Assembly: GCF_003852405.1 (NCBI RefSeq) | Contig: NZ_QAJM01000007.1 | Span: 1 to 64,000 of the forward strand | Length of the DNA: 64,000 nt | Direction: 5' to 3' | From: Pseudomonas sp. KBW05 | GTDB lineage: Bacteria > Pseudomonadota > Gammaproteobacteria > Pseudomonadales > Pseudomonadaceae | Part shown: one piece after another, positions 1 through 64,000 of the stretch | Layout of the letters: each line of letters starts with the position of its first letter | How positions within the stretch are numbered: position 1 is the first letter of the stretch | Program-made: the position numbers and the translations under genes | The notes under the pieces: model-generated | The model's database searches: none | The model's input: only the letters and a program-made list of their open reading frames with translations | What the model was told of the DNA's origin: nothing

Positions 1-1
1 T

Positions 2-546
2 ACTGTCGCCGGTACCTTCGTTGCGAAAGACGAAGAAACTCCACGTGCCGGCCTGACCATCACCTTCACGGGCAACAGCAACGCGGCTGGCTACTACAGC
101 ATCTCCGGCAACAACGTAGTGCTGACCAAAGCAGGTGCTGACTTCGTCAACGCGGGCAACCAGCTGCCGAAGATCGACCTGACTGTCGCTGACCCAGAAG
201 GCCTGAGCTCCAGCAACAACGCTCAGCCAGTGGTCAACCTGCACAACGACGTGCCAGTGATCACCATCACGCCGACCACCATTGTCGAAGACACTGCCAA
301 GGTCGGTACCGTGGCCGGTACCTTCGTCGCGAAAGACGAAGAAACCCCACGCGATGGCCTGACCATCAGCTTCACGCCGGGCACCAACACGCAGGGCTAC
401 TACAGCATCTCCGGCAACAACGTTGTGCTGACCAAGGCAGGCGCGGACTTCGTCAACGCGGGCAACCAGCTGCCGAAGATCGACCTGACCGTCACCGACC
501 CAGAAGGCCTGAACTCGCATAACGTTGCGCAGCCGACGGTGACCTT
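2..546 (+). repeat. Tandem 306-bp in-frame repeats of the adhesin
   Basis: The segment GGTACCTTCGT at 11 recurs at 317, a 306-bp (102-residue) period. Both copies encode [29 protein letters not shown] and [10 protein letters not shown] blocks. The first copy is cut by the window edge and more copies are expected upstream. These are protein repeats, not CRISPR. Confidence 0.9.
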
Positions 547-3500
547 GGTCGACGACACCCCAACCGCCACCAACGGCTCCATCCAGAGCAACGAAGACAC
601 CCCGATCGAACTGACCTGGGCCACCTTCGGCGTCAAGGATGAGGACTCGGCGAACCCGAAAGTGGTGTTCACCGCGCTGCCTGCCGGTTCCATCGAGTAC
701 AACGTCAACGGCGTGTGGGTCAAACTCACCACGGCAGATCTGGCCAGCGCCACTTCGGCCGGCAAGGCCTTCAGCCAGGCGGACTTCGATAACCACAACG
801 TGCGTTACAGCCCGGCGGAGAACGAATCCGGCGACAGCAGCTTCGGCGGCACCGGCGTGGGCAACAAGCAAGGTCACTACACCGAGCTGAAGTTCCAGGC
901 CACCGACGGCAACACCAACAGCGAGACCAAAACCATCACCGTGGATATCCATCCGCTGGCGGATGCTGGGGTTGTGACGGTGACTCAGGCCGGCGCTGCG
1001 GCGCAGGGCCTGGTCATCCAGACCTGGACGGGTGGCAACTTGCCGACCGCGTTGGGCACCAACGGTAACGGCGTGGTCAAATCCGACGACCTGATCAAGG
1101 TCATCGACGCCAAAACCGCCGCCAGCGCTGTGTCCACCGGTGTGATCCACACCGTGGCCAACGACAATGTGACGGCCACCACCGCGACCAAGGTCTCGGG
1201 CCTGATCTACCTGGAAGCGGGCAAGAGCTACACCTTCACCGGGACTGCCGACGACAGCCTGGCAATCACCGTGGGCGGGAAGCTGGTTGCGACCGAAACC
1301 TGGAGCAGCGGCAGCGCGATTACCGGTTCGGCCTACACGCCGACCGAGTCGGGCTACTACACCCTCGACATCTACCACTACAACCAGGCTGGCGCAGGCA
1401 ACTACAACGTCAATGTGTCGATCAACAACGCCCCGTCGGTGTCATTGGGCAGCAGCGGCATCCAGACCTACACCAGCATCGAGGCGTTGAAAGCCGCCGG
1501 TGCGGTGCTGGGCGACAGCCATGTGGTCAATGGCGAGGGTTACTACACCGGGTACGTCTACAACAGCGGCCTGGAAGACACTGTCATCAAGGTCAGCCCG
1601 ATTACCGCCACGTTTGCCGATAACGACGGTTCGGAATTGCACAAGGTGGAAATCAGCGGCCTGCCGAAAGGCACCGTGATCACCGACGGCACCACTGGCC
1701 ACACCTACACCTCGACCGGCACGGGCACGCTCTACGATGTCAGCACCTGGAACCTGAAAACCCTGACGGTCACACCGGTCAAGGATTCCACCGGTACCTT
1801 CGATCTGACCGTGAAGGCAACCTCCACCGAGCAGAGCACCGGTGAAACCGTGACGTCGAGCGGCAAGGTGAGCATCGTGATCACCCCGGTCAACGACGCA
1901 CCCGTGCTGGACTTGAGCACTGCGGACGGCGCTCTCGCCACCGGCTACAGCACCTCGTACACCGAGCGTTCCGACGCTGGCGTGGCGATCACCGCCAGCG
2001 TAGGCATCGCCGACGTCGACAGCACGCAGATGCAAAGTGCGACCATCACCCTGAAAAACGCCAGCTCGGGCGATCAGCTCAGCTCCAGCCTGATTGCGGT
2101 GGGTGGTACTTACAAAGGCGTGACCTTGACCAGCGTCGGCACCGACGTCAGCGGCAAGATCGTGCTGACGCTCTCGGGCGCAGCGGATTCGGCCACTTAC
2201 AAGGCGCTGCTGGAGTCGTTCCAGTACTCCAGCACCAGCAAGTACCCGACCACCGGTGATCGTCTCATCGACATCTCCGTGAAGGACAGCGCCGGTTCCG
2301 ACAGCCTGAGTTCGTCGGTCGCCACCAGCACCATCACGGTCAAGCCGCAGGTTTACACCTTGAACCAGGAAGGCGGCGCGGGTGTCGATACCATCGACCT
2401 GGGTTCCAGCTCGGCGAACAACATTGTGGTCGGCGACAAAGGCGGTATCACCACGCCAGGTACCAACTACAACATTGCGTTCCTCGTCGACACCTCGGGC
2501 AGTATCGGTTCGAGCGCCATGAAGTCGATCAAAGACCAGCTCTCGAGCATCTTCGATACCTTGATTGCCAATGCCGCCACTAAAGATTCGGGCGTTGTGA
2601 AAGTGCTGCTGGTGGACTTCGACACCCGCGTCCAGTCTGAAGTCTCGGTCAACCTGGCCGACAAGACCGCCGCCAAGGCTGCCTTGCAGGCCGTGTTGAA
2701 CCAGATGGTGTCCAATTCCAGCGACATGACCAACTACCAGGACGCGTTCAAAGCGGCCTCGGATTGGTTCAAGAGCAGCGACGCCACCAGCAACGCCGGT
2801 GCGAAAAACCTCACGTACTTCATCACCGACGGTTCGCCGAACGTGTACACCGACGTGCAGGGCAACCCGAACCTGAACAGCGGCCGGGGCTCGTCCGTTT
2901 ACTTCGACAACGTCGTGAACAACTCCAATTACGTCCTGGGCCAGAGCGATTCGGTCTACGCCGTGATCAATGGCAGCTGGCGGGTGGTTGTCGATGGCAG
3001 CGGCAAGGTCTACTCCTACGACAGCCGTGGCTACTCGACCTATGAAGGCATGGTTGTGGCCAACAGCAATGGCGGCTTCGACGTTGCTGCGGTCTACCAG
3101 AGCTCCAATACCGCACTGGCAAACGCCAAGACGGCCTACAGCGACCTGGTCAACTCGGTGCCCGACAAAGTCGTGGTCGAGGCCATCGGCTTGGGTTCGA
3201 ACATCGATAGCACCGTGCTCAAGCAGTTCGATACCGACAAGGTGGTTTCCACCATCGACACCGCGAAGCTGGCAGACGCCATCACCGGCCACACCGCCGA
3301 TGCTGGCGCGGACAACGTGTCCGGTGGTTCGGGCAACGACATCCTGTTCGGTGACCTGATCAGCTACAAAGGTCAGGAAGGCAATGCGGCACTCAAGGCC
3401 TTTGCTGCCGAGAAGCTGTCCATTGCGGTTGATCAGCTGGACGATCGCACCTTGCACCAGTACATCACCGAGCACGTGCAGGACGTCGGGGCCTTGGCCA

Positions 3501-3997
3501 ACGCGTCGAACATCTACGGTACCAACGATGGCGCCGACACCCTGCTGGGTGGCGCAGGCAACGACATCCTGTTCGGCCAGGGCGGCAACGACACCCTCAA
3601 TGGCGGTGCCGGCAACGACATCCTGGTGGGCGGCAAGGGCAATGACGTGCTGACCGGCGGCGCAGGTGCCGATACCTTCGTCTGGCTCAAAGGCGATACC
3701 AACACCAGCGGTGGCTTTGATCGCATCACGGACTTCAAGCACAGCGAAGGCGACAAGCTGGACCTGTCTGACTTGCTGCAAGGCAATACCGACAGCAACT
3801 TGGATAAGTATCTGAAGCTGACCACCGACTCGACGGGCAACTCGACACTGAGCGTGAGCAGCAGCGGTTCGTTCACCACCAGTGGCGGTACGGCCGATGT
3901 GACGATCAAGGTCGATGGCGCGAACTGGGGCAACGGCAGCAGCGCGATCAACAACCTGATCGCCGGTGGCGACCTGACCGTCAAGCACCACGACTGA
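2..3997 (+). CDS. lapA: LapA-type giant RTX adhesin, C-terminal part (5' end outside window)
   Basis: The reading frame is open from the window edge, so this is the last ~1330 residues of a much larger surface adhesin. Such proteins are exported by a type I secretion system and retained at the cell surface until LapG cleaves near the N-terminus. Visible in order: near-identical 102-residue Ig/cadherin-like repeats (306-bp period), a PA14-like carbohydrate-binding segment (about 1200-1430), further Ig-like domains, a von Willebrand A domain with a DTSGS metal site (about 2465-3290), RTX nonapeptides of GGxGNDxLxG type (3316-3350 and 3540-3680), and a C-terminal type I secretion signal region. 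The neighbouring lapD and lapG support LapA identity. Strongest alternative: a LapA-like paralogue such as MapA, since only the C-terminus is visible. Confidence 0.9.
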
Positions 3998-4005
3998 TCA
4001 CCACC

Positions 4006-4035
4006 GGGGCGGCAATCTTTCGGGATTGGCGCCCC
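4006..4035 (+). terminator. Hairpin after the adhesin gene
   Basis: A GGGGCGGCAATC arm pairs with GATTGGCGCCCC around a TTTCG loop, 9 bases after the adhesin stop codon. There is no long T-run, so it may be a weak terminator or an mRNA 3' end stabiliser. Confidence 0.55.
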
Positions 4036-4121
4036 AGTGGCATCGGCTTCGGGAAAATGTGTGTAATCTCTGTGGGCGTCGTGCGCGGCGCCTGCAGGGA
4101 TTTTTTATTGGGAGAACGCTG

Positions 4122-4460
4122 ATGTTCTACGTGCAACGCGATCAAAACAACGCTTTGGTACGCGTCGAGGCGCAGGCCTACGCGGAAGCCACCGAGACGC
4201 TACCGGCTGACCATCATGAGATCCAGGCGTGGTTTGCCGGCGATGAGATCGAAGACAGCCTCAAGCAGCTCAAGAACAGTGACCTTGAGATGATTCGAGT
4301 GCTGGACGACTTGATTCAGGTGCTGACATCCAAAGGCGTGATCCGCATCACCGACTTGCCGCCGGCAGCACAGGCCAAGTTTCTGGAGCGAACCCAGGCC
4401 CGGGCGGCGCTGGGCGGCTTGAGTGAACTGATCAATGACGATGAAACCGGCCTGATCTGA
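4122..4460 (+). CDS. Conserved small protein between lapA and lapD
   Basis: A 112-residue acidic cytosolic protein starting MFYVQRDQNNALVRVE, with ATG preceded by a GGGAGA ribosome site. It has no signal peptide or membrane segment. The central part (DSLKQLKNSDLEMIRVLDDL) looks helical, followed by a short KGVIRITDLP strand. To my recollection homologues sit at the same place in other Pseudomonas lap loci and have been labelled 'tryptophan synthase subunit beta-like', but I see no tryptophan synthase catalytic motif and regard that name as unsupported. It lies between the adhesin and the convergent lapD, so a role in adhesin production or control is possible. That is inference from position only. 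Confidence 0.8.
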   Translation: MFYVQRDQNNALVRVEAQAYAEATETLPADHHEIQAWFAGDEIEDSLKQLKNSDLEMIRVLDDLIQVLTSKGVIRITDLPPAAQAKFLERTQARAALGGLSELINDDETGLI

Positions 4461-4470
4461 ACACGCCACA

Positions 4471-4499
4471 CCTCCTTCACGGCATCAGCGTCAAGGAGG
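4471..4499. terminator. Hairpin between convergent genes
   Basis: CCTCCTT and AAGGAGG form a 7-bp inverted repeat (4471-4477 and 4493-4499) between the small lap-locus gene and the convergent lapD. No T-run is present on either side; probably a weak bidirectional terminator. Confidence 0.45.
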
Positions 4500-4516
4500 C
4501 ATGAGGGTTCGACGTT

Positions 4517-6463
4517 TTACTTCCAGGGCGCCGGTTCACCGACCAGTTGGCCTTGCACCCCTTCTATGCCCATCTCGCGGATTACCCGCAACTCACCCTC
4601 GGTTTCCACGCGCTCGGCAATCAACGGCAGATCAATGCTGTGGGCGGCCCGCTGGATGGCTTCGATAAAGATGCGCTTGTGGCTTTCCTGGTCAATGGCG
4701 CGGATGTAGCTGCCGTCGATCTTGAGGTAGGCCAGGCCCAGGTTCGCCAAGTTGCCGATCATGCTGAAACGCCCACCGAAACGTTGCAGGCCAAGGCTGT
4801 AGCCGAGGCTGCGCATGCGCCGCAGCATCACCTCAAGCTGGGTTTGCTCGGGCACTTGCTCTTCGCCGATTTCCAGGGTCAGGCGCGGCCCCAGCGCCGG
4901 GTGCTGGGCCAGTCGCTCGAAGATCTGCTCCATGGCCTGAGGGTCGTTCAACGTGGCGGCGGAGAGGTTCAGCGCCACTGACTGGTTGTGCTGGGCCAAT
5001 TGCTTGATGAGCAGATCAAGCATCACTTGGTCGAGGCGCGCGGTCCAGCCGAAGCGTTCCAGCCACGGCAGGAAGTGACCCGCCGCGATGGTCTGGTCCT
5101 CGTTGTCGAGCAGGCGCGACAACACCTTGTAATGCAGCACGCGCTGGGTGTCGCTGCTGCTCACCACCGGCTGGAAGAACAGGCGGAAACGCCCCTGTTT
5201 CAGGGCGTTGTCGAGCAGGGTATGCCAGCTGTGCGGGTCATCGCTGACGGTGCCAGCGGTGTGGTGTTCCAGGCACACCCAGCTCTGGCCGCTGCTGGCT
5301 TCTGCCTGGGTCAGGGCCTGGTCGGCCAGTTTCAACAGGTCGGCCGAGGCGTCGCCGGGGTTGTAGGGCGCCAGGCCGATGTAGGCCACGGTGGGCATGT
5401 CGGTGGCGCCGGTTTCGTGCAGGCTTTGCAGGGTGGTTTCCAGTTCCTGGGCCAGTTGCAGCGCTTCGTCACGCACCAGGCCTGGCGCGAGCACTGCGAA
5501 CTCACCGCCGCGGCTGCGGGTGATCAGGTTGTGGGTTTCCGGGTATTTGGCGCAGGTGCGCACCAGTTGCTGGCTGACGGCTTGCAGCAATTGGTCGGTG
5601 CGTTGCCCGCCGAGGCGCTGGTTGAGGCCGCCGAGGTCGTTGACGCGCAGCATCAGCAGGTAGCCGGAGCTGGGCTCTTCCAGGTTGCTGACGCGGGAGC
5701 TGAGCTGCATCTCGAAATAGCGCCGGTTGGCCAGGCCGGTCAGGCTGTCCTGGTAGGACTCCACACGCAGCTTCTCGCTGCGTTCGGTCTGCTCGTGGAA
5801 CAGCGCCTTGAGCTTTTCCACCATCTGGTTCATGGCCTGCACCACGCGACGCAATTCCGGGGTGCGCGGCAGGTCGGGCAGGCTGAGGAATTCACGACGG
5901 GCAATCGCATGGGATTGCTCGACCATATAGTCCAGCGGCTTGAGCTGGCGGCGCAGCAACAAGGCCCCGAGGATGGCACTCGCCGCACCGCACAGCAGCA
6001 GCCAGCCGAGGCTGCCCAAAGCGCTCTGCCATAGTTTGGCCAGGGCGAACATCGGGTGGCTGACCACCTCCACGCGCGCCGCCTGCTGCCAGCCACGGCT
6101 GACGATGGCATCGCCGCCGGCCGGCGCAAGGCCGATCATCTTCACGAACCAGGCCGGCACGCCGTTGGCGTCGGGCTCGGCGGAGCGCTCAACCAACACC
6201 TGGTCATTGCTCAGGTCGATCACGCGGATGCTGGCGTAGTAGCCACTGTCAAAGATCGAGCTGACCATCAGCTCGGTCATCGCCGGGTCATCGATGTTCG
6301 GCGTCAGCGACAGCGCCAGTGCGGTGGCCGCGTCCTGGGCGTGGGAGCGCAGCTGGTTGACGTACTGGCTACGCGAGCTTTCCAGGCTGACCACGAAGCT
6401 ACCGCTGAAGGCGACCACGAGAAACACACAGATAGCGATCAGCAATTGTTTGAACAGTGACAT
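4517..6463 (-). CDS. lapD: LapD, inner-membrane c-di-GMP receptor controlling LapG
   Basis: 648 residues. Order: N-terminal membrane helix (~5-27), periplasmic output domain with a Trp at position 125 in an RGWQQ context (the Trp known to contact LapG), second membrane helix (~150-170), HAMP linker, then GGDEF and EAL domains. Both enzyme domains are degenerate: RGGEF (about 318-322) replaces GGDEF and KVL (about 447-449) replaces EAL. That marks a receptor, not a cyclase or phosphodiesterase. In the known Lap system, c-di-GMP binding to the EAL domain makes the periplasmic domain sequester LapG and so keeps LapA on the surface. It lies 11 bp downstream of lapG, as one transcript. Confidence 0.95.
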   Translation of the reverse strand: MSLFKQLLIAICVFLVVAFSGSFVVSLESSRSQYVNQLRSHAQDAATALALSLTPNIDDPAMTELMVSSIFDSGYYASIRVIDLSNDQVLVERSAEPDANGVPAWFVKMIGLAPAGGDAIVSRGWQQAARVEVVSHPMFALAKLWQSALGSLGWLLLCGAASAILGALLLRRQLKPLDYMVEQSHAIARREFLSLPDLPRTPELRRVVQAMNQMVEKLKALFHEQTERSEKLRVESYQDSLTGLANRRYFEMQLSSRVSNLEEPSSGYLLMLRVNDLGGLNQRLGGQRTDQLLQAVSQQLVRTCAKYPETHNLITRSRGGEFAVLAPGLVRDEALQLAQELETTLQSLHETGATDMPTVAYIGLAPYNPGDASADLLKLADQALTQAEASSGQSWVCLEHHTAGTVSDDPHSWHTLLDNALKQGRFRLFFQPVVSSSDTQRVLHYKVLSRLLDNEDQTIAAGHFLPWLERFGWTARLDQVMLDLLIKQLAQHNQSVALNLSAATLNDPQAMEQIFERLAQHPALGPRLTLEIGEEQVPEQTQLEVMLRRMRSLGYSLGLQRFGGRFSMIGNLANLGLAYLKIDGSYIRAIDQESHKRIFIEAIQRAAHSIDLPLIAERVETEGELRVIREMGIEGVQGQLVGEPAPWK

Positions 6464-6474
6464 CGTAGCTCCTG

Positions 6475-7167
6475 TTAATTATCCGAACTGGCCGGAAACC
6501 CTTCGGCGGTCATTTTCTTCAAGACATCCTGCCAGCGCGACAGGCGCTTGGTGTCACCGACTTTCTTGTTGCCCGCAGCCCCGGTCAGCCACAGCCCTTC
6601 ACCATTGAACGCGTAGACCGGCAGCAGGTCGGTGCGCTGGCTGGCGGGCAGGATCGGGTCCATCAGGCTGTCCAGGACCAACGGCATGGCTTCGGGGCTG
6701 GCGTAGTAGGTCAGCACCATGTGCGCACGGTTCTGGCGCAAGGCCTTGACGTAGGTAATGCGCAGCTTGTCGGCCGGAATGCCGAGGTTACGCAGGCTGA
6801 AGTATTTGGCGATGGCGTAGTCTTCGCAGTCACCGGCGCCTTTCCACAGGGATTGAATGGGGGTCGCCCAGTAATCAATCTCGTGCCACAGGTCGATATC
6901 TTCTTCGTACTTCATCTGCCGGTTGAAGAACAGGTTGACCACTTTGAGTTGCTCAAGCTCGCTGATTTGCTTTTGCGTCGACAGCAATTGTTGCCAGGCA
7001 TCGATGCGTTGGCGGCCGGCTCCGAGCGGGCCATAGAGCGCCTCGGCACGGCGGCTGATCTGGTTGAAATCCCAATCGGCATGCAACTCGCCCAGCAGCC
7101 CGCCACCCAGCATCAGCGTGATGGCAAAACCGAACAGAATCCGGGGGATTTTAAAGCGTATCGCCAC
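6475..7167 (-). CDS. lapG: LapG, periplasmic cysteine protease that releases the adhesin
   Basis: 230 residues of the bacterial transglutaminase-like (DUF920) protease family. A hydrophobic N-terminal segment (~10-28) acts as export signal. The catalytic Cys is in GDCEDY (about Cys114), the His in RAHMVL (about His149), and the Asp about 17 residues later in VLDSL. The acidic cluster MKYEEDIDLWHEIDYW matches the calcium-binding region of the family. LapG cleaves LapA near its N-terminus when LapD is free of c-di-GMP. Translation starts at MAIRFKIPR, and lapD follows after 11 bp. Confidence 0.95.
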   Translation of the reverse strand: MAIRFKIPRILFGFAITLMLGGGLLGELHADWDFNQISRRAEALYGPLGAGRQRIDAWQQLLSTQKQISELEQLKVVNLFFNRQMKYEEDIDLWHEIDYWATPIQSLWKGAGDCEDYAIAKYFSLRNLGIPADKLRITYVKALRQNRAHMVLTYYASPEAMPLVLDSLMDPILPASQRTDLLPVYAFNGEGLWLTGAAGNKKVGDTKRLSRWQDVLKKMTAEGFPASSDN

Positions 7168-7458
7168 AGCTATACCCGAGCTTGCAGCCTGGAAGGTGCG
7201 GCAATGGTGCGGTGATAGCGGGCAAAAAACAATGGCACGGTGGAATCACGGGGCCATAAATAACGGGATTTAATCGTCATTAAATTGGCTATTTTCCGCT
7301 CGTCCGAAAGAACGCTGAGAATAACATCAAAATAATGACACTCCCTGATCTCTGTCACAAAATGGCCCAACGAAAGCGCCTACAAAAAGACTGCGGTAAG
7401 CCCCTTGTTTCTTGCCGACCTCCCACGTCTTTAAAAGCGCCGTGAAGGAGCTCCGGCC

Positions 7459-8418
7459 ATGAGCCGCACTGATGATCTGTTTGCCCTGTTCGGCAAGGGC
7501 GTGTCCCGCGACCCTGAAGGGCGCAACGCTCGACTGCACTTTTTCGGCACCATCCCCTTCGATGATGGCACTCGCGTGAATGCGAAGGACGGTTCGCGCT
7601 TCAGCGCCAACACGCCTTATGCCTACGAACATTCCCTGCCTTTTGATGCGAACGCGCCGCACCCGACCGTGATGGCTGTGGTCTCCGTCAATGGTGGCGT
7701 TGGCCGCAGTACCCTGGTCACGGCCCTGAGCAGCGGCTTGCAGCGCCTGGGCGAGTCGGTGGTGGCATTGGACCTCGACCCGCAGAACGCCTTGCGCCAG
7801 CACTTTGGTGTGGGCCATGAGCTACCGGGCATCGGCCGTACCAGCCTGATCAATGGGCAATGGCAGAGCGTCTTGCAAACCGGGTTTGCCGGTTGCCAGG
7901 TGATGCCCTTTGGCGACACCGATGTACAGCAGCAGGAAAACCTCCAGCGCTGGCTCACACGTGAGCCGACGTGGCTGGCGCAGCGCCTGTCGGTGCTGGG
8001 CTTGAGCGAGCTCCAGACGGTGATCATCGATACCCCCGCAGGTAACAATGCGTACCTGCACCAAGCGTTGAACGTCGCCGACATTGTGCTGGTGGTGGTG
8101 CAGCCCGACGCCGCCTGCCTTGGCACGCTGGACCAGATGGAGGCCTTGTTGGCGCCCTACCGTGAGCGCCATCACCCGCCGCGTTGTCACTTCGTGATCA
8201 ACCAGTTGGATGAACATTCGGCGTTCAGCCTGGACATGGTCGAAGCATTCAAGCTGCGCCTGGGCGAACAGCTGCTGGATGTCGTGCACCGCGACCTGTC
8301 CTTCAGCGAAGCCCTGGCCTTTGGTTCGGACCCGCTGGATAACGTGGGCCAGAGCCTCGCCAGCGACGATATCAACGAGCTTTGCCGTGCTCTGACCCGG
8401 CCAAAAAACGCACCCTGA
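7459..8418 (+). CDS. BcsQ/WssA-like ParA-family ATPase, orphan
   Basis: 319 residues with a good Shine-Dalgarno (AAGGAG, 10 bases upstream). The N-terminal ~70 residues begin MSRTDDLFALFGKG, resembling the BcsR-like leader of some pseudomonad cellulose ATPases. Then comes a deviant Walker A (VNGGVGRSTL), ALDLDPQNALRQHFG and VIIDTPAGNN, as in MinD/ParA proteins of the BcsQ (YhjQ) type that localise or assemble cellulose synthase. No bcsA, B, Z or C or acetylation genes follow; the next gene is an unrelated methyltransferase on the other strand. It is either the remnant of a lost wss/bcs operon or a stand-alone ATPase beside the lap genes. The family is fairly certain, the present function is not. 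Confidence 0.8.
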   Translation: MSRTDDLFALFGKGVSRDPEGRNARLHFFGTIPFDDGTRVNAKDGSRFSANTPYAYEHSLPFDANAPHPTVMAVVSVNGGVGRSTLVTALSSGLQRLGESVVALDLDPQNALRQHFGVGHELPGIGRTSLINGQWQSVLQTGFAGCQVMPFGDTDVQQQENLQRWLTREPTWLAQRLSVLGLSELQTVIIDTPAGNNAYLHQALNVADIVLVVVQPDAACLGTLDQMEALLAPYRERHHPPRCHFVINQLDEHSAFSLDMVEAFKLRLGEQLLDVVHRDLSFSEALAFGSDPLDNVGQSLASDDINELCRALTRPKNAP

Positions 8419-8750
8419 GCCGAACTACAAAGCCTAGAACCTAACCTGTGGCGAGGGAGCAAGCTCCCTCGCCACAGTTACAGTGTTCGTCCTTGACTGG
8501 CGCCTTGAGCGGTCGCGTTATAGGCAGGATGCTAGATGCTTATGCACAATTGGTTGGTTGCTGCCGGGATTAAACAGCGATTTTGTGGATCTGTTCTCAA
8601 CACGTCGCAACTACCTGTTTTGCGTGTGTTTTATTTTATGAACAAAAAATGATCAGCCTGGCTTTTGGCCTGTAACGCAGACGGCTACAGGCGCTGTAAA
8701 AAATTCATCAACAGAGTTATCCACAGGCTTGGGTGCGACAATTTTGCCCT
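8419..8750. other. 332-bp non-coding stretch with two DnaA-box-like sites
   Basis: No convincing ORF. After the REP palindrome the sequence becomes AT-rich (about 8570-8730) and carries TTATGCACA (8540-8548) and TTATCCACA (8717-8725), both fitting the DnaA-box consensus. Two more boxes lie inside the neighbouring gene (8976-8984 on the minus strand and 9682-9690). Confidence 0.6.
8446..8477. repeat. Perfect REP palindrome of GAGGGAGC type
   Basis: CTGTGGCGAGGGAGC is followed by AA and its exact reverse complement, giving a 15-bp perfect stem 28 bases after the BcsQ-like gene. It belongs to a different REP family from the GTGGGAGCGGGC doublets elsewhere in the window. It may also end transcription. 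Confidence 0.85.
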
Positions 8751-9938
8751 TTAATCGCGCTCGGCGAGCACCATCAAGTTGCGCGGCGTCAACGTAGCGT
8801 CGCAGAAACTGCCCACCTCAATCCTGTAGCCGTTTTCGTGCAGGAACAGTGCCCGATCCAGCACCAGCCATAGCTCCAGCGGGCGCCGAAACAGACCACG
8901 CACCAATTCCAGGTTCCTGACCTCGGCCAGCCGCCGCCAACCGTGCGCCTCCAACGCCAGCCAATCCTGCCCGCCTGTGGATAACCCTTTGAGTGCCGCC
9001 AATTCCCGGCAGTAGTCGGCGAAGGGCTTATCCAGCCAGGCGCTGGGCAGTGATGGGGTGGGCAAGTAGTCGTCGCAGCCGCGCAGTTGCCGTTGCAGGT
9101 GATCGAAGCCCAGGCGCCGCGCCATGGAGATGTCGCGCTGGCGGCGCACGCGGGCGCCGGCAGTGACGGTTTCGCTGAGGGGCAGGCCAAGGTCATCGAT
9201 CGACAACTGCAATGCCGACGCCTGGCCTGCGCTGGACAGGGCTTGATAACGCTCTGCGCCGATGCGGTTGTAGCAGCAGGGCGCCAGGGCCAGTTGTTTG
9301 CAGCCGGCGCTGCTGGCCAGTTGCAGCAAGCGCACGTGCAGGTCGCCGCAGGCGTGCAGGGCAACGGGCGTGTGCTCGGCGCTGAGCGCGACGTCGGCCA
9401 TCACATCTTGCAGGCGGTGGGTCACGGGCAGGCCGTGGTGTTCGCTCAAGGCCTGGCCGGCGGCGATCAGTGCGGGGTCATATTCCAGGCAGGTCAGGTG
9501 TTGCCCGCTTTGCAGCAAGCGGCGGCCGAGGTGACCCTTGCCGGCGCACCAATCCAGCCAGTGCTTGGGTGTTTGCGCAAATCGCAGCGCCGCGCCGAAG
9601 GCTTCGATCTGTTGCCATTTGCGCCCGGGCACATCGACATTCAGGCGATGGCGAGCCGGTTCAAGGGGCATCGTCGGTAACTTATCCACAGCTCCGAGCG
9701 CCAACGCCTGGCTGGCCAGTTGTGGAAAAGGTGCGGGGGCGGGCAGGTCATGGGGATGGTTGTGGGCGGTTTCGGCGTCGGCCAACGAGCGTTGGCGCAG
9801 CCACTGGGAGAGCGCGGGGTGTTCGGCTTCCCAGGGCAGTTGCCGGTGAGTGAAGGGCCGTGGTCGCCACAGCCCTTGGTGTTCGATCAGGAAGGTATCC
9901 AGCGCTTTAAAGCGCGCTTCAACGTCCCTGGCACGCAT
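8751..9938 (-). CDS. SAM-dependent methyltransferase of the Methyltransf_32 (METTL25-like) family
   Basis: 395 residues. A class I SAM-binding motif appears at mid-protein (LDWCAGKGHLGRRLL, then CLEYDPALI). The family signature HACGDLHVRLL and LAPCCYNRIG follows. The substrate is not evident. The start codon lies 20 bp inside the end of the upstream ABC permease gene, so the gene is the last, translationally coupled member of the amino acid importer operon, although no functional link is obvious. Two TTATCCACA DnaA boxes fall within it. Confidence 0.85.
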   Translation of the reverse strand: MRARDVEARFKALDTFLIEHQGLWRPRPFTHRQLPWEAEHPALSQWLRQRSLADAETAHNHPHDLPAPAPFPQLASQALALGAVDKLPTMPLEPARHRLNVDVPGRKWQQIEAFGAALRFAQTPKHWLDWCAGKGHLGRRLLQSGQHLTCLEYDPALIAAGQALSEHHGLPVTHRLQDVMADVALSAEHTPVALHACGDLHVRLLQLASSAGCKQLALAPCCYNRIGAERYQALSSAGQASALQLSIDDLGLPLSETVTAGARVRRQRDISMARRLGFDHLQRQLRGCDDYLPTPSLPSAWLDKPFADYCRELAALKGLSTGGQDWLALEAHGWRRLAEVRNLELVRGLFRRPLELWLVLDRALFLHENGYRIEVGSFCDATLTPRNLMVLAERD

Positions 9939-10650
9939 CGACGCGCAGCCAGCGTTCCAGCAGCTTGAAGCCGCGCACCAGGATGTAGGCCATCAACAGG
10001 TAGAACAGCCCGGCGGCGAAGAAGATTTCCACCGGCAAGTAGGTGCGGGCAATGATGGTGCGGGCCATGCCGGTCAGCTCCAGCAAGGTCACGGTACTGG
10101 CCAGGGCGCTGGCCTTGAGCATCAGGATCACTTCGTTGCTGTACGCCGGCAGGCCGATGCGCGAGGCGCGTGGCAGGATGATGTAGAACAGCGTCTTCGG
10201 CTTGGACATGCCCAGGGCACGCGCGGCTTCGATCTCACCGGGCGGGATGGCCTGGATCGCGCCGCGCAGGATCTCGGCGATATAGGCGGCGGTGTGCAGG
10301 GTCATGGTAGCGGTGGCACACCAGAACGGATCACGCAGGTACGGCCACATGAAACTCTCCCGCACCGCATCGAACTGCGCAAGGCCGTAGTAGACCAGGA
10401 ACAACTGCACCAGCAGCGGCGTACCACGGAAGAAGAAGATATAGGCGTAGGGCAGGGCACTCACGTACCAGCGCCGCGAGGAACGGGCGATACCCAGCGG
10501 AATCGCCAGCAGCAGGCCGGCGATCACGGCGATGGCCACCAGCTCCAGGGTCAGGATCGCGCCCTGGGCCAGCTTGGGCAGCCACTTGATGATCACGGCC
10601 CAGTTCAGGCCCAGATCGAAATGCGCCAGCCAGCTGTAGTCGCCGCTCAT
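9919..10650 (-). CDS. Polar amino acid ABC transporter permease, HisM type
   Basis: 243 residues, about five membrane helices. It has the EAA loop of binding-protein-dependent permeases (EIEAARALGMSKPKTLFYIILP) and FRGTPLLVQLFLVYYG, typical of the HisM/ArtM family. The ATG (MSGDYSW) shares an ATGA overlap with the stop codon of the upstream HisQ-type gene, which decides the start. It forms the membrane channel with that partner, driven by the HisP-type ATPase. Context suggests uptake of basic amino acids (arginine, lysine, ornithine or histidine). Confidence 0.93.
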   Translation of the reverse strand: MSGDYSWLAHFDLGLNWAVIIKWLPKLAQGAILTLELVAIAVIAGLLLAIPLGIARSSRRWYVSALPYAYIFFFRGTPLLVQLFLVYYGLAQFDAVRESFMWPYLRDPFWCATATMTLHTAAYIAEILRGAIQAIPPGEIEAARALGMSKPKTLFYIILPRASRIGLPAYSNEVILMLKASALASTVTLLELTGMARTIIARTYLPVEIFFAAGLFYLLMAYILVRGFKLLERWLRVDACQGR

Positions 10651-11342
10651 TGGGTGCTCCTTGCAAAGCCGCGGGCGGCGCGTTTTTCCAGGAAGTGCAT
10701 GGCGGTCATCGCCAGGACAGTGAGGCCCAGGTACATGAAGGCCGCGACCATGAAGAAGGTGAAGGGCTGCTTGGTCACGGTTACGCCGATCTGCGCGTGG
10801 CGCATGATTTCTTCCAGGCCGATCACCGACACCAGCGCGGTGTCCTTCATCAGGATCATGAACAGGTTGCCCAGGCCCGGCAGGGCGATACGCCACATCT
10901 GCGGCATGATCAGGCGGGTGAAGATGCGAAACTTCGACAGGCCCAGTGCTACACCGGCTTCGCGGTGGCCCTTGGGAATGGCGAGGATCGCGCCACGGAA
11001 CACTTCGGTGGCGTAGGCGCCAAAGCACAGGCCCAGGGCGATCACCCCGGCGGCAAAGGCGCTGAGGGACAGGTCGGGGTTGCCGAAGAACTCGCCCAGG
11101 GCACGCATCAGGTTGACCGTGCCGAAATAAATCAACAGTACCCACAGCAGTTCGGGAATGCCGCGAACGAGGGTCGAGTAAGTGCCGCCAAGCCATTGCA
11201 GCGGCTTGTACGGGGACGTCTTGGCCAGGGCGCCGGCCAGGCCGAGCACCAGCCCCAGGCACAGGGCCGTGAGCGCCAGTTTGACGGTCATCAGCGCGCC
11301 AGCGGCAAGCGCCGGGCCGAATCCGTAGAGATCGAAATTCAT
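10647..11342 (-). CDS. Polar amino acid ABC transporter permease, HisQ type
   Basis: 231 residues starting MNFDLYGFGPALAAG. Membrane helices and an EAA loop (HREAGVALGLSKFRIFTRLIMP) identify an inner-membrane permease of the His/Glu/Gln/Arg family. GIPELLWVLLIYFG is the HisQ-like counterpart of the RGTPLL motif of its partner. A start six codons upstream is possible but less likely. The gene lies 72 bp after the binding-protein gene and overlaps the HisM-type gene by 4 bp. Confidence 0.93.
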   Translation of the reverse strand: MNFDLYGFGPALAAGALMTVKLALTALCLGLVLGLAGALAKTSPYKPLQWLGGTYSTLVRGIPELLWVLLIYFGTVNLMRALGEFFGNPDLSLSAFAAGVIALGLCFGAYATEVFRGAILAIPKGHREAGVALGLSKFRIFTRLIMPQMWRIALPGLGNLFMILMKDTALVSVIGLEEIMRHAQIGVTVTKQPFTFFMVAAFMYLGLTVLAMTAMHFLEKRAARGFARSTQ

Positions 11343-11414
11343 GGTGTTTTCATATCGCAAGGCATTGCTAAAAGCCGACGCGCTCAGCTGAGCGCGCCGG
11401 GCATACCGTTCAGA

Positions 11415-12167
11415 TCATTCGATGCTGAAAGGGAAGTACTTGTCGTTGATCTTCTTGTAGGTGCCGTCTGCCTTGATCTCTGCCAGGGCTTTGTTCAGGC
11501 GCTCGCGCAGCGGGTCGCCCTTGCGAACGGCGATACCGATCTTGTCGCTTTCCACCACCGGGTCGCCCTTGAACTCGTAGGCGGAACCGTCTTTGCTCTT
11601 GAGCCATTCGTACTGCACGTACTTGTCGGCGAGCATGCCGTCGAGGCGCCCGGACGTCAGGTCGAGGTAGGCGTTTTCCTGGGTGTCGTAGAGCTTGGCG
11701 GTGGTGTCCGGCAACTCGTCTTCCAGGTACGTACCGGCCAGGGTCGCGCGTTGTGCACCGATGATCTTGCCCTTCAGGTAACCGGCGTCGGTCTTGAAGT
11801 CTTTGGTGGCTTTGGGTGCGATGAACTGCAGCTTGTTGGAGTAGTACGGGTCGGTGAAGTCGACGGCCTGCTTGCGTTCATCGGTGATGGACAGCGAGGA
11901 CACCAGGAAGTCGAACTTCTTGGCGTTCAGGGCCGGGATGATGCCGTCCCAATCGGACACGTACACTTCGCACTTCTCGACTTTCATCTTGGCGCACAGG
12001 GCGTCGCCGATGTCCTTGTCGAAGCCCACGACATTGCCGCTGGCGTCTTTATTGTTGAAGGGCGGGTAGGCCGCTTCGATCCCCATTTTCAAGGTTTCTG
12101 CCATGGCCGTGGCGCTGAATGCCATCGAGACGGCGGCAGCCAGAAGGAATTTTTTATAGTTCTGCAT
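11415..12167 (-). CDS. Periplasmic basic amino acid-binding protein, HisJ/ArgT/AotJ type
   Basis: 250 residues. A classical signal peptide (MQNYKKFLLAAAVSMAF, cleavage after AMA) precedes a solute-binding protein family 3 fold. Ligand-site motifs are visible: GIEAAYPPFN near the N-terminus, VSSLSITDERKQAVDFTDPYY, and GAQRATLAGTYLED. These resemble lysine/arginine/ornithine and histidine binders. The start is at MQNYKK, since the open frame upstream has no signal peptide. It delivers substrate to the permease pair encoded downstream. Exact specificity cannot be read from the sequence. Confidence 0.93.
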   Translation of the reverse strand: MQNYKKFLLAAAVSMAFSATAMAETLKMGIEAAYPPFNNKDASGNVVGFDKDIGDALCAKMKVEKCEVYVSDWDGIIPALNAKKFDFLVSSLSITDERKQAVDFTDPYYSNKLQFIAPKATKDFKTDAGYLKGKIIGAQRATLAGTYLEDELPDTTAKLYDTQENAYLDLTSGRLDGMLADKYVQYEWLKSKDGSAYEFKGDPVVESDKIGIAVRKGDPLRERLNKALAEIKADGTYKKINDKYFPFSIE

Positions 12168-12180
12168 GCATGTTGCTCCG

Positions 12181-12954
12181 TTAGCGGTTGCTGGACATGA
12201 ATTGTTTGCAGCGCGCCGAAAGCGGGTTTTCAAACACCTGCTGTGGCGATCCTTGCTCTTCGACCAGGCCCTGGTGCAGGAACACCACTTCACTGGACAC
12301 CTGACGGGCGAAGCCCATTTCATGAGTGACCAGCAGCATGGTGCGGCCTTCTTCGGCCAGTGCGCGGATCACATTAAGTACTTCCTGAACCATTTCCGGG
12401 TCAAGGGCCGATGTGGGCTCGTCGAACAGGATGACTTTAGGCTGCATCGCCAGGGTGCGCGCGATGGCGGCCCGTTGTTGTTGGCCACCGGACAATTGCG
12501 CGGGGTAGGCGTGGCGCTTGTCGCTGATGCCGACCTTGGCCAGCAGGGCTTCGGCCACCTCGATGGCTTCGGCCTTGCTCTGGCCGAGCACACGGCGAGG
12601 CGCCTCGATGATGTTGTCGAGGATGCTCATGTGCGGCCACAGGTTAAAGTTTTGAAACACAAAACCGATTTCGCTGCGCAGGCGGTTGATCTGCTTGCCG
12701 TCGGCGGCCATCAGCTCGCCGTTTTTCGCAGCCTTGAGCTTGAGCTCTTCGCCGGCGACCAGGATCTGGCCCTGGTGCGGGTTTTCCAGCAGGTTGATGC
12801 AGCGTAGGAACGTGGACTTGCCGGAACCGGAGGAACCCAGGATCGAGATCACATCGCCGTCGCGAGCGGTCAGCGAGATACCTTTGAGTACCTCCAGCTC
12901 ACCATAGCGTTTATGCAAGTTGCGGATTTCAAGCGCGGGCGTGGCCTCGGCCAT
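12181..12954 (-). CDS. Amino acid ABC transporter ATP-binding protein, HisP type
   Basis: 257 residues with Walker [11 protein letters not shown]-loop [10 protein letters not shown], signature LSGGQQQR, Walker [15 protein letters not shown] and H-loop THEMGFA. The length and the HisP-like insertion ([15 protein letters not shown]) fit HisP/AotP. It is the first gene of the importer operon, with the binding-protein gene 13 bp downstream. It energises uptake at the inner membrane. Confidence 0.95.
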
Positions 12955-13507
12955 GTGCGGTCCTCATTGTGTTCGTTGCGTGCTTGCTGTTGGGCCGCCT
13001 TCCTGGCGAGGCGCCAAGCTAGCATAGCGTTTAGATGACAGCCAACAGCACTGCGGACGGTTAACAGGTGGTCTGCGGCAGGGTGTCGCATCGGCACAGT
13101 AGCGTGTCGCGCCATCTACAACCGAACAGACGTTTGAACCCGTAAACCGGCAGGCTTCGCGTAAAAAAGGGCGCGATGGTGCCAGCTTTGGCCGGGGGTT
13201 GGAAGGGTCAATGGGGCAAACGGTGCATATCAGCCCCGTTATGGCGCGTCACGTACTTTTTGTGTGTGTTTTTGGTGCGTGCTTTGGTTTAAAAGTGAGT
13301 CGCACGGTAACGCTATAGCGGAATTTCATTGTTCTCAATGAGTTGCGATGGCTGTTGAATTGTCCTACAGGCCGCGTCAATTGCGGACTTGTAACATTTT
13401 GGCGCAAATATTGCGTAAAAAATAAAGAACGCCCCGTTGGTTTCTTTTCACGAGAAAGAGCGCAGGCCGGGCGGACCGTTTTCGCAATTCCTCGCAAAGG
13501 TGTGTCA
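12955..13507. other. 553-bp divergent intergenic region
   Basis: It separates the importer operon (minus) from gabP (plus) and carries both promoters. I see no credible ORF. A sigma-54-type promoter for gabP is at 13400-13415. AAAAATAA at 13418-13425, in the gabP leader, fits the AANAANAA pattern bound by Hfq/Crc in pseudomonads, which would match catabolite repression of GABA uptake. Confidence 0.6.
13400..13415 (+). promoter_or_regulatory. Sigma-54 (RpoN) promoter for gabP
   Basis: TGGCGCAAATATTGCG has the -24 GG and -12 GC separated by exactly 10 bases (consensus TGGCAC-N5-TTGC). It lies about 95 bp upstream of the gabP start. CbrB or NtrC would be the expected activators; this is inferred, not shown. 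Confidence 0.7.
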
Positions 13508-14899
13508 ATGAGTAGTACGCAAAGCTCCAATGACCTCGAACAGGGGCTCAAACCGCGTCACGTCACCATGCTGTCGATTGCCGGCGTTATTGGCGCCGGT
13601 TTGTTTGTTGGCTCCGGCCACGCGATTGCTGCCGCCGGCCCTGCTGTGCTGCTGGCCTACGCCGCCGCCGGTACGCTGGTGGTATTGGTGATGCGTATGC
13701 TGGCCGAAATGGCCGTGGCGTCACCGGACACCGGTTCGTTCTCGACATACGCCGACCGCGCCATCGGTCACTGGGCCGGTTTCACCATCGGCTGGTTGTA
13801 CTGGTGGTTCTGGGTCTTGGTGATCCCGCTGGAAGCCAACGCCGCCGCGACCATCCTGCACGCCTGGTTCCCGGATATCGCCATTTGGGCGTTTACGCTG
13901 GTGATCACCTTGCTGCTGACCGCGACCAACCTGTTCAGTGTGAAGAACTACGGCGAGTTCGAGTTCTGGTTTGCGCTGATCAAAGTCGTGGCCATCGTGG
14001 GCTTTGTGATCCTCGGCCTGGCCGCGATCTTCGGCTTCCTGCCGACCAGCCAGGTCAGCGGCGTTTCGCACCTGTTCGACACCCAAGGCTTCATGCCGAA
14101 CGGCATGGGCGCGGTATTGGCCGCGATCCTTACCACCATGTTCTCCTTCATGGGCACCGAGATCGTCACCATCGCCGCCGCTGAATCGAAGAACCCTGGC
14201 CAGCAAATCACCAAGGCCACCAACTCGGTGATCTGGCGGATTGGTTTGTTCTACCTGCTGTCGATCTTCATTGTGGTGTCCTTGGTGCCATGGAACGATC
14301 CGACTCTGGCGGCCGTAGGTTCCTACCAGACCGTGCTGGAACGCATGGGCATCCCGAACGCCAAGATGATCGTTGATATTGTGGTCTTGGTTGCCGTGAC
14401 CAGCTGCCTGAACTCGGCGCTGTACACCGCATCGCGCATGCTGTTCTCCCTGGGTCGTCGCGGTGACGCACCGGCTGTGGCCAAGCGTACCAACAAGAGC
14501 GGCACGCCTTACTGGGCGGTGATGCTGTCCACCGGCGCGGCGTTCCTCGCGGTGTTCGCCAACTATGTGGCTCCGGCTGCCGTGTTTGAATTCCTGCTGG
14601 CCAGCTCCGGCGCGATCGCGCTGCTGGTGTACCTGGTGATCGCGGTGTCGCAACTGCGTATGCGTCAGAAGCGTACGGCGGCGGGTGAGAAGATTGTCTT
14701 CAAGATGTGGCTGTTCCCGGGCCTGACCTACGCGGTGATGGTGTTCATCGTCGGTACGTTGACCATCATGCTGTTCCAGGAAGCGCATCGGGTCGAGATT
14801 ATTGCGACTGGGGTGTTGAGCTTGCTGGTGGTGGCGGCGGGGTTGATGGTGTCCAGTCGTCGCAAGGCGCAGAGAGCGGGCGCCGCAGTACTTAGCTGA
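13508..14899 (+). CDS. gabP: GABA permease
   Basis: 463 residues, an APC-superfamily transporter with about 12 membrane helices. Long identical blocks match E. coli GabP as I remember it: GLKxRHVTMLSIAGVIGA, TGSFSTYAD, GWLYWWFWVLVIPLEAN, SVKNYGEFEFW, SCLNSALYTASRMLFSL and SSGAIALLVYLVIAVSQLRMR. It imports 4-aminobutyrate by proton symport. The ATG at MSSTQSS is chosen because the upstream frame adds a non-conserved hydrophilic stretch running over the promoter. No gabD/gabT neighbours are present, so it is an isolated transporter gene. Confidence 0.92.
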   Translation: MSSTQSSNDLEQGLKPRHVTMLSIAGVIGAGLFVGSGHAIAAAGPAVLLAYAAAGTLVVLVMRMLAEMAVASPDTGSFSTYADRAIGHWAGFTIGWLYWWFWVLVIPLEANAAATILHAWFPDIAIWAFTLVITLLLTATNLFSVKNYGEFEFWFALIKVVAIVGFVILGLAAIFGFLPTSQVSGVSHLFDTQGFMPNGMGAVLAAILTTMFSFMGTEIVTIAAAESKNPGQQITKATNSVIWRIGLFYLLSIFIVVSLVPWNDPTLAAVGSYQTVLERMGIPNAKMIVDIVVLVAVTSCLNSALYTASRMLFSLGRRGDAPAVAKRTNKSGTPYWAVMLSTGAAFLAVFANYVAPAAVFEFLLASSGAIALLVYLVIAVSQLRMRQKRTAAGEKIVFKMWLFPGLTYAVMVFIVGTLTIMLFQEAHRVEIIATGVLSLLVVAAGLMVSSRRKAQRAGAAVLS

Positions 14900-14915
14900 C
14901 GGAATGCGTTAAAAA

Positions 14916-15009
14916 AATGTGGGAGCGGGCTTGCTCGCGAATACGGAGTGTCAGTCACTGAATCAGTTGGCTGATACACCGCATTCGCGAGCAAGCCCGC
15001 TCCCACATT
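14916..15009. repeat. REPIN (REP doublet)
   Basis: GTGGGAGCGGGCTTGCTCGC at the left and its inverse at the right flank a ~45-bp spacer between the convergent gabP and the next gene. REPINs are non-autonomous elements mobilised by RAYT transposases. No RAYT gene is in the window. Confidence 0.95.
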
Positions 15010-15019
15010 TGGTTCTGTG

Positions 15020-15433
15020 TCAGTCTGCTGAGCTAGTCAGGGCCTGGGACGCTGCCAAGTAATCCGCCTGGAACTCTGGCGATTCAATCCACGCCAGCGC
15101 AACCGCTTCATCATCACTGTCCGTGGCCCACTGCCGATACTCGATCAGCGCCGCCAGGATAAAGTCGGTGGCTTCCTCTTCGCCTTCCTGCTCCAGCACC
15201 AGCGCCAGCAATGGGTGCGACAGGAACGCTGCGCACAATGCCTGCTGGCTGATCTCGCCCGCGGCGCGCATCTCGACGAACAGCTCGGTCAGATCCACTG
15301 ACTCAAGGTCAATGCGACTGTCATCGCCGGCAAAGGCGTCCGGTTTGCTCGCGACGGCGCGCTGGGTGCGGTTTTGCTTGGCCTTGGTCTTTGCCCGTTG
15401 GGCGCGTTTTTGCTGCTTGTTTGGCGAGGCCAT
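15020..15433 (-). CDS. Conserved hypothetical protein with basic N-terminus
   Basis: 137 residues. The first ~30 are very basic and lysine/arginine-rich (MASPNKQQKRAQRAKTKAKQ). The rest is acidic and helical (SVDLTELFVEMRAAGEISQQ, and an EQEGEEEATDF stretch). No signal, membrane segment or recognised domain. A charge-split layout like this occurs in nucleic-acid-associated or ribosome-associated proteins, but no function is assigned. The stop is immediately next to a REPIN. Confidence 0.75.
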   Translation of the reverse strand: MASPNKQQKRAQRAKTKAKQNRTQRAVASKPDAFAGDDSRIDLESVDLTELFVEMRAAGEISQQALCAAFLSHPLLALVLEQEGEEEATDFILAALIEYRQWATDSDDEAVALAWIESPEFQADYLAASQALTSSAD

Positions 15434-15452
15434 GGGTGTGACGTCCTAGGGT

Positions 15453-16418
15453 TCAGAGTGGGGTATTGAAGCGCAGCTTGGCGCAAATCCCAAGGGTATC
15501 TGTCGGTAATTGGCCGTTTCGCAGCCACGCCAATGCTATCGGCCACAATCGGTCCTGATACTCGCTGCGGAAAAAGGCGAAATGCCCGACCTGTTTCTCG
15601 CCGATGTCCTCAGGCGCAATCCGCAGATGGCTACGCTCGCTGTTGACGAAGTAGCCGAGTAGCCGCTCGATGGCTGACACGGTGCCGAATGGGTCATCGG
15701 TGAGGCTGATGGCCAGGAGTTGCGCCGTCACTCGGCTGAATGGCAGCTCACCCAGGTCTCGTCCGCTGGGCCGCGTTTCATAGTGGGGCGTCGGAGTGCT
15801 CCAGTCCCGCACCACGCCTGCTGGCGTGTCTTCCAGCCAGCCCAGGCGCTTGCCGGGGAAGTATCCGCAGAGGGCCGTTAGCAATGGCATCAGCACATGC
15901 CATTTGGCAACCATCTGCCAGCGCCCACGTGCTGCGTAGTCGCGCCAATAGGCAAACTGTGCACCGACGGTAACGATGCGCCGGATCACCGTGCCCGACG
16001 CGCCAAGGCCAGCCGCGCAGCCGCCGAAGCTGTGGCCCACCACGTCGATGGGTTGCCCGGGAAACTCCCGTTGGGCGCGCCGCAGGATCGCCTCGAAGTC
16101 CAGCGTGCCCCAATCCGACCAGGAAGCCTTGAAGCCGCGTAGCGAGCCACTGCGGGACTCGCCGATGCCACGGTAGTCGTAGGTGATGACGTCAAGGCCG
16201 TTGGCAAACAGGTAATCAGCGAAGCGCGAGTAATAGCGGCAACGCAGGGAGGTGGCGGCGTTGATGATGACGATGGGGCGGTCGAAGTCGGTACGCAGGT
16301 GGCGCCAGGTGAAGCCGCCGAGGAGGTGGTTGTCGGCGGTGGGTTCTTTGAATGGGGTGCTTTGACTTGGCGTGCGTGTCACGTCGGGCATTCGCGAAGA
16401 GGCGTCATTCAAATTCAT
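15453..16418 (-). CDS. Alpha/beta hydrolase family protein
   Basis: 321 residues. Alpha/beta-hydrolase landmarks: VIINAATSLRCRYYSRFADYL, TYDYRGIGESRSG and the nucleophile elbow GHSFGG, with a late His in VGHFAFFR. It matches the 'predicted alpha/beta hydrolase' type with an N-terminal strand set and a C-terminal lid. The start is taken at MNLNDASS, with an AAAGGCAG ribosome site. A further 28 residues upstream are open but low-complexity and lysine-rich. Substrate unknown. It is not visibly in an operon with the 15020 gene (19-bp gap), although co-transcription is possible. Confidence 0.8.
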   Translation of the reverse strand: MNLNDASSRMPDVTRTPSQSTPFKEPTADNHLLGGFTWRHLRTDFDRPIVIINAATSLRCRYYSRFADYLFANGLDVITYDYRGIGESRSGSLRGFKASWSDWGTLDFEAILRRAQREFPGQPIDVVGHSFGGCAAGLGASGTVIRRIVTVGAQFAYWRDYAARGRWQMVAKWHVLMPLLTALCGYFPGKRLGWLEDTPAGVVRDWSTPTPHYETRPSGRDLGELPFSRVTAQLLAISLTDDPFGTVSAIERLLGYFVNSERSHLRIAPEDIGEKQVGHFAFFRSEYQDRLWPIALAWLRNGQLPTDTLGICAKLRFNTPL

Positions 16419-16598
16419 TGAGGCTCTGCCTTTAATCGTTTTTATTTTTTTAGTAACAGTTGGCCAGTTTGCCAGTACTTGTCCTGCTTTTGGTGGGTTC
16501 ACTAATCTCGGCGTTCACTGATGGAGCCATACATCCGAGAGGAACGACACCCGACCATGGACCGATTAGACTGGCAGGCACCCAACCCGGAGGTCTCT

Positions 16599-16793
16599 AT
16601 GAGCATCCCACTTTCTCCCATCGTTTCAGAGTTTGAAACAGAAGAGCAGGCTGCCAGCTACGACCGTTGGTTTCGGGCCAAGGTGCAGGCATCCATTGAT
16701 GATCCCCGTCCAAATATTCCGCATGAGCAGGTTATGGCTGAAGTCGAGAGAATGCTGGAGGAGAGGCGCGAGGCTCGCCGTACAGCTCGCTAA
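16599..16793 (+). CDS. StbD/RelB-like antitoxin ('stability determinant'), no toxin partner
   Basis: 64 residues starting MSIPLSPIVSEFETEEQAAS, with a strong GGAGG ribosome site 7 bases upstream. The pattern SPIVSEFET..QA.SYD.WFRAKVQ.S.DDPRP.IPH.QVM.E is typical of small proteins annotated as stability determinants. Those usually precede a RelE/ParE toxin gene with overlap. Here the next 73 bp hold no toxin ORF and a transporter gene follows. It is therefore an orphan, either a remnant of a TA pair or an antitoxin acting in trans. Confidence 0.7.
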   Translation: MSIPLSPIVSEFETEEQAASYDRWFRAKVQASIDDPRPNIPHEQVMAEVERMLEERREARRTAR

Positions 16794-16866
16794 GCCGTTG
16801 TAAGGCTCGACCTTGCGGCAGTTGATGCATAGGCTTGTTGCCTTTGCGATCAGCTAGGGCGCTGTC

Positions 16867-17832
16867 ATGACCCGCGACACCCTCGAACACCATCAGATCC
16901 CCCTCTACTTCGTCGCTGTCCTCCTAGCAGCCGGCTTGGGTCTGCTCGCGCCCCTATCGGCCAGCGGCCTGGGCATTCTGGTCACGCCCGCCATCGCCGT
17001 GCTGATGTACGCAATGTTCCTGCAAATTCCGTTTCTGGACCTGCGCCAAGGCTTGGGTAACAAGCGTTTCCTATCGGCCTTGCTGCTGGCCAACTTTATC
17101 TTGGTGCCGTTGCTGGTGTGGGCGTTGACCCGTGGCCTGGTGGAGCACCCGGCGTTGCTGGTGGGGGCGTTGCTGGTGTTGCTCACACCTTGCATCGACT
17201 ATGTGGTGGTGTTTACCCATATCGGCAAGGGCGATTCGCGGTTGATGCTGGCGGCGACGCCGGTGTTGTTGCTGCTGCAGTTGGCGCTGTTGCCGGTGTA
17301 CCTGGGGTTGATGCTGGGGGCGCATTCGGGTGTGGTGGTCGAGGCGGGGCCCTTTGTCGAGGCGTTCCTGATGTTGATTGTGCTGCCGATGATCCTGGCA
17401 ATGCTGACCACCTCCCTGGCACGGCGGTCATCGGTGGTCAGTGCGTGGAACAACGCCTGGGCCTGGCTGCCGGTGCCGGGGATGGCGTTGGTGCTATTCG
17501 TGGTGATCGCGTCGCAAATCACCTCGGTGGTGCGTGATATCGGCCTGTTGGTGCCGGTGATCCCTGTGTATGTGGGCTTCCTAGTGTTGGCGCCGCTGAT
17601 GGGCATGTTGGCCGCGCGCCTGTTCGCTCTGCCTGCGACGACGGCGCGCGCGGTGACGTTCAGCGCATCGACGCGCAACTCGTTGGTGGTACTGCCCTTG
17701 GCGCTGGCCCTGCCTGAGGATGTGCGCGGGTTGGCGGCGACGGTGGTGATCCTGCAAACCTTGATCGAGCTGGTGGGTGAATTGATCTACATCCGCCTGA
17801 TCCCGGCGTTGGTGTGGCCCGCGCGGCGGTAA
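16867..17832 (+). CDS. Bile acid:sodium symporter/ACR3-like (BART superfamily) transporter
   Basis: 321 residues and about ten hydrophobic helices. A single helix-4 motif TPCIDYVVVFTHIGKGD resembles the Cys-containing region of ACR3-type arsenite carriers. FSASTRNSLVVLPLALALP in helix 9 is the family's conserved crossing region. It is commonly annotated as an arsenic resistance protein, but no arsR, arsC or arsH genes are nearby, so arsenite as substrate is not supported by context. Inner-membrane location is clear. Confidence 0.75.
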   Translation: MTRDTLEHHQIPLYFVAVLLAAGLGLLAPLSASGLGILVTPAIAVLMYAMFLQIPFLDLRQGLGNKRFLSALLLANFILVPLLVWALTRGLVEHPALLVGALLVLLTPCIDYVVVFTHIGKGDSRLMLAATPVLLLLQLALLPVYLGLMLGAHSGVVVEAGPFVEAFLMLIVLPMILAMLTTSLARRSSVVSAWNNAWAWLPVPGMALVLFVVIASQITSVVRDIGLLVPVIPVYVGFLVLAPLMGMLAARLFALPATTARAVTFSASTRNSLVVLPLALALPEDVRGLAATVVILQTLIELVGELIYIRLIPALVWPARR

Positions 17833-17909
17833 GTGTGTGTCTGTTCAGGCGCTATTCAGCAGGAGGGTCGGCAACATAGGTCGGCGCCCTTCACCTGACA
17901 GGTCAACCG

Positions 17910-19508
17910 ATGGATCACCGCAACCGTTTTCGCCTGGAGTCCCTGGGCATTTTCCTGCTGGCCTTATTGCTGTTTACCTTGGGCATCTGGGACCAGCAGC
18001 CCCAGGGCTTTGACGGGCGCTGGGCGCTGTTCCTGCAAGAAATGTTTCGCCACGGTATAAGTTTTTTCCCGACGACCTATGGCCAGCCTTACGCGGACTA
18101 TCCTGGCACCGCGACCTTCTTCAGTTTTGTAGTTGCCCGGCTGTTCGGTGCGCCCAATCACCTGGCGAATATCCTGCCCACAGCCCTGGCGTCCGCCGGG
18201 GTGGTTGCCTTGATCTATCGCCTGCTGGTCCCGTCGAGTCGCCAATGGGCGCTGCTGACGGTGCTGCTGACGCTGCTCACTGCGCAGTTGCTCGATAAGT
18301 CGCGCTCGGTGTGCCTGGATCAGATGGTGTCGCTGTTGTGTGTCGGTAGTTTCTACCTGCTGCACACGGGCGAGCGCCTGGGATCGCGGTGGCGCCAACT
18401 GGCAGTGTTCCCCTTGTTCATCCTCGGCTTTGCCATTCGCGGGCCGCTGGGGTTGATCGAGGTCTGTGGGGTGGTGTGCGTGTATTGGGCGTTGAGCCAC
18501 CCCGGGCGGCGGGTCAGGCAGGTGCTGATCCACGGCGCGGTTGGCCTGCTGTTGTTGGCCGCGTGCTGGTGGCTGCTGGTGAAGCTGGCGCGGATCAGCG
18601 GTGGTGATGCCTTTGCCGACGAAGTGTTCAAGATGCAGGTCGGCGGGCGCCTCGATGAAAGTGGCGAGCCGTTCTACTTCTACTTCCAGTTGAGTGTGTA
18701 CCGCTACTTCCCTGTAGTGCCGCTGGCGCTGGCGACGTTGATTGCGCTGCGCCATCGCTGGGCCGAGCGCTTTGTGAATGACGATGTGCAGTTGGTGGTG
18801 CGGCTCGGTGCTTGCGGCCTGATGATTTTGCTCGGGCTGTCGGTGCCGCACTTCAAGCGTGCTTATTACATATTGCCCATGGTGCCGCTGTTTGCTGCTG
18901 TCGCCGCCTATGGGCTGCTCCAGGCGCAAGGTTGGCTCGTTGGCGTGCGCAGGTGCTACGAAGGGCTTGTCGCGGCGCTACCGACGTTGTGCGTGGTTGT
19001 AGTCTTTGTCTGTCGGCATGGGTGGCAGAAGCACGGTTACTGGCCGGACGTTTCGTTGCCGCTGTTGATTGGCGCGTTGTTGATCCTGCAAGTGGCGGCA
19101 GTAATCGCCTGGCGTCGGCTGGTGTGGCTCAGTGCAATCGCCTTGGTCGCGCAATGGCTGGTGCTGGTGACTGTAGTGGATCGCTCCAAGGACCTGCAAT
19201 TTGACACCCGCACCTTTGTTGGCCAGGTGGAGGCGCTGCGCGTCACGCAGCCGGGGCCACTGGTGTTTCTCAATCTGGGTCGTGACACCTGGGCGGTGCG
19301 CTACATGATGAACCTGGACCACGATGAGCAGCCGCTGTTTGTCAGTGCCTCCGAGGTAGAGCGGTTGGGCGCGTTGCCACGGCCTTCATGGGTGATCGTG
19401 GCGCGCAAGGAGACGGCGTTGCTGGCGGGGACGCCGCTGGAGCATCAGGCGCCGGTGTTCAGTGGGCGATTGAATGACAATCCGTTGATGGTGTTTTTGC
19501 TTAAGTGA
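17910..19508 (+). CDS. ArnT-like glycosyltransferase (GT39/GT83 type), integral membrane
   Basis: 532 residues with about 11-12 membrane helices. The first periplasmic loop has GFDGRWALFLQEM, in the place of the acidic catalytic motif of polyprenyl-phosphate-sugar transferases. Also visible: DYPGTATFFSFVVARLFG, LDKSRSVCLDQMVSLLC and RGPLGLIEVCG. ArnT adds 4-amino-4-deoxy-L-arabinose to lipid A from undecaprenyl phosphate, but there is no arn operon here, so donor and acceptor are unknown. A terminator-like hairpin follows the gene. Confidence 0.8.
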   Translation: MDHRNRFRLESLGIFLLALLLFTLGIWDQQPQGFDGRWALFLQEMFRHGISFFPTTYGQPYADYPGTATFFSFVVARLFGAPNHLANILPTALASAGVVALIYRLLVPSSRQWALLTVLLTLLTAQLLDKSRSVCLDQMVSLLCVGSFYLLHTGERLGSRWRQLAVFPLFILGFAIRGPLGLIEVCGVVCVYWALSHPGRRVRQVLIHGAVGLLLLAACWWLLVKLARISGGDAFADEVFKMQVGGRLDESGEPFYFYFQLSVYRYFPVVPLALATLIALRHRWAERFVNDDVQLVVRLGACGLMILLGLSVPHFKRAYYILPMVPLFAAVAAYGLLQAQGWLVGVRRCYEGLVAALPTLCVVVVFVCRHGWQKHGYWPDVSLPLLIGALLILQVAAVIAWRRLVWLSAIALVAQWLVLVTVVDRSKDLQFDTRTFVGQVEALRVTQPGPLVFLNLGRDTWAVRYMMNLDHDEQPLFVSASEVERLGALPRPSWVIVARKETALLAGTPLEHQAPVFSGRLNDNPLMVFLLK

Positions 19509-19572
19509 CGATGCAGTCTGCTTCAGGGTGATGGAGGTCACCCTGAAGCGACTCACTAAATCGCAGACAACA

Positions 19573-19596
19573 AAAAACCCGCACTAGGCGGGTTTC
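19573..19596. terminator. Rho-independent terminator
   Basis: AAAAACCCGC ACTAG GCGGGTTT forms a hairpin with flanking A- and T-tracts, 65 bp after the glycosyltransferase stop. It probably works both ways, also ending the tRNA-Phe transcript coming from the other strand. Confidence 0.8.
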
Positions 19597-19639
19597 TTGT
19601 GTGTTTCAGATGATGTTTGCACCACCTAAAACTAATTAG

Positions 19640-19715
19640 TGGTGCCCAGAGACGGAATCGAACCGCCGACACGGGGATTTTCAATCCCCTGCTCTACCGA
19701 CTGAGCTATCTGGGC
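19640..19715 (-). tRNA. tRNA-Phe (anticodon GAA)
   Basis: 76 nt with encoded CCA. Acceptor arms GCCCAGA and TCTGGGC pair; the D arm is GCTCAGTCGGTAGAGC. The anticodon stem GGGGA/TCCCC encloses the loop TTGAAAA, so the anticodon is GAA. The T arm GGCGGTTCGATTCCGTC is present. It lies alone between convergent protein genes. I saw no integrase or duplicated 3' end next to it. Confidence 0.97.
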
Positions 19716-19818
19716 AACGGGGCGCATTAAACGGGTTTTTCAGGGGGTCGTCAAGCAAGTTTTCAAAAAATATTTAATTATTACCGTCGCTTACGTGCCG
19801 ACCCCGGTTTTTGATCAA

Positions 19819-20091
19819 TTATTGAGCAGGCGGCACGTAGCCGTCGGCCTTGGCGTAATCCTCGCCGGAAAAGAACTTGTCCATTTCGCCCGCGAGGTAT
19901 TTGCGATCTTCGGCGTTCATCATGTTCAGGCGTTTTTCGTTGATCAGCAGGGTCTGGTGTTTCAGCCAGTCGCCCCAGGCGTTGGCAGAGACGTGCTCGA
20001 AAATGTCCTGGCCCTTGGCGCCCGGATACGGAGGGCGTTCCAGGCCTGGCAGTTCTTCTTTGTACTTGCGGCACATTACGGTGCGGGTCAT
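19819..20091 (-). CDS. yggX: YggX, probable Fe(2+)-trafficking protein
   Basis: 90 residues starting [17 protein letters not shown], with the conserved single Cys at position 7, and [21 protein letters not shown] near the middle: the full-length YggX family pattern. It is implicated in protecting iron-sulfur clusters from oxidative damage. The ATG overlaps the mutY stop codon (ATGA). The same mutY-yggX order is known in E. coli and fits MutY being a 4Fe-4S enzyme. Confidence 0.95.
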
Positions 20092-21155
20092 GACGACACT
20101 CCTGCATTCAAAACGTCGGCCGCGCGCTTCAGCAGTTTCTTGACCGGGGCGGCAAGGCCCAGGCGCGGCGGGGTGGCGAGGTTATACCAGAGCCAGTCGG
20201 CCTCGGCCACGTGATGGGCGGATTCCTCGACCTGCACCAGCCAGGGTTCGATGGCCAGCTGGAAGTGGCTGAAGGTATGGATCAGCCCCGGCAATGCCTG
20301 TTGCTTGCCCAGTTCCAGCGCGTGCTGGTGGGCGAGGTGTTCGAGGTCTTGCAGGTCGTCCAGCTCCGGCAAGCTCCACAGTCCACCCCATAGCCCCGTC
20401 GATGGGCGGCGATAAAGCAGGATTGCGCCCTCGGCGTTCGCCAGCATCGGCATCAGCGTGCGCTTCTGCGGGATGGTTTTGCGCGGCTTGGGGATTGGGT
20501 AACGCGTCTCCAGGCCGAGCATGTGGGCTTCGCAGCCTTTTTCCAGCGGGCACAACAGGCAGCTGGGTTTGCTGCGGGTGCAGAGGGTGGCGCCCATGTC
20601 CATCATCGCCTGGGTATAGGCGTTGACCCGATCATGGGGCGTGAAGCGCTCTGCGGTGGCCCACAGCTGCTTGGCCACCTTGGGTTCGCCCGGGTAGCCC
20701 TCTTGCGCGGTAAAACGCGCCAGCACGCGTTTGACGTTGCCGTCGAGGATCGGCGCCCGCAGGCCCATGCTCAGGCTCGCAATCGCGCCAGCGGTAGACA
20801 GGCCGATGCCCGGCAGCTCGGTGAGTTTTTCCACGTCCCGGGGAAACTCGCCGGCATAGTCGGCCACGACAATCTTCGCGGTCTTTTGCAGGTTGCGTGC
20901 GCGGGTGTAGTAACCCAGGCCGGTCCACAAGTGCAGCACTTCGTCTTCCGGTGCGGCGGCCAGGGCTTCGACCGTCGGCAGCGAGGCCATGAAACGGTCG
21001 AAGTAGTTGAGCACGGTGCTCACCTGGGTCTGTTGCAACATGATCTCCGAGACCCACACCCGGTACGGCGTGATGCCCTGTTGCCAGGGCAGGTCATGGC
21101 GACCGTGGCGGTCGTACCAGTCCAGCACCGCCGTTGAAAACTGCTCGTTTCTCAT
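20088..21155 (-). CDS. mutY: Adenine DNA glycosylase MutY
   Basis: 355 residues. N-terminal [20 protein letters not shown] holds the catalytic Glu. The helix-hairpin-helix GPD motif spans [15 protein letters not shown] to [11 protein letters not shown]. The 4Fe-4S ligands follow in [19 protein letters not shown]-terminal NUDIX-like domain recognises 8-oxoG ([20 protein letters not shown]). It removes A mispaired with 8-oxoG. It overlaps the upstream asmA-family gene and the downstream yggX by 4 bp each. Confidence 0.97.
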
Positions 21156-23374
21156 CGTTTGAACAGGCCTTTGAGCGCGTCTTTGAGCTGCGGGTTGACC
21201 TTGTCGAGCTTCTCTTCAAGTTTGTCGCTGAGCTTGTTGCCAGCCGCCTTGATCGCGACCTGGCCGAGGCCGTCCTTGTCCAGGCGGCAGGCCTTGGCGC
21301 CCAGTTCCAGCGGGCCACGGCAGCGCAACGGTACTTCGATGCCCTGGAAGTTACTGCCCACTTGGCAGGCCGGGTCTGGCACTGCGCGTTGGTCGCCTTC
21401 GACGAGAATGCCCACGCGGTAGTCCATGCCCAGCACACGCAGGTCGATATCACCATTGCCGTTGACCGTCAGGCCCGGGATACGCACTTTCAGGTCCGGG
21501 TTGCTGGCCACGCCGTTGCGGAAGGTCAGGTTGCCGCGCAGTTCCTGGAACGGCGTGTCCTTGCCTTGTGGCGTGCTGCTCAGGGTCTTGCGGTTGAGCA
21601 GGGCGATGCCGGTGCACAGCTGTTGCTCAAGGTTGGCGTTGAGCAGCATGCCGTTGTTGATCACAAAGCTGGCGGTGCCGTTGAGGCTGTCGATCAGGGC
21701 TTTCTGGCTGTTGCCGCGGCCGCTGAGGTTGCTGTCGAGGGTGATCTGGCCCTTCACCGGTGGCGTTTGCCCCTGGGCTTGCAGGATGCGTTCGACCGGC
21801 ACTTGCTTGATCTGGCTTTGCAGCGCCAGCAGCGGGATATCCTGGCGTACGTCGAGGCTGCCGTTGGCCTGGAAGGTGCCGTTGTAGAGGCCGCCGCTCA
21901 AGGTGTTGAGTTTGAGTTGGCCGTCGATGCCGGTGGCTTTGAGCACGGCGTTCTGGATCGGCAGCTTGCTCAGGGTCAGTTGCCCGAAGGCCAGGTCGGC
22001 ATCCACGTCCAATGTACGCAGGCGCGTCAGGGGCAGCAGCTTGTCGGTGCTCCACGCGGCCTTGGTGGGTGCGTCCGGCAGCGGCGTGGTGCCGCCGGCG
22101 GCCATGGCCCCGGCTTCGCTGTTCTGCACTTCGGCCTGGCGTGCGGCGGATGCGCCTTTGGCGGCTTCGGACTTGGCCGGCAAGTAGTTGTCGGCGTTGA
22201 AGGTGTCACCCTTGAGTTGCACGCGCAGCGACTGCTTGGCGAAGTCATCCACGGCTATGCGGCCGGTGAAGGTGCTGCCGTCGACCTTCAGGTTCAGGTC
22301 GTCCAGGGCCACGCGTGTGGGCGTGCCGCTGAGGCGGCTGACCAGCTCGACCTTGCTCAGGCTGCCCTCGGCCATCGGCGGCAACGGCTGGCCTACGCTG
22401 TCGAGGAACTTGGCCAGGTCAAACTGGGCGATGGACAGGGCGCCGCTCAGTTGCGGGGTCTTGTCGAGGTCGTTGACCTTCAGCTCGCCCAAGGCGCGCA
22501 ATTGGTTGGCCGACAGCTTCAGGTTGGTCCATTCGGCGACGTTCGCCGCCAAATCCACCAGCAACTGCCCCTGTGTGGAGAAGGTCACGGTCTTGCCTTG
22601 CAGTGGCTCGCCGGTGGCTTCGCCGCTCAGGCGCATGTCTTCGAACTGGTAGCGCTTGAGCGCACGCTGGATGCGCAGGTTGCCGTTTAGCTCAGTCTTG
22701 ACGCGCATCACCGGCTGGTTGCTGCCGAAAAATGCGGTGAGCTTCACGGGGATGCTCGCGCCGTCGTGGATCGCGCCGGAACTCAGCTGGATGCTTTCGG
22801 CGCTGAATTGCTTGCCGGTCTGCTCGTCGTTGTATTCGACGCGGGCGTTGTTGATGGTCAGGCTGTCGATGTCCAGGCGGATCGGCTGTGGCGGCTTCTC
22901 CGGCTTGGGCTCGGCAGCGGGCTCGGCCGGCGCAGAGGCTGGCGCGGTTGTCTCGGTGGACGCGACAGGCGCGTTCTTGCCGATATCTTCCCAGTTGCCA
23001 TGGCCCTGCTTGTCGCGGTTGAGGCGCAGGTTCAGGCCTTCGACGCGCACGTCGCTCATCTGCACTTCGCGGCGCAGCAGCGGCAGCACGCGTACCGACA
23101 GGCCGAGCATTTGCAGGTCGGCGAACGGTTGCGTCGGGGTGGTCAGGGTGGCCACGCTGGCTTCGTGCAACTCAAGGCCGAGCCAGGGGAACAGGCTCCA
23201 GCCGATGTCGCCATTGAGCGTCAGCTCGATGTGGGCCTTGTCGCGGGCAATCTGGCGAATCTCGTCTTTATAGTCGTTGGGATCGAAGAGGTGGGTCAGG
23301 GCAAAGCCCAGCGCCACAATGATCAGCAACAGCCCGAGAAGTACCAGACCCAGGATTTTGCCGAACGCTTTCAT
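21152..23374 (-). CDS. AsmA-family envelope protein
   Basis: 740 residues. One N-terminal membrane anchor (MKAFGKILGLVLLGLLLIIV) precedes a large periplasmic part. The AsmA N-terminal pattern LTHLFDPNDYKDEIRQIARDK..IELTLNGDIGWSLFPWLG is present, with a Pro/Ala-rich linker (~150-175) and the C-terminal AsmA repeat-beta region. These TamB/AsmA-like proteins are thought to form a beta-groove bridging the periplasm for phospholipid movement. The start at MKAFGK is preferred, since nine extra residues upstream would spoil the signal anchor. It is the first gene of the asmA-mutY-yggX unit. Confidence 0.9.
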   Translation of the reverse strand: MKAFGKILGLVLLGLLLIIVALGFALTHLFDPNDYKDEIRQIARDKAHIELTLNGDIGWSLFPWLGLELHEASVATLTTPTQPFADLQMLGLSVRVLPLLRREVQMSDVRVEGLNLRLNRDKQGHGNWEDIGKNAPVASTETTAPASAPAEPAAEPKPEKPPQPIRLDIDSLTINNARVEYNDEQTGKQFSAESIQLSSGAIHDGASIPVKLTAFFGSNQPVMRVKTELNGNLRIQRALKRYQFEDMRLSGEATGEPLQGKTVTFSTQGQLLVDLAANVAEWTNLKLSANQLRALGELKVNDLDKTPQLSGALSIAQFDLAKFLDSVGQPLPPMAEGSLSKVELVSRLSGTPTRVALDDLNLKVDGSTFTGRIAVDDFAKQSLRVQLKGDTFNADNYLPAKSEAAKGASAARQAEVQNSEAGAMAAGGTTPLPDAPTKAAWSTDKLLPLTRLRTLDVDADLAFGQLTLSKLPIQNAVLKATGIDGQLKLNTLSGGLYNGTFQANGSLDVRQDIPLLALQSQIKQVPVERILQAQGQTPPVKGQITLDSNLSGRGNSQKALIDSLNGTASFVINNGMLLNANLEQQLCTGIALLNRKTLSSTPQGKDTPFQELRGNLTFRNGVASNPDLKVRIPGLTVNGNGDIDLRVLGMDYRVGILVEGDQRAVPDPACQVGSNFQGIEVPLRCRGPLELGAKACRLDKDGLGQVAIKAAGNKLSDKLEEKLDKVNPQLKDALKGLFKR

Positions 23375-23700
23375 GGGCGAGTCCTTGTATGTCGATTTCA
23401 AAATTTAGCCGCAGAGTATAACGCCCGTAACCGTACGTCAGTTCCCTCATCGTTACATTGTATCCAGGCCCAGCAAAACGGGATTTTGGCGTCAAACAAA
23501 ACAGATATCCCGAAAAAGGTGATGTCAGTTTGGTTTTTCTGTCATCCACAGGTGCTAATCTTCGCCGGTTCGTCTGCCTTCTGCGACATAGCGTCGCGCT
23601 CAAATGGAGCTTTACTCAACAACAACGGCCAACGCTCTGCGTGCAAGGCCGAGGGAGAGAGCGCCTGACGAACACATACTAATAACTGGGGGAAACACCA
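23375..23700. other. 326-bp divergent intergenic region
   Basis: Carries promoters of the asmA-family operon (minus) and the OFA transporter (plus). No credible ORF. In the transporter leader, CTCAACAACAACGG (about 23615-23628) fits the A-rich AANAANAA pattern of Hfq/Crc targets. Otherwise I see nothing specific. Confidence 0.5.
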
Positions 23701-25362
23701 ATGAGCACTAGCACTGCGGCAGCTTCAACTGCCGCACAGCCTGCGTTCCTGTCCAAGGAGCGCATCATCGCCAAGCCCGGCTTCAACCGCTGGCTGGTTC
23801 CGCCGGCCGCGTTGGCCATCCACCTGTGCATCGGCATGGCCTACGGTTTCTCGGTGTTCTGGCTGCCGTTGTCGAAGGCGCTGGGCGTCACCAAGCCGCT
23901 GGCCTGTGCGCCAGACATGAGTTTTATCGCGCAAATCTTCTCGTCCCAATGTGACTGGCCCATCTCCATGCTGGGCTGGATCTACACCTTGTTCTTCATC
24001 TTCCTGGGCTGCTCGGCAGCGATCTGGGGCGGCTGGCTGGAACATGCCGGGCCACGCAAGGCTGGTGTTGTATCGGCGCTGTGCTGGTGTGGCGGCCTGT
24101 TGATCTCGGCATTGGGTATCTACACCCACCAGATCTGGCTGATGTGGATCGGCTCCGGGGTCATTGGCGGTATCGGCCTGGGCCTGGGTTACATCTCGCC
24201 CGTGTCGACCCTGATCAAGTGGTTCCCGGACAAGCGCGGCATGGCCACTGGCATGGCGATCATGGGCTTCGGCGGCGGCGCGATGGTTGGCGCCCCGCTG
24301 GCAGCGGCATTGATGGGCCACTTCGCCACGCCGGACAGCGTGGGGGTATGGCAGAGCTTCCTGGTGATGGCTGCGATTTACTTCGTGTTCATGATCGGTG
24401 GCGCCTTGTCCTACCGCGTACCGCCGACCGGCTGGAAGCCTGAGGGCTGGACCGCGCCGGCGAAAAAAGCCAGCAATGCGATGATTACCCACCGTCACGT
24501 GCATGTGAATGTGGCGTGGAAAACCCCGCAATTCCGCCTGGTGTGGCTGGTGCTGTGCCTGAACGTATCCGCCGGTATCGGTATCCTCGGCATGGCTTCG
24601 CCCCTGCTGCAGGAAGTGTTCGGCGGCAAGCTCCTGGGTGTGGATGTGCCGTTTGGCCAACTGGATGCCGGTCAACTGGCCTCTATCGCGGCGATCGCGG
24701 CGGGCTTTACCGGTCTGTTGAGCCTGTTCAACATCGGCGGCCGCTTCTTCTGGGCGTCGTTCTCGGACTACCTTGGCCGTAAAAACACCTACTTCGTGTT
24801 CTTCGCCCTGGGCTTTGCCCTGTATGCGCTGATCCCGAATCTGGGCCACCTGGGCAACGTGTCGCTGTTCGTGGCGGCGTTCTGCATCATCCTGTCGATG
24901 TACGGCGGTGGTTTTGCCACGGTTCCGGCTTACCTGGCCGACCTGTTCGGTACGCAGATGGTCGGTGCGATCCACGGTCGCCTGCTGACCGCCTGGGCAG
25001 CGGCGGGTGTATTGGGCCCGGTGTTGGTGAACTACCTGCGTGAGTATCAGCTGAGCATCGGCGTTGAACGCGCTGCGGCTTACGACATCACCCTGTACAT
25101 CCTCGCCGGCCTGCTGGTGCTGGGCTTCATCTGCAACCTGCTGGTGCGTCCGGTGGCCGACAAGTACTTCATGACCGACGCCGAACTGGCCGCCGAACAG
25201 GCGCTGGGCCATGACAAAGGCGCCGACGCCAGCACTTCCCTGGAGTGGAAAGCTGCGCCAGGTACTGTGCCATTGGCGATTGCCGCCTGGTTGGTGGTGG
25301 GTATTCCGTTGGCGTGGGGTGTGTGGGTGACCCTGCAGAAGACGGCGGTACTGTTCCACTAA
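23701..25362 (+). CDS. OFA-family major facilitator transporter
   Basis: 553 residues, 12 membrane helices plus extra hydrophobic ends. It has the oxalate/formate antiporter (OFA) type pattern: GMAYGFSVFWLPLS in helix 1, GLGYISPVSTLIKWFPDKRGMATGMAIMGFGGGA in helices 4-5 and GGRFFWASFSDYLGRKNTYF at the mid-loop. It is longer than the ~420-residue oxalate transporters, with an insert around residues 245-265 and a long C-terminal tail ending in another helix. The substrate is probably a small carboxylate and cannot be stated. A GGAAAC ribosome site lies just upstream. Confidence 0.85.
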   Translation: MSTSTAAASTAAQPAFLSKERIIAKPGFNRWLVPPAALAIHLCIGMAYGFSVFWLPLSKALGVTKPLACAPDMSFIAQIFSSQCDWPISMLGWIYTLFFIFLGCSAAIWGGWLEHAGPRKAGVVSALCWCGGLLISALGIYTHQIWLMWIGSGVIGGIGLGLGYISPVSTLIKWFPDKRGMATGMAIMGFGGGAMVGAPLAAALMGHFATPDSVGVWQSFLVMAAIYFVFMIGGALSYRVPPTGWKPEGWTAPAKKASNAMITHRHVHVNVAWKTPQFRLVWLVLCLNVSAGIGILGMASPLLQEVFGGKLLGVDVPFGQLDAGQLASIAAIAAGFTGLLSLFNIGGRFFWASFSDYLGRKNTYFVFFALGFALYALIPNLGHLGNVSLFVAAFCIILSMYGGGFATVPAYLADLFGTQMVGAIHGRLLTAWAAAGVLGPVLVNYLREYQLSIGVERAAAYDITLYILAGLLVLGFICNLLVRPVADKYFMTDAELAAEQALGHDKGADASTSLEWKAAPGTVPLAIAAWLVVGIPLAWGVWVTLQKTAVLFH

Positions 25363-25373
25363 GTTGAATACAG

Positions 25374-25400
25374 GCAGGTGCCCCATCCTGGAGCACCTGC
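25374..25400. terminator. Hairpin after OFA transporter gene
   Basis: GCAGGTGC and GCACCTGC (25374-25381 and 25393-25400) form an 8-bp perfect stem 11 bases after the stop. No strong T-run, so termination is possible but not certain. Confidence 0.5.
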
Positions 25401-25475
25401 TTGTATGCACATGTCTATCCCCGACACTCCATCAGTCTTATCCCCTCCGATGTTTCTGTTTAGCGCCCGCGCCCC

Positions 25476-25481
25476 TATAAT
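25476..25481 (+). promoter_or_regulatory. -10 element of the his operon promoter
   Basis: A consensus TATAAT lies 38 bp before the hisB start. The -35 region (about 25453-25458) is poor. No attenuator-like His codon run is visible in the leader. Confidence 0.55.
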
Positions 25482-25519
25482 GGCTGCCTTTTTCGCCCAA
25501 TGATTTTGCGGAGCTGGTG

Positions 25520-26113
25520 ATGGCCGAACGTAAGGCGTCCGTCGAGCGCGACACTCTGGAAACCCAGATCAAAGCCTCGATCAACCTGGATGGCACCGGA
25601 AAGGCCCGATTTGATATCGGTGTACCTTTTCTTGAGCACATGCTGGACCAGATCGCCCGTCACGGGCTGATCGACCTGGATATCGTCAGCAAGGGCGACC
25701 TGCATATCGACGACCACCACACTGTGGAGGATGTCGGTATCACCCTCGGCCAGGCGTTTGCCAAGGCCATCGGCGACAAAAAAGGCATCCGTCGCTACGG
25801 CCACGCCTATGTCCCGCTGGACGAAGCGCTGTCGCGTGTGGTCATCGACTTCTCTGGCCGCCCAGGCCTGCAGATGCACGTGCCGTACACCCGCGCCACC
25901 GTGGGCGGCTTTGACGTCGACCTGTTCCAGGAATTTTTCCAGGGTTTCGTCAACCACGCCCTGGTCAGCCTGCACATCGACAACCTGCGTGGTACCAACA
26001 CCCACCACCAGATCGAAACCGTGTTCAAGGCTTTCGGCCGCGCCCTGCGCATGGCCGTGGAGCTGGATGACCGCATGGCCGGGCAAATGCCCTCGACCAA
26101 GGGCGTCCTGTAA
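25520..26113 (+). CDS. hisB: Imidazoleglycerol-phosphate dehydratase HisB
   Basis: 197 residues, the monofunctional form without the phosphatase domain of enteric HisB. The duplicated metal-binding motifs are present: [14 protein letters not shown] with [10 protein letters not shown], and FFQGFVNHA with [14 protein letters not shown]. It catalyses the sixth step of histidine synthesis. The start is the ATG after GTG at 25517, giving MAERKAS. It is followed with 1-bp overlap by hisH. Confidence 0.97.
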
Positions 26114-26751
26114 TGCAGACGGTCGCGGTTATCGATTACGGCATGGGTAACCTGCACTCGGTGGCCAAGGCCCTCGAACACGTAGGTGCCGGCAAGGTGC
26201 TGATCACCAGCGATGCCAACGTGATTCGCGAAGCCGACCGGGTGGTATTCCCCGGCGTTGGCGCGATTCGCGATTGCATGGCCGAGATCCGCCGCCTGGG
26301 CTTTGACAGCCTGGTGCGCGAAGTCAGCCAGGATCGTCCGTTCCTCGGTATCTGCGTGGGCATGCAAGCCTTGCTCGACCGCAGTGAAGAGAACGACGGC
26401 GTGGACTGCATCGGCCTGTTTCCCGGCCAGGTGAAGTTCTTCGGCAAGGACTTGCACGAAGACGGCGCCCACCTGAAAGTCCCGCACATGGGCTGGAACG
26501 AAGTCAGCCAGACGGTGGATCACCCGCTGTGGCATGACATCCCGGACCTGGCGCGCTTCTACTTCGTGCACAGCTACTACATCGCCGCCGGCAACCCGGC
26601 CCAGGTGGTGGGCGGCGGGCACTACGGTGTCGATTTCGCCGCCGCGCTGGCCGAAGGTTCGCGCTTTGCCGTGCAGTTCCATCCGGAGAAGAGCCATACC
26701 CATGGCCTGCAATTGCTGCAGAACTTCGCCGCCTGGAACGGACGCTGGTAA
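26113..26751 (+). CDS. hisH: Imidazole glycerol phosphate synthase glutaminase subunit HisH
   Basis: 212 residues, class I glutamine amidotransferase. Nucleophile Cys in [13 protein letters not shown]; His and Glu in [13 protein letters not shown]; oxyanion region [11 protein letters not shown]. It feeds ammonia to HisF, encoded 1 kb downstream. The start overlaps the hisB stop (TAATG). Confidence 0.97.
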
Positions 26752-27009
26752 ATGGCCAAGAAGCCGAAGTTACCGCTCTTGAACCTCACGCCCGAACAGG
26801 AGAGTGAGGCTACCCTCAAGATCAAGCGGTTCATGGAAGATCGCTTCGAGCTGAAGCTGGGTTCGTTCGAGGTCGCCGAGATCCTTGAACTGTTCACCGC
26901 TGAAGTGGCGCCGCACTATTACAACCGGGCGATTTTCGATGCGCAGACGCTGCTCAAAGAGCGGTTCGAAAGCATCGAAAGCGACCTGTGGTCGCTTGAG
27001 AAACCCTGA
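26752..27009 (+). CDS. DUF2164 family protein
   Basis: 85 residues starting MAKKPKLPLLNLTPEQ and directly abutting hisH. The pattern IKRFMEDRFELKLGSFEVAEILELFTAEVAPHYYNRAIFDAQ.LL is the DUF2164 signature. Cytosolic, with no catalytic motif. It is embedded between hisH and hisA and must be co-transcribed with them; a function in histidine synthesis is not established. Confidence 0.9.
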   Translation: MAKKPKLPLLNLTPEQESEATLKIKRFMEDRFELKLGSFEVAEILELFTAEVAPHYYNRAIFDAQTLLKERFESIESDLWSLEKP

Positions 27010-27048
27010 TTTCCCAAGCATTGCTGAATATCGAATAAGGTTTGCCAG

Positions 27049-27786
27049 ATGCTGATTATCCCCGCTATCGATCTCAAGGACGGCGCCTGCGTACGTCTGC
27101 GTCAAGGCCGCATGGAAGACTCCACCGTGTTCTCCGATGACCCGGTGAGCATGGCTGCCAAATGGGTGGAAGGGGGCTGCCGTCGCCTGCATCTGGTGGA
27201 CTTGAACGGCGCCTTCGAAGGCCAGCCGGTCAACGGCGAAGTGGTCACTGCGATCGCCAAGCGCTACCCGCACCTGCCGATCCAGATCGGTGGCGGTATC
27301 CGCTCCCTGGAAACCATCGAGCACTACGTCAAGGCCGGCGTGAGCTACGTGATCATTGGCACCAAGGCGGTCAAAGACCCGGCCTTCGTTGCCGAAGCCT
27401 GCCGCGCGTTCCCGGGCAAAGTGATCGTGGGCCTGGATGCTAAAGACGGTTTCGTCGCCACCGACGGCTGGGCTGAAATCAGCACCGTGCAGGTCATCGA
27501 CCTGGCCAAGCAGTTCGAAGCCGACGGCGTGTCCGCCATCGTTTATACCGACATCGCCAAAGACGGCATGATGCAGGGCTGCAACGTGCCGTTCACCGCC
27601 GCGCTGGCCGCTGCGACCAAGATCCCGGTGATCGCTTCCGGCGGTATCCACAACCTGGGTGACATCAAGTCGCTGCTGGACGCCAAGGCCCCCGGCATCA
27701 TCGGCGCCATCACCGGCCGCGCGATCTACGAAGGTACCCTGGACGTCGCCGAAGCCCAGGCTTACTGCGACGCCTACAACGGCTGA
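27049..27786 (+). CDS. hisA: Phosphoribosyl isomerase HisA
   Basis: 245 residues, TIM barrel. The N-terminal [20 protein letters not shown] carries the catalytic Asp. [15 protein letters not shown] and [15 protein letters not shown] are the two phosphate-binding motifs, and the second catalytic Asp is in [13 protein letters not shown]. It isomerises ProFAR to PRFAR, the substrate of HisFH. Confidence 0.97.
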
Positions 27787-27795
27787 GGACTGACC

Positions 27796-28566
27796 ATGGC
27801 GCTGGCCAAACGCATCATCCCTTGCCTGGACGTCGACAACGGTCGCGTGGTCAAGGGCGTCAAGTTCGAGAACATCCGCGACGCCGGTGACCCGGTGGAA
27901 ATCGCCCGTCGCTACGATGAGCAAGGTGCCGACGAGATTACCTTTCTCGACATCACCGCCAGCGTCGACGGCCGCGACACCACGTTGCATACCGTCGAGC
28001 GCATGGCCAGCCAGGTGTTCATCCCGCTGACCGTGGGCGGTGGCGTGCGCACCGTGCAAGACATCCGCAACCTGCTCAACGCCGGCGCGGACAAGGTTTC
28101 CATCAACACCGCCGCCGTGTTCAACCCGGAGTTCGTCGGCGAAGCCGCGCAGCACTTCGGCTCGCAATGCATCGTGGTGGCCATCGACGCCAAGAAAGTC
28201 TCCGGCCCGGGCGAAACCCCGCGCTGGGAGATCTTCACCCACGGCGGTCGCAAGCCTACCGGCCTCGACGCGGTGGAGTGGGCGATGAAGATGGAAGGCC
28301 TGGGCGCCGGTGAAATCCTGCTGACCAGCATGGACCAGGACGGCATGAAGAACGGCTTCGACCTCGGCGTCACCCGTGCCATCAGCGACGCGCTGGGGAT
28401 TCCGGTGATCGCTTCCGGCGGCGTCGGCAACCTGCAGCATTTGGCCGACGGCGTGATCGAAGGTCACGCCAGCGCGGTGCTGGCGGCGAGTATTTTCCAC
28501 TTTGGCGAATACACCGTTCCTGAGGCAAAAGCCTACATGGCGGCGCGCGGTATCGTCGTTCGTTAA
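27796..28566 (+). CDS. hisF: Imidazole glycerol phosphate synthase cyclase subunit HisF
   Basis: 256 residues, TIM barrel related to His[22 protein letters not shown] holds the catalytic Asp at position 11-13, and [15 protein letters not shown] the second. Phosphate sites are [11 protein letters not shown] and [11 protein letters not shown]. It makes IGP and AICAR with ammonia from HisH. It begins 9 bp after hisA. Confidence 0.98.
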
Positions 28567-28579
28567 ACGCTGCTGGACA

Positions 28580-28617
28580 CCATGGCAAGTGCGCGGCACT
28601 CTCTGCGCTTGCCATGG
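28580..28617. terminator. Strong hairpin after hisF
   Basis: CCATGGCAAG and CTTGCCATGG are perfect 10-bp arms with extra GCG/CGC pairs inside. The hairpin sits between the hisF stop and the next start. No T-run follows, so it may stabilise the his mRNA end or reduce read-through. Confidence 0.6.
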
Positions 28618-28633
28618 ATTCCGGTATCCCTTC

Positions 28634-29389
28634 ATGTTCAAACAGCTGCTGCTCGCCCTCGCCAGTACGTCCATCCTGTTGACGGGCTCGGCCCGTGCCG
28701 AGGAACCGTCTGGCACCGCCCTGGTGCTGCTGACGGAAAACTTCCCGCCCTACAACATGGCGAAAAACGGCAAGAACTTCGCCAAGGAAGACAACATCGA
28801 AGGCATCGCCGTGGACATCGTGCGCGAAACCTTCAAGCGTGCCGGCATTTCCTACAACCTCACCCTGCGTTTTCCTTGGGAGCGAATCTACAAGCTCGCC
28901 CTGGAAAAACCCGGTTATGGCGTGTTCGTGATGGCGCGCCTGCCGGACCGAGAGGCCTTGTTCAAATGGGTCGGCCCCATCGGCCCGGACGACTGGGTGC
29001 TGTTGGCCAAGGCTGACAGCAAGATCCAATTGGCTGACCTTGAGCATGCACGCCGCTACAAGATTGGCGCCTACAAAGGCGATGCCATCGCCGAGACCCT
29101 GGAAAAACAGGGCCTCAACCCGGTGGTGGTATTGCGCGACCAGGACAACGCGCAAAAGCTGCTGGATGGCCAGATCGACCTGTGGGCCACCGGTGATCCA
29201 GCCGGGCGCTACCTGGCGCGCCAGGTGGGGGTGACAGGCCTGAAGACCGTGCTGCGCTTCAACAGTGCCCAGTTGTACCTGGCGCTCAACAAGCAGGTGC
29301 CGGATGAGGTGGTGACCAAGCTGCAAGCGGCGCTTGATCAGTTAAGGCGCGATGGGCACATCGACGAGATCATGGCTCGCTACCTCTAG
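28634..29389 (+). CDS. Periplasmic solute-binding protein (SBP family 3), orphan
   Basis: 251 residues with signal peptide MFKQLLLALASTSILLTGSARA. The mature part starts with LVLLTENFPPYNM, typical of PAAT-like binding proteins without an adjacent transporter; pseudomonads have many such orphans. Motifs: GIAVDIVRETFKRAGISYNL, WERIYKLALEKPGYGVFVMARLP and YKIGAYKGDAIAETL. No permease or ATPase gene is nearby, so it may serve another transporter or a sensor. Its 3' end overlaps the convergent Vps62-domain gene by 48 bp. Confidence 0.88.
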   Translation: MFKQLLLALASTSILLTGSARAEEPSGTALVLLTENFPPYNMAKNGKNFAKEDNIEGIAVDIVRETFKRAGISYNLTLRFPWERIYKLALEKPGYGVFVMARLPDREALFKWVGPIGPDDWVLLAKADSKIQLADLEHARRYKIGAYKGDAIAETLEKQGLNPVVVLRDQDNAQKLLDGQIDLWATGDPAGRYLARQVGVTGLKTVLRFNSAQLYLALNKQVPDEVVTKLQAALDQLRRDGHIDEIMARYL

Positions 29390-30631
29390 TTCGGATGATG
29401 CCTGCGGGGGCTGTACCGCAGGTTCCTCGCTGTGTACCGGTTCATCGTGGGGAAACTCGCTCATGTAAACCTGATCACCGTTGGTGTAGGTGACGGTGGT
29501 CGAAACTTGGCCGCCGTCCTGGCGCAGCAAGCGGTATTCACTTTGAATCAGGTAGGCCGCGACAGCTTTTTTTGCCGGAACGTAGGTGATGATTTCCAAG
29601 GGAGATGAAACATTCCAGCCCTTGGCGGAACGCTGGGTATGCGTAAAGGCCGGGTCCAGGTTCGCTGAAAATTTCAATTCGAAATGGCGTGCGTTTGCGG
29701 ACCAACTGCTGTGCAGCGAAACAGAAGAGGTGTGCGCAAGAGCGAGCGAGTGATTTCCGACCTCGCCTTTGAGTGCGGTCCAGGCATGCGGCTGTATGGT
29801 GGCGGTGGTGTTGTGTCCGAAGCCGGCGGGCAGGTGGCGGTCAGTACGTTCCAGGCGATAGATCGGCGAAGAATCCAGTTGCTCGACAGGACTCAGTTCC
29901 GGGTCTCTCACACAGAACCATGGCAATTGACAGACCTGCGGCGCCGCCGAGGTGGGTGTTACGGTGGGGCTTTCAAAGCCGGTGAGCGGTGGCGGGGGCG
30001 CAGGTTCACTCAGTTGCGTCGAGAGTGCCAGGCGCAGAGCGTAGGCCGGCAGAGTTGGCTTGGTGTAGCCTGCGATACCCGTGAAAGTGCCGGGGGCCAA
30101 GTTGATTTCTCCCGGTACGGCTTCTGGTGCGGCAATGGCCCAGGCACTGAAATCACTGGATGCCCCGCTGCCGGAATCACTCCAAATCAGCTCGGCGGGC
30201 TGCGCGCTTACCACCAGGTCGCTGCGCACACAGCGTGCGGCATTGCGCGATGGTTTTTCATAACCTACGCCACTCACCAGACCCATTGCGACATAGCCTT
30301 CAGGCGCCAATGGTTGCCAGATGGACAAGTCGGTCCGCGCGCCTGAGCCCGCGTCCCGCCATACCAGTTGGTAGTCATTCGGCGGGCGCAACGCAGTGCC
30401 ATTTACCTTATTGGCATCACTGACGACTGCGACAATTTTGCGCTGGTTGATATTCAGATAGTTGCTCGTCGCGATGTCGCCCAAGGGGAAGAACTGGCCA
30501 AGGGCGTCGGAGGCGGTACTGGGGCGCCACAGGCTGACGGCGTTATACGCGCCAGACCCCTTGTCGTTCCACAGTGGCAGAAACTCGCAGGTGAAGCTGA
30601 TGAGCAGGTCATTGAATTGCAGGGGATTCAT
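29342..30631 (-). CDS. Vps62-related domain protein
   Basis: 429 residues. Three copies of a W-x-D-x-GSGA...W motif are visible near residues 21-35 (LWNDKGSGAYNAVSLW), 91-105 (VWRDAGSGARTDLSIW) and 150-163 (IWSDSGSGASSDFSAW). They match the Vps62 (PF06101) pattern known from fungi, plants and some pseudomonads. The C-terminal half is beta-rich and ends in an acidic Pro/Glu tail. No signal peptide. The start at MNPLQFND is chosen from a GGAGAG ribosome site. The gene lies 76 bp after a secreted protease gene and has its own copy of the same upstream motif. Function unknown; a carbohydrate- or membrane-binding secreted factor is possible. Confidence 0.8.
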   Translation of the reverse strand: MNPLQFNDLLISFTCEFLPLWNDKGSGAYNAVSLWRPSTASDALGQFFPLGDIATSNYLNINQRKIVAVVSDANKVNGTALRPPNDYQLVWRDAGSGARTDLSIWQPLAPEGYVAMGLVSGVGYEKPSRNAARCVRSDLVVSAQPAELIWSDSGSGASSDFSAWAIAAPEAVPGEINLAPGTFTGIAGYTKPTLPAYALRLALSTQLSEPAPPPPLTGFESPTVTPTSAAPQVCQLPWFCVRDPELSPVEQLDSSPIYRLERTDRHLPAGFGHNTTATIQPHAWTALKGEVGNHSLALAHTSSVSLHSSWSANARHFELKFSANLDPAFTHTQRSAKGWNVSSPLEIITYVPAKKAVAAYLIQSEYRLLRQDGGQVSTTVTYTNGDQVYMSEFPHDEPVHSEEPAVQPPQASSELEVASHDLVDVPIAP

Positions 30632-30656
30632 CGGTGAACTCTCCAGAGGGTTGGAA

Positions 30657-30694
30657 GGCTCACTATCGACGACTCCAGGCCAGTACAAGCGGTA
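30657..30694 (-). promoter_or_regulatory. Conserved two-part motif upstream of the Vps62-domain gene
   Basis: On the coding (minus) strand: TACCGCTTG, 19 bases, ATAGTGAGCC, the latter 26 bp from the start codon. The identical two blocks with the identical 19-base gap precede the neighbouring protease gene. It is likely a promoter of an unidentified sigma factor or an activator site. Confidence 0.65.
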
Positions 30695-30707
30695 GCTATT
30701 TAAGGGG

Positions 30708-32291
30708 TCAACGAGGTTTCAGCAGATCGATCCGCAGGGTCGAGGGCTGGTCTGCCTGGTCGTATGCGTAAGTGCAGATCTTGATTGGCGTGGACCTGAT
30801 GCTGATCAATTGGGCGAACTTTTCCCGCGCGGGGTCAGAGGCGTCATTGAGTGGGCGGACCAACTCGATGGGCTCGTCATCTTCATCGAGCAAGGGCTCG
30901 GGCGGGATCGACGAGAAGCCGGCAGGGCGCAAACAGTCGGTAGTGGCTGCGGGGCCATATTTATAGGTGTAACGATGCATGAACGGCGGGGCCAGATTCC
31001 AGATCACGGTGTAGGCGCCGAGACCGTATTTGTCGAGGCTGATGGTCAAGTCAGGCGTTCGCGCCGGGCCGGGTTCGGCGAGTTCGACCGCAAGGGTCAG
31101 GGCATTTCGCATCATGCCGTTGGTCACCGCTTGTTCGGCGGATGCCACACCGACAATGCACAGCATATGCATGCCGGTCTGTGGGCCAATTGCGTTGTTG
31201 ATGTAGGCGTTTTCGGCGTTGATCGGTGAGCTGTAGTTCACCGGGTTTTCGCATTCAATGGCGCGTCGTGTGGTTTTGTAGCGGTAGAACGGGGTATTGG
31301 TGGTGAACGTCAAGTTCCAGCGGGGCACGATATCTTTGCTTTTGCCCCCTGGCTTCTTCACGAAGTACTGCTGGATCGGTTCCGGGTTTCTGAAGGTGAT
31401 CGAGGTGATCGGGTAGAGGTCGCAGTATTCGTTGTCGGCGTTTAGCACCCCGCCGGCAAAGCACTGGTTGAGAAAAACCACGGGGCTGCCGTAGTTGGTG
31501 TCGGGATGCCAGGTGGGCTGCCCGTTGTTGATTTCGCAGGGTGCGTCCCGCTGGCATTTGCGCTCCTCGGGCTGGCCTGTGGTGCTGGTGCTGAGGATCC
31601 CGAACACCGTATTGGTGGCCCGGTCGAGCAGCGGCCCGCCAAAGCTGCCGCGTGCGATGCCTTGGCATTGGTTTTTCATGGTGACACGCCATACGAACGG
31701 TTGCTCCACCAGTTCCCGGGAGCTTTGCTGGACGCATGCCGAGAGGTGCAAGGTGTCCCATTCGGGAGCGGCCAGGGCGAGGATGTCATTGCCATCGGCG
31801 GGGACTTCATCGGCGAGTTTGAGTGGGGTAATCCCATCTTTGAGCAGGTCTGCTAACGGGGCCTGTAACTCGATAATCGCGAGGTCAACGCCTTGGCTGC
31901 TGCCCCATTTCAAGGTTTTCAGCGGGTAGGTCTTGATCGACTCCAGGGTGTCGTCGAAATAGTTGAAGCTGATGCTGCCCTTGATCGGCAGGTCTCTTTG
32001 CACCGCGCCATTTAGGCGATGCAGGCAATGGCTGCTGGTGAGTGCGTACGCCGGGCCGGACTTACCGCTGGCGTCACGGGTGTCCAGCAAGGTGGCCGTA
32101 CACAGGGTCTGGGCTTCGTTGCGGATGCGGCCGACGCCGTTCCACTGCGCGTGTTCTTGGCGGGCATTGGTGAGCAGGCGCGCGGCGCTGGTGTTGACCA
32201 GGCCTTCGCCGAAGTCCTTGGGTGCGGCAATTAGCGCGCCTGGCAGGCTGCCAAGCAGCAGCCCGGAAAGGGCAATATGGGTGATGTTCAT
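30708..32291 (-). CDS. Secreted chymotrypsin-like (S1 family) serine protease
   Basis: 527 residues. Signal peptide MNITHIALSGLLLGSLPGAL, cleavage near IAA. Catalytic triad: His88 in LTSSHCLH, Asp136 in GVDLAIIEL and Ser216 in ARGSFGGPLLD. The usual GDSGGP is changed to GSFGGP, so the oxyanion loop is atypical. Nearby Cys pairs (64/89, 186/209) suggest disulfides, which fits an extracytoplasmic protein. About 290 further C-terminal residues have no recognised domain and contain several Cys. It lies upstream of a Vps62-domain gene with a matching promoter motif; the two probably act together. Confidence 0.82.
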   Translation of the reverse strand: MNITHIALSGLLLGSLPGALIAAPKDFGEGLVNTSAARLLTNARQEHAQWNGVGRIRNEAQTLCTATLLDTRDASGKSGPAYALTSSHCLHRLNGAVQRDLPIKGSISFNYFDDTLESIKTYPLKTLKWGSSQGVDLAIIELQAPLADLLKDGITPLKLADEVPADGNDILALAAPEWDTLHLSACVQQSSRELVEQPFVWRVTMKNQCQGIARGSFGGPLLDRATNTVFGILSTSTTGQPEERKCQRDAPCEINNGQPTWHPDTNYGSPVVFLNQCFAGGVLNADNEYCDLYPITSITFRNPEPIQQYFVKKPGGKSKDIVPRWNLTFTTNTPFYRYKTTRRAIECENPVNYSSPINAENAYINNAIGPQTGMHMLCIVGVASAEQAVTNGMMRNALTLAVELAEPGPARTPDLTISLDKYGLGAYTVIWNLAPPFMHRYTYKYGPAATTDCLRPAGFSSIPPEPLLDEDDEPIELVRPLNDASDPAREKFAQLISIRSTPIKICTYAYDQADQPSTLRIDLLKPR

Positions 32292-32317
32292 GGGGCGTCC
32301 TGAATCGTGAGGTGAAG

Positions 32318-32355
32318 GGCTCACTATTCAGGGTTGGCACAGGGCTCAAGCGGTA
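32318..32355 (-). promoter_or_regulatory. Conserved two-part motif upstream of the S1 protease gene
   Basis: On the coding strand: TACCGCTTG, 19 bases, ATAGTGAGCC, ending 27 bp from the protease start codon. The spacing and both blocks equal those upstream of the Vps62-domain gene, while the 19 bases between them differ. That is the pattern expected of a bipartite protein-binding site. Confidence 0.65.
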
Positions 32356-32356
32356 C

Positions 32357-33142
32357 TTATCTAGCAGCGGGCCGGTAGGTGCCGTCCTTGCCATGCCCCG
32401 CCATCGCCTGGTTGCTGCGCACACTGATCATCAGCTTGATATCGATCCAATCCACACCCTGGGCCTTGAGCTTGGGCAGTTCGCGTTCCAGCACCGCGAG
32501 GGTTTGCGGATACGGGTGGCCGATCATCACTGCAGAGCCCTGCTTGTGGGCTAGCTTGATTGCGCTCTGCAACTGCGTGGTGATGGCTGCTTCAGTGCGC
32601 TCGTCATCGAGGAACACGTCCCGCGAGACGCTGGCCAGGCCGATCTTCTGCGCCTCGGCGGCGGCGACGGTCTGCGCGCTGGTGCGGCTATCCACAAAGA
32701 ACTTGTTGCGCCGTTGCAGCTCGGCCATCAGCCAGGCCATGGCCGCGGGCTGAGCGGTCATGCGGCTGCCCATGTGGTTGTTGATGCCGGCGGTGTAGGG
32801 CACGGCCTTGAACGCGGCGTCCAGGCGCTTGCCGAGTTCTTCGATGGGCAGCTCGGGGTGCCAGGCGAACGGGCCGGTGGCCGGGTCCATGGGCATGTGC
32901 AGGATGACGATCTTGCCGGCCTTGTGCGCCTCGCGGGCGAATTCGGCGGCGTGGGGCGTGTCGGGCATGATCGCCGTGGTCACTGGCCCAGGCAGGGCCA
33001 GCACGCGACGATCCCGGGGCAGGTTTTGCCCAAGGTCGTCGATGATGAGGGTCAGGTAGGCTTTATGCGATTCGCTGGCCGGGGCCGCGTGAGCGACCCC
33101 GGCCAGGCTGCACAGCACAGCGATGATCAGGGCAAGACGCAT
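32357..33142 (-). CDS. Divergent polysaccharide deacetylase (YibQ-like)
   Basis: 261 residues, signal peptide MRLALIIAVLCSLAGVAHA. The fold signature is YLTLIIDDLGQNLPRDRRVLALPGPVTTAIMPDTPHA, then HMPMDP, GINNHMGSRMT and IGHPYPQTL, the divergent polysaccharide deacetylase family (formerly DUF610). The family normally sits behind envC and ctpA, exactly as here; the ctpA stop is 1 bp upstream. It likely acts on peptidoglycan or another periplasmic glycan; activity unproven. Confidence 0.93.
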   Translation of the reverse strand: MRLALIIAVLCSLAGVAHAAPASESHKAYLTLIIDDLGQNLPRDRRVLALPGPVTTAIMPDTPHAAEFAREAHKAGKIVILHMPMDPATGPFAWHPELPIEELGKRLDAAFKAVPYTAGINNHMGSRMTAQPAAMAWLMAELQRRNKFFVDSRTSAQTVAAAEAQKIGLASVSRDVFLDDERTEAAITTQLQSAIKLAHKQGSAVMIGHPYPQTLAVLERELPKLKAQGVDWIDIKLMISVRSNQAMAGHGKDGTYRPAAR

Positions 33143-33143
33143 A

Positions 33144-34451
33144 TCAACGGCTGCGGGTGATGCTCAGGCCCTTGAGCAGGCTCAGCGCCTGGGCCAGTTG
33201 GTAGTCATCGTCCTGCGGCATCGGCTTGGCTTTGGCGCCGCTGCCGGTTGGCTGGTCGGCCCCACCGTTGCCATTGCCCAGGTGACCTTGCAGGTCCGCC
33301 TCTTTGTAGTACTCGCTGTCGGCCTCGTTGGTGATCTTGGCCTTGCGCACTTCGATGTCCGGCACGATGCCCTGGGCCTGGATCGAGCGACCGTTCGGCG
33401 TGTAGTACAGCGCGGTGGTGATCTTCAAGGCACGGTCGTTGTTCAGCGGCAGCACGGTTTGCACCGAGCCTTTGCCGAAACTGGTGGTGCCCATCAGCAC
33501 GCCGCGCTTCTGGTCTTGCAGGGCGCCGGCGACGATTTCCGACGCCGAGGCGCTGCCGCCGTTGATCAGCACGGCCAATGGCACGTTTTCGCTGAGATCG
33601 TTGCCGGTGGCCGAGAAGCGCAGCTCGGAGTTGGCGATACGGCCCTTGGTGTACACGATCAGGCCCTTGGTGATGAAGTGATCGACCACTTCCACCGCCG
33701 CCTGCAACACGCCGCCCGGGTTGTTGCGCAGGTCAAGCACGATGCCGTTGAGCTTCTTGCCGTTGTCCTTGCGCAGCTTGGCCAGGGCCTTGGCCACTTC
33801 GTCGCCGGTCTTGACCTGGAACTGGGTGATGCGGATGTAGCCGTAGCCCGACTCCAGCAGCTGGCTCTTCACGCTCTTGACCACAATGGTCGCGCGGGTC
33901 AGCGTCACGTCGAACGGCGTGCCGCCATCGCGCACCAGGGTCAGGGTGATTTTCTGGCCGATCTTGCCGCGCATCTTGTCCACGGCTTCGGTCATGGTCT
34001 GGCCACGGGTTGGCTGGCCGTTGATCTTGACGATAAAGTCGCCGGCCTGGATGCCAGCCTTGGAAGCCGGGGTGTCGTCGATGGGCGAGACCACCTTGAC
34101 GTTGCCATCTTCGGAGCCGACTTCAATGCCCAGGCCGCCGAACTCACCGCTGGTGCTTTCCTGCAGCTCGGCGAAATCTTCCGGGCCGAGGTAGGCGGAG
34201 TGCGGGTCAAGGTTGCTGAGCATGCCCTTGATGGCATTTTCCAGCAGGGTCTTGTCGTCTACAGGGTCGACATAAGCTGCCTTGATCCGGTCCATGACCT
34301 CGGCAAAGGTGCGCAGCTCGTCCAGCGGCAATGGCGCCTTGGTGGTCACTGCGGGTGCAGCCGGTGCGGTCGGTGCGGCGAAAGCCAGGGGCGCGCCGAT
34401 CACCAGGGCGATGGTCAGGGCCAGCGAAGTGAGGCGGGACAAATGCAGCAT
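33144..34451 (-). CDS. ctpA: Carboxy-terminal processing protease CtpA (S41)
   Basis: 435 residues. Signal peptide to ~residue 25, a PDZ domain (EFGGLGIEVGSEDGNVKVVSPIDDTPASKAGIQAGDFIVKI, shown only in outline here), and the S41 catalytic core with Ser in NGGSASASEI and Lys in TSFGKGSVQT. The N-terminal part matches periplasmic CtpA, whose pseudomonad forms degrade peptidoglycan cross-link hydrolases with a partner lipoprotein. It lies 30 bp after envC, whose product also concerns peptidoglycan hydrolysis. Confidence 0.94.
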   Translation of the reverse strand: MLHLSRLTSLALTIALVIGAPLAFAAPTAPAAPAVTTKAPLPLDELRTFAEVMDRIKAAYVDPVDDKTLLENAIKGMLSNLDPHSAYLGPEDFAELQESTSGEFGGLGIEVGSEDGNVKVVSPIDDTPASKAGIQAGDFIVKINGQPTRGQTMTEAVDKMRGKIGQKITLTLVRDGGTPFDVTLTRATIVVKSVKSQLLESGYGYIRITQFQVKTGDEVAKALAKLRKDNGKKLNGIVLDLRNNPGGVLQAAVEVVDHFITKGLIVYTKGRIANSELRFSATGNDLSENVPLAVLINGGSASASEIVAGALQDQKRGVLMGTTSFGKGSVQTVLPLNNDRALKITTALYYTPNGRSIQAQGIVPDIEVRKAKITNEADSEYYKEADLQGHLGNGNGGADQPTGSGAKAKPMPQDDDYQLAQALSLLKGLSITRSR

Positions 34452-34481
34452 GTCGAACGAACTCCTAATGTAGATGCGGCC

Positions 34482-35777
34482 CTATCCTTGGGAACGGCAC
34501 CATTGTGCAGGATCGCTCGGGCGACCCTGCTGACGAATAGCGAAGTACAGCGCCGGGGTGTCCTGGCCACCACTGTTACCGACAGTGGAGATGGATTCAC
34601 CGGCTTTTACAACATCACCTGCCGACTTGAGTAAAGTCTGATTGTGGCCGTAAAGGCTCAAATAGCCATTGCCGTGGTCCAAAATCACCAACAAACCGGC
34701 GCCCCGCAGCCAATCGGCAAACACCACACGGCCACCGTGGACGGCGTGGACCTGGCTGCCGGAAGAGGCGCTGATCATCACCCCGTCCCACTTGGCGCGG
34801 GTGTCATCGCCACGGGTTTCACCGAAGCGTGCCAGTAATCGACCATCAACTGGCCATGGAAGTTTGCCGCGGGCCGAAGCAAAAGGGCCGCCGAAGTTCT
34901 CGCCGGCGCTGGAAACCAGCGGGCCAGGGGCTGCATGCGCCGGTTTACGGGGCGCCGGGGCGTCCGTGGTGGCTGCCAGTTCGGCCTCACGCTGGCGCTT
35001 TTTTTCGGCTTCCTGCTGGGCGATCAGCGCTTTCTGGCGCGCTTCTTCAGCCTCACGTGCCTGGCGGGCCAGGGTTTCTTCGATGGTCTTGAGGACTTTG
35101 CCCAGGTCGGCCTGGTCCTGCTCGCGGGCCTGGAGCTTGGCGTCGCGGGCCTTCACGTCGTCATTGAGCTTGGCCAGGGCCTGTTGGCGTTCCTTGCGTA
35201 CTTGTTCCAACTGATCGCGTTGGGTGTCGAGGGCGGTTTTCTGGTCGAGCAGCTGTGATTGCTGGTCGGCAATTTCCTGTTCGACGTTGGCCAACTGGCG
35301 CAGGGTTTCGTTGAAACCCTTCAGTTGCGCGAGACGCGCCTGGCTCAGGTAATCGTAATAGGTGAGGGTGCGCGCAAATTTTTCCGGGTTCTGCTGGTTC
35401 AGCAGCAGCTTGAGGTATTCCTGGCGACCACTCTGATAAGCGGCGCGGGCCTGGATGGCGATCAGGCGTTGCTGTTCAACGCGTGCGCCCTGGAGTTTTT
35501 TTTTCTCAGCGTCGAGTCGCTCCAGTTCCGACTCGCTCTTCTTTAATTCTTTTTGCAGCTCCTGGACCTGCTTCTCCAGCTTGCCCATCTCGGTTTCCGT
35601 ACCGCGCAGGTCTTTCTGCACCCCGGATTTTTCTTCCTGGAGCTTGCCGAGCAGCTTTTTCAGCTCGGTAATGTCCTGACGCGTAGCGTCCAACTGTTGT
35701 TGGGTTTGTGCGCGCTCATCGGCAAACGCCGGTTGGAGCAGGCAGACAAGGGCAAGGGAAATCAAGGCGCGAAGCAT
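34482..35777 (-). CDS. envC: Murein hydrolase activator EnvC
   Basis: 431 residues. Signal peptide MLRALISLALVCLLQPAFA, then long coiled coils (about 22-245, many KLEKQVQELQKEL-type heptads), a basic/Ala linker, and a C-terminal LytM domain. The metal-site His and Asp of active M23 enzymes are missing in DTRAKWDGVMI, whereas LDHGNGYLSLYGHN remains. That is the degenerate form expected of EnvC, which activates amidases at the division site. The start at MLRAL is chosen for its signal peptide. Confidence 0.94.
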   Translation of the reverse strand: MLRALISLALVCLLQPAFADERAQTQQQLDATRQDITELKKLLGKLQEEKSGVQKDLRGTETEMGKLEKQVQELQKELKKSESELERLDAEKKKLQGARVEQQRLIAIQARAAYQSGRQEYLKLLLNQQNPEKFARTLTYYDYLSQARLAQLKGFNETLRQLANVEQEIADQQSQLLDQKTALDTQRDQLEQVRKERQQALAKLNDDVKARDAKLQAREQDQADLGKVLKTIEETLARQAREAEEARQKALIAQQEAEKKRQREAELAATTDAPAPRKPAHAAPGPLVSSAGENFGGPFASARGKLPWPVDGRLLARFGETRGDDTRAKWDGVMISASSGSQVHAVHGGRVVFADWLRGAGLLVILDHGNGYLSLYGHNQTLLKSAGDVVKAGESISTVGNSGGQDTPALYFAIRQQGRPSDPAQWCRSQG

Positions 35778-35831
35778 AGAGGCGGGCGACACCAGGGAAA
35801 GGGACGGCCTAGTATGCCCGCCAACTGCTGC

Positions 35832-35871
35832 AAAAAAAACGCCCAATTCGGGCTGGGGGGCAAGTTGGGCG
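35832..35871 (-). terminator. Rho-independent terminator upstream of envC
   Basis: On the minus strand CGCCCAA and TTGGGCG arms are followed by eight T residues. It would stop transcripts entering from the gpmI side and so isolates envC-ctpA from gpmI. Confidence 0.75.
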
Positions 35872-36072
35872 CCCTATGGCCGCAATATGCATTTGAATTT
35901 GGGTCGGCGCGTGGTGTGCCCTGGCCGACGAATGGTCGTTAATGTGTTGGTCCAGGTGAATGCCTGGGATTTGGTGCGGTAGAAACGCTTTGAAATGCTC
36001 CTGCTGCGCTGGTTTTTGCTCTCTGAGAATAGACTCTCGGGCCAATCAATCAGCGAGTCGGCGCGATGGGCA

Positions 36073-36585
36073 ATGCCCGCTATTTATGAGTCAAAAGGCC
36101 AGCAAACCTGGCTTGATTACGGTTTGCCAGATTTGCGCAGCCTCGACAGGGCGCTTCGTTCCTGCCCGATTGAGGAGGTGGCTGCGGGCGAGGATGTTGC
36201 CGAAGCTGTTGAGGTCGTGGCTTCTAACTTGGGGCTCATTGACGCGGCGTGTTCCGAAGTTTGTATAACGTCTCCTTTGGGAGGGGTTCGGATTCGGCGT
36301 GCAACGCTGCGGCATATAGTTGAGAAGCGACAGGACGCGAGGGAGCGGTATGTCAGGGTTGCACTGGACACGCTGACGGGCCCCTTGGAAATTTGGCGTG
36401 TCGCGTACAGCGATGGTTCGGCTCGGCTGGCATTCATTGGTGCTTACGAGAGCAGGCGGCAAATGCTGGTTGTCGTGAATATCCAGGCTGGCAATGTGTT
36501 GTGGAATTTCATGCAGACCGATGCCAAGGCACTGAACAAGCATCGCCACGGCGAACTGCTATACCAGCGCTACCACCTTTTTTAG
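36073..36585 (+). CDS. Stand-alone PBECR2-type nuclease-domain protein (phage Mu F C-terminus-like)
   Basis: 170 residues, starting MPAIYESKGQQTWLDYGLPD. RHIVEKRQDARERYVRVALDTLTG.LEIW, then RLAFIGAYESRRQMLVVVNIQ and VLWNFMQTDAKALNKHRHGELLYQR closely recall the C-terminal domain of Mu-like phage head morphogenesis proteins, named PBECR2 (a Barnase/EndoU/ColicinE5/RelE-like fold). No head-protein part and no other phage gene is present. The gene sits alone, against the direction of both neighbours, between envC and gpmI. The frame is open 26 residues further up (to 35995), with no better ribosome site. A nuclease or toxin role is an inference from the fold family. Confidence 0.72.
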   Translation: MPAIYESKGQQTWLDYGLPDLRSLDRALRSCPIEEVAAGEDVAEAVEVVASNLGLIDAACSEVCITSPLGGVRIRRATLRHIVEKRQDARERYVRVALDTLTGPLEIWRVAYSDGSARLAFIGAYESRRQMLVVVNIQAGNVLWNFMQTDAKALNKHRHGELLYQRYHLF

Positions 36586-36800
36586 CAGGCAAAGAAAAGG
36601 GCAGCTCTCTCGAACTGCCCTAAGTTAACTGCTTGATATTCATATACACACCCTCAAGCGGGGGTGTGGAGGTCTCACCCTACGCTGATGTCCAACCATC
36701 AACGGGGTTCCTACGCCAGTTATTGCCGCTGGAGGCAACTGGTTTCGCGCTCGGGACCATTATTGGCGGGCAGACCGCTTTGAGCAACCCCTAAAGCGTT
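36586..36800. other. Structured intergenic stretch after the PBECR2-type gene
   Basis: 215 bp without a credible gene. Hairpins: AGGGCAG/CTGCCCT (36598-36621, also terminator-like on the minus strand, followed by TTTTC), ACACCC/GGGTGT (36645-36664), and an imperfect CCAGTT(AT)TGCC/GGCAACTGG pair (36716-36742). It could hold an RNA element or be scar sequence from insertion of the neighbouring gene. Confidence 0.45.
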
Positions 36801-38327
36801 TCAGACCAGGATCGAAGTCCCAGTCATCTCAGCCGGCTTCTCCAGCCCCATCAGCTTCAGCATGGTCGGCGCCACATCTGCCAGTACGCCACCTTCACGC
36901 ACTTTCAGATCACGCTTGCCGACATAGATGAACGGCACCGGCTCGGTGGTGTGGGCGGTGTGGGCCTGGCCGGTGGATTCATCCGACATCTGCTCGCAAT
37001 TGCCGTGGTCAGCGGTGATCAGCGCTTCGCCGCCGACTTTTTCCAGCGCCTCGGCGATACGGCCGACGCATTCGTCCAGGCATTCCACGGCCTTGGTCGC
37101 GGCGGCGAGGTTGCCGCTGTGGCCGACCATGTCGCCGTTGGCGTAGTTGACCACGATCACGTCATAACGCTGGTGTTCGATGGCATCGACGATCTTGTCG
37201 GTGACTTCCGGCGCGCTCATTTCCGGTTGCAGGTCGTAGGTGGCGACTTTTGGCGACGGGATCAGGATGCGCTCTTCGCCTGGGAACGGTTCTTCACGAC
37301 CGCCGGAGAAGAAGAAGGTCACGTGGGCGTATTTCTCGGTTTCGGCGATGCGCAGCTGGGTCTTGCCGTTTTTCGCCAGGTAGTCGCCCAGCACGTTTTC
37401 CAGGCTGCCCGGCGCGAACGCGGCAGGGGCCGGGATGCTGGCGGCGTATTGGGTCAGGCCGACGTAGTGGACTTTCGGCTGGCGCGCGCGTTCGAACTCG
37501 CTGAAACCGTCTTCGACAAACACACGGCTCAACTCGCGGGCGCGGTCGGCGCGGAAGTTCATGAAGATCACGGCGTCGCCGTCTTCCACTTTGACCGGCT
37601 CGCCGATGGTGGTGGCTTTGACGAACTCATCGCTCTCGCCGCGGGCATAGGCGGCTTCCAGGCCTTCCTGGGCAGTGGCGGCGTTGAATTCGGCCTGGCC
37701 GTCGACGATCAGGTTGTAGGCCTGGGACACGCGGTCCCAGCGGTTGTCGCGGTCCATGGCGAAATAGCGACCCACCAGGCTGGCGATGCGGCCTTTGCCC
37801 AGGGCGGCAAAGGTGGCGTCGAGCAGTTCGATGGACGATTGCGCGCTTTTCGGCGGGGTGTCACGGCCGTCGAGGAAGGCGTGCAGGTAGATCTTGTCGG
37901 CGCCGCGCTTGAAAGCCAGTTCGGCCATGGCGACCAGGTGGTCCTGATGGCTGTGTACGCCGCCATCGGACAACAGGCCCATGAAGTGCACGGCCTTGCC
38001 GGCAGCCACGGCTTTATCGACGGCGGCGCAGATGGTCGGGTTCTCGAAGAACTCGCCATCGCGGATCGCTTTGGTCACGCGAGTGAAGTCTTGATAGACC
38101 ACTCGTCCGGCGCCGAGATTCATGTGGCCGACTTCCGAGTTGCCCATCTGGCCGTCCGGCAGGCCTACGTCCATGCCGGAGCCGGAGATCAGGCCGTTGG
38201 GCATCGTCGCGGTCAGGCGGTCGAGTACGGGCTTCCTGGCCGCGTATACCGCGTTGTCGTGGTGGCTTTCACTGTGTCCGAAGCCATCGAGAATTATCAG
38301 GACCAAAGGTTTAGGCGTAGTAGTCAT
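36801..38327 (-). CDS. gpmI: 2,3-bisphosphoglycerate-independent phosphoglycerate mutase GpmI
   Basis: 508 residues, the usual length. Metal site near the N-terminus [14 protein letters not shown], catalytic Ser in [20 protein letters not shown], and C-terminal metal ligands in [13 protein letters not shown] and [13 protein letters not shown]. It interconverts 3- and 2-phosphoglycerate in glycolysis and gluconeogenesis using Mn2+. The start at MTTTPKPL is chosen because the 26 upstream residues are not conserved. Confidence 0.97.
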
Positions 38328-38418
38328 AGATCCTCTCGTGGCGGTAATAAAGGAAGGCGATTGAAAAGGGAGTGGCAGTTTAAAGCGAAGTTCCGACCGC
38401 GTCACCGCTTTACGGGGG

Positions 38419-38446
38419 TTGGCCGCCCCTGACGGCTGTGTATACT
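38419..38446 (+). promoter_or_regulatory. Sigma-70-like promoter of the rhodanese-grxC-secB unit
   Basis: TTGGCC, 16 bases, TATACT, ending 32 bp before the first start codon. It lies in the gap divergent to gpmI. Confidence 0.6.
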
Positions 38447-38478
38447 TACCGCCATTTTAACGCCCTGGAACCTCCTTG

Positions 38479-38892
38479 ATGGTTGATCACCTGATTGCAT
38501 TTGCCACTGCCCACTATCTGCTCGTGGGTGCCTTCGTCATCCTGCTGGCGCTGCTGATCGCTCACGAGATGAGCCGTGGTGGCCGCAGCCTGAGCACGTC
38601 GGAGCTGACCGCGCTGGTCAACAAGGATGAGGCCGTTGTCGTGGACATCCGTCCGGCCAAGGATTTTGCCGCCGGCCATATCGTCGGTGCCCTGAATATT
38701 CCACAGGACAAGCTGATCGCGCGCCTGGCCGAGCTGGAAAAACACAAGGCCAAGACTATCATCCTGGTCGATGCCCAGGGCCAGCACGCCGGCACCCACG
38801 CCCGCGAAATGCTCAAGGCCGGTTTCACCGCCGCCAAACTGTCCGGCGGTATCGGCAGCTGGAAAGCCGATAACCTCCCGCTGGTGAAGTGA
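38479..38892 (+). CDS. Membrane-anchored rhodanese-like protein lacking the active Cys (YibN type)
   Basis: 137 residues. One N-terminal membrane helix (~8-27), then a rhodanese domain (VVDIRPAKDFAAGHIVGALNIPQDKL). The active-site loop reads ILVDAQGQHAGTHA, where active rhodaneses have Cys. Sulfur transfer is therefore unlikely. It heads the group with grxC and secB, as yibN-grxC-secB does in E. coli. A start one codon earlier (TTG) is possible. Confidence 0.9.
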   Translation: MVDHLIAFATAHYLLVGAFVILLALLIAHEMSRGGRSLSTSELTALVNKDEAVVVDIRPAKDFAAGHIVGALNIPQDKLIARLAELEKHKAKTIILVDAQGQHAGTHAREMLKAGFTAAKLSGGIGSWKADNLPLVK

Positions 38893-38893
38893 T

Positions 38894-39145
38894 ATGAGCC
38901 AGGTTGTCGTGTACTCCAGCGATTGGTGCCCTTACTGCATGCGGGCCAAGGCCTTGCTGGAGAAAAAGGGCGTTGCCTTCGAAGAAATCAAGGTCGATGG
39001 CAAACCCCAGGTGCGTGCCGAAATGGCCCAGAAGGCGGGGCGCACGTCCGTGCCGCAGATCTGGATCGGCGCCAAGCACATCGGTGGCTGCGACGACCTG
39101 TTTGCCCTGGAGCGCGCCGGCAAGCTCGATGCGCTGCTCGCCTAA
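38894..39145 (+). CDS. grxC: Glutaredoxin 3
   Basis: 83 residues. Dithiol active site CPYC near position 12, TSVPQIWIG with the cis-Pro, and GGCDDLFAL at the glutathione-binding end. It reduces disulfides using glutathione. It begins one base after the rhodanese-like gene's stop and precedes secB by 34 bp. Confidence 0.97.
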   Translation: MSQVVVYSSDWCPYCMRAKALLEKKGVAFEEIKVDGKPQVRAEMAQKAGRTSVPQIWIGAKHIGGCDDLFALERAGKLDALLA

Positions 39146-39179
39146 CCCCTAAAAGACCCCAAGATCACAAGGATCTGCG

Positions 39180-39659
39180 ATGACTGACCAACAGAACACC
39201 GAAGCTGCGCAAGACCAAGGCCCACAGTTCTCGCTGCAGCGCATCTACGTGCGTGACCTGTCGTTCGAAGCGCCGAAAAGCCCGGCGATCTTCCGCCAGG
39301 AATGGACCCCAAGCGTTGCGCTGGACCTGAACACCCGTCAAAAGGCACTGGAAGGCGACTTCCACGAAGTCGTGCTGACCCTGTCGGTGACCGTGAAGAA
39401 TGGCGAAGAAGTGGCCTTCATCGCTGAAGTGCAACAGGCCGGTATCTTCCTGATCCAGGGCCTGGACGAAGCGTCCATGAGCCACACCCTGGGCGCGTTC
39501 TGCCCGAACATCCTGTTCCCGTATGCCCGTGAGACCCTGGACAGCCTGGTCACCCGTGGCTCGTTCCCAGCGCTGATGCTGGCACCGGTGAACTTCGATG
39601 CCCTGTACGCGCAAGAGCTGCAGCGCATGCAACAGGAAGGTTCGTCGACCGTTCAGTAA
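39180..39659 (+). CDS. secB: Protein-export chaperone SecB
   Basis: 159 residues. [19 protein letters not shown] near the N-terminus and [19 protein letters not shown] toward the end are the SecB hallmarks, with an acidic surface for SecA binding. It keeps preproteins unfolded for SecA/SecYEG. A REPIN follows directly. Confidence 0.97.
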
Positions 39660-39684
39660 GCGGTTCTGAACAGCGACACCGATC

Positions 39685-39780
39685 AAATGTGGGAGCGGGC
39701 TTGCTCGCGAATGCGGTATGTCAGTCGATATCTTCAGTGACTGGCACGCCGCTTTCGCGAGCAAGCCCGCTCCCACATTT
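39685..39780. repeat. REPIN (REP doublet)
   Basis: GTGGGAGCGGGCTTGCTCGC and its inverse flank a ~45-bp variable loop, between convergent secB and trmL. The flanks AAATG and CATTT extend the stem. Confidence 0.95.
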
Positions 39781-39791
39781 TGTTTTGTGTG

Positions 39792-40247
39792 TTACTTGAA
39801 GCCCAGTTGGCGCCAGCCTTCGTAGACAGCGACGGCCACAGTGTTGGACAGGTTCAGGCTGCGGCACCCTTCACGCATCGGCAATCGCAAGCGATGGCCA
39901 TCAGGCAAGGCATCCAGCACCTCGGCCGGTAGGCCGCGACTCTCGGGGCCAAACAGGAAGGCGTCGCCTTCGGCAAAGCTGGCATCATGAAACGGTCGCG
40001 AGCCCTTGGTGGTAAACGCGAACAGCCGTGGGTGCCCCAGGCTTTCCAGGCAGCTGGCCAGGTCGGCGTGGCGCTTGAGCGTGGCGTACTCGTGGTAGTC
40101 CAGCCCGGCGCGGCGCAGGCGCTTGTCGTCCATGTCGAAGCCCAAAGGCTCGATCAAATGCAGGTGGCAGCCACTGTTGGCGCACAGCCTGATAACGTTG
40201 CCGGTATTCGGCGGAATTTCTGGTTGAAAAAGGATGACGTGAAACAT
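39792..40247 (-). CDS. trmL: tRNA (cytidine(34)-2'-O)-methyltransferase TrmL
   Basis: 151 residues of the SPOUT class. MFHVILFQPEIPPNTGNVIRL and the trefoil-knot motifs LFGPESRGLP and RSLNLSNTVAVAVYE are conserved. It methylates the wobble base of tRNA-Leu isoacceptors. The start at MFHVIL is the family start; the longer open frame above it is spurious. Its ATG overlaps the divergent 40246 gene's ATG by 2 bp. Confidence 0.95.
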   Translation of the reverse strand: MFHVILFQPEIPPNTGNVIRLCANSGCHLHLIEPLGFDMDDKRLRRAGLDYHEYATLKRHADLASCLESLGHPRLFAFTTKGSRPFHDASFAEGDAFLFGPESRGLPAEVLDALPDGHRLRLPMREGCRSLNLSNTVAVAVYEGWRQLGFK

Positions 40248-40686
40248 GCACGGCTCCGAAGGTAAAGATGCGCTGCATTCTACCCCCGAAGAGGACCCAA
40301 GACCGAAGCTAATGCCGAGGGTCATGGGCTCTTTGGCGATTGTCGGCATGATGGTGGGGCTGATGATCGGTCGCCTGACCACGGCGGACCCGGTGGAGCT
40401 GCAACAGCTTGATACGGCGGCGGATGGCGTGGTGGTGTGGTTCAACAGCGAACCCAAGCTGCACGGTGAACATATCGATGGCACCGTGGCGCTGCTGTTC
40501 GACGCCCAGGGCAAGGCGGCCAGTGGGCAGCTCAAGGTCAATGACAAGGATGTGAATTGGCGCATCCGCAAGACCGATGGCGGCCTGCTGCTGAACCTGG
40601 TGGCGGCTCGGCCGTTACGCGGGGAGTGGAAGGGCGAGAAGGCCGAGGGCCGCTGGCGGTTGGAGATCCATCTCCAGGAGCAATAA
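40246..40686 (+). CDS. Conserved protein with one membrane helix
   Basis: 146 residues. A hydrophilic start, one helix (about 27-43: MGSLAIVGMMVGLMIGR), then an extracytoplasmic beta-rich part (ADGVVVWFNSEPKLHGEHID, WRIRKTDGGLLLNLVAARPL, WRLEIHLQ). Not recognised. The first ATG overlaps the divergent trmL start. An internal ATG at 40324 with a GAGG element would leave room for promoters and is a real alternative. Confidence 0.75.
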   Translation: MHGSEGKDALHSTPEEDPRPKLMPRVMGSLAIVGMMVGLMIGRLTTADPVELQQLDTAADGVVVWFNSEPKLHGEHIDGTVALLFDAQGKAASGQLKVNDKDVNWRIRKTDGGLLLNLVAARPLRGEWKGEKAEGRWRLEIHLQEQ

Positions 40687-40690
40687 AAGA

Positions 40691-40880
40691 GGGAGTTCCC
40701 GGCCTGCCTGTACCAGGGCTCCCAAAACGGGCTGAAGCCGCAAGGGCTTCGGTGTTAAAGAGGGAATCCCCGGCCTGCCTGTACCAAGGTTCCCCAAAGC
40801 GGTGTGGAGCGCGACGCGGTTCGCATCAAGCACCCCGGGTGTAAAGAGGGGATTCTCGGCCTGCCTGTACCAAGGTCCCC
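40691..40880 (+). repeat. Three hairpin repeats with covarying stems
   Basis: Three 33-nt units at 40691-40723, 40762-40794 and 40848-40880 share the core GGCCTGCCTGTACCA. Each is closed by a 5-bp stem around a 23-nt loop: GGGAG/CTCCC, GGGAA/TTCCC and GGGGA/TCCCC. The stem bases change in pairs, so structure is conserved. Spacing between units is 71 and 86 bp, unlike CRISPR. A further hairpin GAAGCC/GGCTTC (40734-40750) lies between units 1 and 2. Confidence 0.8.
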
Positions 40881-40960
40881 GAAACTGGGTTGTACAAGGG
40901 TTATTGCAGGGCGCGTGCCAGAGTGGCCAGGTTGTGCAAAAAACTTTTTACAGAAAGCGC

Positions 40961-40983
40961 AAAGCCCCGGAATACGGGGCTTT
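40961..40983. terminator. Terminator-like hairpin
   Basis: AAAGCCCC, 7-base loop, GGGGCTTT. It could end transcripts through the triple-repeat region or from ntrC on the other strand. Confidence 0.65.
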
Positions 40984-41103
40984 GGTGTTTCCGGACTTCG
41001 AAGAGTTTTCAATCAGGCCGATACTCCAGGCCTTGAGTCGGTGCCCGATGCCGGTTCACGGTGCATTCAAGCGGTGCACAGTCTCCAAACCTTGTGCGGA
41101 ACC

Positions 41104-41213
41104 AAATGTGGGAGCGGGCTTGCTCGCGAAAGCGGTGGGTCAGACAGAACATCTGTGCCTGATACACCGTATTCGCGAGCAAGCCCGCTCCCACACAAGC
41201 CCGCTCCCACATT
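41104..41213. repeat. REPIN with duplicated right arm
   Basis: A standard GTGGGAGCGGGC doublet, after which CAAGCCCGCTCCCACA is repeated (41196-41213). Its loop is almost identical to that of the REPIN at 44030, suggesting recent copying or exchange between them. Confidence 0.93.
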
Positions 41214-41240
41214 GGATTTTCGGTGGAGGTTAGAGAGATG

Positions 41241-42677
41241 TCAGGCGTCGTCGCCCTCGTCATCATCGCCACCGTCGACCTTCATCCCCAATTCCTTGAT
41301 CTTGCGCGTCAGGGTGTTACGCCCCCAACCCAGCAACACGGCAGCATCGCGACGGCGACCAGCGGTGTGCTTCAAGGCCGTCTCGATCATGATCCGCTCA
41401 AACGCCGGCACGGCGCTGTCCAGCAGGTTCGACTGGCCGCGAGCTAGCGCCTGGTCGGCCCACTGACGCAGCGCCTGCTCCCAGTTGGTCACTGGCGCCG
41501 AATCCTGCGGCAGGCTCAACAGCTCGGGCGGCAGGTCGCTGATGTGCACTTCGCGCCCGGACGCCATCACCGTGATCCAGCGGCAGGTGTTCTCCAGCTG
41601 GCGCACGTTGCCCGGCCATGGCAGGTTCTTCAGGTACTCCTCGGTCTCGCTTTTCAGCAGCTTCGGCTCCACGGCCAGCTCCTGGGCAGCGCGGCTGAGG
41701 AAGTGGCGGGCCAGGGTCGGGATGTCTTCGCGACGATCCGACATGCGCGGGATGTGGATGCGGATCACGTTGAGGCGGTGGAACAAGTCCTCACGGAACT
41801 TGCCCGCGTGTACCAGGGTTTCCAGGTTCTGGTGGGTCGCCGCGATGATGCGCACGTCGACCTTGACCGGCGTGTGCCCGCCGACGCGATAAAACTCGCC
41901 GTCCGCCAGTACGCGCAACAGGCGAGTCTGGGTGTCGGCCGGCATGTCGCCGATTTCATCGAGGAACAACGTGCCGCCGTCGGCCTGTTCAAAGCGCCCG
42001 CGCCGCAGGTTGGCCGCGCCGGTGAACGCACCTTTCTCGTGGCCGAACAGCTCGGATTCCATCAAGTCCTTGGGAATCGCCGCCATATTCAGCGCGATGA
42101 ATGGCGAAGCAGCCCGGGGGCTGTGACGGTGCAGGGCGTGGGCCACCAACTCTTTACCGGTACCCGACTCGCCGTTGATCAGCACTGTGATGTTGGAGTG
42201 GCTCAAGCGTCCGATGGCGCGAAACACTTCCTGCATCGCCGGCGCTTCGCCGATGATTTCCGGGGTGCGGGTCAGGGCCGGTGGGGCTTCCTGGCTTTGC
42301 TGTTCCTGGGCGTGCTGGTTGGCGCGCTTGACCAGCGCCACCGCCTCGTCCACATCGAACGGCTTGGGCAGGTATTCAAACGCGCCGCCCTGGTAGGACG
42401 CGACAGCGCTGTCCAGGTCCGAGTGCGCCGTCATGATGATCACCGGCAGGCGCGGGTGCTGCTCGCGAATGCGTGCCAGCAGGTCCAGGCCGCTGGCGCC
42501 GGGCATGCGGATGTCGGAGATGATCACGTCGGGCTGCTGGCGCGCGAGGCGGCTCATTACGCCGTCGGCGCTGTCGAAGCTCTGCGTGGTCATGCCTTCC
42601 TGTTGCAAGGCTTTCTCGAGGACCCAGCGGATAGAACGGTCGTCATCGACGATCCAGACAGTTTCACTACGGCTCAT
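41241..42677 (-). CDS. ntrC: Nitrogen regulator NtrC (NR-I), sigma-54 activator
   Basis: 478 residues. Receiver domain with DDD near position 11-13 and phospho-acceptor Asp55 in IISDIRMPG. AAA+ domain with Walker A GESGTGKE, the sigma-54 contact loop GAFTGA and Walker B LFLDEIGD. C-terminal Fis-type helix-turn-helix in RRRDAAVLLGWGRNTLTRKI. Phosphorylated by NtrB, it activates sigma-54 promoters such as the one before glnA here. The start overlaps the ntrB stop by 4 bp. Confidence 0.97.
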   Translation of the reverse strand: MSRSETVWIVDDDRSIRWVLEKALQQEGMTTQSFDSADGVMSRLARQQPDVIISDIRMPGASGLDLLARIREQHPRLPVIIMTAHSDLDSAVASYQGGAFEYLPKPFDVDEAVALVKRANQHAQEQQSQEAPPALTRTPEIIGEAPAMQEVFRAIGRLSHSNITVLINGESGTGKELVAHALHRHSPRAASPFIALNMAAIPKDLMESELFGHEKGAFTGAANLRRGRFEQADGGTLFLDEIGDMPADTQTRLLRVLADGEFYRVGGHTPVKVDVRIIAATHQNLETLVHAGKFREDLFHRLNVIRIHIPRMSDRREDIPTLARHFLSRAAQELAVEPKLLKSETEEYLKNLPWPGNVRQLENTCRWITVMASGREVHISDLPPELLSLPQDSAPVTNWEQALRQWADQALARGQSNLLDSAVPAFERIMIETALKHTAGRRRDAAVLLGWGRNTLTRKIKELGMKVDGGDDDEGDDA

Positions 42678-43759
42678 GTCGATGGGGCTCCTTGTTCCAG
42701 TGGCAGAAAGATCGAGAACGTGGTGTGGCCAGGATGGCTCTCACATTCGATCAGACCCTGGTGCTGGCTGATGATGTTCTGGGTGATGGCCAGGCCGAGC
42801 CCGGTACCGTCCGGGCGGCCGCTGACCATGGGAAAGAAGATGGTTTCCTGAAGTTCCGCAGGAATGCCCGGGCCGTTGTCGATGATCTCGACCTTGGTCA
42901 CCAGGCGATGGCGCACATGGCCGATGGTGAACTGGCGCAGGGCGCGGGTGCGCAGGCTGATGCGGCCCAGGCGCAATTCGTTCTGGCTGCTGATGGCTTG
43001 CATGGCGTTGCGCACGATATTGAGCACCGCCTGGATCATCTGCTCGCGGTCGATCAATACGTCGGGAATGCTCGGGTCGTAGTCGCGCACCAAGGTGATG
43101 CAACCCTGGCTTTCGGCCTCGACCAGCTGGCAAACACGCTCCAGCACCTCGTGCACGTTGGTCATCGCCAGCGACGGCAGCTTGTTGGAGCCGAGCATGC
43201 GGTCCACCAGGTTCCGCAGGCGGTCGGCTTCTTCGATGATGACGTTGGTGTAGTCCTTGAGGTTCTCGTCGGGCAACTCGCGGGCCAGCAGCTGCGCCGC
43301 GCCACGAATGCCGCCGAGCGGGTTCTTGATCTCATGGGCCAGGCCGCGCACCAGCATCTTGCTGGTCTCCTGCTTGGACAGCTGCGCTTCTTCCTTGGTG
43401 ATGCGCAGCAGGCGGTCGCGGGGATGCACTTCAAGCAACAGCAGGGTCGTGCCGTTGCTGAGGATCGGGGTCACGGCGTAATCGACGGTCAGCGTCTGGC
43501 CGGTGAGGGCGGTGAGCATCGCTTCACGCTTGGTAAACGGGTGTGCCTGCTCCACCGCCTGGCGCAACGAGCTCAAGGCTTCGGCCGACTCGGTGAACAA
43601 TTCGCTGATGAACTGCCCATGGCTGCGCTGGCCGCTGATGGCCAGGAGCATCTCCGCCGCCGGGTTCATGTACTCAAGACGCAGGTCGTCATTGAGCAGG
43701 ATGGTCGCGGTGGTCAGGTTGTCGAGTAGCAAACGGTGCAGTGCATCGCTGATGGTCAT
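42674..43759 (-). CDS. ntrB: Nitrogen sensor histidine kinase NtrB (NR-II)
   Basis: 361 residues, cytosolic. An N-terminal PAS domain (~8-110) precedes the H-box GLAHEIKNPLGGIRGAAQLL. N-box NIVRNAMQAI and G-boxes DNGPGIP and GTGLGLAI follow. It phosphorylates or dephosphorylates NtrC according to PII state. It lies about 470 bp downstream of glnA with a terminator in between, so it probably has its own promoter as well. Confidence 0.96.
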   Translation of the reverse strand: MTISDALHRLLLDNLTTATILLNDDLRLEYMNPAAEMLLAISGQRSHGQFISELFTESAEALSSLRQAVEQAHPFTKREAMLTALTGQTLTVDYAVTPILSNGTTLLLLEVHPRDRLLRITKEEAQLSKQETSKMLVRGLAHEIKNPLGGIRGAAQLLARELPDENLKDYTNVIIEEADRLRNLVDRMLGSNKLPSLAMTNVHEVLERVCQLVEAESQGCITLVRDYDPSIPDVLIDREQMIQAVLNIVRNAMQAISSQNELRLGRISLRTRALRQFTIGHVRHRLVTKVEIIDNGPGIPAELQETIFFPMVSGRPDGTGLGLAITQNIISQHQGLIECESHPGHTTFSIFLPLEQGAPST

Positions 43760-43816
43760 CAGGACCTCTTTTGGAGCAAGGCGCGGGCTTGAGGCACACG
43801 CTGATACAAGGAAAAT

Positions 43817-43831
43817 GCAAAAACCAAACCA
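43817..43831 (-). promoter_or_regulatory. Possible sigma-54 promoter of ntrBC
   Basis: On the minus strand TGGTTTGGTTTTTGC keeps GG and GC at the 10-base spacing, but the -24 box departs from TGGCAC. It lies about 58 bp before ntrB. A weak match; autoregulation by NtrC would make sense. Confidence 0.35.
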
Positions 43832-44029
43832 AGGCTCCGAAAAGAAGCGTAAATGCCCTGGAATGGGGGTTTAGGGCGCGAATCTGTAGCGTTCTGCCAG
43901 CTTGCTCGGGAAGTTTCGAACCAAAATGGGCTGGCGGGTGGGAAGGGTGCGGCTTGTCGCACCAATATAGTGCGGTTTTGTGAAGCTTGTTCAGGAAGCT
44001 ATAAATTCACTGGATGTACACAATTCAAC

Positions 44030-44118
44030 TGTGGGAGCGGGCTTGCTCGCGAATACGGTGGGTCAGACAGAACATCTGTGCCTGATACACCGCATTCGCG
44101 AGCAAGCCCGCTCCCACA
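44030..44118. repeat. REPIN (REP doublet)
   Basis: GTGGGAGCGGGC doublet. The loop (GGTGGGTCAGACAGAACATC and onward) is nearly the same as that of the REPIN at 41104, 3 kb away. Confidence 0.95.
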
Positions 44119-44169
44119 TGTTTAATTGGATTCGCAGATTGGATGCGGCGTAAGCCCAAAATGTTGGGC

Positions 44170-44201
44170 AAAAAAAAGACCTCCCGAAGGAGGTCTTTTT
44201 T
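44170..44201. terminator. glnA terminator
   Basis: GACCTCC and GGAGGTC arms around CGAA, with A-tract on one side and T-tract on the other. It is 30 bp after the glnA stop and works in the minus direction. Confidence 0.9.
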
Positions 44202-44230
44202 GTCACGCCACGTTAAGCGGCGCTACCGGA

Positions 44231-45637
44231 TCAGCAGCTGTAGTACAGCTCGTATTCCAGTGGGTGTACGAAGGTGCGGACCTTGATTTCTTCTTCGCTT
44301 TTCAGGGCGATATAGGCATCGATAAAGTCGTCGCTGAACACGCCGCCTTTGGTCAGGAACGCACGGCCCTTGTCCAGCTCTTCCAGGGCTTCTTTCAGGC
44401 TGCCGCACACTTGTGGGATCTCTTTGGCCTCTTCAGGCGGCAGGTCGTACAAGTTTTTGTCGGCGGCGTCGCCTGGGTGGATCTTGTTCTGGATACCGTC
44501 CAGGCCAGCCATCAGCAGTGCTGCGAAAGCCAGGTATGGGTTGGCAGCCGGGTCCGGGAAACGTGCTTCGATACGACGGCCACGTGGGCTGTTGACGTAA
44601 GGAATACGGATCGAGGCGGAACGGTTACGGGCCGAGTAGGCCAGCATGACCGGCGCTTCGAAGCCTGGTACCAGACGCTTGTAGGAGTTGGTCGCCGGGT
44701 TGGTGAAGCCGTTCAGGGCCTTACCGTGCTTGATGATACCGCCGATGAAGTACAGGGCAGTTTCCGACAGGCCGGCATAACCTTCGCCAGCGAAGGTGTT
44801 CTTGCCATCTTTGGCGATGGACATGTGAACGTGCATGCCCGAACCGTTATCGCCGTACAGCGGCTTCGGCATGAAGGTCGCGGTGCGGCCGTAGGCGTCA
44901 GCAACGTTGTGGACAACGTATTTCAGGGTTTGAACTTCGTCGGCTTTCTTCACCAGGGTGTTGAACTTGACGCCGATTTCGTTCTGGCCAGCAGTTGCCA
45001 CTTCGTGGTGGTGAACTTCAACGACCTGGCCCATTTCTTCCAGTGCGTTGCACATGGAGGTACGGATTTCGTGGTCGTGGTCGAACGGAGGTACTGGGAA
45101 GTAGCCGCCTTTGACGCCTGGACGGTGGCCTTTGTTGCCGCCTTCGATGTCTTGGTCGGACATCCACGAGCCTTGCTCGGAGAAGATCTTGAACATCGAA
45201 CCGGAGATGTCGGACTTGAACTTCACTTCGTCGAAGATGAAGAACTCAGGCTCAGGACCGCAGAAAACGGTGTCACCGATACCGGTGGTCTTCAGGTATT
45301 CCTCGGCACGGTGGGCGATGGCGCGCGGGTCGCGATCGTAGCCTTGCATGGTCGAAGGTTCGATGATGTCGCAGACCAGGATCAGGGTCGGCTCTTCGGT
45401 GAACGGGTCCAGAACGGCAGAGTCGTCGTCCGGCAGCAGGATCATGTCGGAGGCTTCGATGCCTTTCCAGCCAGCGATGGAGGAACCGTCGAACATCTTG
45501 CCGACTTCGAAGAAGTCGTCTTCCAGCGCGTCACGAGCCGGCATGGTCACGTGGTGCTGAGTGCCTTTGGTGTCCGTGAAGCGCAGATCAATCCATTTAA
45601 CGTCATGATCTTTGATGAGTTGAACCGACTTCGACAT
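44231..45637 (-). CDS. glnA: Glutamine synthetase type I
   Basis: 468 residues. [20 protein letters not shown] start with a GGAGG ribosome site; the longer frame above is not conserved. Motifs: [10 protein letters not shown] near the N-terminus, [13 protein letters not shown] of the ATP/metal site, and [11 protein letters not shown] with the Tyr adenylylated by GlnE. Makes glutamine from glutamate and ammonia. It is expressed from a sigma-54 promoter 100 bp upstream, with ntrBC following downstream, the classical glnA-ntrB-ntrC order. Confidence 0.98.
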
Positions 45638-45740
45638 AGTGTCCTCCGGGTGGCTTCGGGCTGGGGTAGTGGAGTTAGCCCTTAGAATGTGGGTGATGCC
45701 GGCGCGGATAGTCCGCCATGGCAACCTGCCTCACAAGAGA

Positions 45741-45755
45741 GCAAATTGCATGCCA
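45741..45755 (-). promoter_or_regulatory. Sigma-54 promoter of glnA
   Basis: On the minus strand TGGCATGCAATTTGC: near-consensus -24 TGGCAT and -12 TTGC, with GG and GC 10 bases apart. It is about 105 bp before the glnA start. Confidence 0.85.
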
Positions 45756-45858
45756 GTGCGCCAACATGGGTTTTCTGGTCCAAAAACGCCCCTATAAAGG
45801 TGCAAAGCGACAAAAGCCCGGAAATGGCGCACCGCAATGTGGCGTCAGCGCCCGAAAA

Positions 45859-45875
45859 TGCACTGCTTTAGTGCG
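45859..45875. promoter_or_regulatory. NtrC-binding-site-like palindrome
   Basis: TGCACTGCTTTAGTGCG has the GCACT-N5-AGTGC symmetry of NtrC enhancer sites (consensus GCACC-N5-GGTGC). It lies about 105-120 bp upstream of the sigma-54 -24 box, a usual enhancer distance. Confidence 0.6.
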
Positions 45876-45923
45876 CGCGCAGTCCGATGCATATTAACTG
45901 GTTAAACCTTGAGCGATTTCCGC

Positions 45924-45929
45924 TATAAT
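45924..45929 (+). promoter_or_regulatory. -10 element of the thiI promoter
   Basis: Consensus TATAAT 42 bp before the thiI ATG. The -35 is poor (TTAAAC at 45902-45907). Confidence 0.55.
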
Positions 45930-45971
45930 CCGCGCCCCCCTTTTTCAGCAGGCCCGGCGCGCGCTGTTTCC

Positions 45972-47426
45972 ATGAAATTAATCGTTAAAGTCTTCCCCGA
46001 GATCACCATCAAAAGCCGACCGGTACGGACGCGTTTCATCCGTCAGTTGGCCAAGAACATCCGTGCCGTGCTCCGTGACCTGGACCCGGCTGTGGTGGTG
46101 AACGGCGTGTGGGACAACCTCGAGCTGGAAACCCGCATCACCGACGCCAAAGCCTTGAAGGACATGACCGAGCGCCTGAGCTGCATGCCGGGCATCGCGC
46201 ATTTCCTGCAGGTGGATGAGTACCCGCTGGGCGACTTCGACGACATCACTGAGAAGTGCAAGCAGCACTTCGGCAGCGAGATCGAAGGCAAGATCTTTTC
46301 GGTGCGCTGCAAGCGCGCCGGCAAGCACACCTTCAGCTCCATGGACGTCGAGAAATACGTCGGCAGCAAGCTGCGTCGCGAGTGCGGCGCCGCCGGAATT
46401 TCCCTGAAAGCGCCGCAAATTGAAGTGCGCATGGAAATTCGCGACCAACGGTTGTTTGTCATCCACAGCCAGCACAACAGCATCGGCGGCTACCCGCTGG
46501 GCGCCTTGGAACAGACCCTGGTATTGATGTCCGGCGGTTTCGATTCCACGGTGGCGGCCTACCAGATCATGCGCCGCGGCCTGATGAGCCACTTCTGCTT
46601 CTTTAATCTGGGCGGGCGTGCACACGAATTGGGCGTGATGGAAGTCGCGCACTTTATCTGGAAGAAGTACGGCAGCTCCCAACGCGTGCTATTTGTAAGC
46701 GTACCGTTTGAGGAAGTGCTGGGAGAAATTCTCGGTAAAGTCGATAACAGTCATATGGGCGTGGTATTGAAGCGTATGATGTTGCGCGCTGCGTCGCGGA
46801 TCGCCGATCAATTGCAGATCGACGCCCTGGTGACCGGTGAAGCCATCTCCCAGGTCTCCAGCCAAACGCTGCCGAACCTGTCGCTGATCGATTGCGTCAC
46901 CGAGAAGCTGGTCTTGCGCCCGCTGATCGCCAGTCACAAGCAGGACATCATCGACCTGGCCGAAGAAATCGGCACGGCCGACTTTGCCAAGCACATGCCT
47001 GAATATTGCGGGGTCATCTCGGTGAACCCCAAGACCCACGCCAAGCGCAACCGCGTGGAGTACGAAGAACAACAGTTCGACATGGCCGTTCTGGAGCGTG
47101 CGCTCGAGAACGCCAAGCTGGTGCCGATCGATCGCGTGATCGACGAATTGGGCCAGGACATCAAGATCGAAGAAGTCAGCGAAGCCCTGGCCGGCCAGAT
47201 CGTCATTGATATCCGTCACCCGGATGCCGCTGAAGATGAGCCGCTGGAAATCGCTGGCATCGACGTACAAACGCTGCCGTTTTATGCATTGAACGCGCGT
47301 TTCAAGGAACTGGATAACAGCCGTCAGTACCTGCTGTATTGCGACAAAGGCGTGATGAGTCGCCTGCATGCCCACCATTTGCTCAGTGAGGGGCATGCCA
47401 ATGTGCGCGTTTATCGACCGAGCTAA
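45972..47426 (+). CDS. thiI: tRNA 4-thiouridine synthetase ThiI
   Basis: 484 residues. An N-terminal THUMP region, then the PP-loop [13 protein letters not shown], conserved Cys in [18 protein letters not shown], and a C-terminal rhodanese domain with Cys in [11 protein letters not shown]. It makes s4U8 in tRNA and, through the rhodanese domain, supplies sulfur for thiamine thiazole synthesis. The start is [11 protein letters not shown]; upstream open codons overlap the promoter. Confidence 0.96.
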
Positions 47427-47565
47427 GAGCCCGGGGCTGTTTGCCTGTGGCCTGCGTCACCGGCCCCCCGACTCTGCCGTCAAGCTGTAACGGCAAGGCC
47501 TGACTCTACTGTTAATCGCTGCCACGACCTGTCAGCACACCGAATCCTCTGATCGAGATACACAA

Positions 47566-49386
47566 GTGATCGAAAATCTACGTAACATCGCCATCATTGC
47601 TCACGTTGACCATGGTAAAACCACCCTGGTAGACAAACTCCTGCGTCAATCCGGCACCCTGGAGCGCAACGAGCTCAACGACGAGCGCGTGATGGACTCC
47701 AACGACCAGGAAAAAGAGCGCGGTATTACCATCCTGGCTAAAAACACCGCTATCAACTGGAACGGCTACCACATCAACATCGTGGACACCCCGGGCCACG
47801 CCGACTTCGGCGGCGAAGTAGAACGCGTAATGTCGATGGTCGACTCCGTTCTGCTGCTGGTTGATGCCCAAGACGGCCCTATGCCGCAAACCCGTTTCGT
47901 GACCAAGAAGGCTTTCGAAGCCGGCCTGCGTCCAATCGTGGTGATCAACAAGGTTGACCGTCCAGGCGCGCGTCCGGACTGGGTTCTGGACCAGATCTTC
48001 GACCTGTTCGACAACCTGGGTGCCACCGAAGAACAGCTGGACTTCAAAGTCGTCTACGCCTCGGCCCTGAACGGTATTGCCGGTCTGGACCACACCGACA
48101 TGGCTGAAGACATGACCCCGCTGTACCAGTCGATCGTCGACAACGTACCAGCGCCGGCTGTTGACCGTGACGGTCCGTTCCAGATGCAAATTTCGGCACT
48201 GGACTACAACAGCTTCCTGGGCATTATCGGCGTTGGCCGTATCGCTCGTGGTCGCGTCAAGCCGAACACTCCGGTTGTGGCTATCGATGCTGACGGCAAG
48301 AAGCGTAACGGCCGTATCCTGAAGCTGATGGGTCACCACGGTCTGCACCGTGTAGACGTTGAAGAAGCTGCTGCCGGCGACATCGTGTGCATCAGCGGTA
48401 TGGACTCGCTGTTCATCTCCGACACCCTGTGCGACCCGCTGAACGTTGAAGCGATGAAGCCGTTGACCGTTGACGAGCCAACCGTTTCCATGACCTTCCA
48501 GGTAAACGACTCGCCATTCTGCGGTAAAGAAGGCAAGTTCGTGACTTCCCGTAACATCAAGGAACGTCTGGACAAAGAGCTGCTGTACAACGTTGCACTG
48601 CGCGTTGAAGAAGGCGACTCGGCTGACAAGTTCAAAGTATCGGGCCGTGGCGAGCTGCACTTGTCCGTACTGATCGAAACCATGCGTCGCGAAGGCTTCG
48701 AAATGGGCGTTGGTCGTCCAGAAGTGATCATCCGCGTTGTTGACGGTAACAAGCACGAACCGTTCGAAAACGTCACCATCGACACCCCTGAAGAATCCCA
48801 GGGCAAGGTCATGGAAGAGATGGGCCTGCGTAAGGGCGACCTGACCAACATGGTGCCGGATGGCAAAGGCCGTGTACGTCTGGAATACAACATCCCTGCT
48901 CGTGGTCTGATCGGTTTCCGTAACCAGTTCCTGACCCTGACCAACGGTGCTGGCATCCTGACCTCGATCTTCGACCGTTACGACGTGATGAAGTCCGGTC
49001 AAATGTCCGGTCGTCAGAACGGCGTTCTGGTATCGGTAGAAACCGGCAAGGCGCTGACCTACTCCCTGGAAACCCTCCAGGCGCGTGGCAAGCTGTTCGT
49101 TGAACACGGTCAAGAGATCTACAACGGTCAGATCGTTGGTCTGAACAGCCGTGACACCGACATGGGCGTCAACCCAACCAAAGGCAAGAAGCTCGACAAC
49201 ATGCGTGCTTCGGGTAAAGACGAAACCATCGCTCTGGTTCCACCTGTTCGCTTCACCCTGGAACAGGCCCTGGAATTCATCCAGGACGACGAGCTGTGCG
49301 AAGTTACGCCTAAGTCGATCCGCCTGCGTAAGAAGATCCTGGACGAAGGCGAGCGTACCCGCGCTGCCAAGAAAGCCAAGAACTGA
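47566..49386 (+). CDS. typA: Ribosome-associated GTPase TypA/BipA
   Basis: 606 residues from a GTG start ([20 protein letters not shown]). G1 AHVDHGKT, G3 [16 protein letters not shown]4 NKVD; EF-G-like domains III and V and the BipA C-terminal domain ([14 protein letters not shown] near the end). It assists 50S assembly and stress adaptation, especially at low temperature. The GTG is chosen because the frame closes upstream and homologues begin at this point. A strong terminator follows. Confidence 0.97.
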
Positions 49387-49404
49387 GTTAACTCAGGCTG
49401 AATG

Positions 49405-49442
49405 AAAAACGCCCCCGGTCGAAAGGCCGGGGGCGTTTTTTT
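49405..49442 (+). terminator. typA terminator
   Basis: AAAAACGCCCCCGG, TCGAAAGG, CCGGGGGCGTTTTTTT: a long GC stem with T7. Clear Rho-independent terminator 18 bp after the stop. Confidence 0.95.
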
Positions 49443-49476
49443 GTGCCTGCAGTTTGTGTGTTGGCTCTGCTGGCCC

Positions 49477-49550
49477 CATCGCAGGCAAGCCAGCTCCCAC
49501 CTTTGAATGTGTTCACAAATCAAAATGTGGGAGCTGGCTTGCCTGCGATG
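49477..49550. repeat. REP doublet of GTGGGAGCTGGC type
   Basis: CATCGCAGGCAAGCCAGCTC inverted against the GTGGGAGCTGGCTTGCC end, with a ~25-bp loop. A variant family from the GTGGGAGCGGGC REPINs: the arms contain GCTGGC in place of GCGGGC. Confidence 0.9.
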
Positions 49551-49579
49551 AGGCCCTAAAGGCCACTACAGAATCTGGA

Positions 49580-50014
49580 TCAGAACTTATCGAGCGTCTT
49601 GAACTTGGTCTCGCGCACCACTTCCTTCGGCTTATACGCGCAATACCCCGGCCGCGGCCCGATCTTCGGGTGGTTGCGGCAGGTATCCGGGCGCTTGTCA
49701 TAAATAGTGCAGAAGCGCGTCTTACGATCCAGGAACAGGCAGTCGTTGTTGCTCATGCGCTGCAGGGTAAAAATTTCGGACTTGGAATTGAAGCGCTCAA
49801 CGATGCCTTCCTTCTGCAAGCGCTTGGCGATGTTCTTCGCCGGGTCGCCGAGTTCGAACTCATCGACGAGGCCAATGCGGATCAGGTCCTTGACCTTCAC
49901 TTCGACCGGCAGCGTGCAGCAGCTGGACACGCAGCCACCGCACATGTGCGCGGAGTATTTCTGCCACGTTTCAAGACGGTCGAGTTCCGCGGCGGCGATC
50001 AGTTGAGGCTTCAT
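49580..50014 (-). CDS. YkgJ-family cysteine-cluster protein
   Basis: 144 residues. Cys-rich pattern CGGCVSSCC near position 26, then NDCLFLD, RFCTIYDKRPDTCRNHP and GYC: eight Cys likely binding Zn or an iron-sulfur cluster (YkgJ/CxxCxxCC family). The start at MKPQLIAAAEL is preferred over one 14 codons upstream. Function unknown; cytosolic. Confidence 0.88.
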   Translation of the reverse strand: MKPQLIAAAELDRLETWQKYSAHMCGGCVSSCCTLPVEVKVKDLIRIGLVDEFELGDPAKNIAKRLQKEGIVERFNSKSEIFTLQRMSNNDCLFLDRKTRFCTIYDKRPDTCRNHPKIGPRPGYCAYKPKEVVRETKFKTLDKF

Positions 50015-50253
50015 CAGGGTTCCAAAAGGTGGGGCTGTATCCGGGCGCGCGATCATACCGGGATTGGTGATTTTTTGAACAATATTTTCTGGGTTTCAGC
50101 CAGAAGGCGCGCCTGAGCCAAAGCAGGCACGGCCAATGCATCAAAAACCAGCAAAGGTAAATGCGTTAAAAAAGTGCCGAACCAGAGCGGTCACCGTCTG
50201 TCAGACCGTCTAGGCTCTAGCAACTCCTTCTATCTCGCCCGAGGTCGCATCTG

Positions 50254-52704
50254 ATGTCTCAGGAACCACTTGCACGAGAAGCAGAGGTAGCCGCATTCCG
50301 CGATGCCGTCTTGACCAAACTCACCTACGCGGTGGGCAAGGACCCGGATCACGCCTTCGACCACGACTGGTTCGAAGCCATTGCCCTGGCCGCGCGCGAC
50401 CAGATGGTCGATCACTGGATGGACCACACGCGGCGCATCTACCGCAAAGGCCAGAAGCGGGTGTACTACCTCTCCCTGGAGTTCCTCATCGGCCGTCTGC
50501 TCTACGACAGCCTGAGCAACCTCGGCGTGCTGGAGATTGCCCGTGAAGCCCTGGCGGAGCTGGGCGTGGACCTTGAGCGCATCCGCCTGCTGGAGCCCGA
50601 CGCCGCGCTCGGCAATGGTGGCCTGGGCCGTTTGGCGGCGTGCTTCATGGAAAGCATGTCGACCTTGGGCATTGCCGGCCACGGCTATGGCATCCGTTAT
50701 GAACACGGCCTGTTCCGCCAGGCGATTGTCGATGGTTGGCAACAGGAACAGACCGAGCACTGGCTGGATTTCGGCAACCCGTGGGAGTTCGAACGGCCCG
50801 AAGTGGTGTACCCGATTGGCTTTGGCGGCAGCGTCGAAACCAAGCCTGACAGTTCCGGCAAGCTGATCCAGGAATGGACCCCCAACGAAACCGTGCGCGC
50901 CATCGCCTACGACACCCCGGTGGTCGGCTGGCGCGGTGCCAGCGTCAACACCCTGCGCCTGTGGCGTGCCCGCGCCGTGGAAGACCTGCACCTGGAACGC
51001 TTCAACGCCGGTGACCACCTCGGTGCCGTCGCCGAAGTGGCCCGCGCCGAAAGCATCTCCCGGGTGCTTTACCCGGCCGACAGCACCGAAGCGGGGCAGG
51101 AACTGCGCCTGCGCCAGGAATACTTCTTTGTCGCCGCCTCCCTGCAAGACCTTTTGCGCCGCCACAAGAACATGCACGGCTCCGTCCTCAGCCTGGGCGA
51201 ACACGCCGCGATCCAACTCAACGACACTCACCCGTCCATCGCCGTGGCCGAATTGATGCGCCAGTTGGTGGACCTGCATGACATCGCCTGGGACGCGGCC
51301 TGGCAGGTCACCGTCGAAACCCTTTCCTACACCAACCACACCCTGCTGCCCGAAGCCTTGGAAACCTGGCCTGTCGGCTTGATGGAGCGCATGCTGCCCC
51401 GGCACATGCAGATCATCTACCTGATCAACGCCCAGCACATCGACTCGCTCCGCGCCAAAGGCATCCACGACTTTGACGTGCTGCGCGCCGTATCGCTGAT
51501 CGAAGAAGACAATGGCCGCCGCGTGCGCATGGGCAACCTGGCGTTCCTCGGCTCCCATAGCGTCAACGGCGTGTCGGGTTTGCACACTCAGTTGATGCGC
51601 AGCACGGTGTTCTCCGAACTGCACAAGCTCTACCCCGAGCGCATCAACAACAAAACCAACGGCATCACCTTCCGCCGCTGGCTGTACCAGGCCAACCCCA
51701 AACTCACCGAGATGCTGGTGGAAGCCCTTGGCCCGGACATCCTCGACAAGCCCGAACAGCGCCTGATCGAGCTCGAACCGTTTGCCGACAAACCGGCGTT
51801 CCGCAAGGCCTTCGCCGAGCAACGCCTGCACAGTAAAAGGGCACTGGCCGAAATCATCCACGAACGCCTGGGCATTTCGGTCAACCCGGCGGCGATGTTT
51901 GACGTGCAGGTCAAGCGCATCCACGAATACAAGCGCCAACTGCTCAACCTGCTGCACACCGTGGCGCTGTACCAGGCGATCCGCGCCGAACCGGGCACCG
52001 ACTGGGTGCCACGGGTGAAGATCTTCTCGGGCAAGGCGGCCGCCAGCTATCACCAGGCCAAGTTGATCATCAAGCTGACCAACGACATCGCCCGCACCGT
52101 CAACAACGACCCCACCGTGCGCGGCCTGCTCAAGGTGGTGTTCCTGCCCAACTACAACGTCAGCCTGGCGGAAAGCATCATTCCGGCGGCGGACTTGTCG
52201 GAGCAGATCTCCACCGCCGGCTTTGAAGCCTCGGGCACCAGCAACATGAAGTTCGGCCTCAACGGTGCGCTGACCATCGGCACCATGGACGGCGCCAACG
52301 TGGAGATGCACGAGCGCGTCGGTGCCGAGCACATGTTTATCTTCGGCCTCAGCGCGCAGCAGGTGGAAGCGCGTAAACATGCTGGCGAATTCAACGCCGG
52401 GCCCGATATTGCAGCGTCCCATCGCCTCAACGATGTGCTGCAAGCGATTCGTGGCGGGGTGTTCTCGCCGGATGATCCGGGGCGTTATGTGGGCTTGATC
52501 GACGGGTTGGTCGATTACGACCGCTTCCTGGTGTGTGCCGACTTCGATTCCTACTGGGACGCCCAGGCGCGGGTCGAAGCGCATTGGCACGATTCCAAGG
52601 CGTGGTGGCGTTCGGCGGTGCTCAATACGTCGCGGATGGGCTGGTTCAGTTCCGACCGGACCATCCGCGAGTACGCCACCGAGATCTGGAAAGCCCTCGA
52701 CTAA
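50254..52704 (+). CDS. glgP: Glycogen/maltodextrin phosphorylase
   Basis: 816 residues, full length for the family. Substrate and PLP motifs: RLAACFMESMSTLGI near residue 130, RIHEYKRQLLN and, around the PLP-binding Lys, EASGTSNMKFGLNGALTIGT. It releases glucose-1-phosphate from alpha-1,4-glucans using phosphate and PLP. The neighbouring glycogen genes (glgA, B, C, X) are absent here, so it is a solitary locus. A REPIN cluster follows. Confidence 0.97.
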   Translation: MSQEPLAREAEVAAFRDAVLTKLTYAVGKDPDHAFDHDWFEAIALAARDQMVDHWMDHTRRIYRKGQKRVYYLSLEFLIGRLLYDSLSNLGVLEIAREALAELGVDLERIRLLEPDAALGNGGLGRLAACFMESMSTLGIAGHGYGIRYEHGLFRQAIVDGWQQEQTEHWLDFGNPWEFERPEVVYPIGFGGSVETKPDSSGKLIQEWTPNETVRAIAYDTPVVGWRGASVNTLRLWRARAVEDLHLERFNAGDHLGAVAEVARAESISRVLYPADSTEAGQELRLRQEYFFVAASLQDLLRRHKNMHGSVLSLGEHAAIQLNDTHPSIAVAELMRQLVDLHDIAWDAAWQVTVETLSYTNHTLLPEALETWPVGLMERMLPRHMQIIYLINAQHIDSLRAKGIHDFDVLRAVSLIEEDNGRRVRMGNLAFLGSHSVNGVSGLHTQLMRSTVFSELHKLYPERINNKTNGITFRRWLYQANPKLTEMLVEALGPDILDKPEQRLIELEPFADKPAFRKAFAEQRLHSKRALAEIIHERLGISVNPAAMFDVQVKRIHEYKRQLLNLLHTVALYQAIRAEPGTDWVPRVKIFSGKAAASYHQAKLIIKLTNDIARTVNNDPTVRGLLKVVFLPNYNVSLAESIIPAADLSEQISTAGFEASGTSNMKFGLNGALTIGTMDGANVEMHERVGAEHMFIFGLSAQQVEARKHAGEFNAGPDIAASHRLNDVLQAIRGGVFSPDDPGRYVGLIDGLVDYDRFLVCADFDSYWDAQARVEAHWHDSKAWWRSAVLNTSRMGWFSSDRTIREYATEIWKALD

Positions 52705-52718
52705 ACACCACGCTACCC

Positions 52719-52852
52719 TGTGGGAGCGGGCTAGTGTGGGAGCGGGCTTGCTCGCGAAGACGGCGTGTCAGGCAACTCATCTGCGCCTGACCCACCGCTT
52801 TCGCGAGCAAGCCCGCTCCCACATAAGCTCACACAAGCTCTGCTCCCACATT
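52719..52852. repeat. REPIN with nested partial copies at both ends
   Basis: The core doublet (52735-52823) is flanked on the left by a partial GTGGGAGCGGGCTAG arm and on the right by GCTCACACAAGCTCTGCTCC, a degraded copy. It looks like insertion of one element into an older one. Confidence 0.88.
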
Positions 52853-52901
52853 GCTCTTGCGTCGATATACTAGGCCTCGGTTTGCCTAGGGATTCTCGAC
52901 C

Positions 52902-55900
52902 ATGCAATGGATTTTCATGCTGATTGGCCTCGCGCTCGGCTGGACACTCGACGAGTCGTTCAGTGACGCCGGCATCGGTGCGCTGCTGGGCTTGGGTATT
53001 GGCCAGGCGATCCGCCTCACGCAACTGTCGGCCCAGGCAGACAAGCAGGCAACCCAGCTGGAAACCACGCAAAAGGCGCTGATCGCCCTCGGTGAACGCC
53101 TGCGGCAACTTGAAGTGCCCGCGCCACCAAGCAGTGTCATTGTCGAACCCCCGATCCCAGAACCAACCCCCGTAGCCAAGGCGCCCGAGCTTGTCTGGGA
53201 GCTGCCGGCCGAATTGGCACCCGTCGCCGTGGTTGCCGAAACGAGCCGGCCACTGCCGGAAGACGCCTGGGCCCCGACCCCACGCCCAGAAAAAGAACCG
53301 GCAATCCCCCGTGGCCCCAACCTGATCGAACGCGCCATCAGCGGCGCGCGCAATTGGTTGTTTGGTGGCAACACCGTGTTGCGTGTGGGCGTGGTGCTGT
53401 TGTTCCTCGGCCTGGCGTTTCTGCTGCGTTATGCCACCGAAGGCATGGTGGTGCCGATTGAGGTGCGCTACGCCGGTGTCGCCGCCGCGGCCATCGCCCT
53501 GTTGGGCCTGGGCTGGTGGCTGCGCCTGCGCAACAGCAACTACGGCTTGATGCTGCAAGGCACCGGGATCGCGGTGCTTTACCTCACGGTCTTCGCGGCG
53601 ATGCGCCTGCATCCGCTGATCGATCCGGGGGCGGCGCTGGGTTTGCTGGTGGCGGTCACGGTGTTTTCGGCGATCCTGGCGATTACCCAGGATGCCTTGG
53701 GCCTGGCCTGCGCCGCCGCGCTCGGCGGCTTTGCGGCGCCGATCCTCACGTCCACCGGCGCCGGCAACCATGTGGCGTTGTTCAGCTACTTCGCCTTGCT
53801 CAACGCCGGCATCCTTGCCATTGCCTGGTTCAAGGCGTGGCGCCTGCTCAACCTGATCGGCTTCGTCGGCACCTTCGGCATCGGCTTCGCCTGGGGTATG
53901 CGCTCCTACACGCCGGAACTGCTGTGGAGCACCGAGCCGTTCCTGATCCTGTTTTTCCTGATGTACCTGGCCATCGGCCTGTTGTTTGCCCGGCGCAAGT
54001 TGCTGGAAATGGGTGACGCGCCTGAAGGCCGTGACGCGTTGCTGCGCTGGTCGGCTGCCAAGGGTGATTATGTCGACGGCAGCCTGCTCTTTGGCCCGCC
54101 GCTGGTGGGCTTTGGCTTGCAGTTCGCGCTGGTGCAGCACCTTGAGTTTGCCGCCGCGTTCAGTGCGCTCGGCCTGGGCATTATCTATATGGGGCTGGCG
54201 CGACTGCTCAGGGGTGGCCGCGCTTTGTTGTTGGCCGAAACCTGTCTGGCACTGGGTGTGATCTTTGCCAGCCTCGCGATCCCTTTGGGCCTCGATGCAC
54301 GCTGGACCGCTGCCGCCTGGGCCGTGGAAGGCGCCGGGATCTTCTGGCTGGGCTTGCGCCAGCAGCGGCCATTGGCGCGGGCGTTCGGCTTGCTGCTGCA
54401 ACTGGGCTCGGCGCTGGCCTTCCTCAGCGAGCTGCGCGTCGGCGAACACACTTTGCTCGATGGCGCACCGCTGGGCGCGCTGCTGCTTGGCGCGGCGCTG
54501 CTGTTCAGCTTCGATCAACTGCGCAAGGCCGCTCCCGAACAGGCGGCAGGCTGGGAGCGCAAAGGCGTTCCAGTGCTGGCATGCCTGGGTTTGAGCTTCT
54601 TGTATTTGCTGGAGCCGTTGCTGTTGCAGGCCCAAGGCACCGCTATCAGCTGGGCCCTCGCCGGGCTGCTGACGCTGTTTGTCGGCCTGCGCATCGGCTC
54701 GCGCACCTTCCTCTTCACCGCGTTTGCCGTGCAACTGTTGGGCGGCGCGTTGTTCCTGCTGCGCTTGCAAGGCGGTGAAGGCGCAGCGGTGTTCAGTGCG
54801 GGCTGGAGTGGTTTGCTCACCGCGTCGCTGATCGGCCTGGCCTTGATCGGCGGCATGCTGCTGGCGGCACGCGATGACATGGTGCGCGGTGATGTGCGCT
54901 TGCTGCGCGGGCTGTCGGTGGTGCTGCTGGCGGGTTTGGTGTTGATCAATCTTGCGGTGCTGTTTGTGCTGCCGTGGGAAAGCGCCAGCGGCGTGTGGGC
55001 GGCCAGTGGTCTGTTGATCATCTGGCTGAGCCTGTACCTGCAGCAGCGCGTCAGCTTTGTATTCGGCTTGCTGCTGCAATTGATCGGCGGCGGTTCATTC
55101 CTGCTGTCGGTGCCGGAACTGCTGGGGCCGTTGACCAGCGAAGGCTTGCGGCCACTGGCCCACAGCGGTTTCTGGACGCCGTTGGTGCTGGGCCTGGCCG
55201 CGCTGGTCGGCGCCTGGCGCTTGCAGCGTGAACCCCATGCGCCGGTGTTTGATGTGTTGAAACTGCAACGCCTGTCCGACCTGCTACTGGTGTGGGGCGC
55301 GGCGTGGTGGACGTTGGCGCTGGTCGGCGAAGTACTGCGTTTTGTCCCGCGCGAACTGCAAGGCGCGTTCCTGTTGGCGATCGCCGCCGTAAGCGTGGCG
55401 ATCTGGACGCTGCTGGCCGCCCGCCTGAACTGGGCGGCGCTGGGCATGCTGTGCACCTTGTTGATGCCAGCGGCGGGCGTGGTGTTGCTGGCGTCTGCCC
55501 ACGCCTATTACCACCCGGCAGCGCAGTTTGGCTGGCTGGCGTGGTTGGCGGTGTTCGCCGTGCATTTCATCTCGCTGCGGCGCTTGGCGGCGACCGTGCC
55601 CGGCAAGGTGTTGAGCGCGGCCCACGTGTTGGGCTGCTGGATGCTGATCGGCGTGCTGGCGCTGGAGCTGCGTTACGGCCTGTTGCTGCTGTCGGATCAG
55701 TACAACGCCTGGCGCTGGCTCGGCTGGGCGATTCTGCCCAGCCTGTACCTGGTGCTGGCCGCTGCGCCGCGCAACTGGCCGTGGCCGGTGGCGGCGTACC
55801 CACGGGAATACCGTGTGCTCGCCGCGCTGCCATTGGCGGTGCTGATGCTCGGTTGGTTCTGGTTGGCGAATATGTTCAGCGACGGCACGGCCGAGCCGCT

Positions 55901-56399
55901 GCCTTACGTGCCGCTACTCAATCCACTGGACCTGGGCCTGCTGTTTGCGCTGCTGGGCATCTACCTGTGGTCGCGCAGTGCCGCACCGGAGCGTGGGCCG
56001 CATGTGGAGTTGATCGCCCAGGGCGTGGCGGGCATTTCGCTGTTCGCATTCTTTACCGCGCTGGTCATGCGCGCTGCGCACCATTGGGGCGGTGTGCCGT
56101 TCCAGTTGGATGCGTTGCTCGAATCGATGCTGGTGCAGGCCGGCCTGTCGATCGTATGGACGCTGATCGCCCTCGGCCTGATGATCGGCGGCCACCTGCG
56201 CCATCGTCGCGAAGTGTGGCTGATCGGCGCGGCGCTAATTGCGCTGGTGGTGGCCAAGCTGTTTTTTGTCGAATTGAGCAACCGTGGCGGGCTGGCGCGG
56301 ATCGTGTCGTTTATCGGCGTGGGCGGCTTGTTGCTGGTGGTGGGCTACTTTGCGCCGCTGCCGCCCAAGCGTGTGGGAACTGAGGGAGCATCGTCTTGA
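52902..56399 (+). CDS. DUF2339 polytopic membrane protein
   Basis: 1165 residues. The N-terminus has a short hydrophobic pair (MQWIFMLIGLALGWTLDES), a helical and Pro-rich cytosolic linker (about 45-150), then some two dozen membrane helices to the end. The first core helix has LRVGVVLLFLGLAFLLRYA, the usual DUF2339 start. Function unknown; the family co-occurs with DUF3999 proteins, as here, where the next gene overlaps by 1 bp. It may process or move an envelope component. Confidence 0.92.
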   Translation: MQWIFMLIGLALGWTLDESFSDAGIGALLGLGIGQAIRLTQLSAQADKQATQLETTQKALIALGERLRQLEVPAPPSSVIVEPPIPEPTPVAKAPELVWELPAELAPVAVVAETSRPLPEDAWAPTPRPEKEPAIPRGPNLIERAISGARNWLFGGNTVLRVGVVLLFLGLAFLLRYATEGMVVPIEVRYAGVAAAAIALLGLGWWLRLRNSNYGLMLQGTGIAVLYLTVFAAMRLHPLIDPGAALGLLVAVTVFSAILAITQDALGLACAAALGGFAAPILTSTGAGNHVALFSYFALLNAGILAIAWFKAWRLLNLIGFVGTFGIGFAWGMRSYTPELLWSTEPFLILFFLMYLAIGLLFARRKLLEMGDAPEGRDALLRWSAAKGDYVDGSLLFGPPLVGFGLQFALVQHLEFAAAFSALGLGIIYMGLARLLRGGRALLLAETCLALGVIFASLAIPLGLDARWTAAAWAVEGAGIFWLGLRQQRPLARAFGLLLQLGSALAFLSELRVGEHTLLDGAPLGALLLGAALLFSFDQLRKAAPEQAAGWERKGVPVLACLGLSFLYLLEPLLLQAQGTAISWALAGLLTLFVGLRIGSRTFLFTAFAVQLLGGALFLLRLQGGEGAAVFSAGWSGLLTASLIGLALIGGMLLAARDDMVRGDVRLLRGLSVVLLAGLVLINLAVLFVLPWESASGVWAASGLLIIWLSLYLQQRVSFVFGLLLQLIGGGSFLLSVPELLGPLTSEGLRPLAHSGFWTPLVLGLAALVGAWRLQREPHAPVFDVLKLQRLSDLLLVWGAAWWTLALVGEVLRFVPRELQGAFLLAIAAVSVAIWTLLAARLNWAALGMLCTLLMPAAGVVLLASAHAYYHPAAQFGWLAWLAVFAVHFISLRRLAATVPGKVLSAAHVLGCWMLIGVLALELRYGLLLLSDQYNAWRWLGWAILPSLYLVLAAAPRNWPWPVAAYPREYRVLAALPLAVLMLGWFWLANMFSDGTAEPLPYVPLLNPLDLGLLFALLGIYLWSRSAAPERGPHVELIAQGVAGISLFAFFTALVMRAAHHWGGVPFQLDALLESMLVQAGLSIVWTLIALGLMIGGHLRHRREVWLIGAALIALVVAKLFFVELSNRGGLARIVSFIGVGGLLLVVGYFAPLPPKRVGTEGASS

Positions 56400-57748
56400 T
56401 GGGCAAGCTGAGTCTGAGTGGGTTGGCGTTGTGGCTGCTGTGTTCGGCGGCCTACGCCCAGGAAACGCCGGCCGACTTCGCGGTCCAGGTGCCGCTGGCG
56501 GTGAGTGGCGCCGGCCCCTGGTATCGCCTGGAGTTGCCGTTGGCGGTGCAATTGCGCGCGCGGCAGGCCGATCTCAGCGACGTGCGGGTGTTCAGCGCCG
56601 CCGGGGAGGCGCAGGCCTACGCGCTGTCCCGCCAACCCGCGCAGCGCAGCGAAAGCCGCCATGTGGCGGATGTGAAGTGGTTCCCACTGTACGCCGCCGA
56701 CACCCATGAAGCCTTGCCGGGCGTGGTGATGAAATCCACCAGCGAAGGCACGTTGCTGGAAATCCGCCCCTCCACGCCCCAGGCGCAGCAGGTGTTGCGC
56801 GGCTGGGTGCTGGATGCCAGCGCGATCAAGGCGCCGTTGCAGCAACTGAGCCTGGACTGGAGCCGTGAGCAAGAGGGTTTCCAGCGTTTCAGCATCGAGG
56901 CCAGCGATGATTTGCAACACTGGACACCGTGGGGCGACGGGCAAGTGGCGCGCCTGTCGTTTGCCGACGAGCGGGTCGAGCAGCATGACGTGAACCTGCC
57001 GGGGCGGTCGGCGCGTTACCTGCGCCTGGTGTGGCAAGGCCAGGCCGCGCCGCAGTTGACCTCGGCCAAGCTGGTCAGCGCCACTAGCAGCAGCCTGCCA
57101 ATGCCGCTGGTGTGGTCGCAGCCGTTGGCGGGCACGCGGCTCAAGGCGGGCGAATACAGTTGGCAGTTGCCGACCGGGCTGAACATCGAGCGCTTGCGTG
57201 TCGCATTGAACCAGCCCAACACCTTGGCGCCCGTGACGCTGTCCGGGCGTCGCGACAGCCAGCAAGCCTGGCAACCGTTGAGCAACGGTTTGCTCTATCG
57301 CCTGGCCCAGAACGGCCAGGACGTGGTGCAGGATGAGTTGCCGCTGCCGGGGCAGGTGGTCACTGAGCTCAAGTTGCAGGTGGACGAACGCGGCGGCGGC
57401 CTGGGCGTCGAGGCGCCGGCCCTGCGCTTTGCGGTGCGCGCCACGCAGTTGGTGTTCCTGGCGCGGGGTGAGCCGCCGTTTACCCTGGCGCTGGGCAACG
57501 CGTCGGTGAAGGCGGCGAACCTGCCGTTGACCACGCTGATCCCGGACTACAGTGCCGAGCGCTTCAAGACGCTGGGGCAGGCGAAGGTAGCAGGGGAGGT
57601 GGTGGTCAAAACAGCCGCCGTTGCCGCTGCGCCTGAAGCCGGTGCCGACTGGAAGAAACTCGGCCTGTGGGCCGTGCTCCTGCTCGGTGTGGCGGCGCTG
57701 GGAGGCATGGCCTACAGTTTGTTGCGCAAGCCCCAGGCCAAACCGTGA
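56399..57748 (+). CDS. DUF3999 periplasmic protein with C-terminal anchor
   Basis: 449 residues. Signal peptide MGKLSLSGLALWLLCSAAYA, then a beta-rich periplasmic region with galactose-binding-like segments (VEQHDVNLPGRSARYLRLVW), and one C-terminal helix (LGLWAVLLLGVAALGGMAYSLL). This fits DUF3999. The ATG shares TGATG with the DUF2339 stop, so the two proteins are translationally coupled and probably form a complex. Role unknown. Confidence 0.9.
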   Translation: MGKLSLSGLALWLLCSAAYAQETPADFAVQVPLAVSGAGPWYRLELPLAVQLRARQADLSDVRVFSAAGEAQAYALSRQPAQRSESRHVADVKWFPLYAADTHEALPGVVMKSTSEGTLLEIRPSTPQAQQVLRGWVLDASAIKAPLQQLSLDWSREQEGFQRFSIEASDDLQHWTPWGDGQVARLSFADERVEQHDVNLPGRSARYLRLVWQGQAAPQLTSAKLVSATSSSLPMPLVWSQPLAGTRLKAGEYSWQLPTGLNIERLRVALNQPNTLAPVTLSGRRDSQQAWQPLSNGLLYRLAQNGQDVVQDELPLPGQVVTELKLQVDERGGGLGVEAPALRFAVRATQLVFLARGEPPFTLALGNASVKAANLPLTTLIPDYSAERFKTLGQAKVAGEVVVKTAAVAAAPEAGADWKKLGLWAVLLLGVAALGGMAYSLLRKPQAKP

Positions 57749-57844
57749 ACTCTATTGGCGTTAAATCCTCTGATTAGAGGAAATCAGCCCCGACTCGCGT
57801 TAAACTGCGCGGGTTTTTAAGCCCCCCATTCTCCGGAGCCTTAC

Positions 57845-58855
57845 ATGTCCCGCGTTACCTTGAGTCGCTATTTGATCGAGCAGACCCGCAGCAACAACAC
57901 GCCTGCCGATCTGCGCTTCCTTATCGAAGTGGTGGCGCGTGCTTGCAAGGAAATCAGCCACGCCGTGTCCAAAGGCGCACTGGGTGGTGTCCTGGGCAGC
58001 ATGGGCACTGAAAACGTGCAGGGCGAAGTGCAGAAGAAGCTCGACGTGATCTCCAACGAGATCCTGCTCGAAGCCAACGAATGGGGCGGTCACTTGGCCG
58101 GCATGGCGTCCGAAGAAATGGACAATGCCTACCAGATCCCGGGCAAATACCCGAAAGGCGCGTACCTGCTGGTGTTCGATCCACTGGACGGTTCGTCCAA
58201 CATCGACATCAACGCCCCGGTTGGCACCATCTTCTCGGTACTGCGTTGCCCGAACGAATACCTGAGCCAGAACGAGCCGCTGAACGAGAAAGCGTTCCTG
58301 CAGCCAGGCACCCAACAGGTTGCTGCCGGCTACGCGATCTACGGCCCACAGACCATGTTGGTGCTGACCCTGGGCGACGGCGTCAAAGGCTTCACCCTGG
58401 ACCGCGAAATGGGCAGCTTCGTGCTGACCCACGAAGACATCACCATTCCTGCCGCTACCCAGGAATTCGCGATCAACATGTCCAACCAGCGCCACTGGGA
58501 AGAGCCGGTGACCCGCTACGTTGGCGAGCTGATGGCGGGCGAAGAAGGCCCGTTGAAGAAAAACTTCAACATGCGCTGGGTGGCCGCAATGGTTGCCGAC
58601 GTGCACCGTATCCTGACCCGTGGTGGCCTGTTCATGTACCCTCGCGACAGCCGCGAGCCGTCCAAACCGGGCAAGCTGCGCCTGATGTACGAAGCCAACC
58701 CGATGTCGTTCCTGGTTGAGCAAGCGGGCGGCGCGTCCACCGACGGCCACCAGCGTATCCTCGACATCCAGCCGGAAGGCCTGCACCAGCGTGTGGCGGT
58801 GTTCCTGGGTTCGAAGGAAGAAGTTGAGCGCGTGACGGCGTATCACAAGAAGTAA
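57845..58855 (+). CDS. fbp: Fructose-1,6-bisphosphatase class 1
   Basis: 336 residues. Metal-site motif [20 protein letters not shown] is the class 1 signature, followed by [21 protein letters not shown] and GRxx-like terminal FLMYEANPM. Gluconeogenic hydrolysis of fructose-1,6-bisphosphate. Own promoter region of ~95 bp and own terminator. Confidence 0.97.
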
Positions 58856-58903
58856 ATTGCTGCGATAAGTGATCGGCAGTGTTGTGAGCCGGTTCACCCT
58901 AAA

Positions 58904-58942
58904 AGAAGCCCCGAAACGTTTCAGCGTTTTCGGGGCTTTTTT
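58904..58942 (+). terminator. fbp terminator
   Basis: AAGCCCCGAAACG and CGTTTTCGGGGCTT arms followed by a T-tract (TTTTTTGTTTTT). Clear Rho-independent terminator. Confidence 0.93.
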
Positions 58943-59031
58943 GTTTTTGCTCGTCGGGAACCAGAAACCCCTTTTCCCTTCTAAGCTTCTGGCAGACCCC
59001 CATGCTGCTTCGTCCCTCCAGGAGTTTTTCC

Positions 59032-59286
59032 ATGTCGTTACGCCGTCTCGCCCTGCTGACTTTTTGCGTGCTGTTGGCCGCTTGCAGCAAGGTCAACCAA
59101 GAAAACTACGCAAAGCTGTCGGCTGGCATGGCCAAGGCCGAGGTGGAGTCGCTGTTGGGTAAGCCGACCGATTGTTCCGGCGCACTGGGCATGTCCAGCT
59201 GCACCTGGGGCGATAAAACCAGCTTTATCAGCGTGCAATATGCCGGTGACAAGGTTCTGATGTTTTCCGGGCAAGGCCTGAAGTAA
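59032..59286 (+). CDS. Small lipoprotein, SmpA/BamE-like fold
   Basis: 84 residues. Lipoprotein signal MSLRRLALLTFCVLLAAC with lipobox LAAC; the mature part has the SmpA/BamE-like pattern NYAKLSAGMAKAEVESLLGKP. Two further Cys may pair. An AGGAG ribosome site fixes the start. It lies 30 bp before the lipocalin gene and is probably co-transcribed. It is not BamE itself (too short and differently placed). Function unknown. Confidence 0.85.
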   Translation: MSLRRLALLTFCVLLAACSKVNQENYAKLSAGMAKAEVESLLGKPTDCSGALGMSSCTWGDKTSFISVQYAGDKVLMFSGQGLK

Positions 59287-59316
59287 ACCGGGGCGCGAGC
59301 CTGCGGGAGAAGAAGA

Positions 59317-59886
59317 ATGATGCGTTTTGTTTTATACCTTTGCGCCAGCCTGTTTTTGGCAGGCTGCGCCAGCCATTCTGGCGATGATCTGCAACCCAAG
59401 ACCGCGAGCAACGTCAACCTCAAGCGTTACCAGGGCACCTGGTACGAGCTGGCGCGATTGCCGATGTACTTCCAGCGCAACTGCGCGCAGTCCGAAGCCC
59501 GTTACACCTTGTTGCCGGATGGCGACATGTCGGTGTTCAACCGCTGCCTGACGACTGAATGGAAGTGGGAAGAAGCCAAAGGCACCGCCACCCCGCAAGT
59601 GCCGGGCAAGACCGACAAGCTTTGGGTGGAATTCAACAATTGGTTCACGTCGTTGCTGCCGGGCGTCGCCAAGGGCGATTACTGGGTGTTGTATGTCAGC
59701 GATGACTACAAGACCGCCATTGTTGGCAGCCCGAGCCGGCGTTATATGTGGATCTTGTCGCGTACGCCGACGGTCAATGCGGACACCCGTGAAGATCTGC
59801 TGAGCAGGGCGCGACAGCAGGGGTATGACACCACGCGGTTGATCTGGCGTACGTCGGACAAGCAGATGGCGAAGACTTCGCAGTAA
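59317..59886 (+). CDS. blc: Outer-membrane lipocalin Blc
   Basis: 189 residues. Lipoprotein signal MMRFVLYLCASLFLAGC with lipobox LAGC. Lipocalin motifs: RYQGTWYELARLP at the first strand, YWVLYVSDDYKTAIVGSPSR and RYMWILSRTP. Binds lipids (lysophospholipids in E. coli Blc) at the outer membrane. It begins 30 bp after the SmpA-like gene. A REPIN follows. Confidence 0.92.
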   Translation: MMRFVLYLCASLFLAGCASHSGDDLQPKTASNVNLKRYQGTWYELARLPMYFQRNCAQSEARYTLLPDGDMSVFNRCLTTEWKWEEAKGTATPQVPGKTDKLWVEFNNWFTSLLPGVAKGDYWVLYVSDDYKTAIVGSPSRRYMWILSRTPTVNADTREDLLSRARQQGYDTTRLIWRTSDKQMAKTSQ

Positions 59887-59909
59887 CCCTGAATCAACGC
59901 GGATCAAAA

Positions 59910-60000
59910 ATGTGGGAGCGGGCTTGCTCGCGAAAGCGGTATATCAGCACCAGATGCAGTGACTGACACACCGCTTTCGCGAGCAAGCCCGCTCCCACAT
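59910..60000. repeat. REPIN (REP doublet)
   Basis: GTGGGAGCGGGC doublet with a ~45-bp loop, between the convergent blc and hutF. Arms extend to ATG/CAT. Confidence 0.95.
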
Positions 60001-60003
60001 GTT

Positions 60004-61368
60004 TTAACCGAGTAGGTCCTTCAGGACTTGGGTGAATGCGCGATTGCTGTCTTCTTCGCTGGCATGGTGCCCATCCCGTACCACCCACTTCCCGTTCACC
60101 AGCACATCCCGCACCTGCCGATCCCCGCCCGCGAATAACCAGCGGTTGAGAATCCCATCCTCGCTAGCCGTCGCCAGGTACGGATCATTGCCATCCAGCA
60201 CAATCCAGTCTGCGCGTTTGCCCACTTCCAAGCGCCCAATCGGCTGGCCCAACGCCTGGGCACCACCGTCTAGGGCGGCGTCAAACAGCGTACGTCCGAC
60301 CATCGGCTGGTCACTGCGATACAGACGATTGCGCCGTTGATCGCGCAAGCGCTGGCCATATTCCAGCCAACGCAATTCTTCCACCACGCTCAACGACACA
60401 TGGCTGTCAGACCCAATCCCCATGCGCCCGCCCTGGGCCAGGAAATCCACCGCCGGGAAAATCCCATCACCCAGGTTCGCCTCGGTGGTCAGGCACAACC
60501 CCGCAATCGCCCGGCTCTTGGCCATGCGCGTGACTTCATGCGCATCGGCGTGGGTGGCATGCACCAGGCACCAGCGCTCATCCACTGCCACATTGTCATA
60601 CAGCCATTGCAGCGGGCGTTTGCCGCTCCAGGCCAGGCAGTCGTCGACTTCCTTTTGTTGTTCGGCGATGTGGATATGCACCGGGCAGGCCTTGTCGCTG
60701 GCCGCCAGCACTGTGCTGATCTGTTGCGGTGTGACCGCGCGCAGGGAGTGGAAGCACAGGCCCAGCTGCTGCGCCGGTTGCGCGGCAAGGATCGGCTTGA
60801 GGCGCGCTTGCAGGTCCAGGTAGTTTTCGGTGCTGTTGATAAACCGGCGCTGGCCCTCGTTCGGCGCTTGCCCACCAAAACCTGAATGGGTGTAGAGCAC
60901 CGGCAACAACGTCAAACCGATCCCGCTGCTGGCCGCCGCCTGGCTGATCTGCCGCGACAGCTCGGTGCGATCGGCATAGGGCTGGCCGCTGACGTCATGG
61001 TGCACGTAATGGAATTCGGCCACCGAGGTGTAGCCGGCCTTGAGCATCTCGATATACAGCTGGCGCGCGATCACCTGCAATTGGTCCGGGCTGATCTTGC
61101 CGACCATGCGGTACATCAGGTCGCGCCAGGTCCAGAAGCTGTCATTCGGGTTGCCCGCTACTTCGGCCAAACCGGCCATGGCGCGCTGGAAAGCATGGGA
61201 GTGCAGGTTCGGTATGCCCGCCAACACCGGGCCTCTCAGCAGCTCGGCGCCCTCTGCACTGGCGTTGGCCGCAACCTGTGTCAGCAGGCCATCGGCGCTG
61301 ACTTCAAGACGTACATCATTGGCCCATCCATTAGGCAGCAGTGCGCGTTCGGCAAAGAAAGCGGACAT
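60004..61368 (-). CDS. hutF: Formimidoylglutamate deiminase HutF
   Basis: 454 residues, amidohydrolase superfamily. Metal ligands in GIPNLHSHAFQRAM, HIHIAEQQKEVDDC, WCLVHATHADAHE and GIGSDSHVSLS. It converts N-formimidoyl-L-glutamate to N-formyl-L-glutamate, the five-step histidine route of pseudomonads. The start at MSAFFAERALLP is the usual one; two codons upstream are open. The promoter region towards hutC holds a HutC-type palindrome. Confidence 0.95.
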   Translation of the reverse strand: MSAFFAERALLPNGWANDVRLEVSADGLLTQVAANASAEGAELLRGPVLAGIPNLHSHAFQRAMAGLAEVAGNPNDSFWTWRDLMYRMVGKISPDQLQVIARQLYIEMLKAGYTSVAEFHYVHHDVSGQPYADRTELSRQISQAAASSGIGLTLLPVLYTHSGFGGQAPNEGQRRFINSTENYLDLQARLKPILAAQPAQQLGLCFHSLRAVTPQQISTVLAASDKACPVHIHIAEQQKEVDDCLAWSGKRPLQWLYDNVAVDERWCLVHATHADAHEVTRMAKSRAIAGLCLTTEANLGDGIFPAVDFLAQGGRMGIGSDSHVSLSVVEELRWLEYGQRLRDQRRNRLYRSDQPMVGRTLFDAALDGGAQALGQPIGRLEVGKRADWIVLDGNDPYLATASEDGILNRWLFAGGDRQVRDVLVNGKWVVRDGHHASEEDSNRAFTQVLKDLLG

Positions 61369-61396
61369 GATCAAGGCACCCCGGTCGTGTGTTTAT

Positions 61397-61414
61397 TTGT
61401 ATATACATATACAG
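61397..61414. promoter_or_regulatory. HutC-operator-like palindrome between hutF and hutC
   Basis: TTGTATATACATATACAG. The core TGTATATACA is palindromic and related to the CTTGTATGTACAAG operator before hutU. It lies 29 bp before hutF and 62 bp before hutC, so it could autoregulate both. Confidence 0.65.
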
Positions 61415-61476
61415 ACGTTTGCCTGCTCGGTAAACTCCGGCAATCTATGCATCTTTTCCCCCTGCAAGGATTCCCT

Positions 61477-62226
61477 GTGCCGACTCCGCCTGCCAAGTCT
61501 TCGCTGGCTGCCCACATGGACGAAAGTCCGGCGCCCTTGTATGCCCGCGTCAAACAGATGATCAGCCAGCAGATTCTCAACGGCAACTGGCCGCCTCATT
61601 ACCGCGTGCCGTCGGAGAGCGAGCTGGTCAGCCAACTGGGCTTCAGCCGCATGACCATCAACCGCGCCCTGCGCGAGCTCACCGCCGAAGGGTTGCTGGT
61701 GCGCATGCAAGGCGTCGGCACCTTTGTCGCCGAACCCAAGAGCCAGTCGGCGCTGTTCGAAGTGCACAACATTGCCGATGAGATCGCCTCCCGCGGTCAT
61801 CGGCATACGTGCCAGGTTATCCACCTGGGCGAAGAGGCCGCCGGTTCCGAACGCGCCGTTGCTCTGGAAATGCGTGAAGGCGGGCGGGTGTTCCATTCGC
61901 TGATCGTGCACTTCGAAAACGATATTCCCGTGCAAATCGAAGACCGCTTCGTTAACGCCCTGGTCGCCCCGGAATACCTGCAACAGGATTTCACCCAGCA
62001 GACCCCTTACGCCTACTTGAACCAGGTTGCGCCGCTGACCGAAGGCGAGCACGTGGTGGAAGCCATCCTCGCCGACGCCGCTGAGTGCAAGCTGCTGCAA
62101 ATCGAACCCACGGAGCCGTGCCTGTTGATTCGCCGCCGCACCTGGTCCGGTCGCCAACCGGTGACTGCCGCACGGTTGATCCACCCCGGTTCCCGTCACA
62201 GCCTGGAAGGACGTTTCAGTAAATGA
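61477..62226 (+). CDS. hutC: Histidine utilization repressor HutC (GntR family)
   Basis: 249 residues from a GTG with CAAGGA upstream; an ATG ten codons earlier is an alternative. N-terminal winged helix-turn-helix (RVPSESELVSQLGFSRMTINRALREL) and C-terminal UTRA ligand domain (RVFHSLIVHFENDIPVQIEDRFVN). It represses hut genes and is released by urocanate. Its ATGA overlap couples it to hutD. Confidence 0.94.
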   Translation: MPTPPAKSSLAAHMDESPAPLYARVKQMISQQILNGNWPPHYRVPSESELVSQLGFSRMTINRALRELTAEGLLVRMQGVGTFVAEPKSQSALFEVHNIADEIASRGHRHTCQVIHLGEEAAGSERAVALEMREGGRVFHSLIVHFENDIPVQIEDRFVNALVAPEYLQQDFTQQTPYAYLNQVAPLTEGEHVVEAILADAAECKLLQIEPTEPCLLIRRRTWSGRQPVTAARLIHPGSRHSLEGRFSK

Positions 62227-62783
62227 GTGCAGTGAAAGTCTGGCGCGCCACTGACTACGTGCGCATGCCGTGGAAAAACGGCGGCGGCAGCACCGAAGAA
62301 ATCACCCGTGACGCCGGCAGCGGCCTGGATGGTTTTGGCTGGCGCCTGTCGATTGCCGATATCGCTGAGTCGGGCGGGTTCTCCACCTTTGCCGGCTACC
62401 AGCGTTTGATCACCGTGATCCAGGGCGCGGGCATGGTGTTGACTGTGGATGGTGAGGAACAGCGCGGGTTGTTACCGCTGCAAGCGTTCGCGTTCAAGGG
62501 TGACAGCCAGGTGGCGTGTCGCTTGATCACCGGGCCGATTCGCGATTTCAACCTGATCTATTCGCCAGCGCGTTATCACGCGCGGTTGCAGTGGGTGGAT
62601 GGCGAGCAGCGGATTTTCACTACGGCGCAGACGGTGTTGGTGTTCAGCGTGGCGGATGAAGTGAAAGTGTTGGGCGAGAAGCTCGGCCATCACGATTGCC
62701 TGCAAGTGGACGGTAACACTGGCTTGCTGGATATCTCCGTGGCTGGCCGCAGTTGCATCATCGAACTGACCGCGCGCGGTTAA
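62223..62783 (+). CDS. hutD: HutD family protein
   Basis: 186 residues, a small bicupin. VWRATDYVRMPWKNGGGSTEEI and DGFGWRLSIADIAESGGFS are the HutD signature. In P. fluorescens HutD limits over-induction of the hut genes, possibly by binding urocanate or N-formylglutamate. The start overlaps the hutC stop by 4 bp. Confidence 0.93.
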   Translation: MSAVKVWRATDYVRMPWKNGGGSTEEITRDAGSGLDGFGWRLSIADIAESGGFSTFAGYQRLITVIQGAGMVLTVDGEEQRGLLPLQAFAFKGDSQVACRLITGPIRDFNLIYSPARYHARLQWVDGEQRIFTTAQTVLVFSVADEVKVLGEKLGHHDCLQVDGNTGLLDISVAGRSCIIELTARG

Positions 62784-62785
62784 AA

Positions 62786-62876
62786 ATGTGGGAGCGGGCT
62801 TGCTCGCGAAAGCGGTGTATCAGTACCAGATGAGCTGGCTGACCTACCGCATTCGCGAGCAAGCCCGCTCCCACAT
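62786..62876. repeat. REPIN (REP doublet)
   Basis: GTGGGAGCGGGC doublet with ~45-bp loop, immediately after hutD. Confidence 0.95.
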
Positions 62877-63082
62877 TGGTTTTGTGGTGTTCACAAAACT
62901 TGTTTCCAACCCGCGCACCACTTTGTTACCGAACGCCCCAGCATGGCGCAAAGCCATGCCGACGCAACAAACATCCCCCGCGACAAAACTCCCTCGTAAG
63001 AAATTTCATCAACCCCCGAAGCCTTAATTTCCAAGGCTCGCACGCCCTTTCCCGAAAAATATCAACAGCCCCCTCCGCAAGT

Positions 63083-63098
63083 TGGCCGCTTGATTGCA
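63083..63098 (+). promoter_or_regulatory. Sigma-54 promoter of hutU
   Basis: TGGCCGCTTGATTGCA has GG and GC 10 bases apart (TGGCCG-N5-TTGC). It lies 90 bp before hutU. A sigma-54-dependent hutU promoter driven by CbrB/NtrC is known in P. fluorescens SBW25. Confidence 0.85.
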
Positions 63099-63102
63099 TA
63101 TG

Positions 63103-63116
63103 CTTGTATGTACAAG
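63103..63116. promoter_or_regulatory. HutC operator
   Basis: CTTGTATGTACAAG is a perfect 14-bp palindrome identical to the HutC operator reported for P. putida. It starts five bases after the sigma-54 promoter, so HutC would sit on the transcription start point. Confidence 0.9.
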
Positions 63117-63187
63117 TAAAGATGTGTGCGTAAGAGTCCACATCGCACCAATCAAGTATGCGCATCGATCGCTGAGGAGTCTGAGTT

Positions 63188-64000
63188 GTGACCAAGCCTA
63201 CTAAATACCGTGACGTAGAAATCCGCGCCGCCCACGGTAACAAGCTCACCGCCAAAAGCTGGCTGACTGAAGCGCCGCTGCGCATGCTGATGAACAACCT
63301 CGACCCACAAGTGGCCGAGAACCCGAAAGAGCTGGTGGTGTACGGCGGTATCGGCCGTGCGGCGCGCAACTGGGAGTGCTACGACCAGATCGTCGAGAGC
63401 CTGACCAACCTGAACGACGACGAAACCCTGCTGGTGCAATCCGGCAAGCCGGTCGGCGTGTTCAAGACCCACAGCAATGCACCGCGCGTACTGATCGCCA
63501 ACTCCAACCTGGTGCCGCACTGGGCCAGCTGGGAACACTTCAACGAACTGGATGCCAAGGGCCTGGCCATGTACGGCCAGATGACCGCCGGCAGCTGGAT
63601 CTACATCGGCAGCCAGGGCATCGTCCAGGGCACCTACGAAACCTTCGTCGAAGCCGGTCGCCAACATTACAACAGCGACCTGACAGGGCGCTGGGTGCTC
63701 ACCGCCGGTCTCGGCGGCATGGGCGGCGCGCAGCCATTGGCCGCCACCCTGGCCGGTGCATGCTCGCTGAACATTGAATGCCAGCAGGTCAGCATCGATT
63801 TCCGCCTGGCCAGCCGCTATGTCGATGAGCAAGCCACCGACCTCGACGACGCCCTGGCGCGCATCGCCAAGTACACCAAGGAAGGCAAGGCCATCTCCAT
63901 CGCCCTGCTGGGTAACGCCGCCGAAATCCTGCCGGAGCTGGTCAAGCGCGGCGTGCGCCCGGACATGGTCACCGACCAGACCAGCGCCCACGACCCGCTC
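63188..64000 (+). CDS. hutU: Urocanate hydratase HutU, N-terminal part (3' end outside window)
   Basis: 271 codons to the window edge, starting with GTG as [17 protein letters not shown]. Hallmarks [44 protein letters not shown], and [20 protein letters not shown] of the NAD+-binding site. It hydrates urocanate to imidazolone propionate. A GAGGAG ribosome site lies 8-13 bases upstream. Controlled by the sigma-54 promoter and HutC operator just before it. Confidence 0.97.

Follow-up and report, generated by a model that had tools for sequence, protein, structure and literature searches.

The S1-type protease gene and the Vps62-domain gene of Pseudomonas sp. KBW05 are each preceded by a copy of the same bipartite element. 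Each copy is probably an activator-dependent promoter with a -10 element of the sigma-70 family, and the same promoter would drive a scattered regulon in Pseudomonas. Within the 64,000-nucleotide stretch of DNA analysed here (the window), the motif TACCGCTTG-N19-ATAGTGAGCC, in the form described in the initial annotation, occurs in two exact copies on the minus strand (32318-32355 and 30657-30694). Between motif and start codon lie 26 and 25 bases, respectively; the distances of 27 and 26 given earlier depend on the way of counting. Shuffling the window 100 times gave a mean of 0.02 matches with 3 mismatches allowed, no shuffle having two, and no third copy with up to 3 mismatches was found in the whole 6.5-Mb genome. 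The gene order is ctpA, a yibQ-like gene (Polysacc_deac_2), the S1 protease gene, the Vps62-like gene, an SBP gene on the opposite strand and his genes. Since the stop codon of the yibQ-like gene lies at the edge of the putative S1 promoter, read-through transcription is possible.

Table 1. Positions in the window of the two putative promoters, their predicted leader structures and the adjacent genes
Feature	Position	Strand	Remark
yibQ-like upstream gene, Polysacc_deac_2 domain	32357..33142	-	
Left block of the putative S1-protease promoter, TAGATAAGTACCGC	32350..32363	-	predicted activator site
-10-like hexamer AATAGT of the putative S1 promoter	32323..32328	-	also in the 5' arm of the possible stem
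Possible stem in read-through RNA, CCTGAATAGTGAG / CTCACGATTCAGG	32298..32332	-	would cover Shine-Dalgarno AGGA; z -5.1
S1-type (Trypsin_2) protease gene	30708..32291	-	
Left block of the putative Vps62-gene promoter, TAAATAGCTACCGC	30689..30702	-	
-10-like hexamer GATAGT of the putative Vps62-gene promoter	30662..30667	-	
Predicted leader hairpin GTGAGC...GTTCAC	30634..30663	-	Shine-Dalgarno GGAG inside; z -2.97
Vps62-domain gene	29342..30631	-	

The refined element reads TAnATARnTACCRC, followed after 21 bp by a -10-like hexamer, nAnnnT. The conserved block thus extends further to the left than the half originally delimited, and TACCGC is its right end. Relatives do not preserve the TTG that closes the left half as first delimited, and beyond ATAGT the similarity declines. 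In 79 aligned Vps62 upstream regions (those of the 85 distinct regions with at least 12 of 15 left-block matches), the fixed columns of the left block agree in 75-79 of the 79 sequences; 21 loose bases and RATAKT follow.

The locus was surveyed in 69 Pseudomonas loci (L071-L138 and L148), with nine non-Pseudomonas loci (L139-L147) set aside, and the motif at the Vps62 gene was counted over 68 of them, L137 having given no start codon. The full motif, with a spacer of 20 or 21, was found no more than 180 bp from the Vps62 start codon in 58 of the 68 loci. Five further loci show a single-base deviation in the left block (the right half was not scored in these), and the upstream regions of L082, L098 and L124 deviate from the motif by two bases. 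In L087 and L126, which have no motif at the Vps62 gene, an S1 gene lies in front and carries the full motif (L087) or the left block alone (L126), as predicted by a promoter shared by the S1 and Vps62 genes. Within the stretch examined, a yibQ-like gene is present in 67 of the 69 loci, and an S1 relative lies between yibQ and the Vps62 gene in seven; the same stretch of the remaining loci contains none, apart from those in which S1 comes after. An S1 gene after the Vps62 gene or after the SBP gene was seen in 12 of the 69 loci (among L071-L138). Since S1 genes occupy three positions around the Vps62 gene, this part of the locus is a variable slot between conserved genes. Where S1 is missing, the Vps62 gene usually lies directly behind yibQ and carries the motif. 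Among 28 distinct S1 upstream regions, those of close relatives (at least 64% identity) contain the whole motif, its left block or a version with one mismatch, and those of distant S1 genes are mostly without it. Several distant S1 genes (L102, L115, L135, L170 and L222) show the left block TACATARYTACCRCC with another right half, such as CTGATTAATTGG, which may represent a variant promoter. No plasmid record matched the region upstream of the Vps62 gene.

The pattern TACCGC-N21-RATAGTGAG was found at 23 sites in 22 of 399 Pseudomonas genomes, against one site for the reversed control (table read by hand). All but two of the sites (21 of 23) lie before a Vps62 or S1 gene; L056 and L060 lie elsewhere. 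For the pattern TANATARNTACCRC-N22-ANNNT, 170 of the 399 genomes contain an exact match. Spacing matters: in the first 190 genomes this native spacing gave 144 matches (reversed control, 7), whereas a spacer one base shorter (N21) gave 28 (control, 8). Some of the 28 short-spacer matches, including one in the genome studied here, look like real variants, and one short-spacer match, TACATAAGTACCACCC..., recurs in six genomes (G105, G055, G111, G036, G062 and G097). The left block alone (TAMATARYTACCRCY) is a weak predictor, because 200 genomes contained 74 matches to it and 51 to its reversed control (hand count). No excess was detected beyond Pseudomonas, where 145 genomes of the order, just three of them from other genera of the same family, yielded 14 matches outside the genome studied here and 38 for the reversed control (hand count).

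The register of the hexamer was examined at 63 of the 74 sites selected by the left block only, the 11 sites at the Vps62 locus being left out and each gene family weighted once. The genes found at these sites are unrelated; most lie 60-125 bases beyond the first base of the block, and the -10-like hexamer occurs in one register. With family weighting, 9.0 of 16 gene families share the combination A36...T40, whereas the next best of 51 offsets reached 2.0; it occurs in none of the 13 sites classed as being without a gene. Excluding Vps62, it is present in 8 of 15 families (binomial tail 2.4e-8). Families were grouped by hand, with L210 counted apart although it clusters with the main ToxA_N group; merging L210 into its cluster leaves 7 of 14 families (tail 3e-7), and merging all ToxA_N groups leaves 5 of 11 (tail 3e-5). 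Some gene-linked sites are without the -10 register, among them those of distant S1 genes (L192, L222 and L240) and of one ToxA_N group (L193, L207 and L239). A 64-site profile was selected with the A/T register imposed, and the invariance of these positions in it is there by construction.

The genes downstream of the element belong to diverse Pfam families: ToxA_N (PF20178), whose members here are not all alike one another, Peptidase_M16, Dioxygenase_C, Peptidase_M91, Peptidase_M3, Inhibitor_I78, a HigB-like toxin, RTX repeats and Ldh_2, with Astacin as a sub-threshold match; no Pfam family was found for the genes at L221, L226, L277 and L280. The occurrence of one promoter type before unrelated genes, often encoding peptidases or toxin-like proteins, suggests one common regulator. 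The dedicated small regulon envisaged earlier survives in part: there is a putative regulon, and it is small in this genome (two clear sites and one probable), but it is genus-wide and its members are scattered, not local. A search of this genome with the 64-site profile (E up to 10), in which 150 of 1526 first-look candidates were scored, returned four matches. The two window sites had E values of 0.002 and 0.005. The third match (C12, E 0.2) is a left block without gene or hexamer, and the fourth (C6:174058-174097, E 1) has a spacing one base shorter and is followed by a 1979-codon ToxA_N gene starting 64 bases after the first base of the block. In this genome the likely members of the regulon are the two products of the window, S1 protease and Vps62-like protein, together with one ToxA_N protein. 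Matches with one mismatch numbered two besides the window sites and four in the control, so that weaker sites are indistinguishable from chance.

In the region of the 1979-codon gene (G000 contig 6, 166500-181500; L311:1595-7534), inspection by eye suggests a small hairpin whose loop contains the Shine-Dalgarno sequence, and a LysR-like gene was seen, also by eye, two genes upstream. A ToxA_N-type gene is seemingly split into three frames at L313:8449-13066. At the HigB-type toxin-antitoxin locus (L245, L257, L261 and L273), the element is accompanied by a palindrome-like sequence, TGTAATGTATCGCCTTACA, which runs from the spacer into the hexamer and looks like an operator; the GraA palindrome implied in PMC6393540, TAACGTTA, differs from it. 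In L199 and L229, where an amidase-like gene follows, the left block is part of a terminator-like hairpin (TTACCGCC...GGCGGTAATTTTTT) and makes up one of its arms; we judged this to be a chance match. No regulator gene common to the neighbourhoods was seen by eye in the four loci read. Among the matches listed from the text of open-licence papers, motif logos in figures apart, nothing corresponded to the motif, including those on Vps62 in Pseudomonas, a dermonecrotic toxin regulon and the graTA promoter, and there was no open-licence match on read-through and IS10, an I78 regulon or start-site maps.

In the promoter model, a DNA-binding activator is predicted to occupy the 14-bp block TAnATARnTACCRC, which is asymmetric. 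Assigning positions -12 to -7 to the hexamer 21 bp further on would put the block at about -47 to -34, with its centre at about -40.5, which is the position of a class II activator that replaces the -35 element. The hexamer, with A(-11) and T(-7) as its fixed bases, would then be recognised by RNA polymerase carrying sigma-70 or RpoS, both of the sigma-70 family. The regulon under such a promoter would comprise peptidases, a peptidase inhibitor family (I78), ToxA_N toxin-like proteins, dioxygenase-like proteins and a HigB-type toxin. The -35 and -10 elements of sigma factors are separated by about 15-19 bp, and a class II activator site overlaps the -35 position at a fixed distance from the -10. 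The hexamer has the A(-11) and T(-7) expected of a sigma-70-family -10, and a conserved site is found at the -35 position in fixed register to it, the position relative to the transcription start being deduced from the hexamer. No TTGACA-like -35 element at 16-18 bp is present in 30500-32500. Because the 21-bp gap is too long for a -35/-10 pair and the block is asymmetric and class II-like, an activator acting with sigma-70 or RpoS is preferred. What the comparisons show directly is the two-part motif with its constant register, its conservation and the genes that it precedes; the start site, the activator and the sigma factor are deduced. Several observations count against the promoter model: the left block by itself exceeds its control only modestly, some gene-linked sites are without the -10 register, and the four neighbourhoods read share no regulator gene by eye. 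In addition, the covarying hairpin 1 of the Vps62 leader begins near position 43, a little ahead of the start predicted near position 47, which fits an RNA beginning further upstream.

The initial annotation had proposed a promoter or activator site for an unusual sigma factor. The idea of a shared promoter or activator-type site holds, but an unusual sigma factor is not needed. An alternative sigma promoter, in which the left block would be the -35 and the right half the -10 of an ECF-like or other sigma factor, would explain two conserved blocks with fixed spacing before scattered genes. We regard it as unlikely, since TACCRC and the hexamer are 21 bp apart, outside the 15-19 bp expected of ECF promoters, 14 conserved bases are long for a -35, and across families the right block keeps just A(-11) and T(-7), as a sigma-70-type -10 does. 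Sigma-54 promoters have GG at -24 and GC at -12; inspection of the column counts revealed no such conserved bases. The left block was rejected as a -10, as the would-be T(-7) position varies. Its opposite-strand resemblance to the ops element, GGCGGTAGCGTG, is in the wrong orientation and was taken as coincidence. It is scarcely credible that the two copies match by chance or that one is a functionless duplicate passed on by inheritance: although only two copies exist in this genome at strict settings, this reading is contradicted by the 58 of 68 loci and the 170 of 399 genomes given above. The 19-base spacers are not conserved and unrelated genes elsewhere carry the element, which upholds the earlier view that more than a recent duplication is involved and rules out duplication of one upstream region as the sole cause. 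An origin from a mobile element or REP sequence was ruled out by the similar distance before genes together with the unrelated spacers.

The element could also act in the RNA. The right half often pairs with Shine-Dalgarno bases in predicted leader structures, UCC-n-GAUAGU with ACUAUC-n-AGGA in Vps62 group B and CCUGAA with UUCAGG in S1 leaders, and 101 leaders had a mean fold z of -3.6. In group B (59 leaders, 56 distinct), 89.6% of cells were paired, as opposed to 33-40% in slid versions, in a structure that was derived from single folds and therefore favours itself on this measure; double changes occurred in 11 of 23 pairs, and none of 500 shuffles scored as high. These double changes fall mostly in two inner hairpins, and the outer stem with ATAGT has them in 2 of 10 pairs. 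RNAalifold found no structure in the group-B leaders. For the possible S1 stem of the window (CCTGAATAGTGAG / CTCACGATTCAGG), covariation in the nine S1-type leaders was not significant, and a shuffled spacer made little difference. Rfam searches at eight loci gave no family; the only hits fell short of the gathering score and lay outside the leaders. Access to the Shine-Dalgarno sequence was predicted for 71 of 78 sites (L035, L036, L037, L178, L233, L261 and L273 had no row), with start codons chosen by script. In read-through RNA, compared with RNA with a shuffled spacer, access was lower in 18 of 27 families (Wilcoxon p 0.12), and lowered access was not seen in most dioxygenase, main-group M16 and I78 leaders. 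In 23 of 27 families, RNA that begins behind the hexamer was predicted to expose the Shine-Dalgarno sequence more than read-through RNA does (p 4e-5), although greater openness would be expected of any shorter RNA. For the window copies, the unpaired fraction was 0.25 (0.27 shuffled) for S1 and 0.03 (0.14 shuffled) for Vps62.

Predicted pairing of the spacer/-10 strand with the Shine-Dalgarno sequence is well supported in one Vps62 group of the relatives, not in the whole regulon. An element acting purely in RNA, with the right half as the 5' strand of a stem hiding the Shine-Dalgarno sequence and the left block as the binding site through which a protein or small RNA would open the stem, could account for the fold scores and the group-B double changes. 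It appears quite improbable, given the 18 of 27 families, the few double changes in the outer stem and the lack of a signal from the S1 set and RNAalifold. As a general rule, an anti-Shine-Dalgarno function was rejected at present on the same 18 of 27 families. A combination would add to the promoter model: the spacer/-10 strand would serve as an anti-Shine-Dalgarno that keeps ctpA-yibQ read-through RNA untranslated (fold-back inhibition). The greater openness of RNA starting after the hexamer and the support for stems at the Vps62 locus speak for it, the shuffled-spacer comparison over families and the weak effect in the window copies against it, and we entertain it only tentatively. Fold-back control at the Vps62/S1 locus is plausible on these predicted structures, and would not be a property of the regulon. 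An equally speculative proposal extends it to a regulon found across Pseudomonas, in which one activator would control peptidases, toxin-like proteins and secreted proteins and the spacer/-10 strand of the promoters would also lock read-through translation; if true, expression would be strictly coupled to the activator.

The promoter model provides a sequence signature for a putative regulon in 170 of the 399 sampled Pseudomonas genomes and joins genes that annotation would keep apart. Genes without an assigned role, such as the Vps62-like gene, gain a context of peptidases, toxin-like proteins and a peptidase inhibitor, and the signature turns the search for the regulator into a direct experiment.

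We know of no published consensus that matches TAnATARnTACCRC, and found none among the open-licence matches listed. The RstA box, TACATNTNGTTACA, shares the words TACAT and GTTAC with the element, but the repeat distance of the element is 8 instead of 10 bp and it ends in TACCRC. ECF promoters (AlgU, PvdS and HrpL boxes) likewise have two conserved blocks and a loose spacer; they differ from the element in its spacing of 21 bp, and the AlgU, PvdS and HrpL boxes are absent from it. Fold-back inhibition of the IS10 transposase resembles the possible translation lock in that upstream sequence outside the native transcript can hide the Shine-Dalgarno sequence in read-through RNA, whereas here this is a prediction and concerns part of the regulon only. 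Class II activator-dependent sigma-70 promoters include those of the CRP class II, MarA/SoxS and ExsA types. Like the element, class II promoters have an activator site over the -35 position at a fixed distance to the -10 and a -35 that is poor or absent, and the asymmetry of the site is shared with MarA/SoxS.
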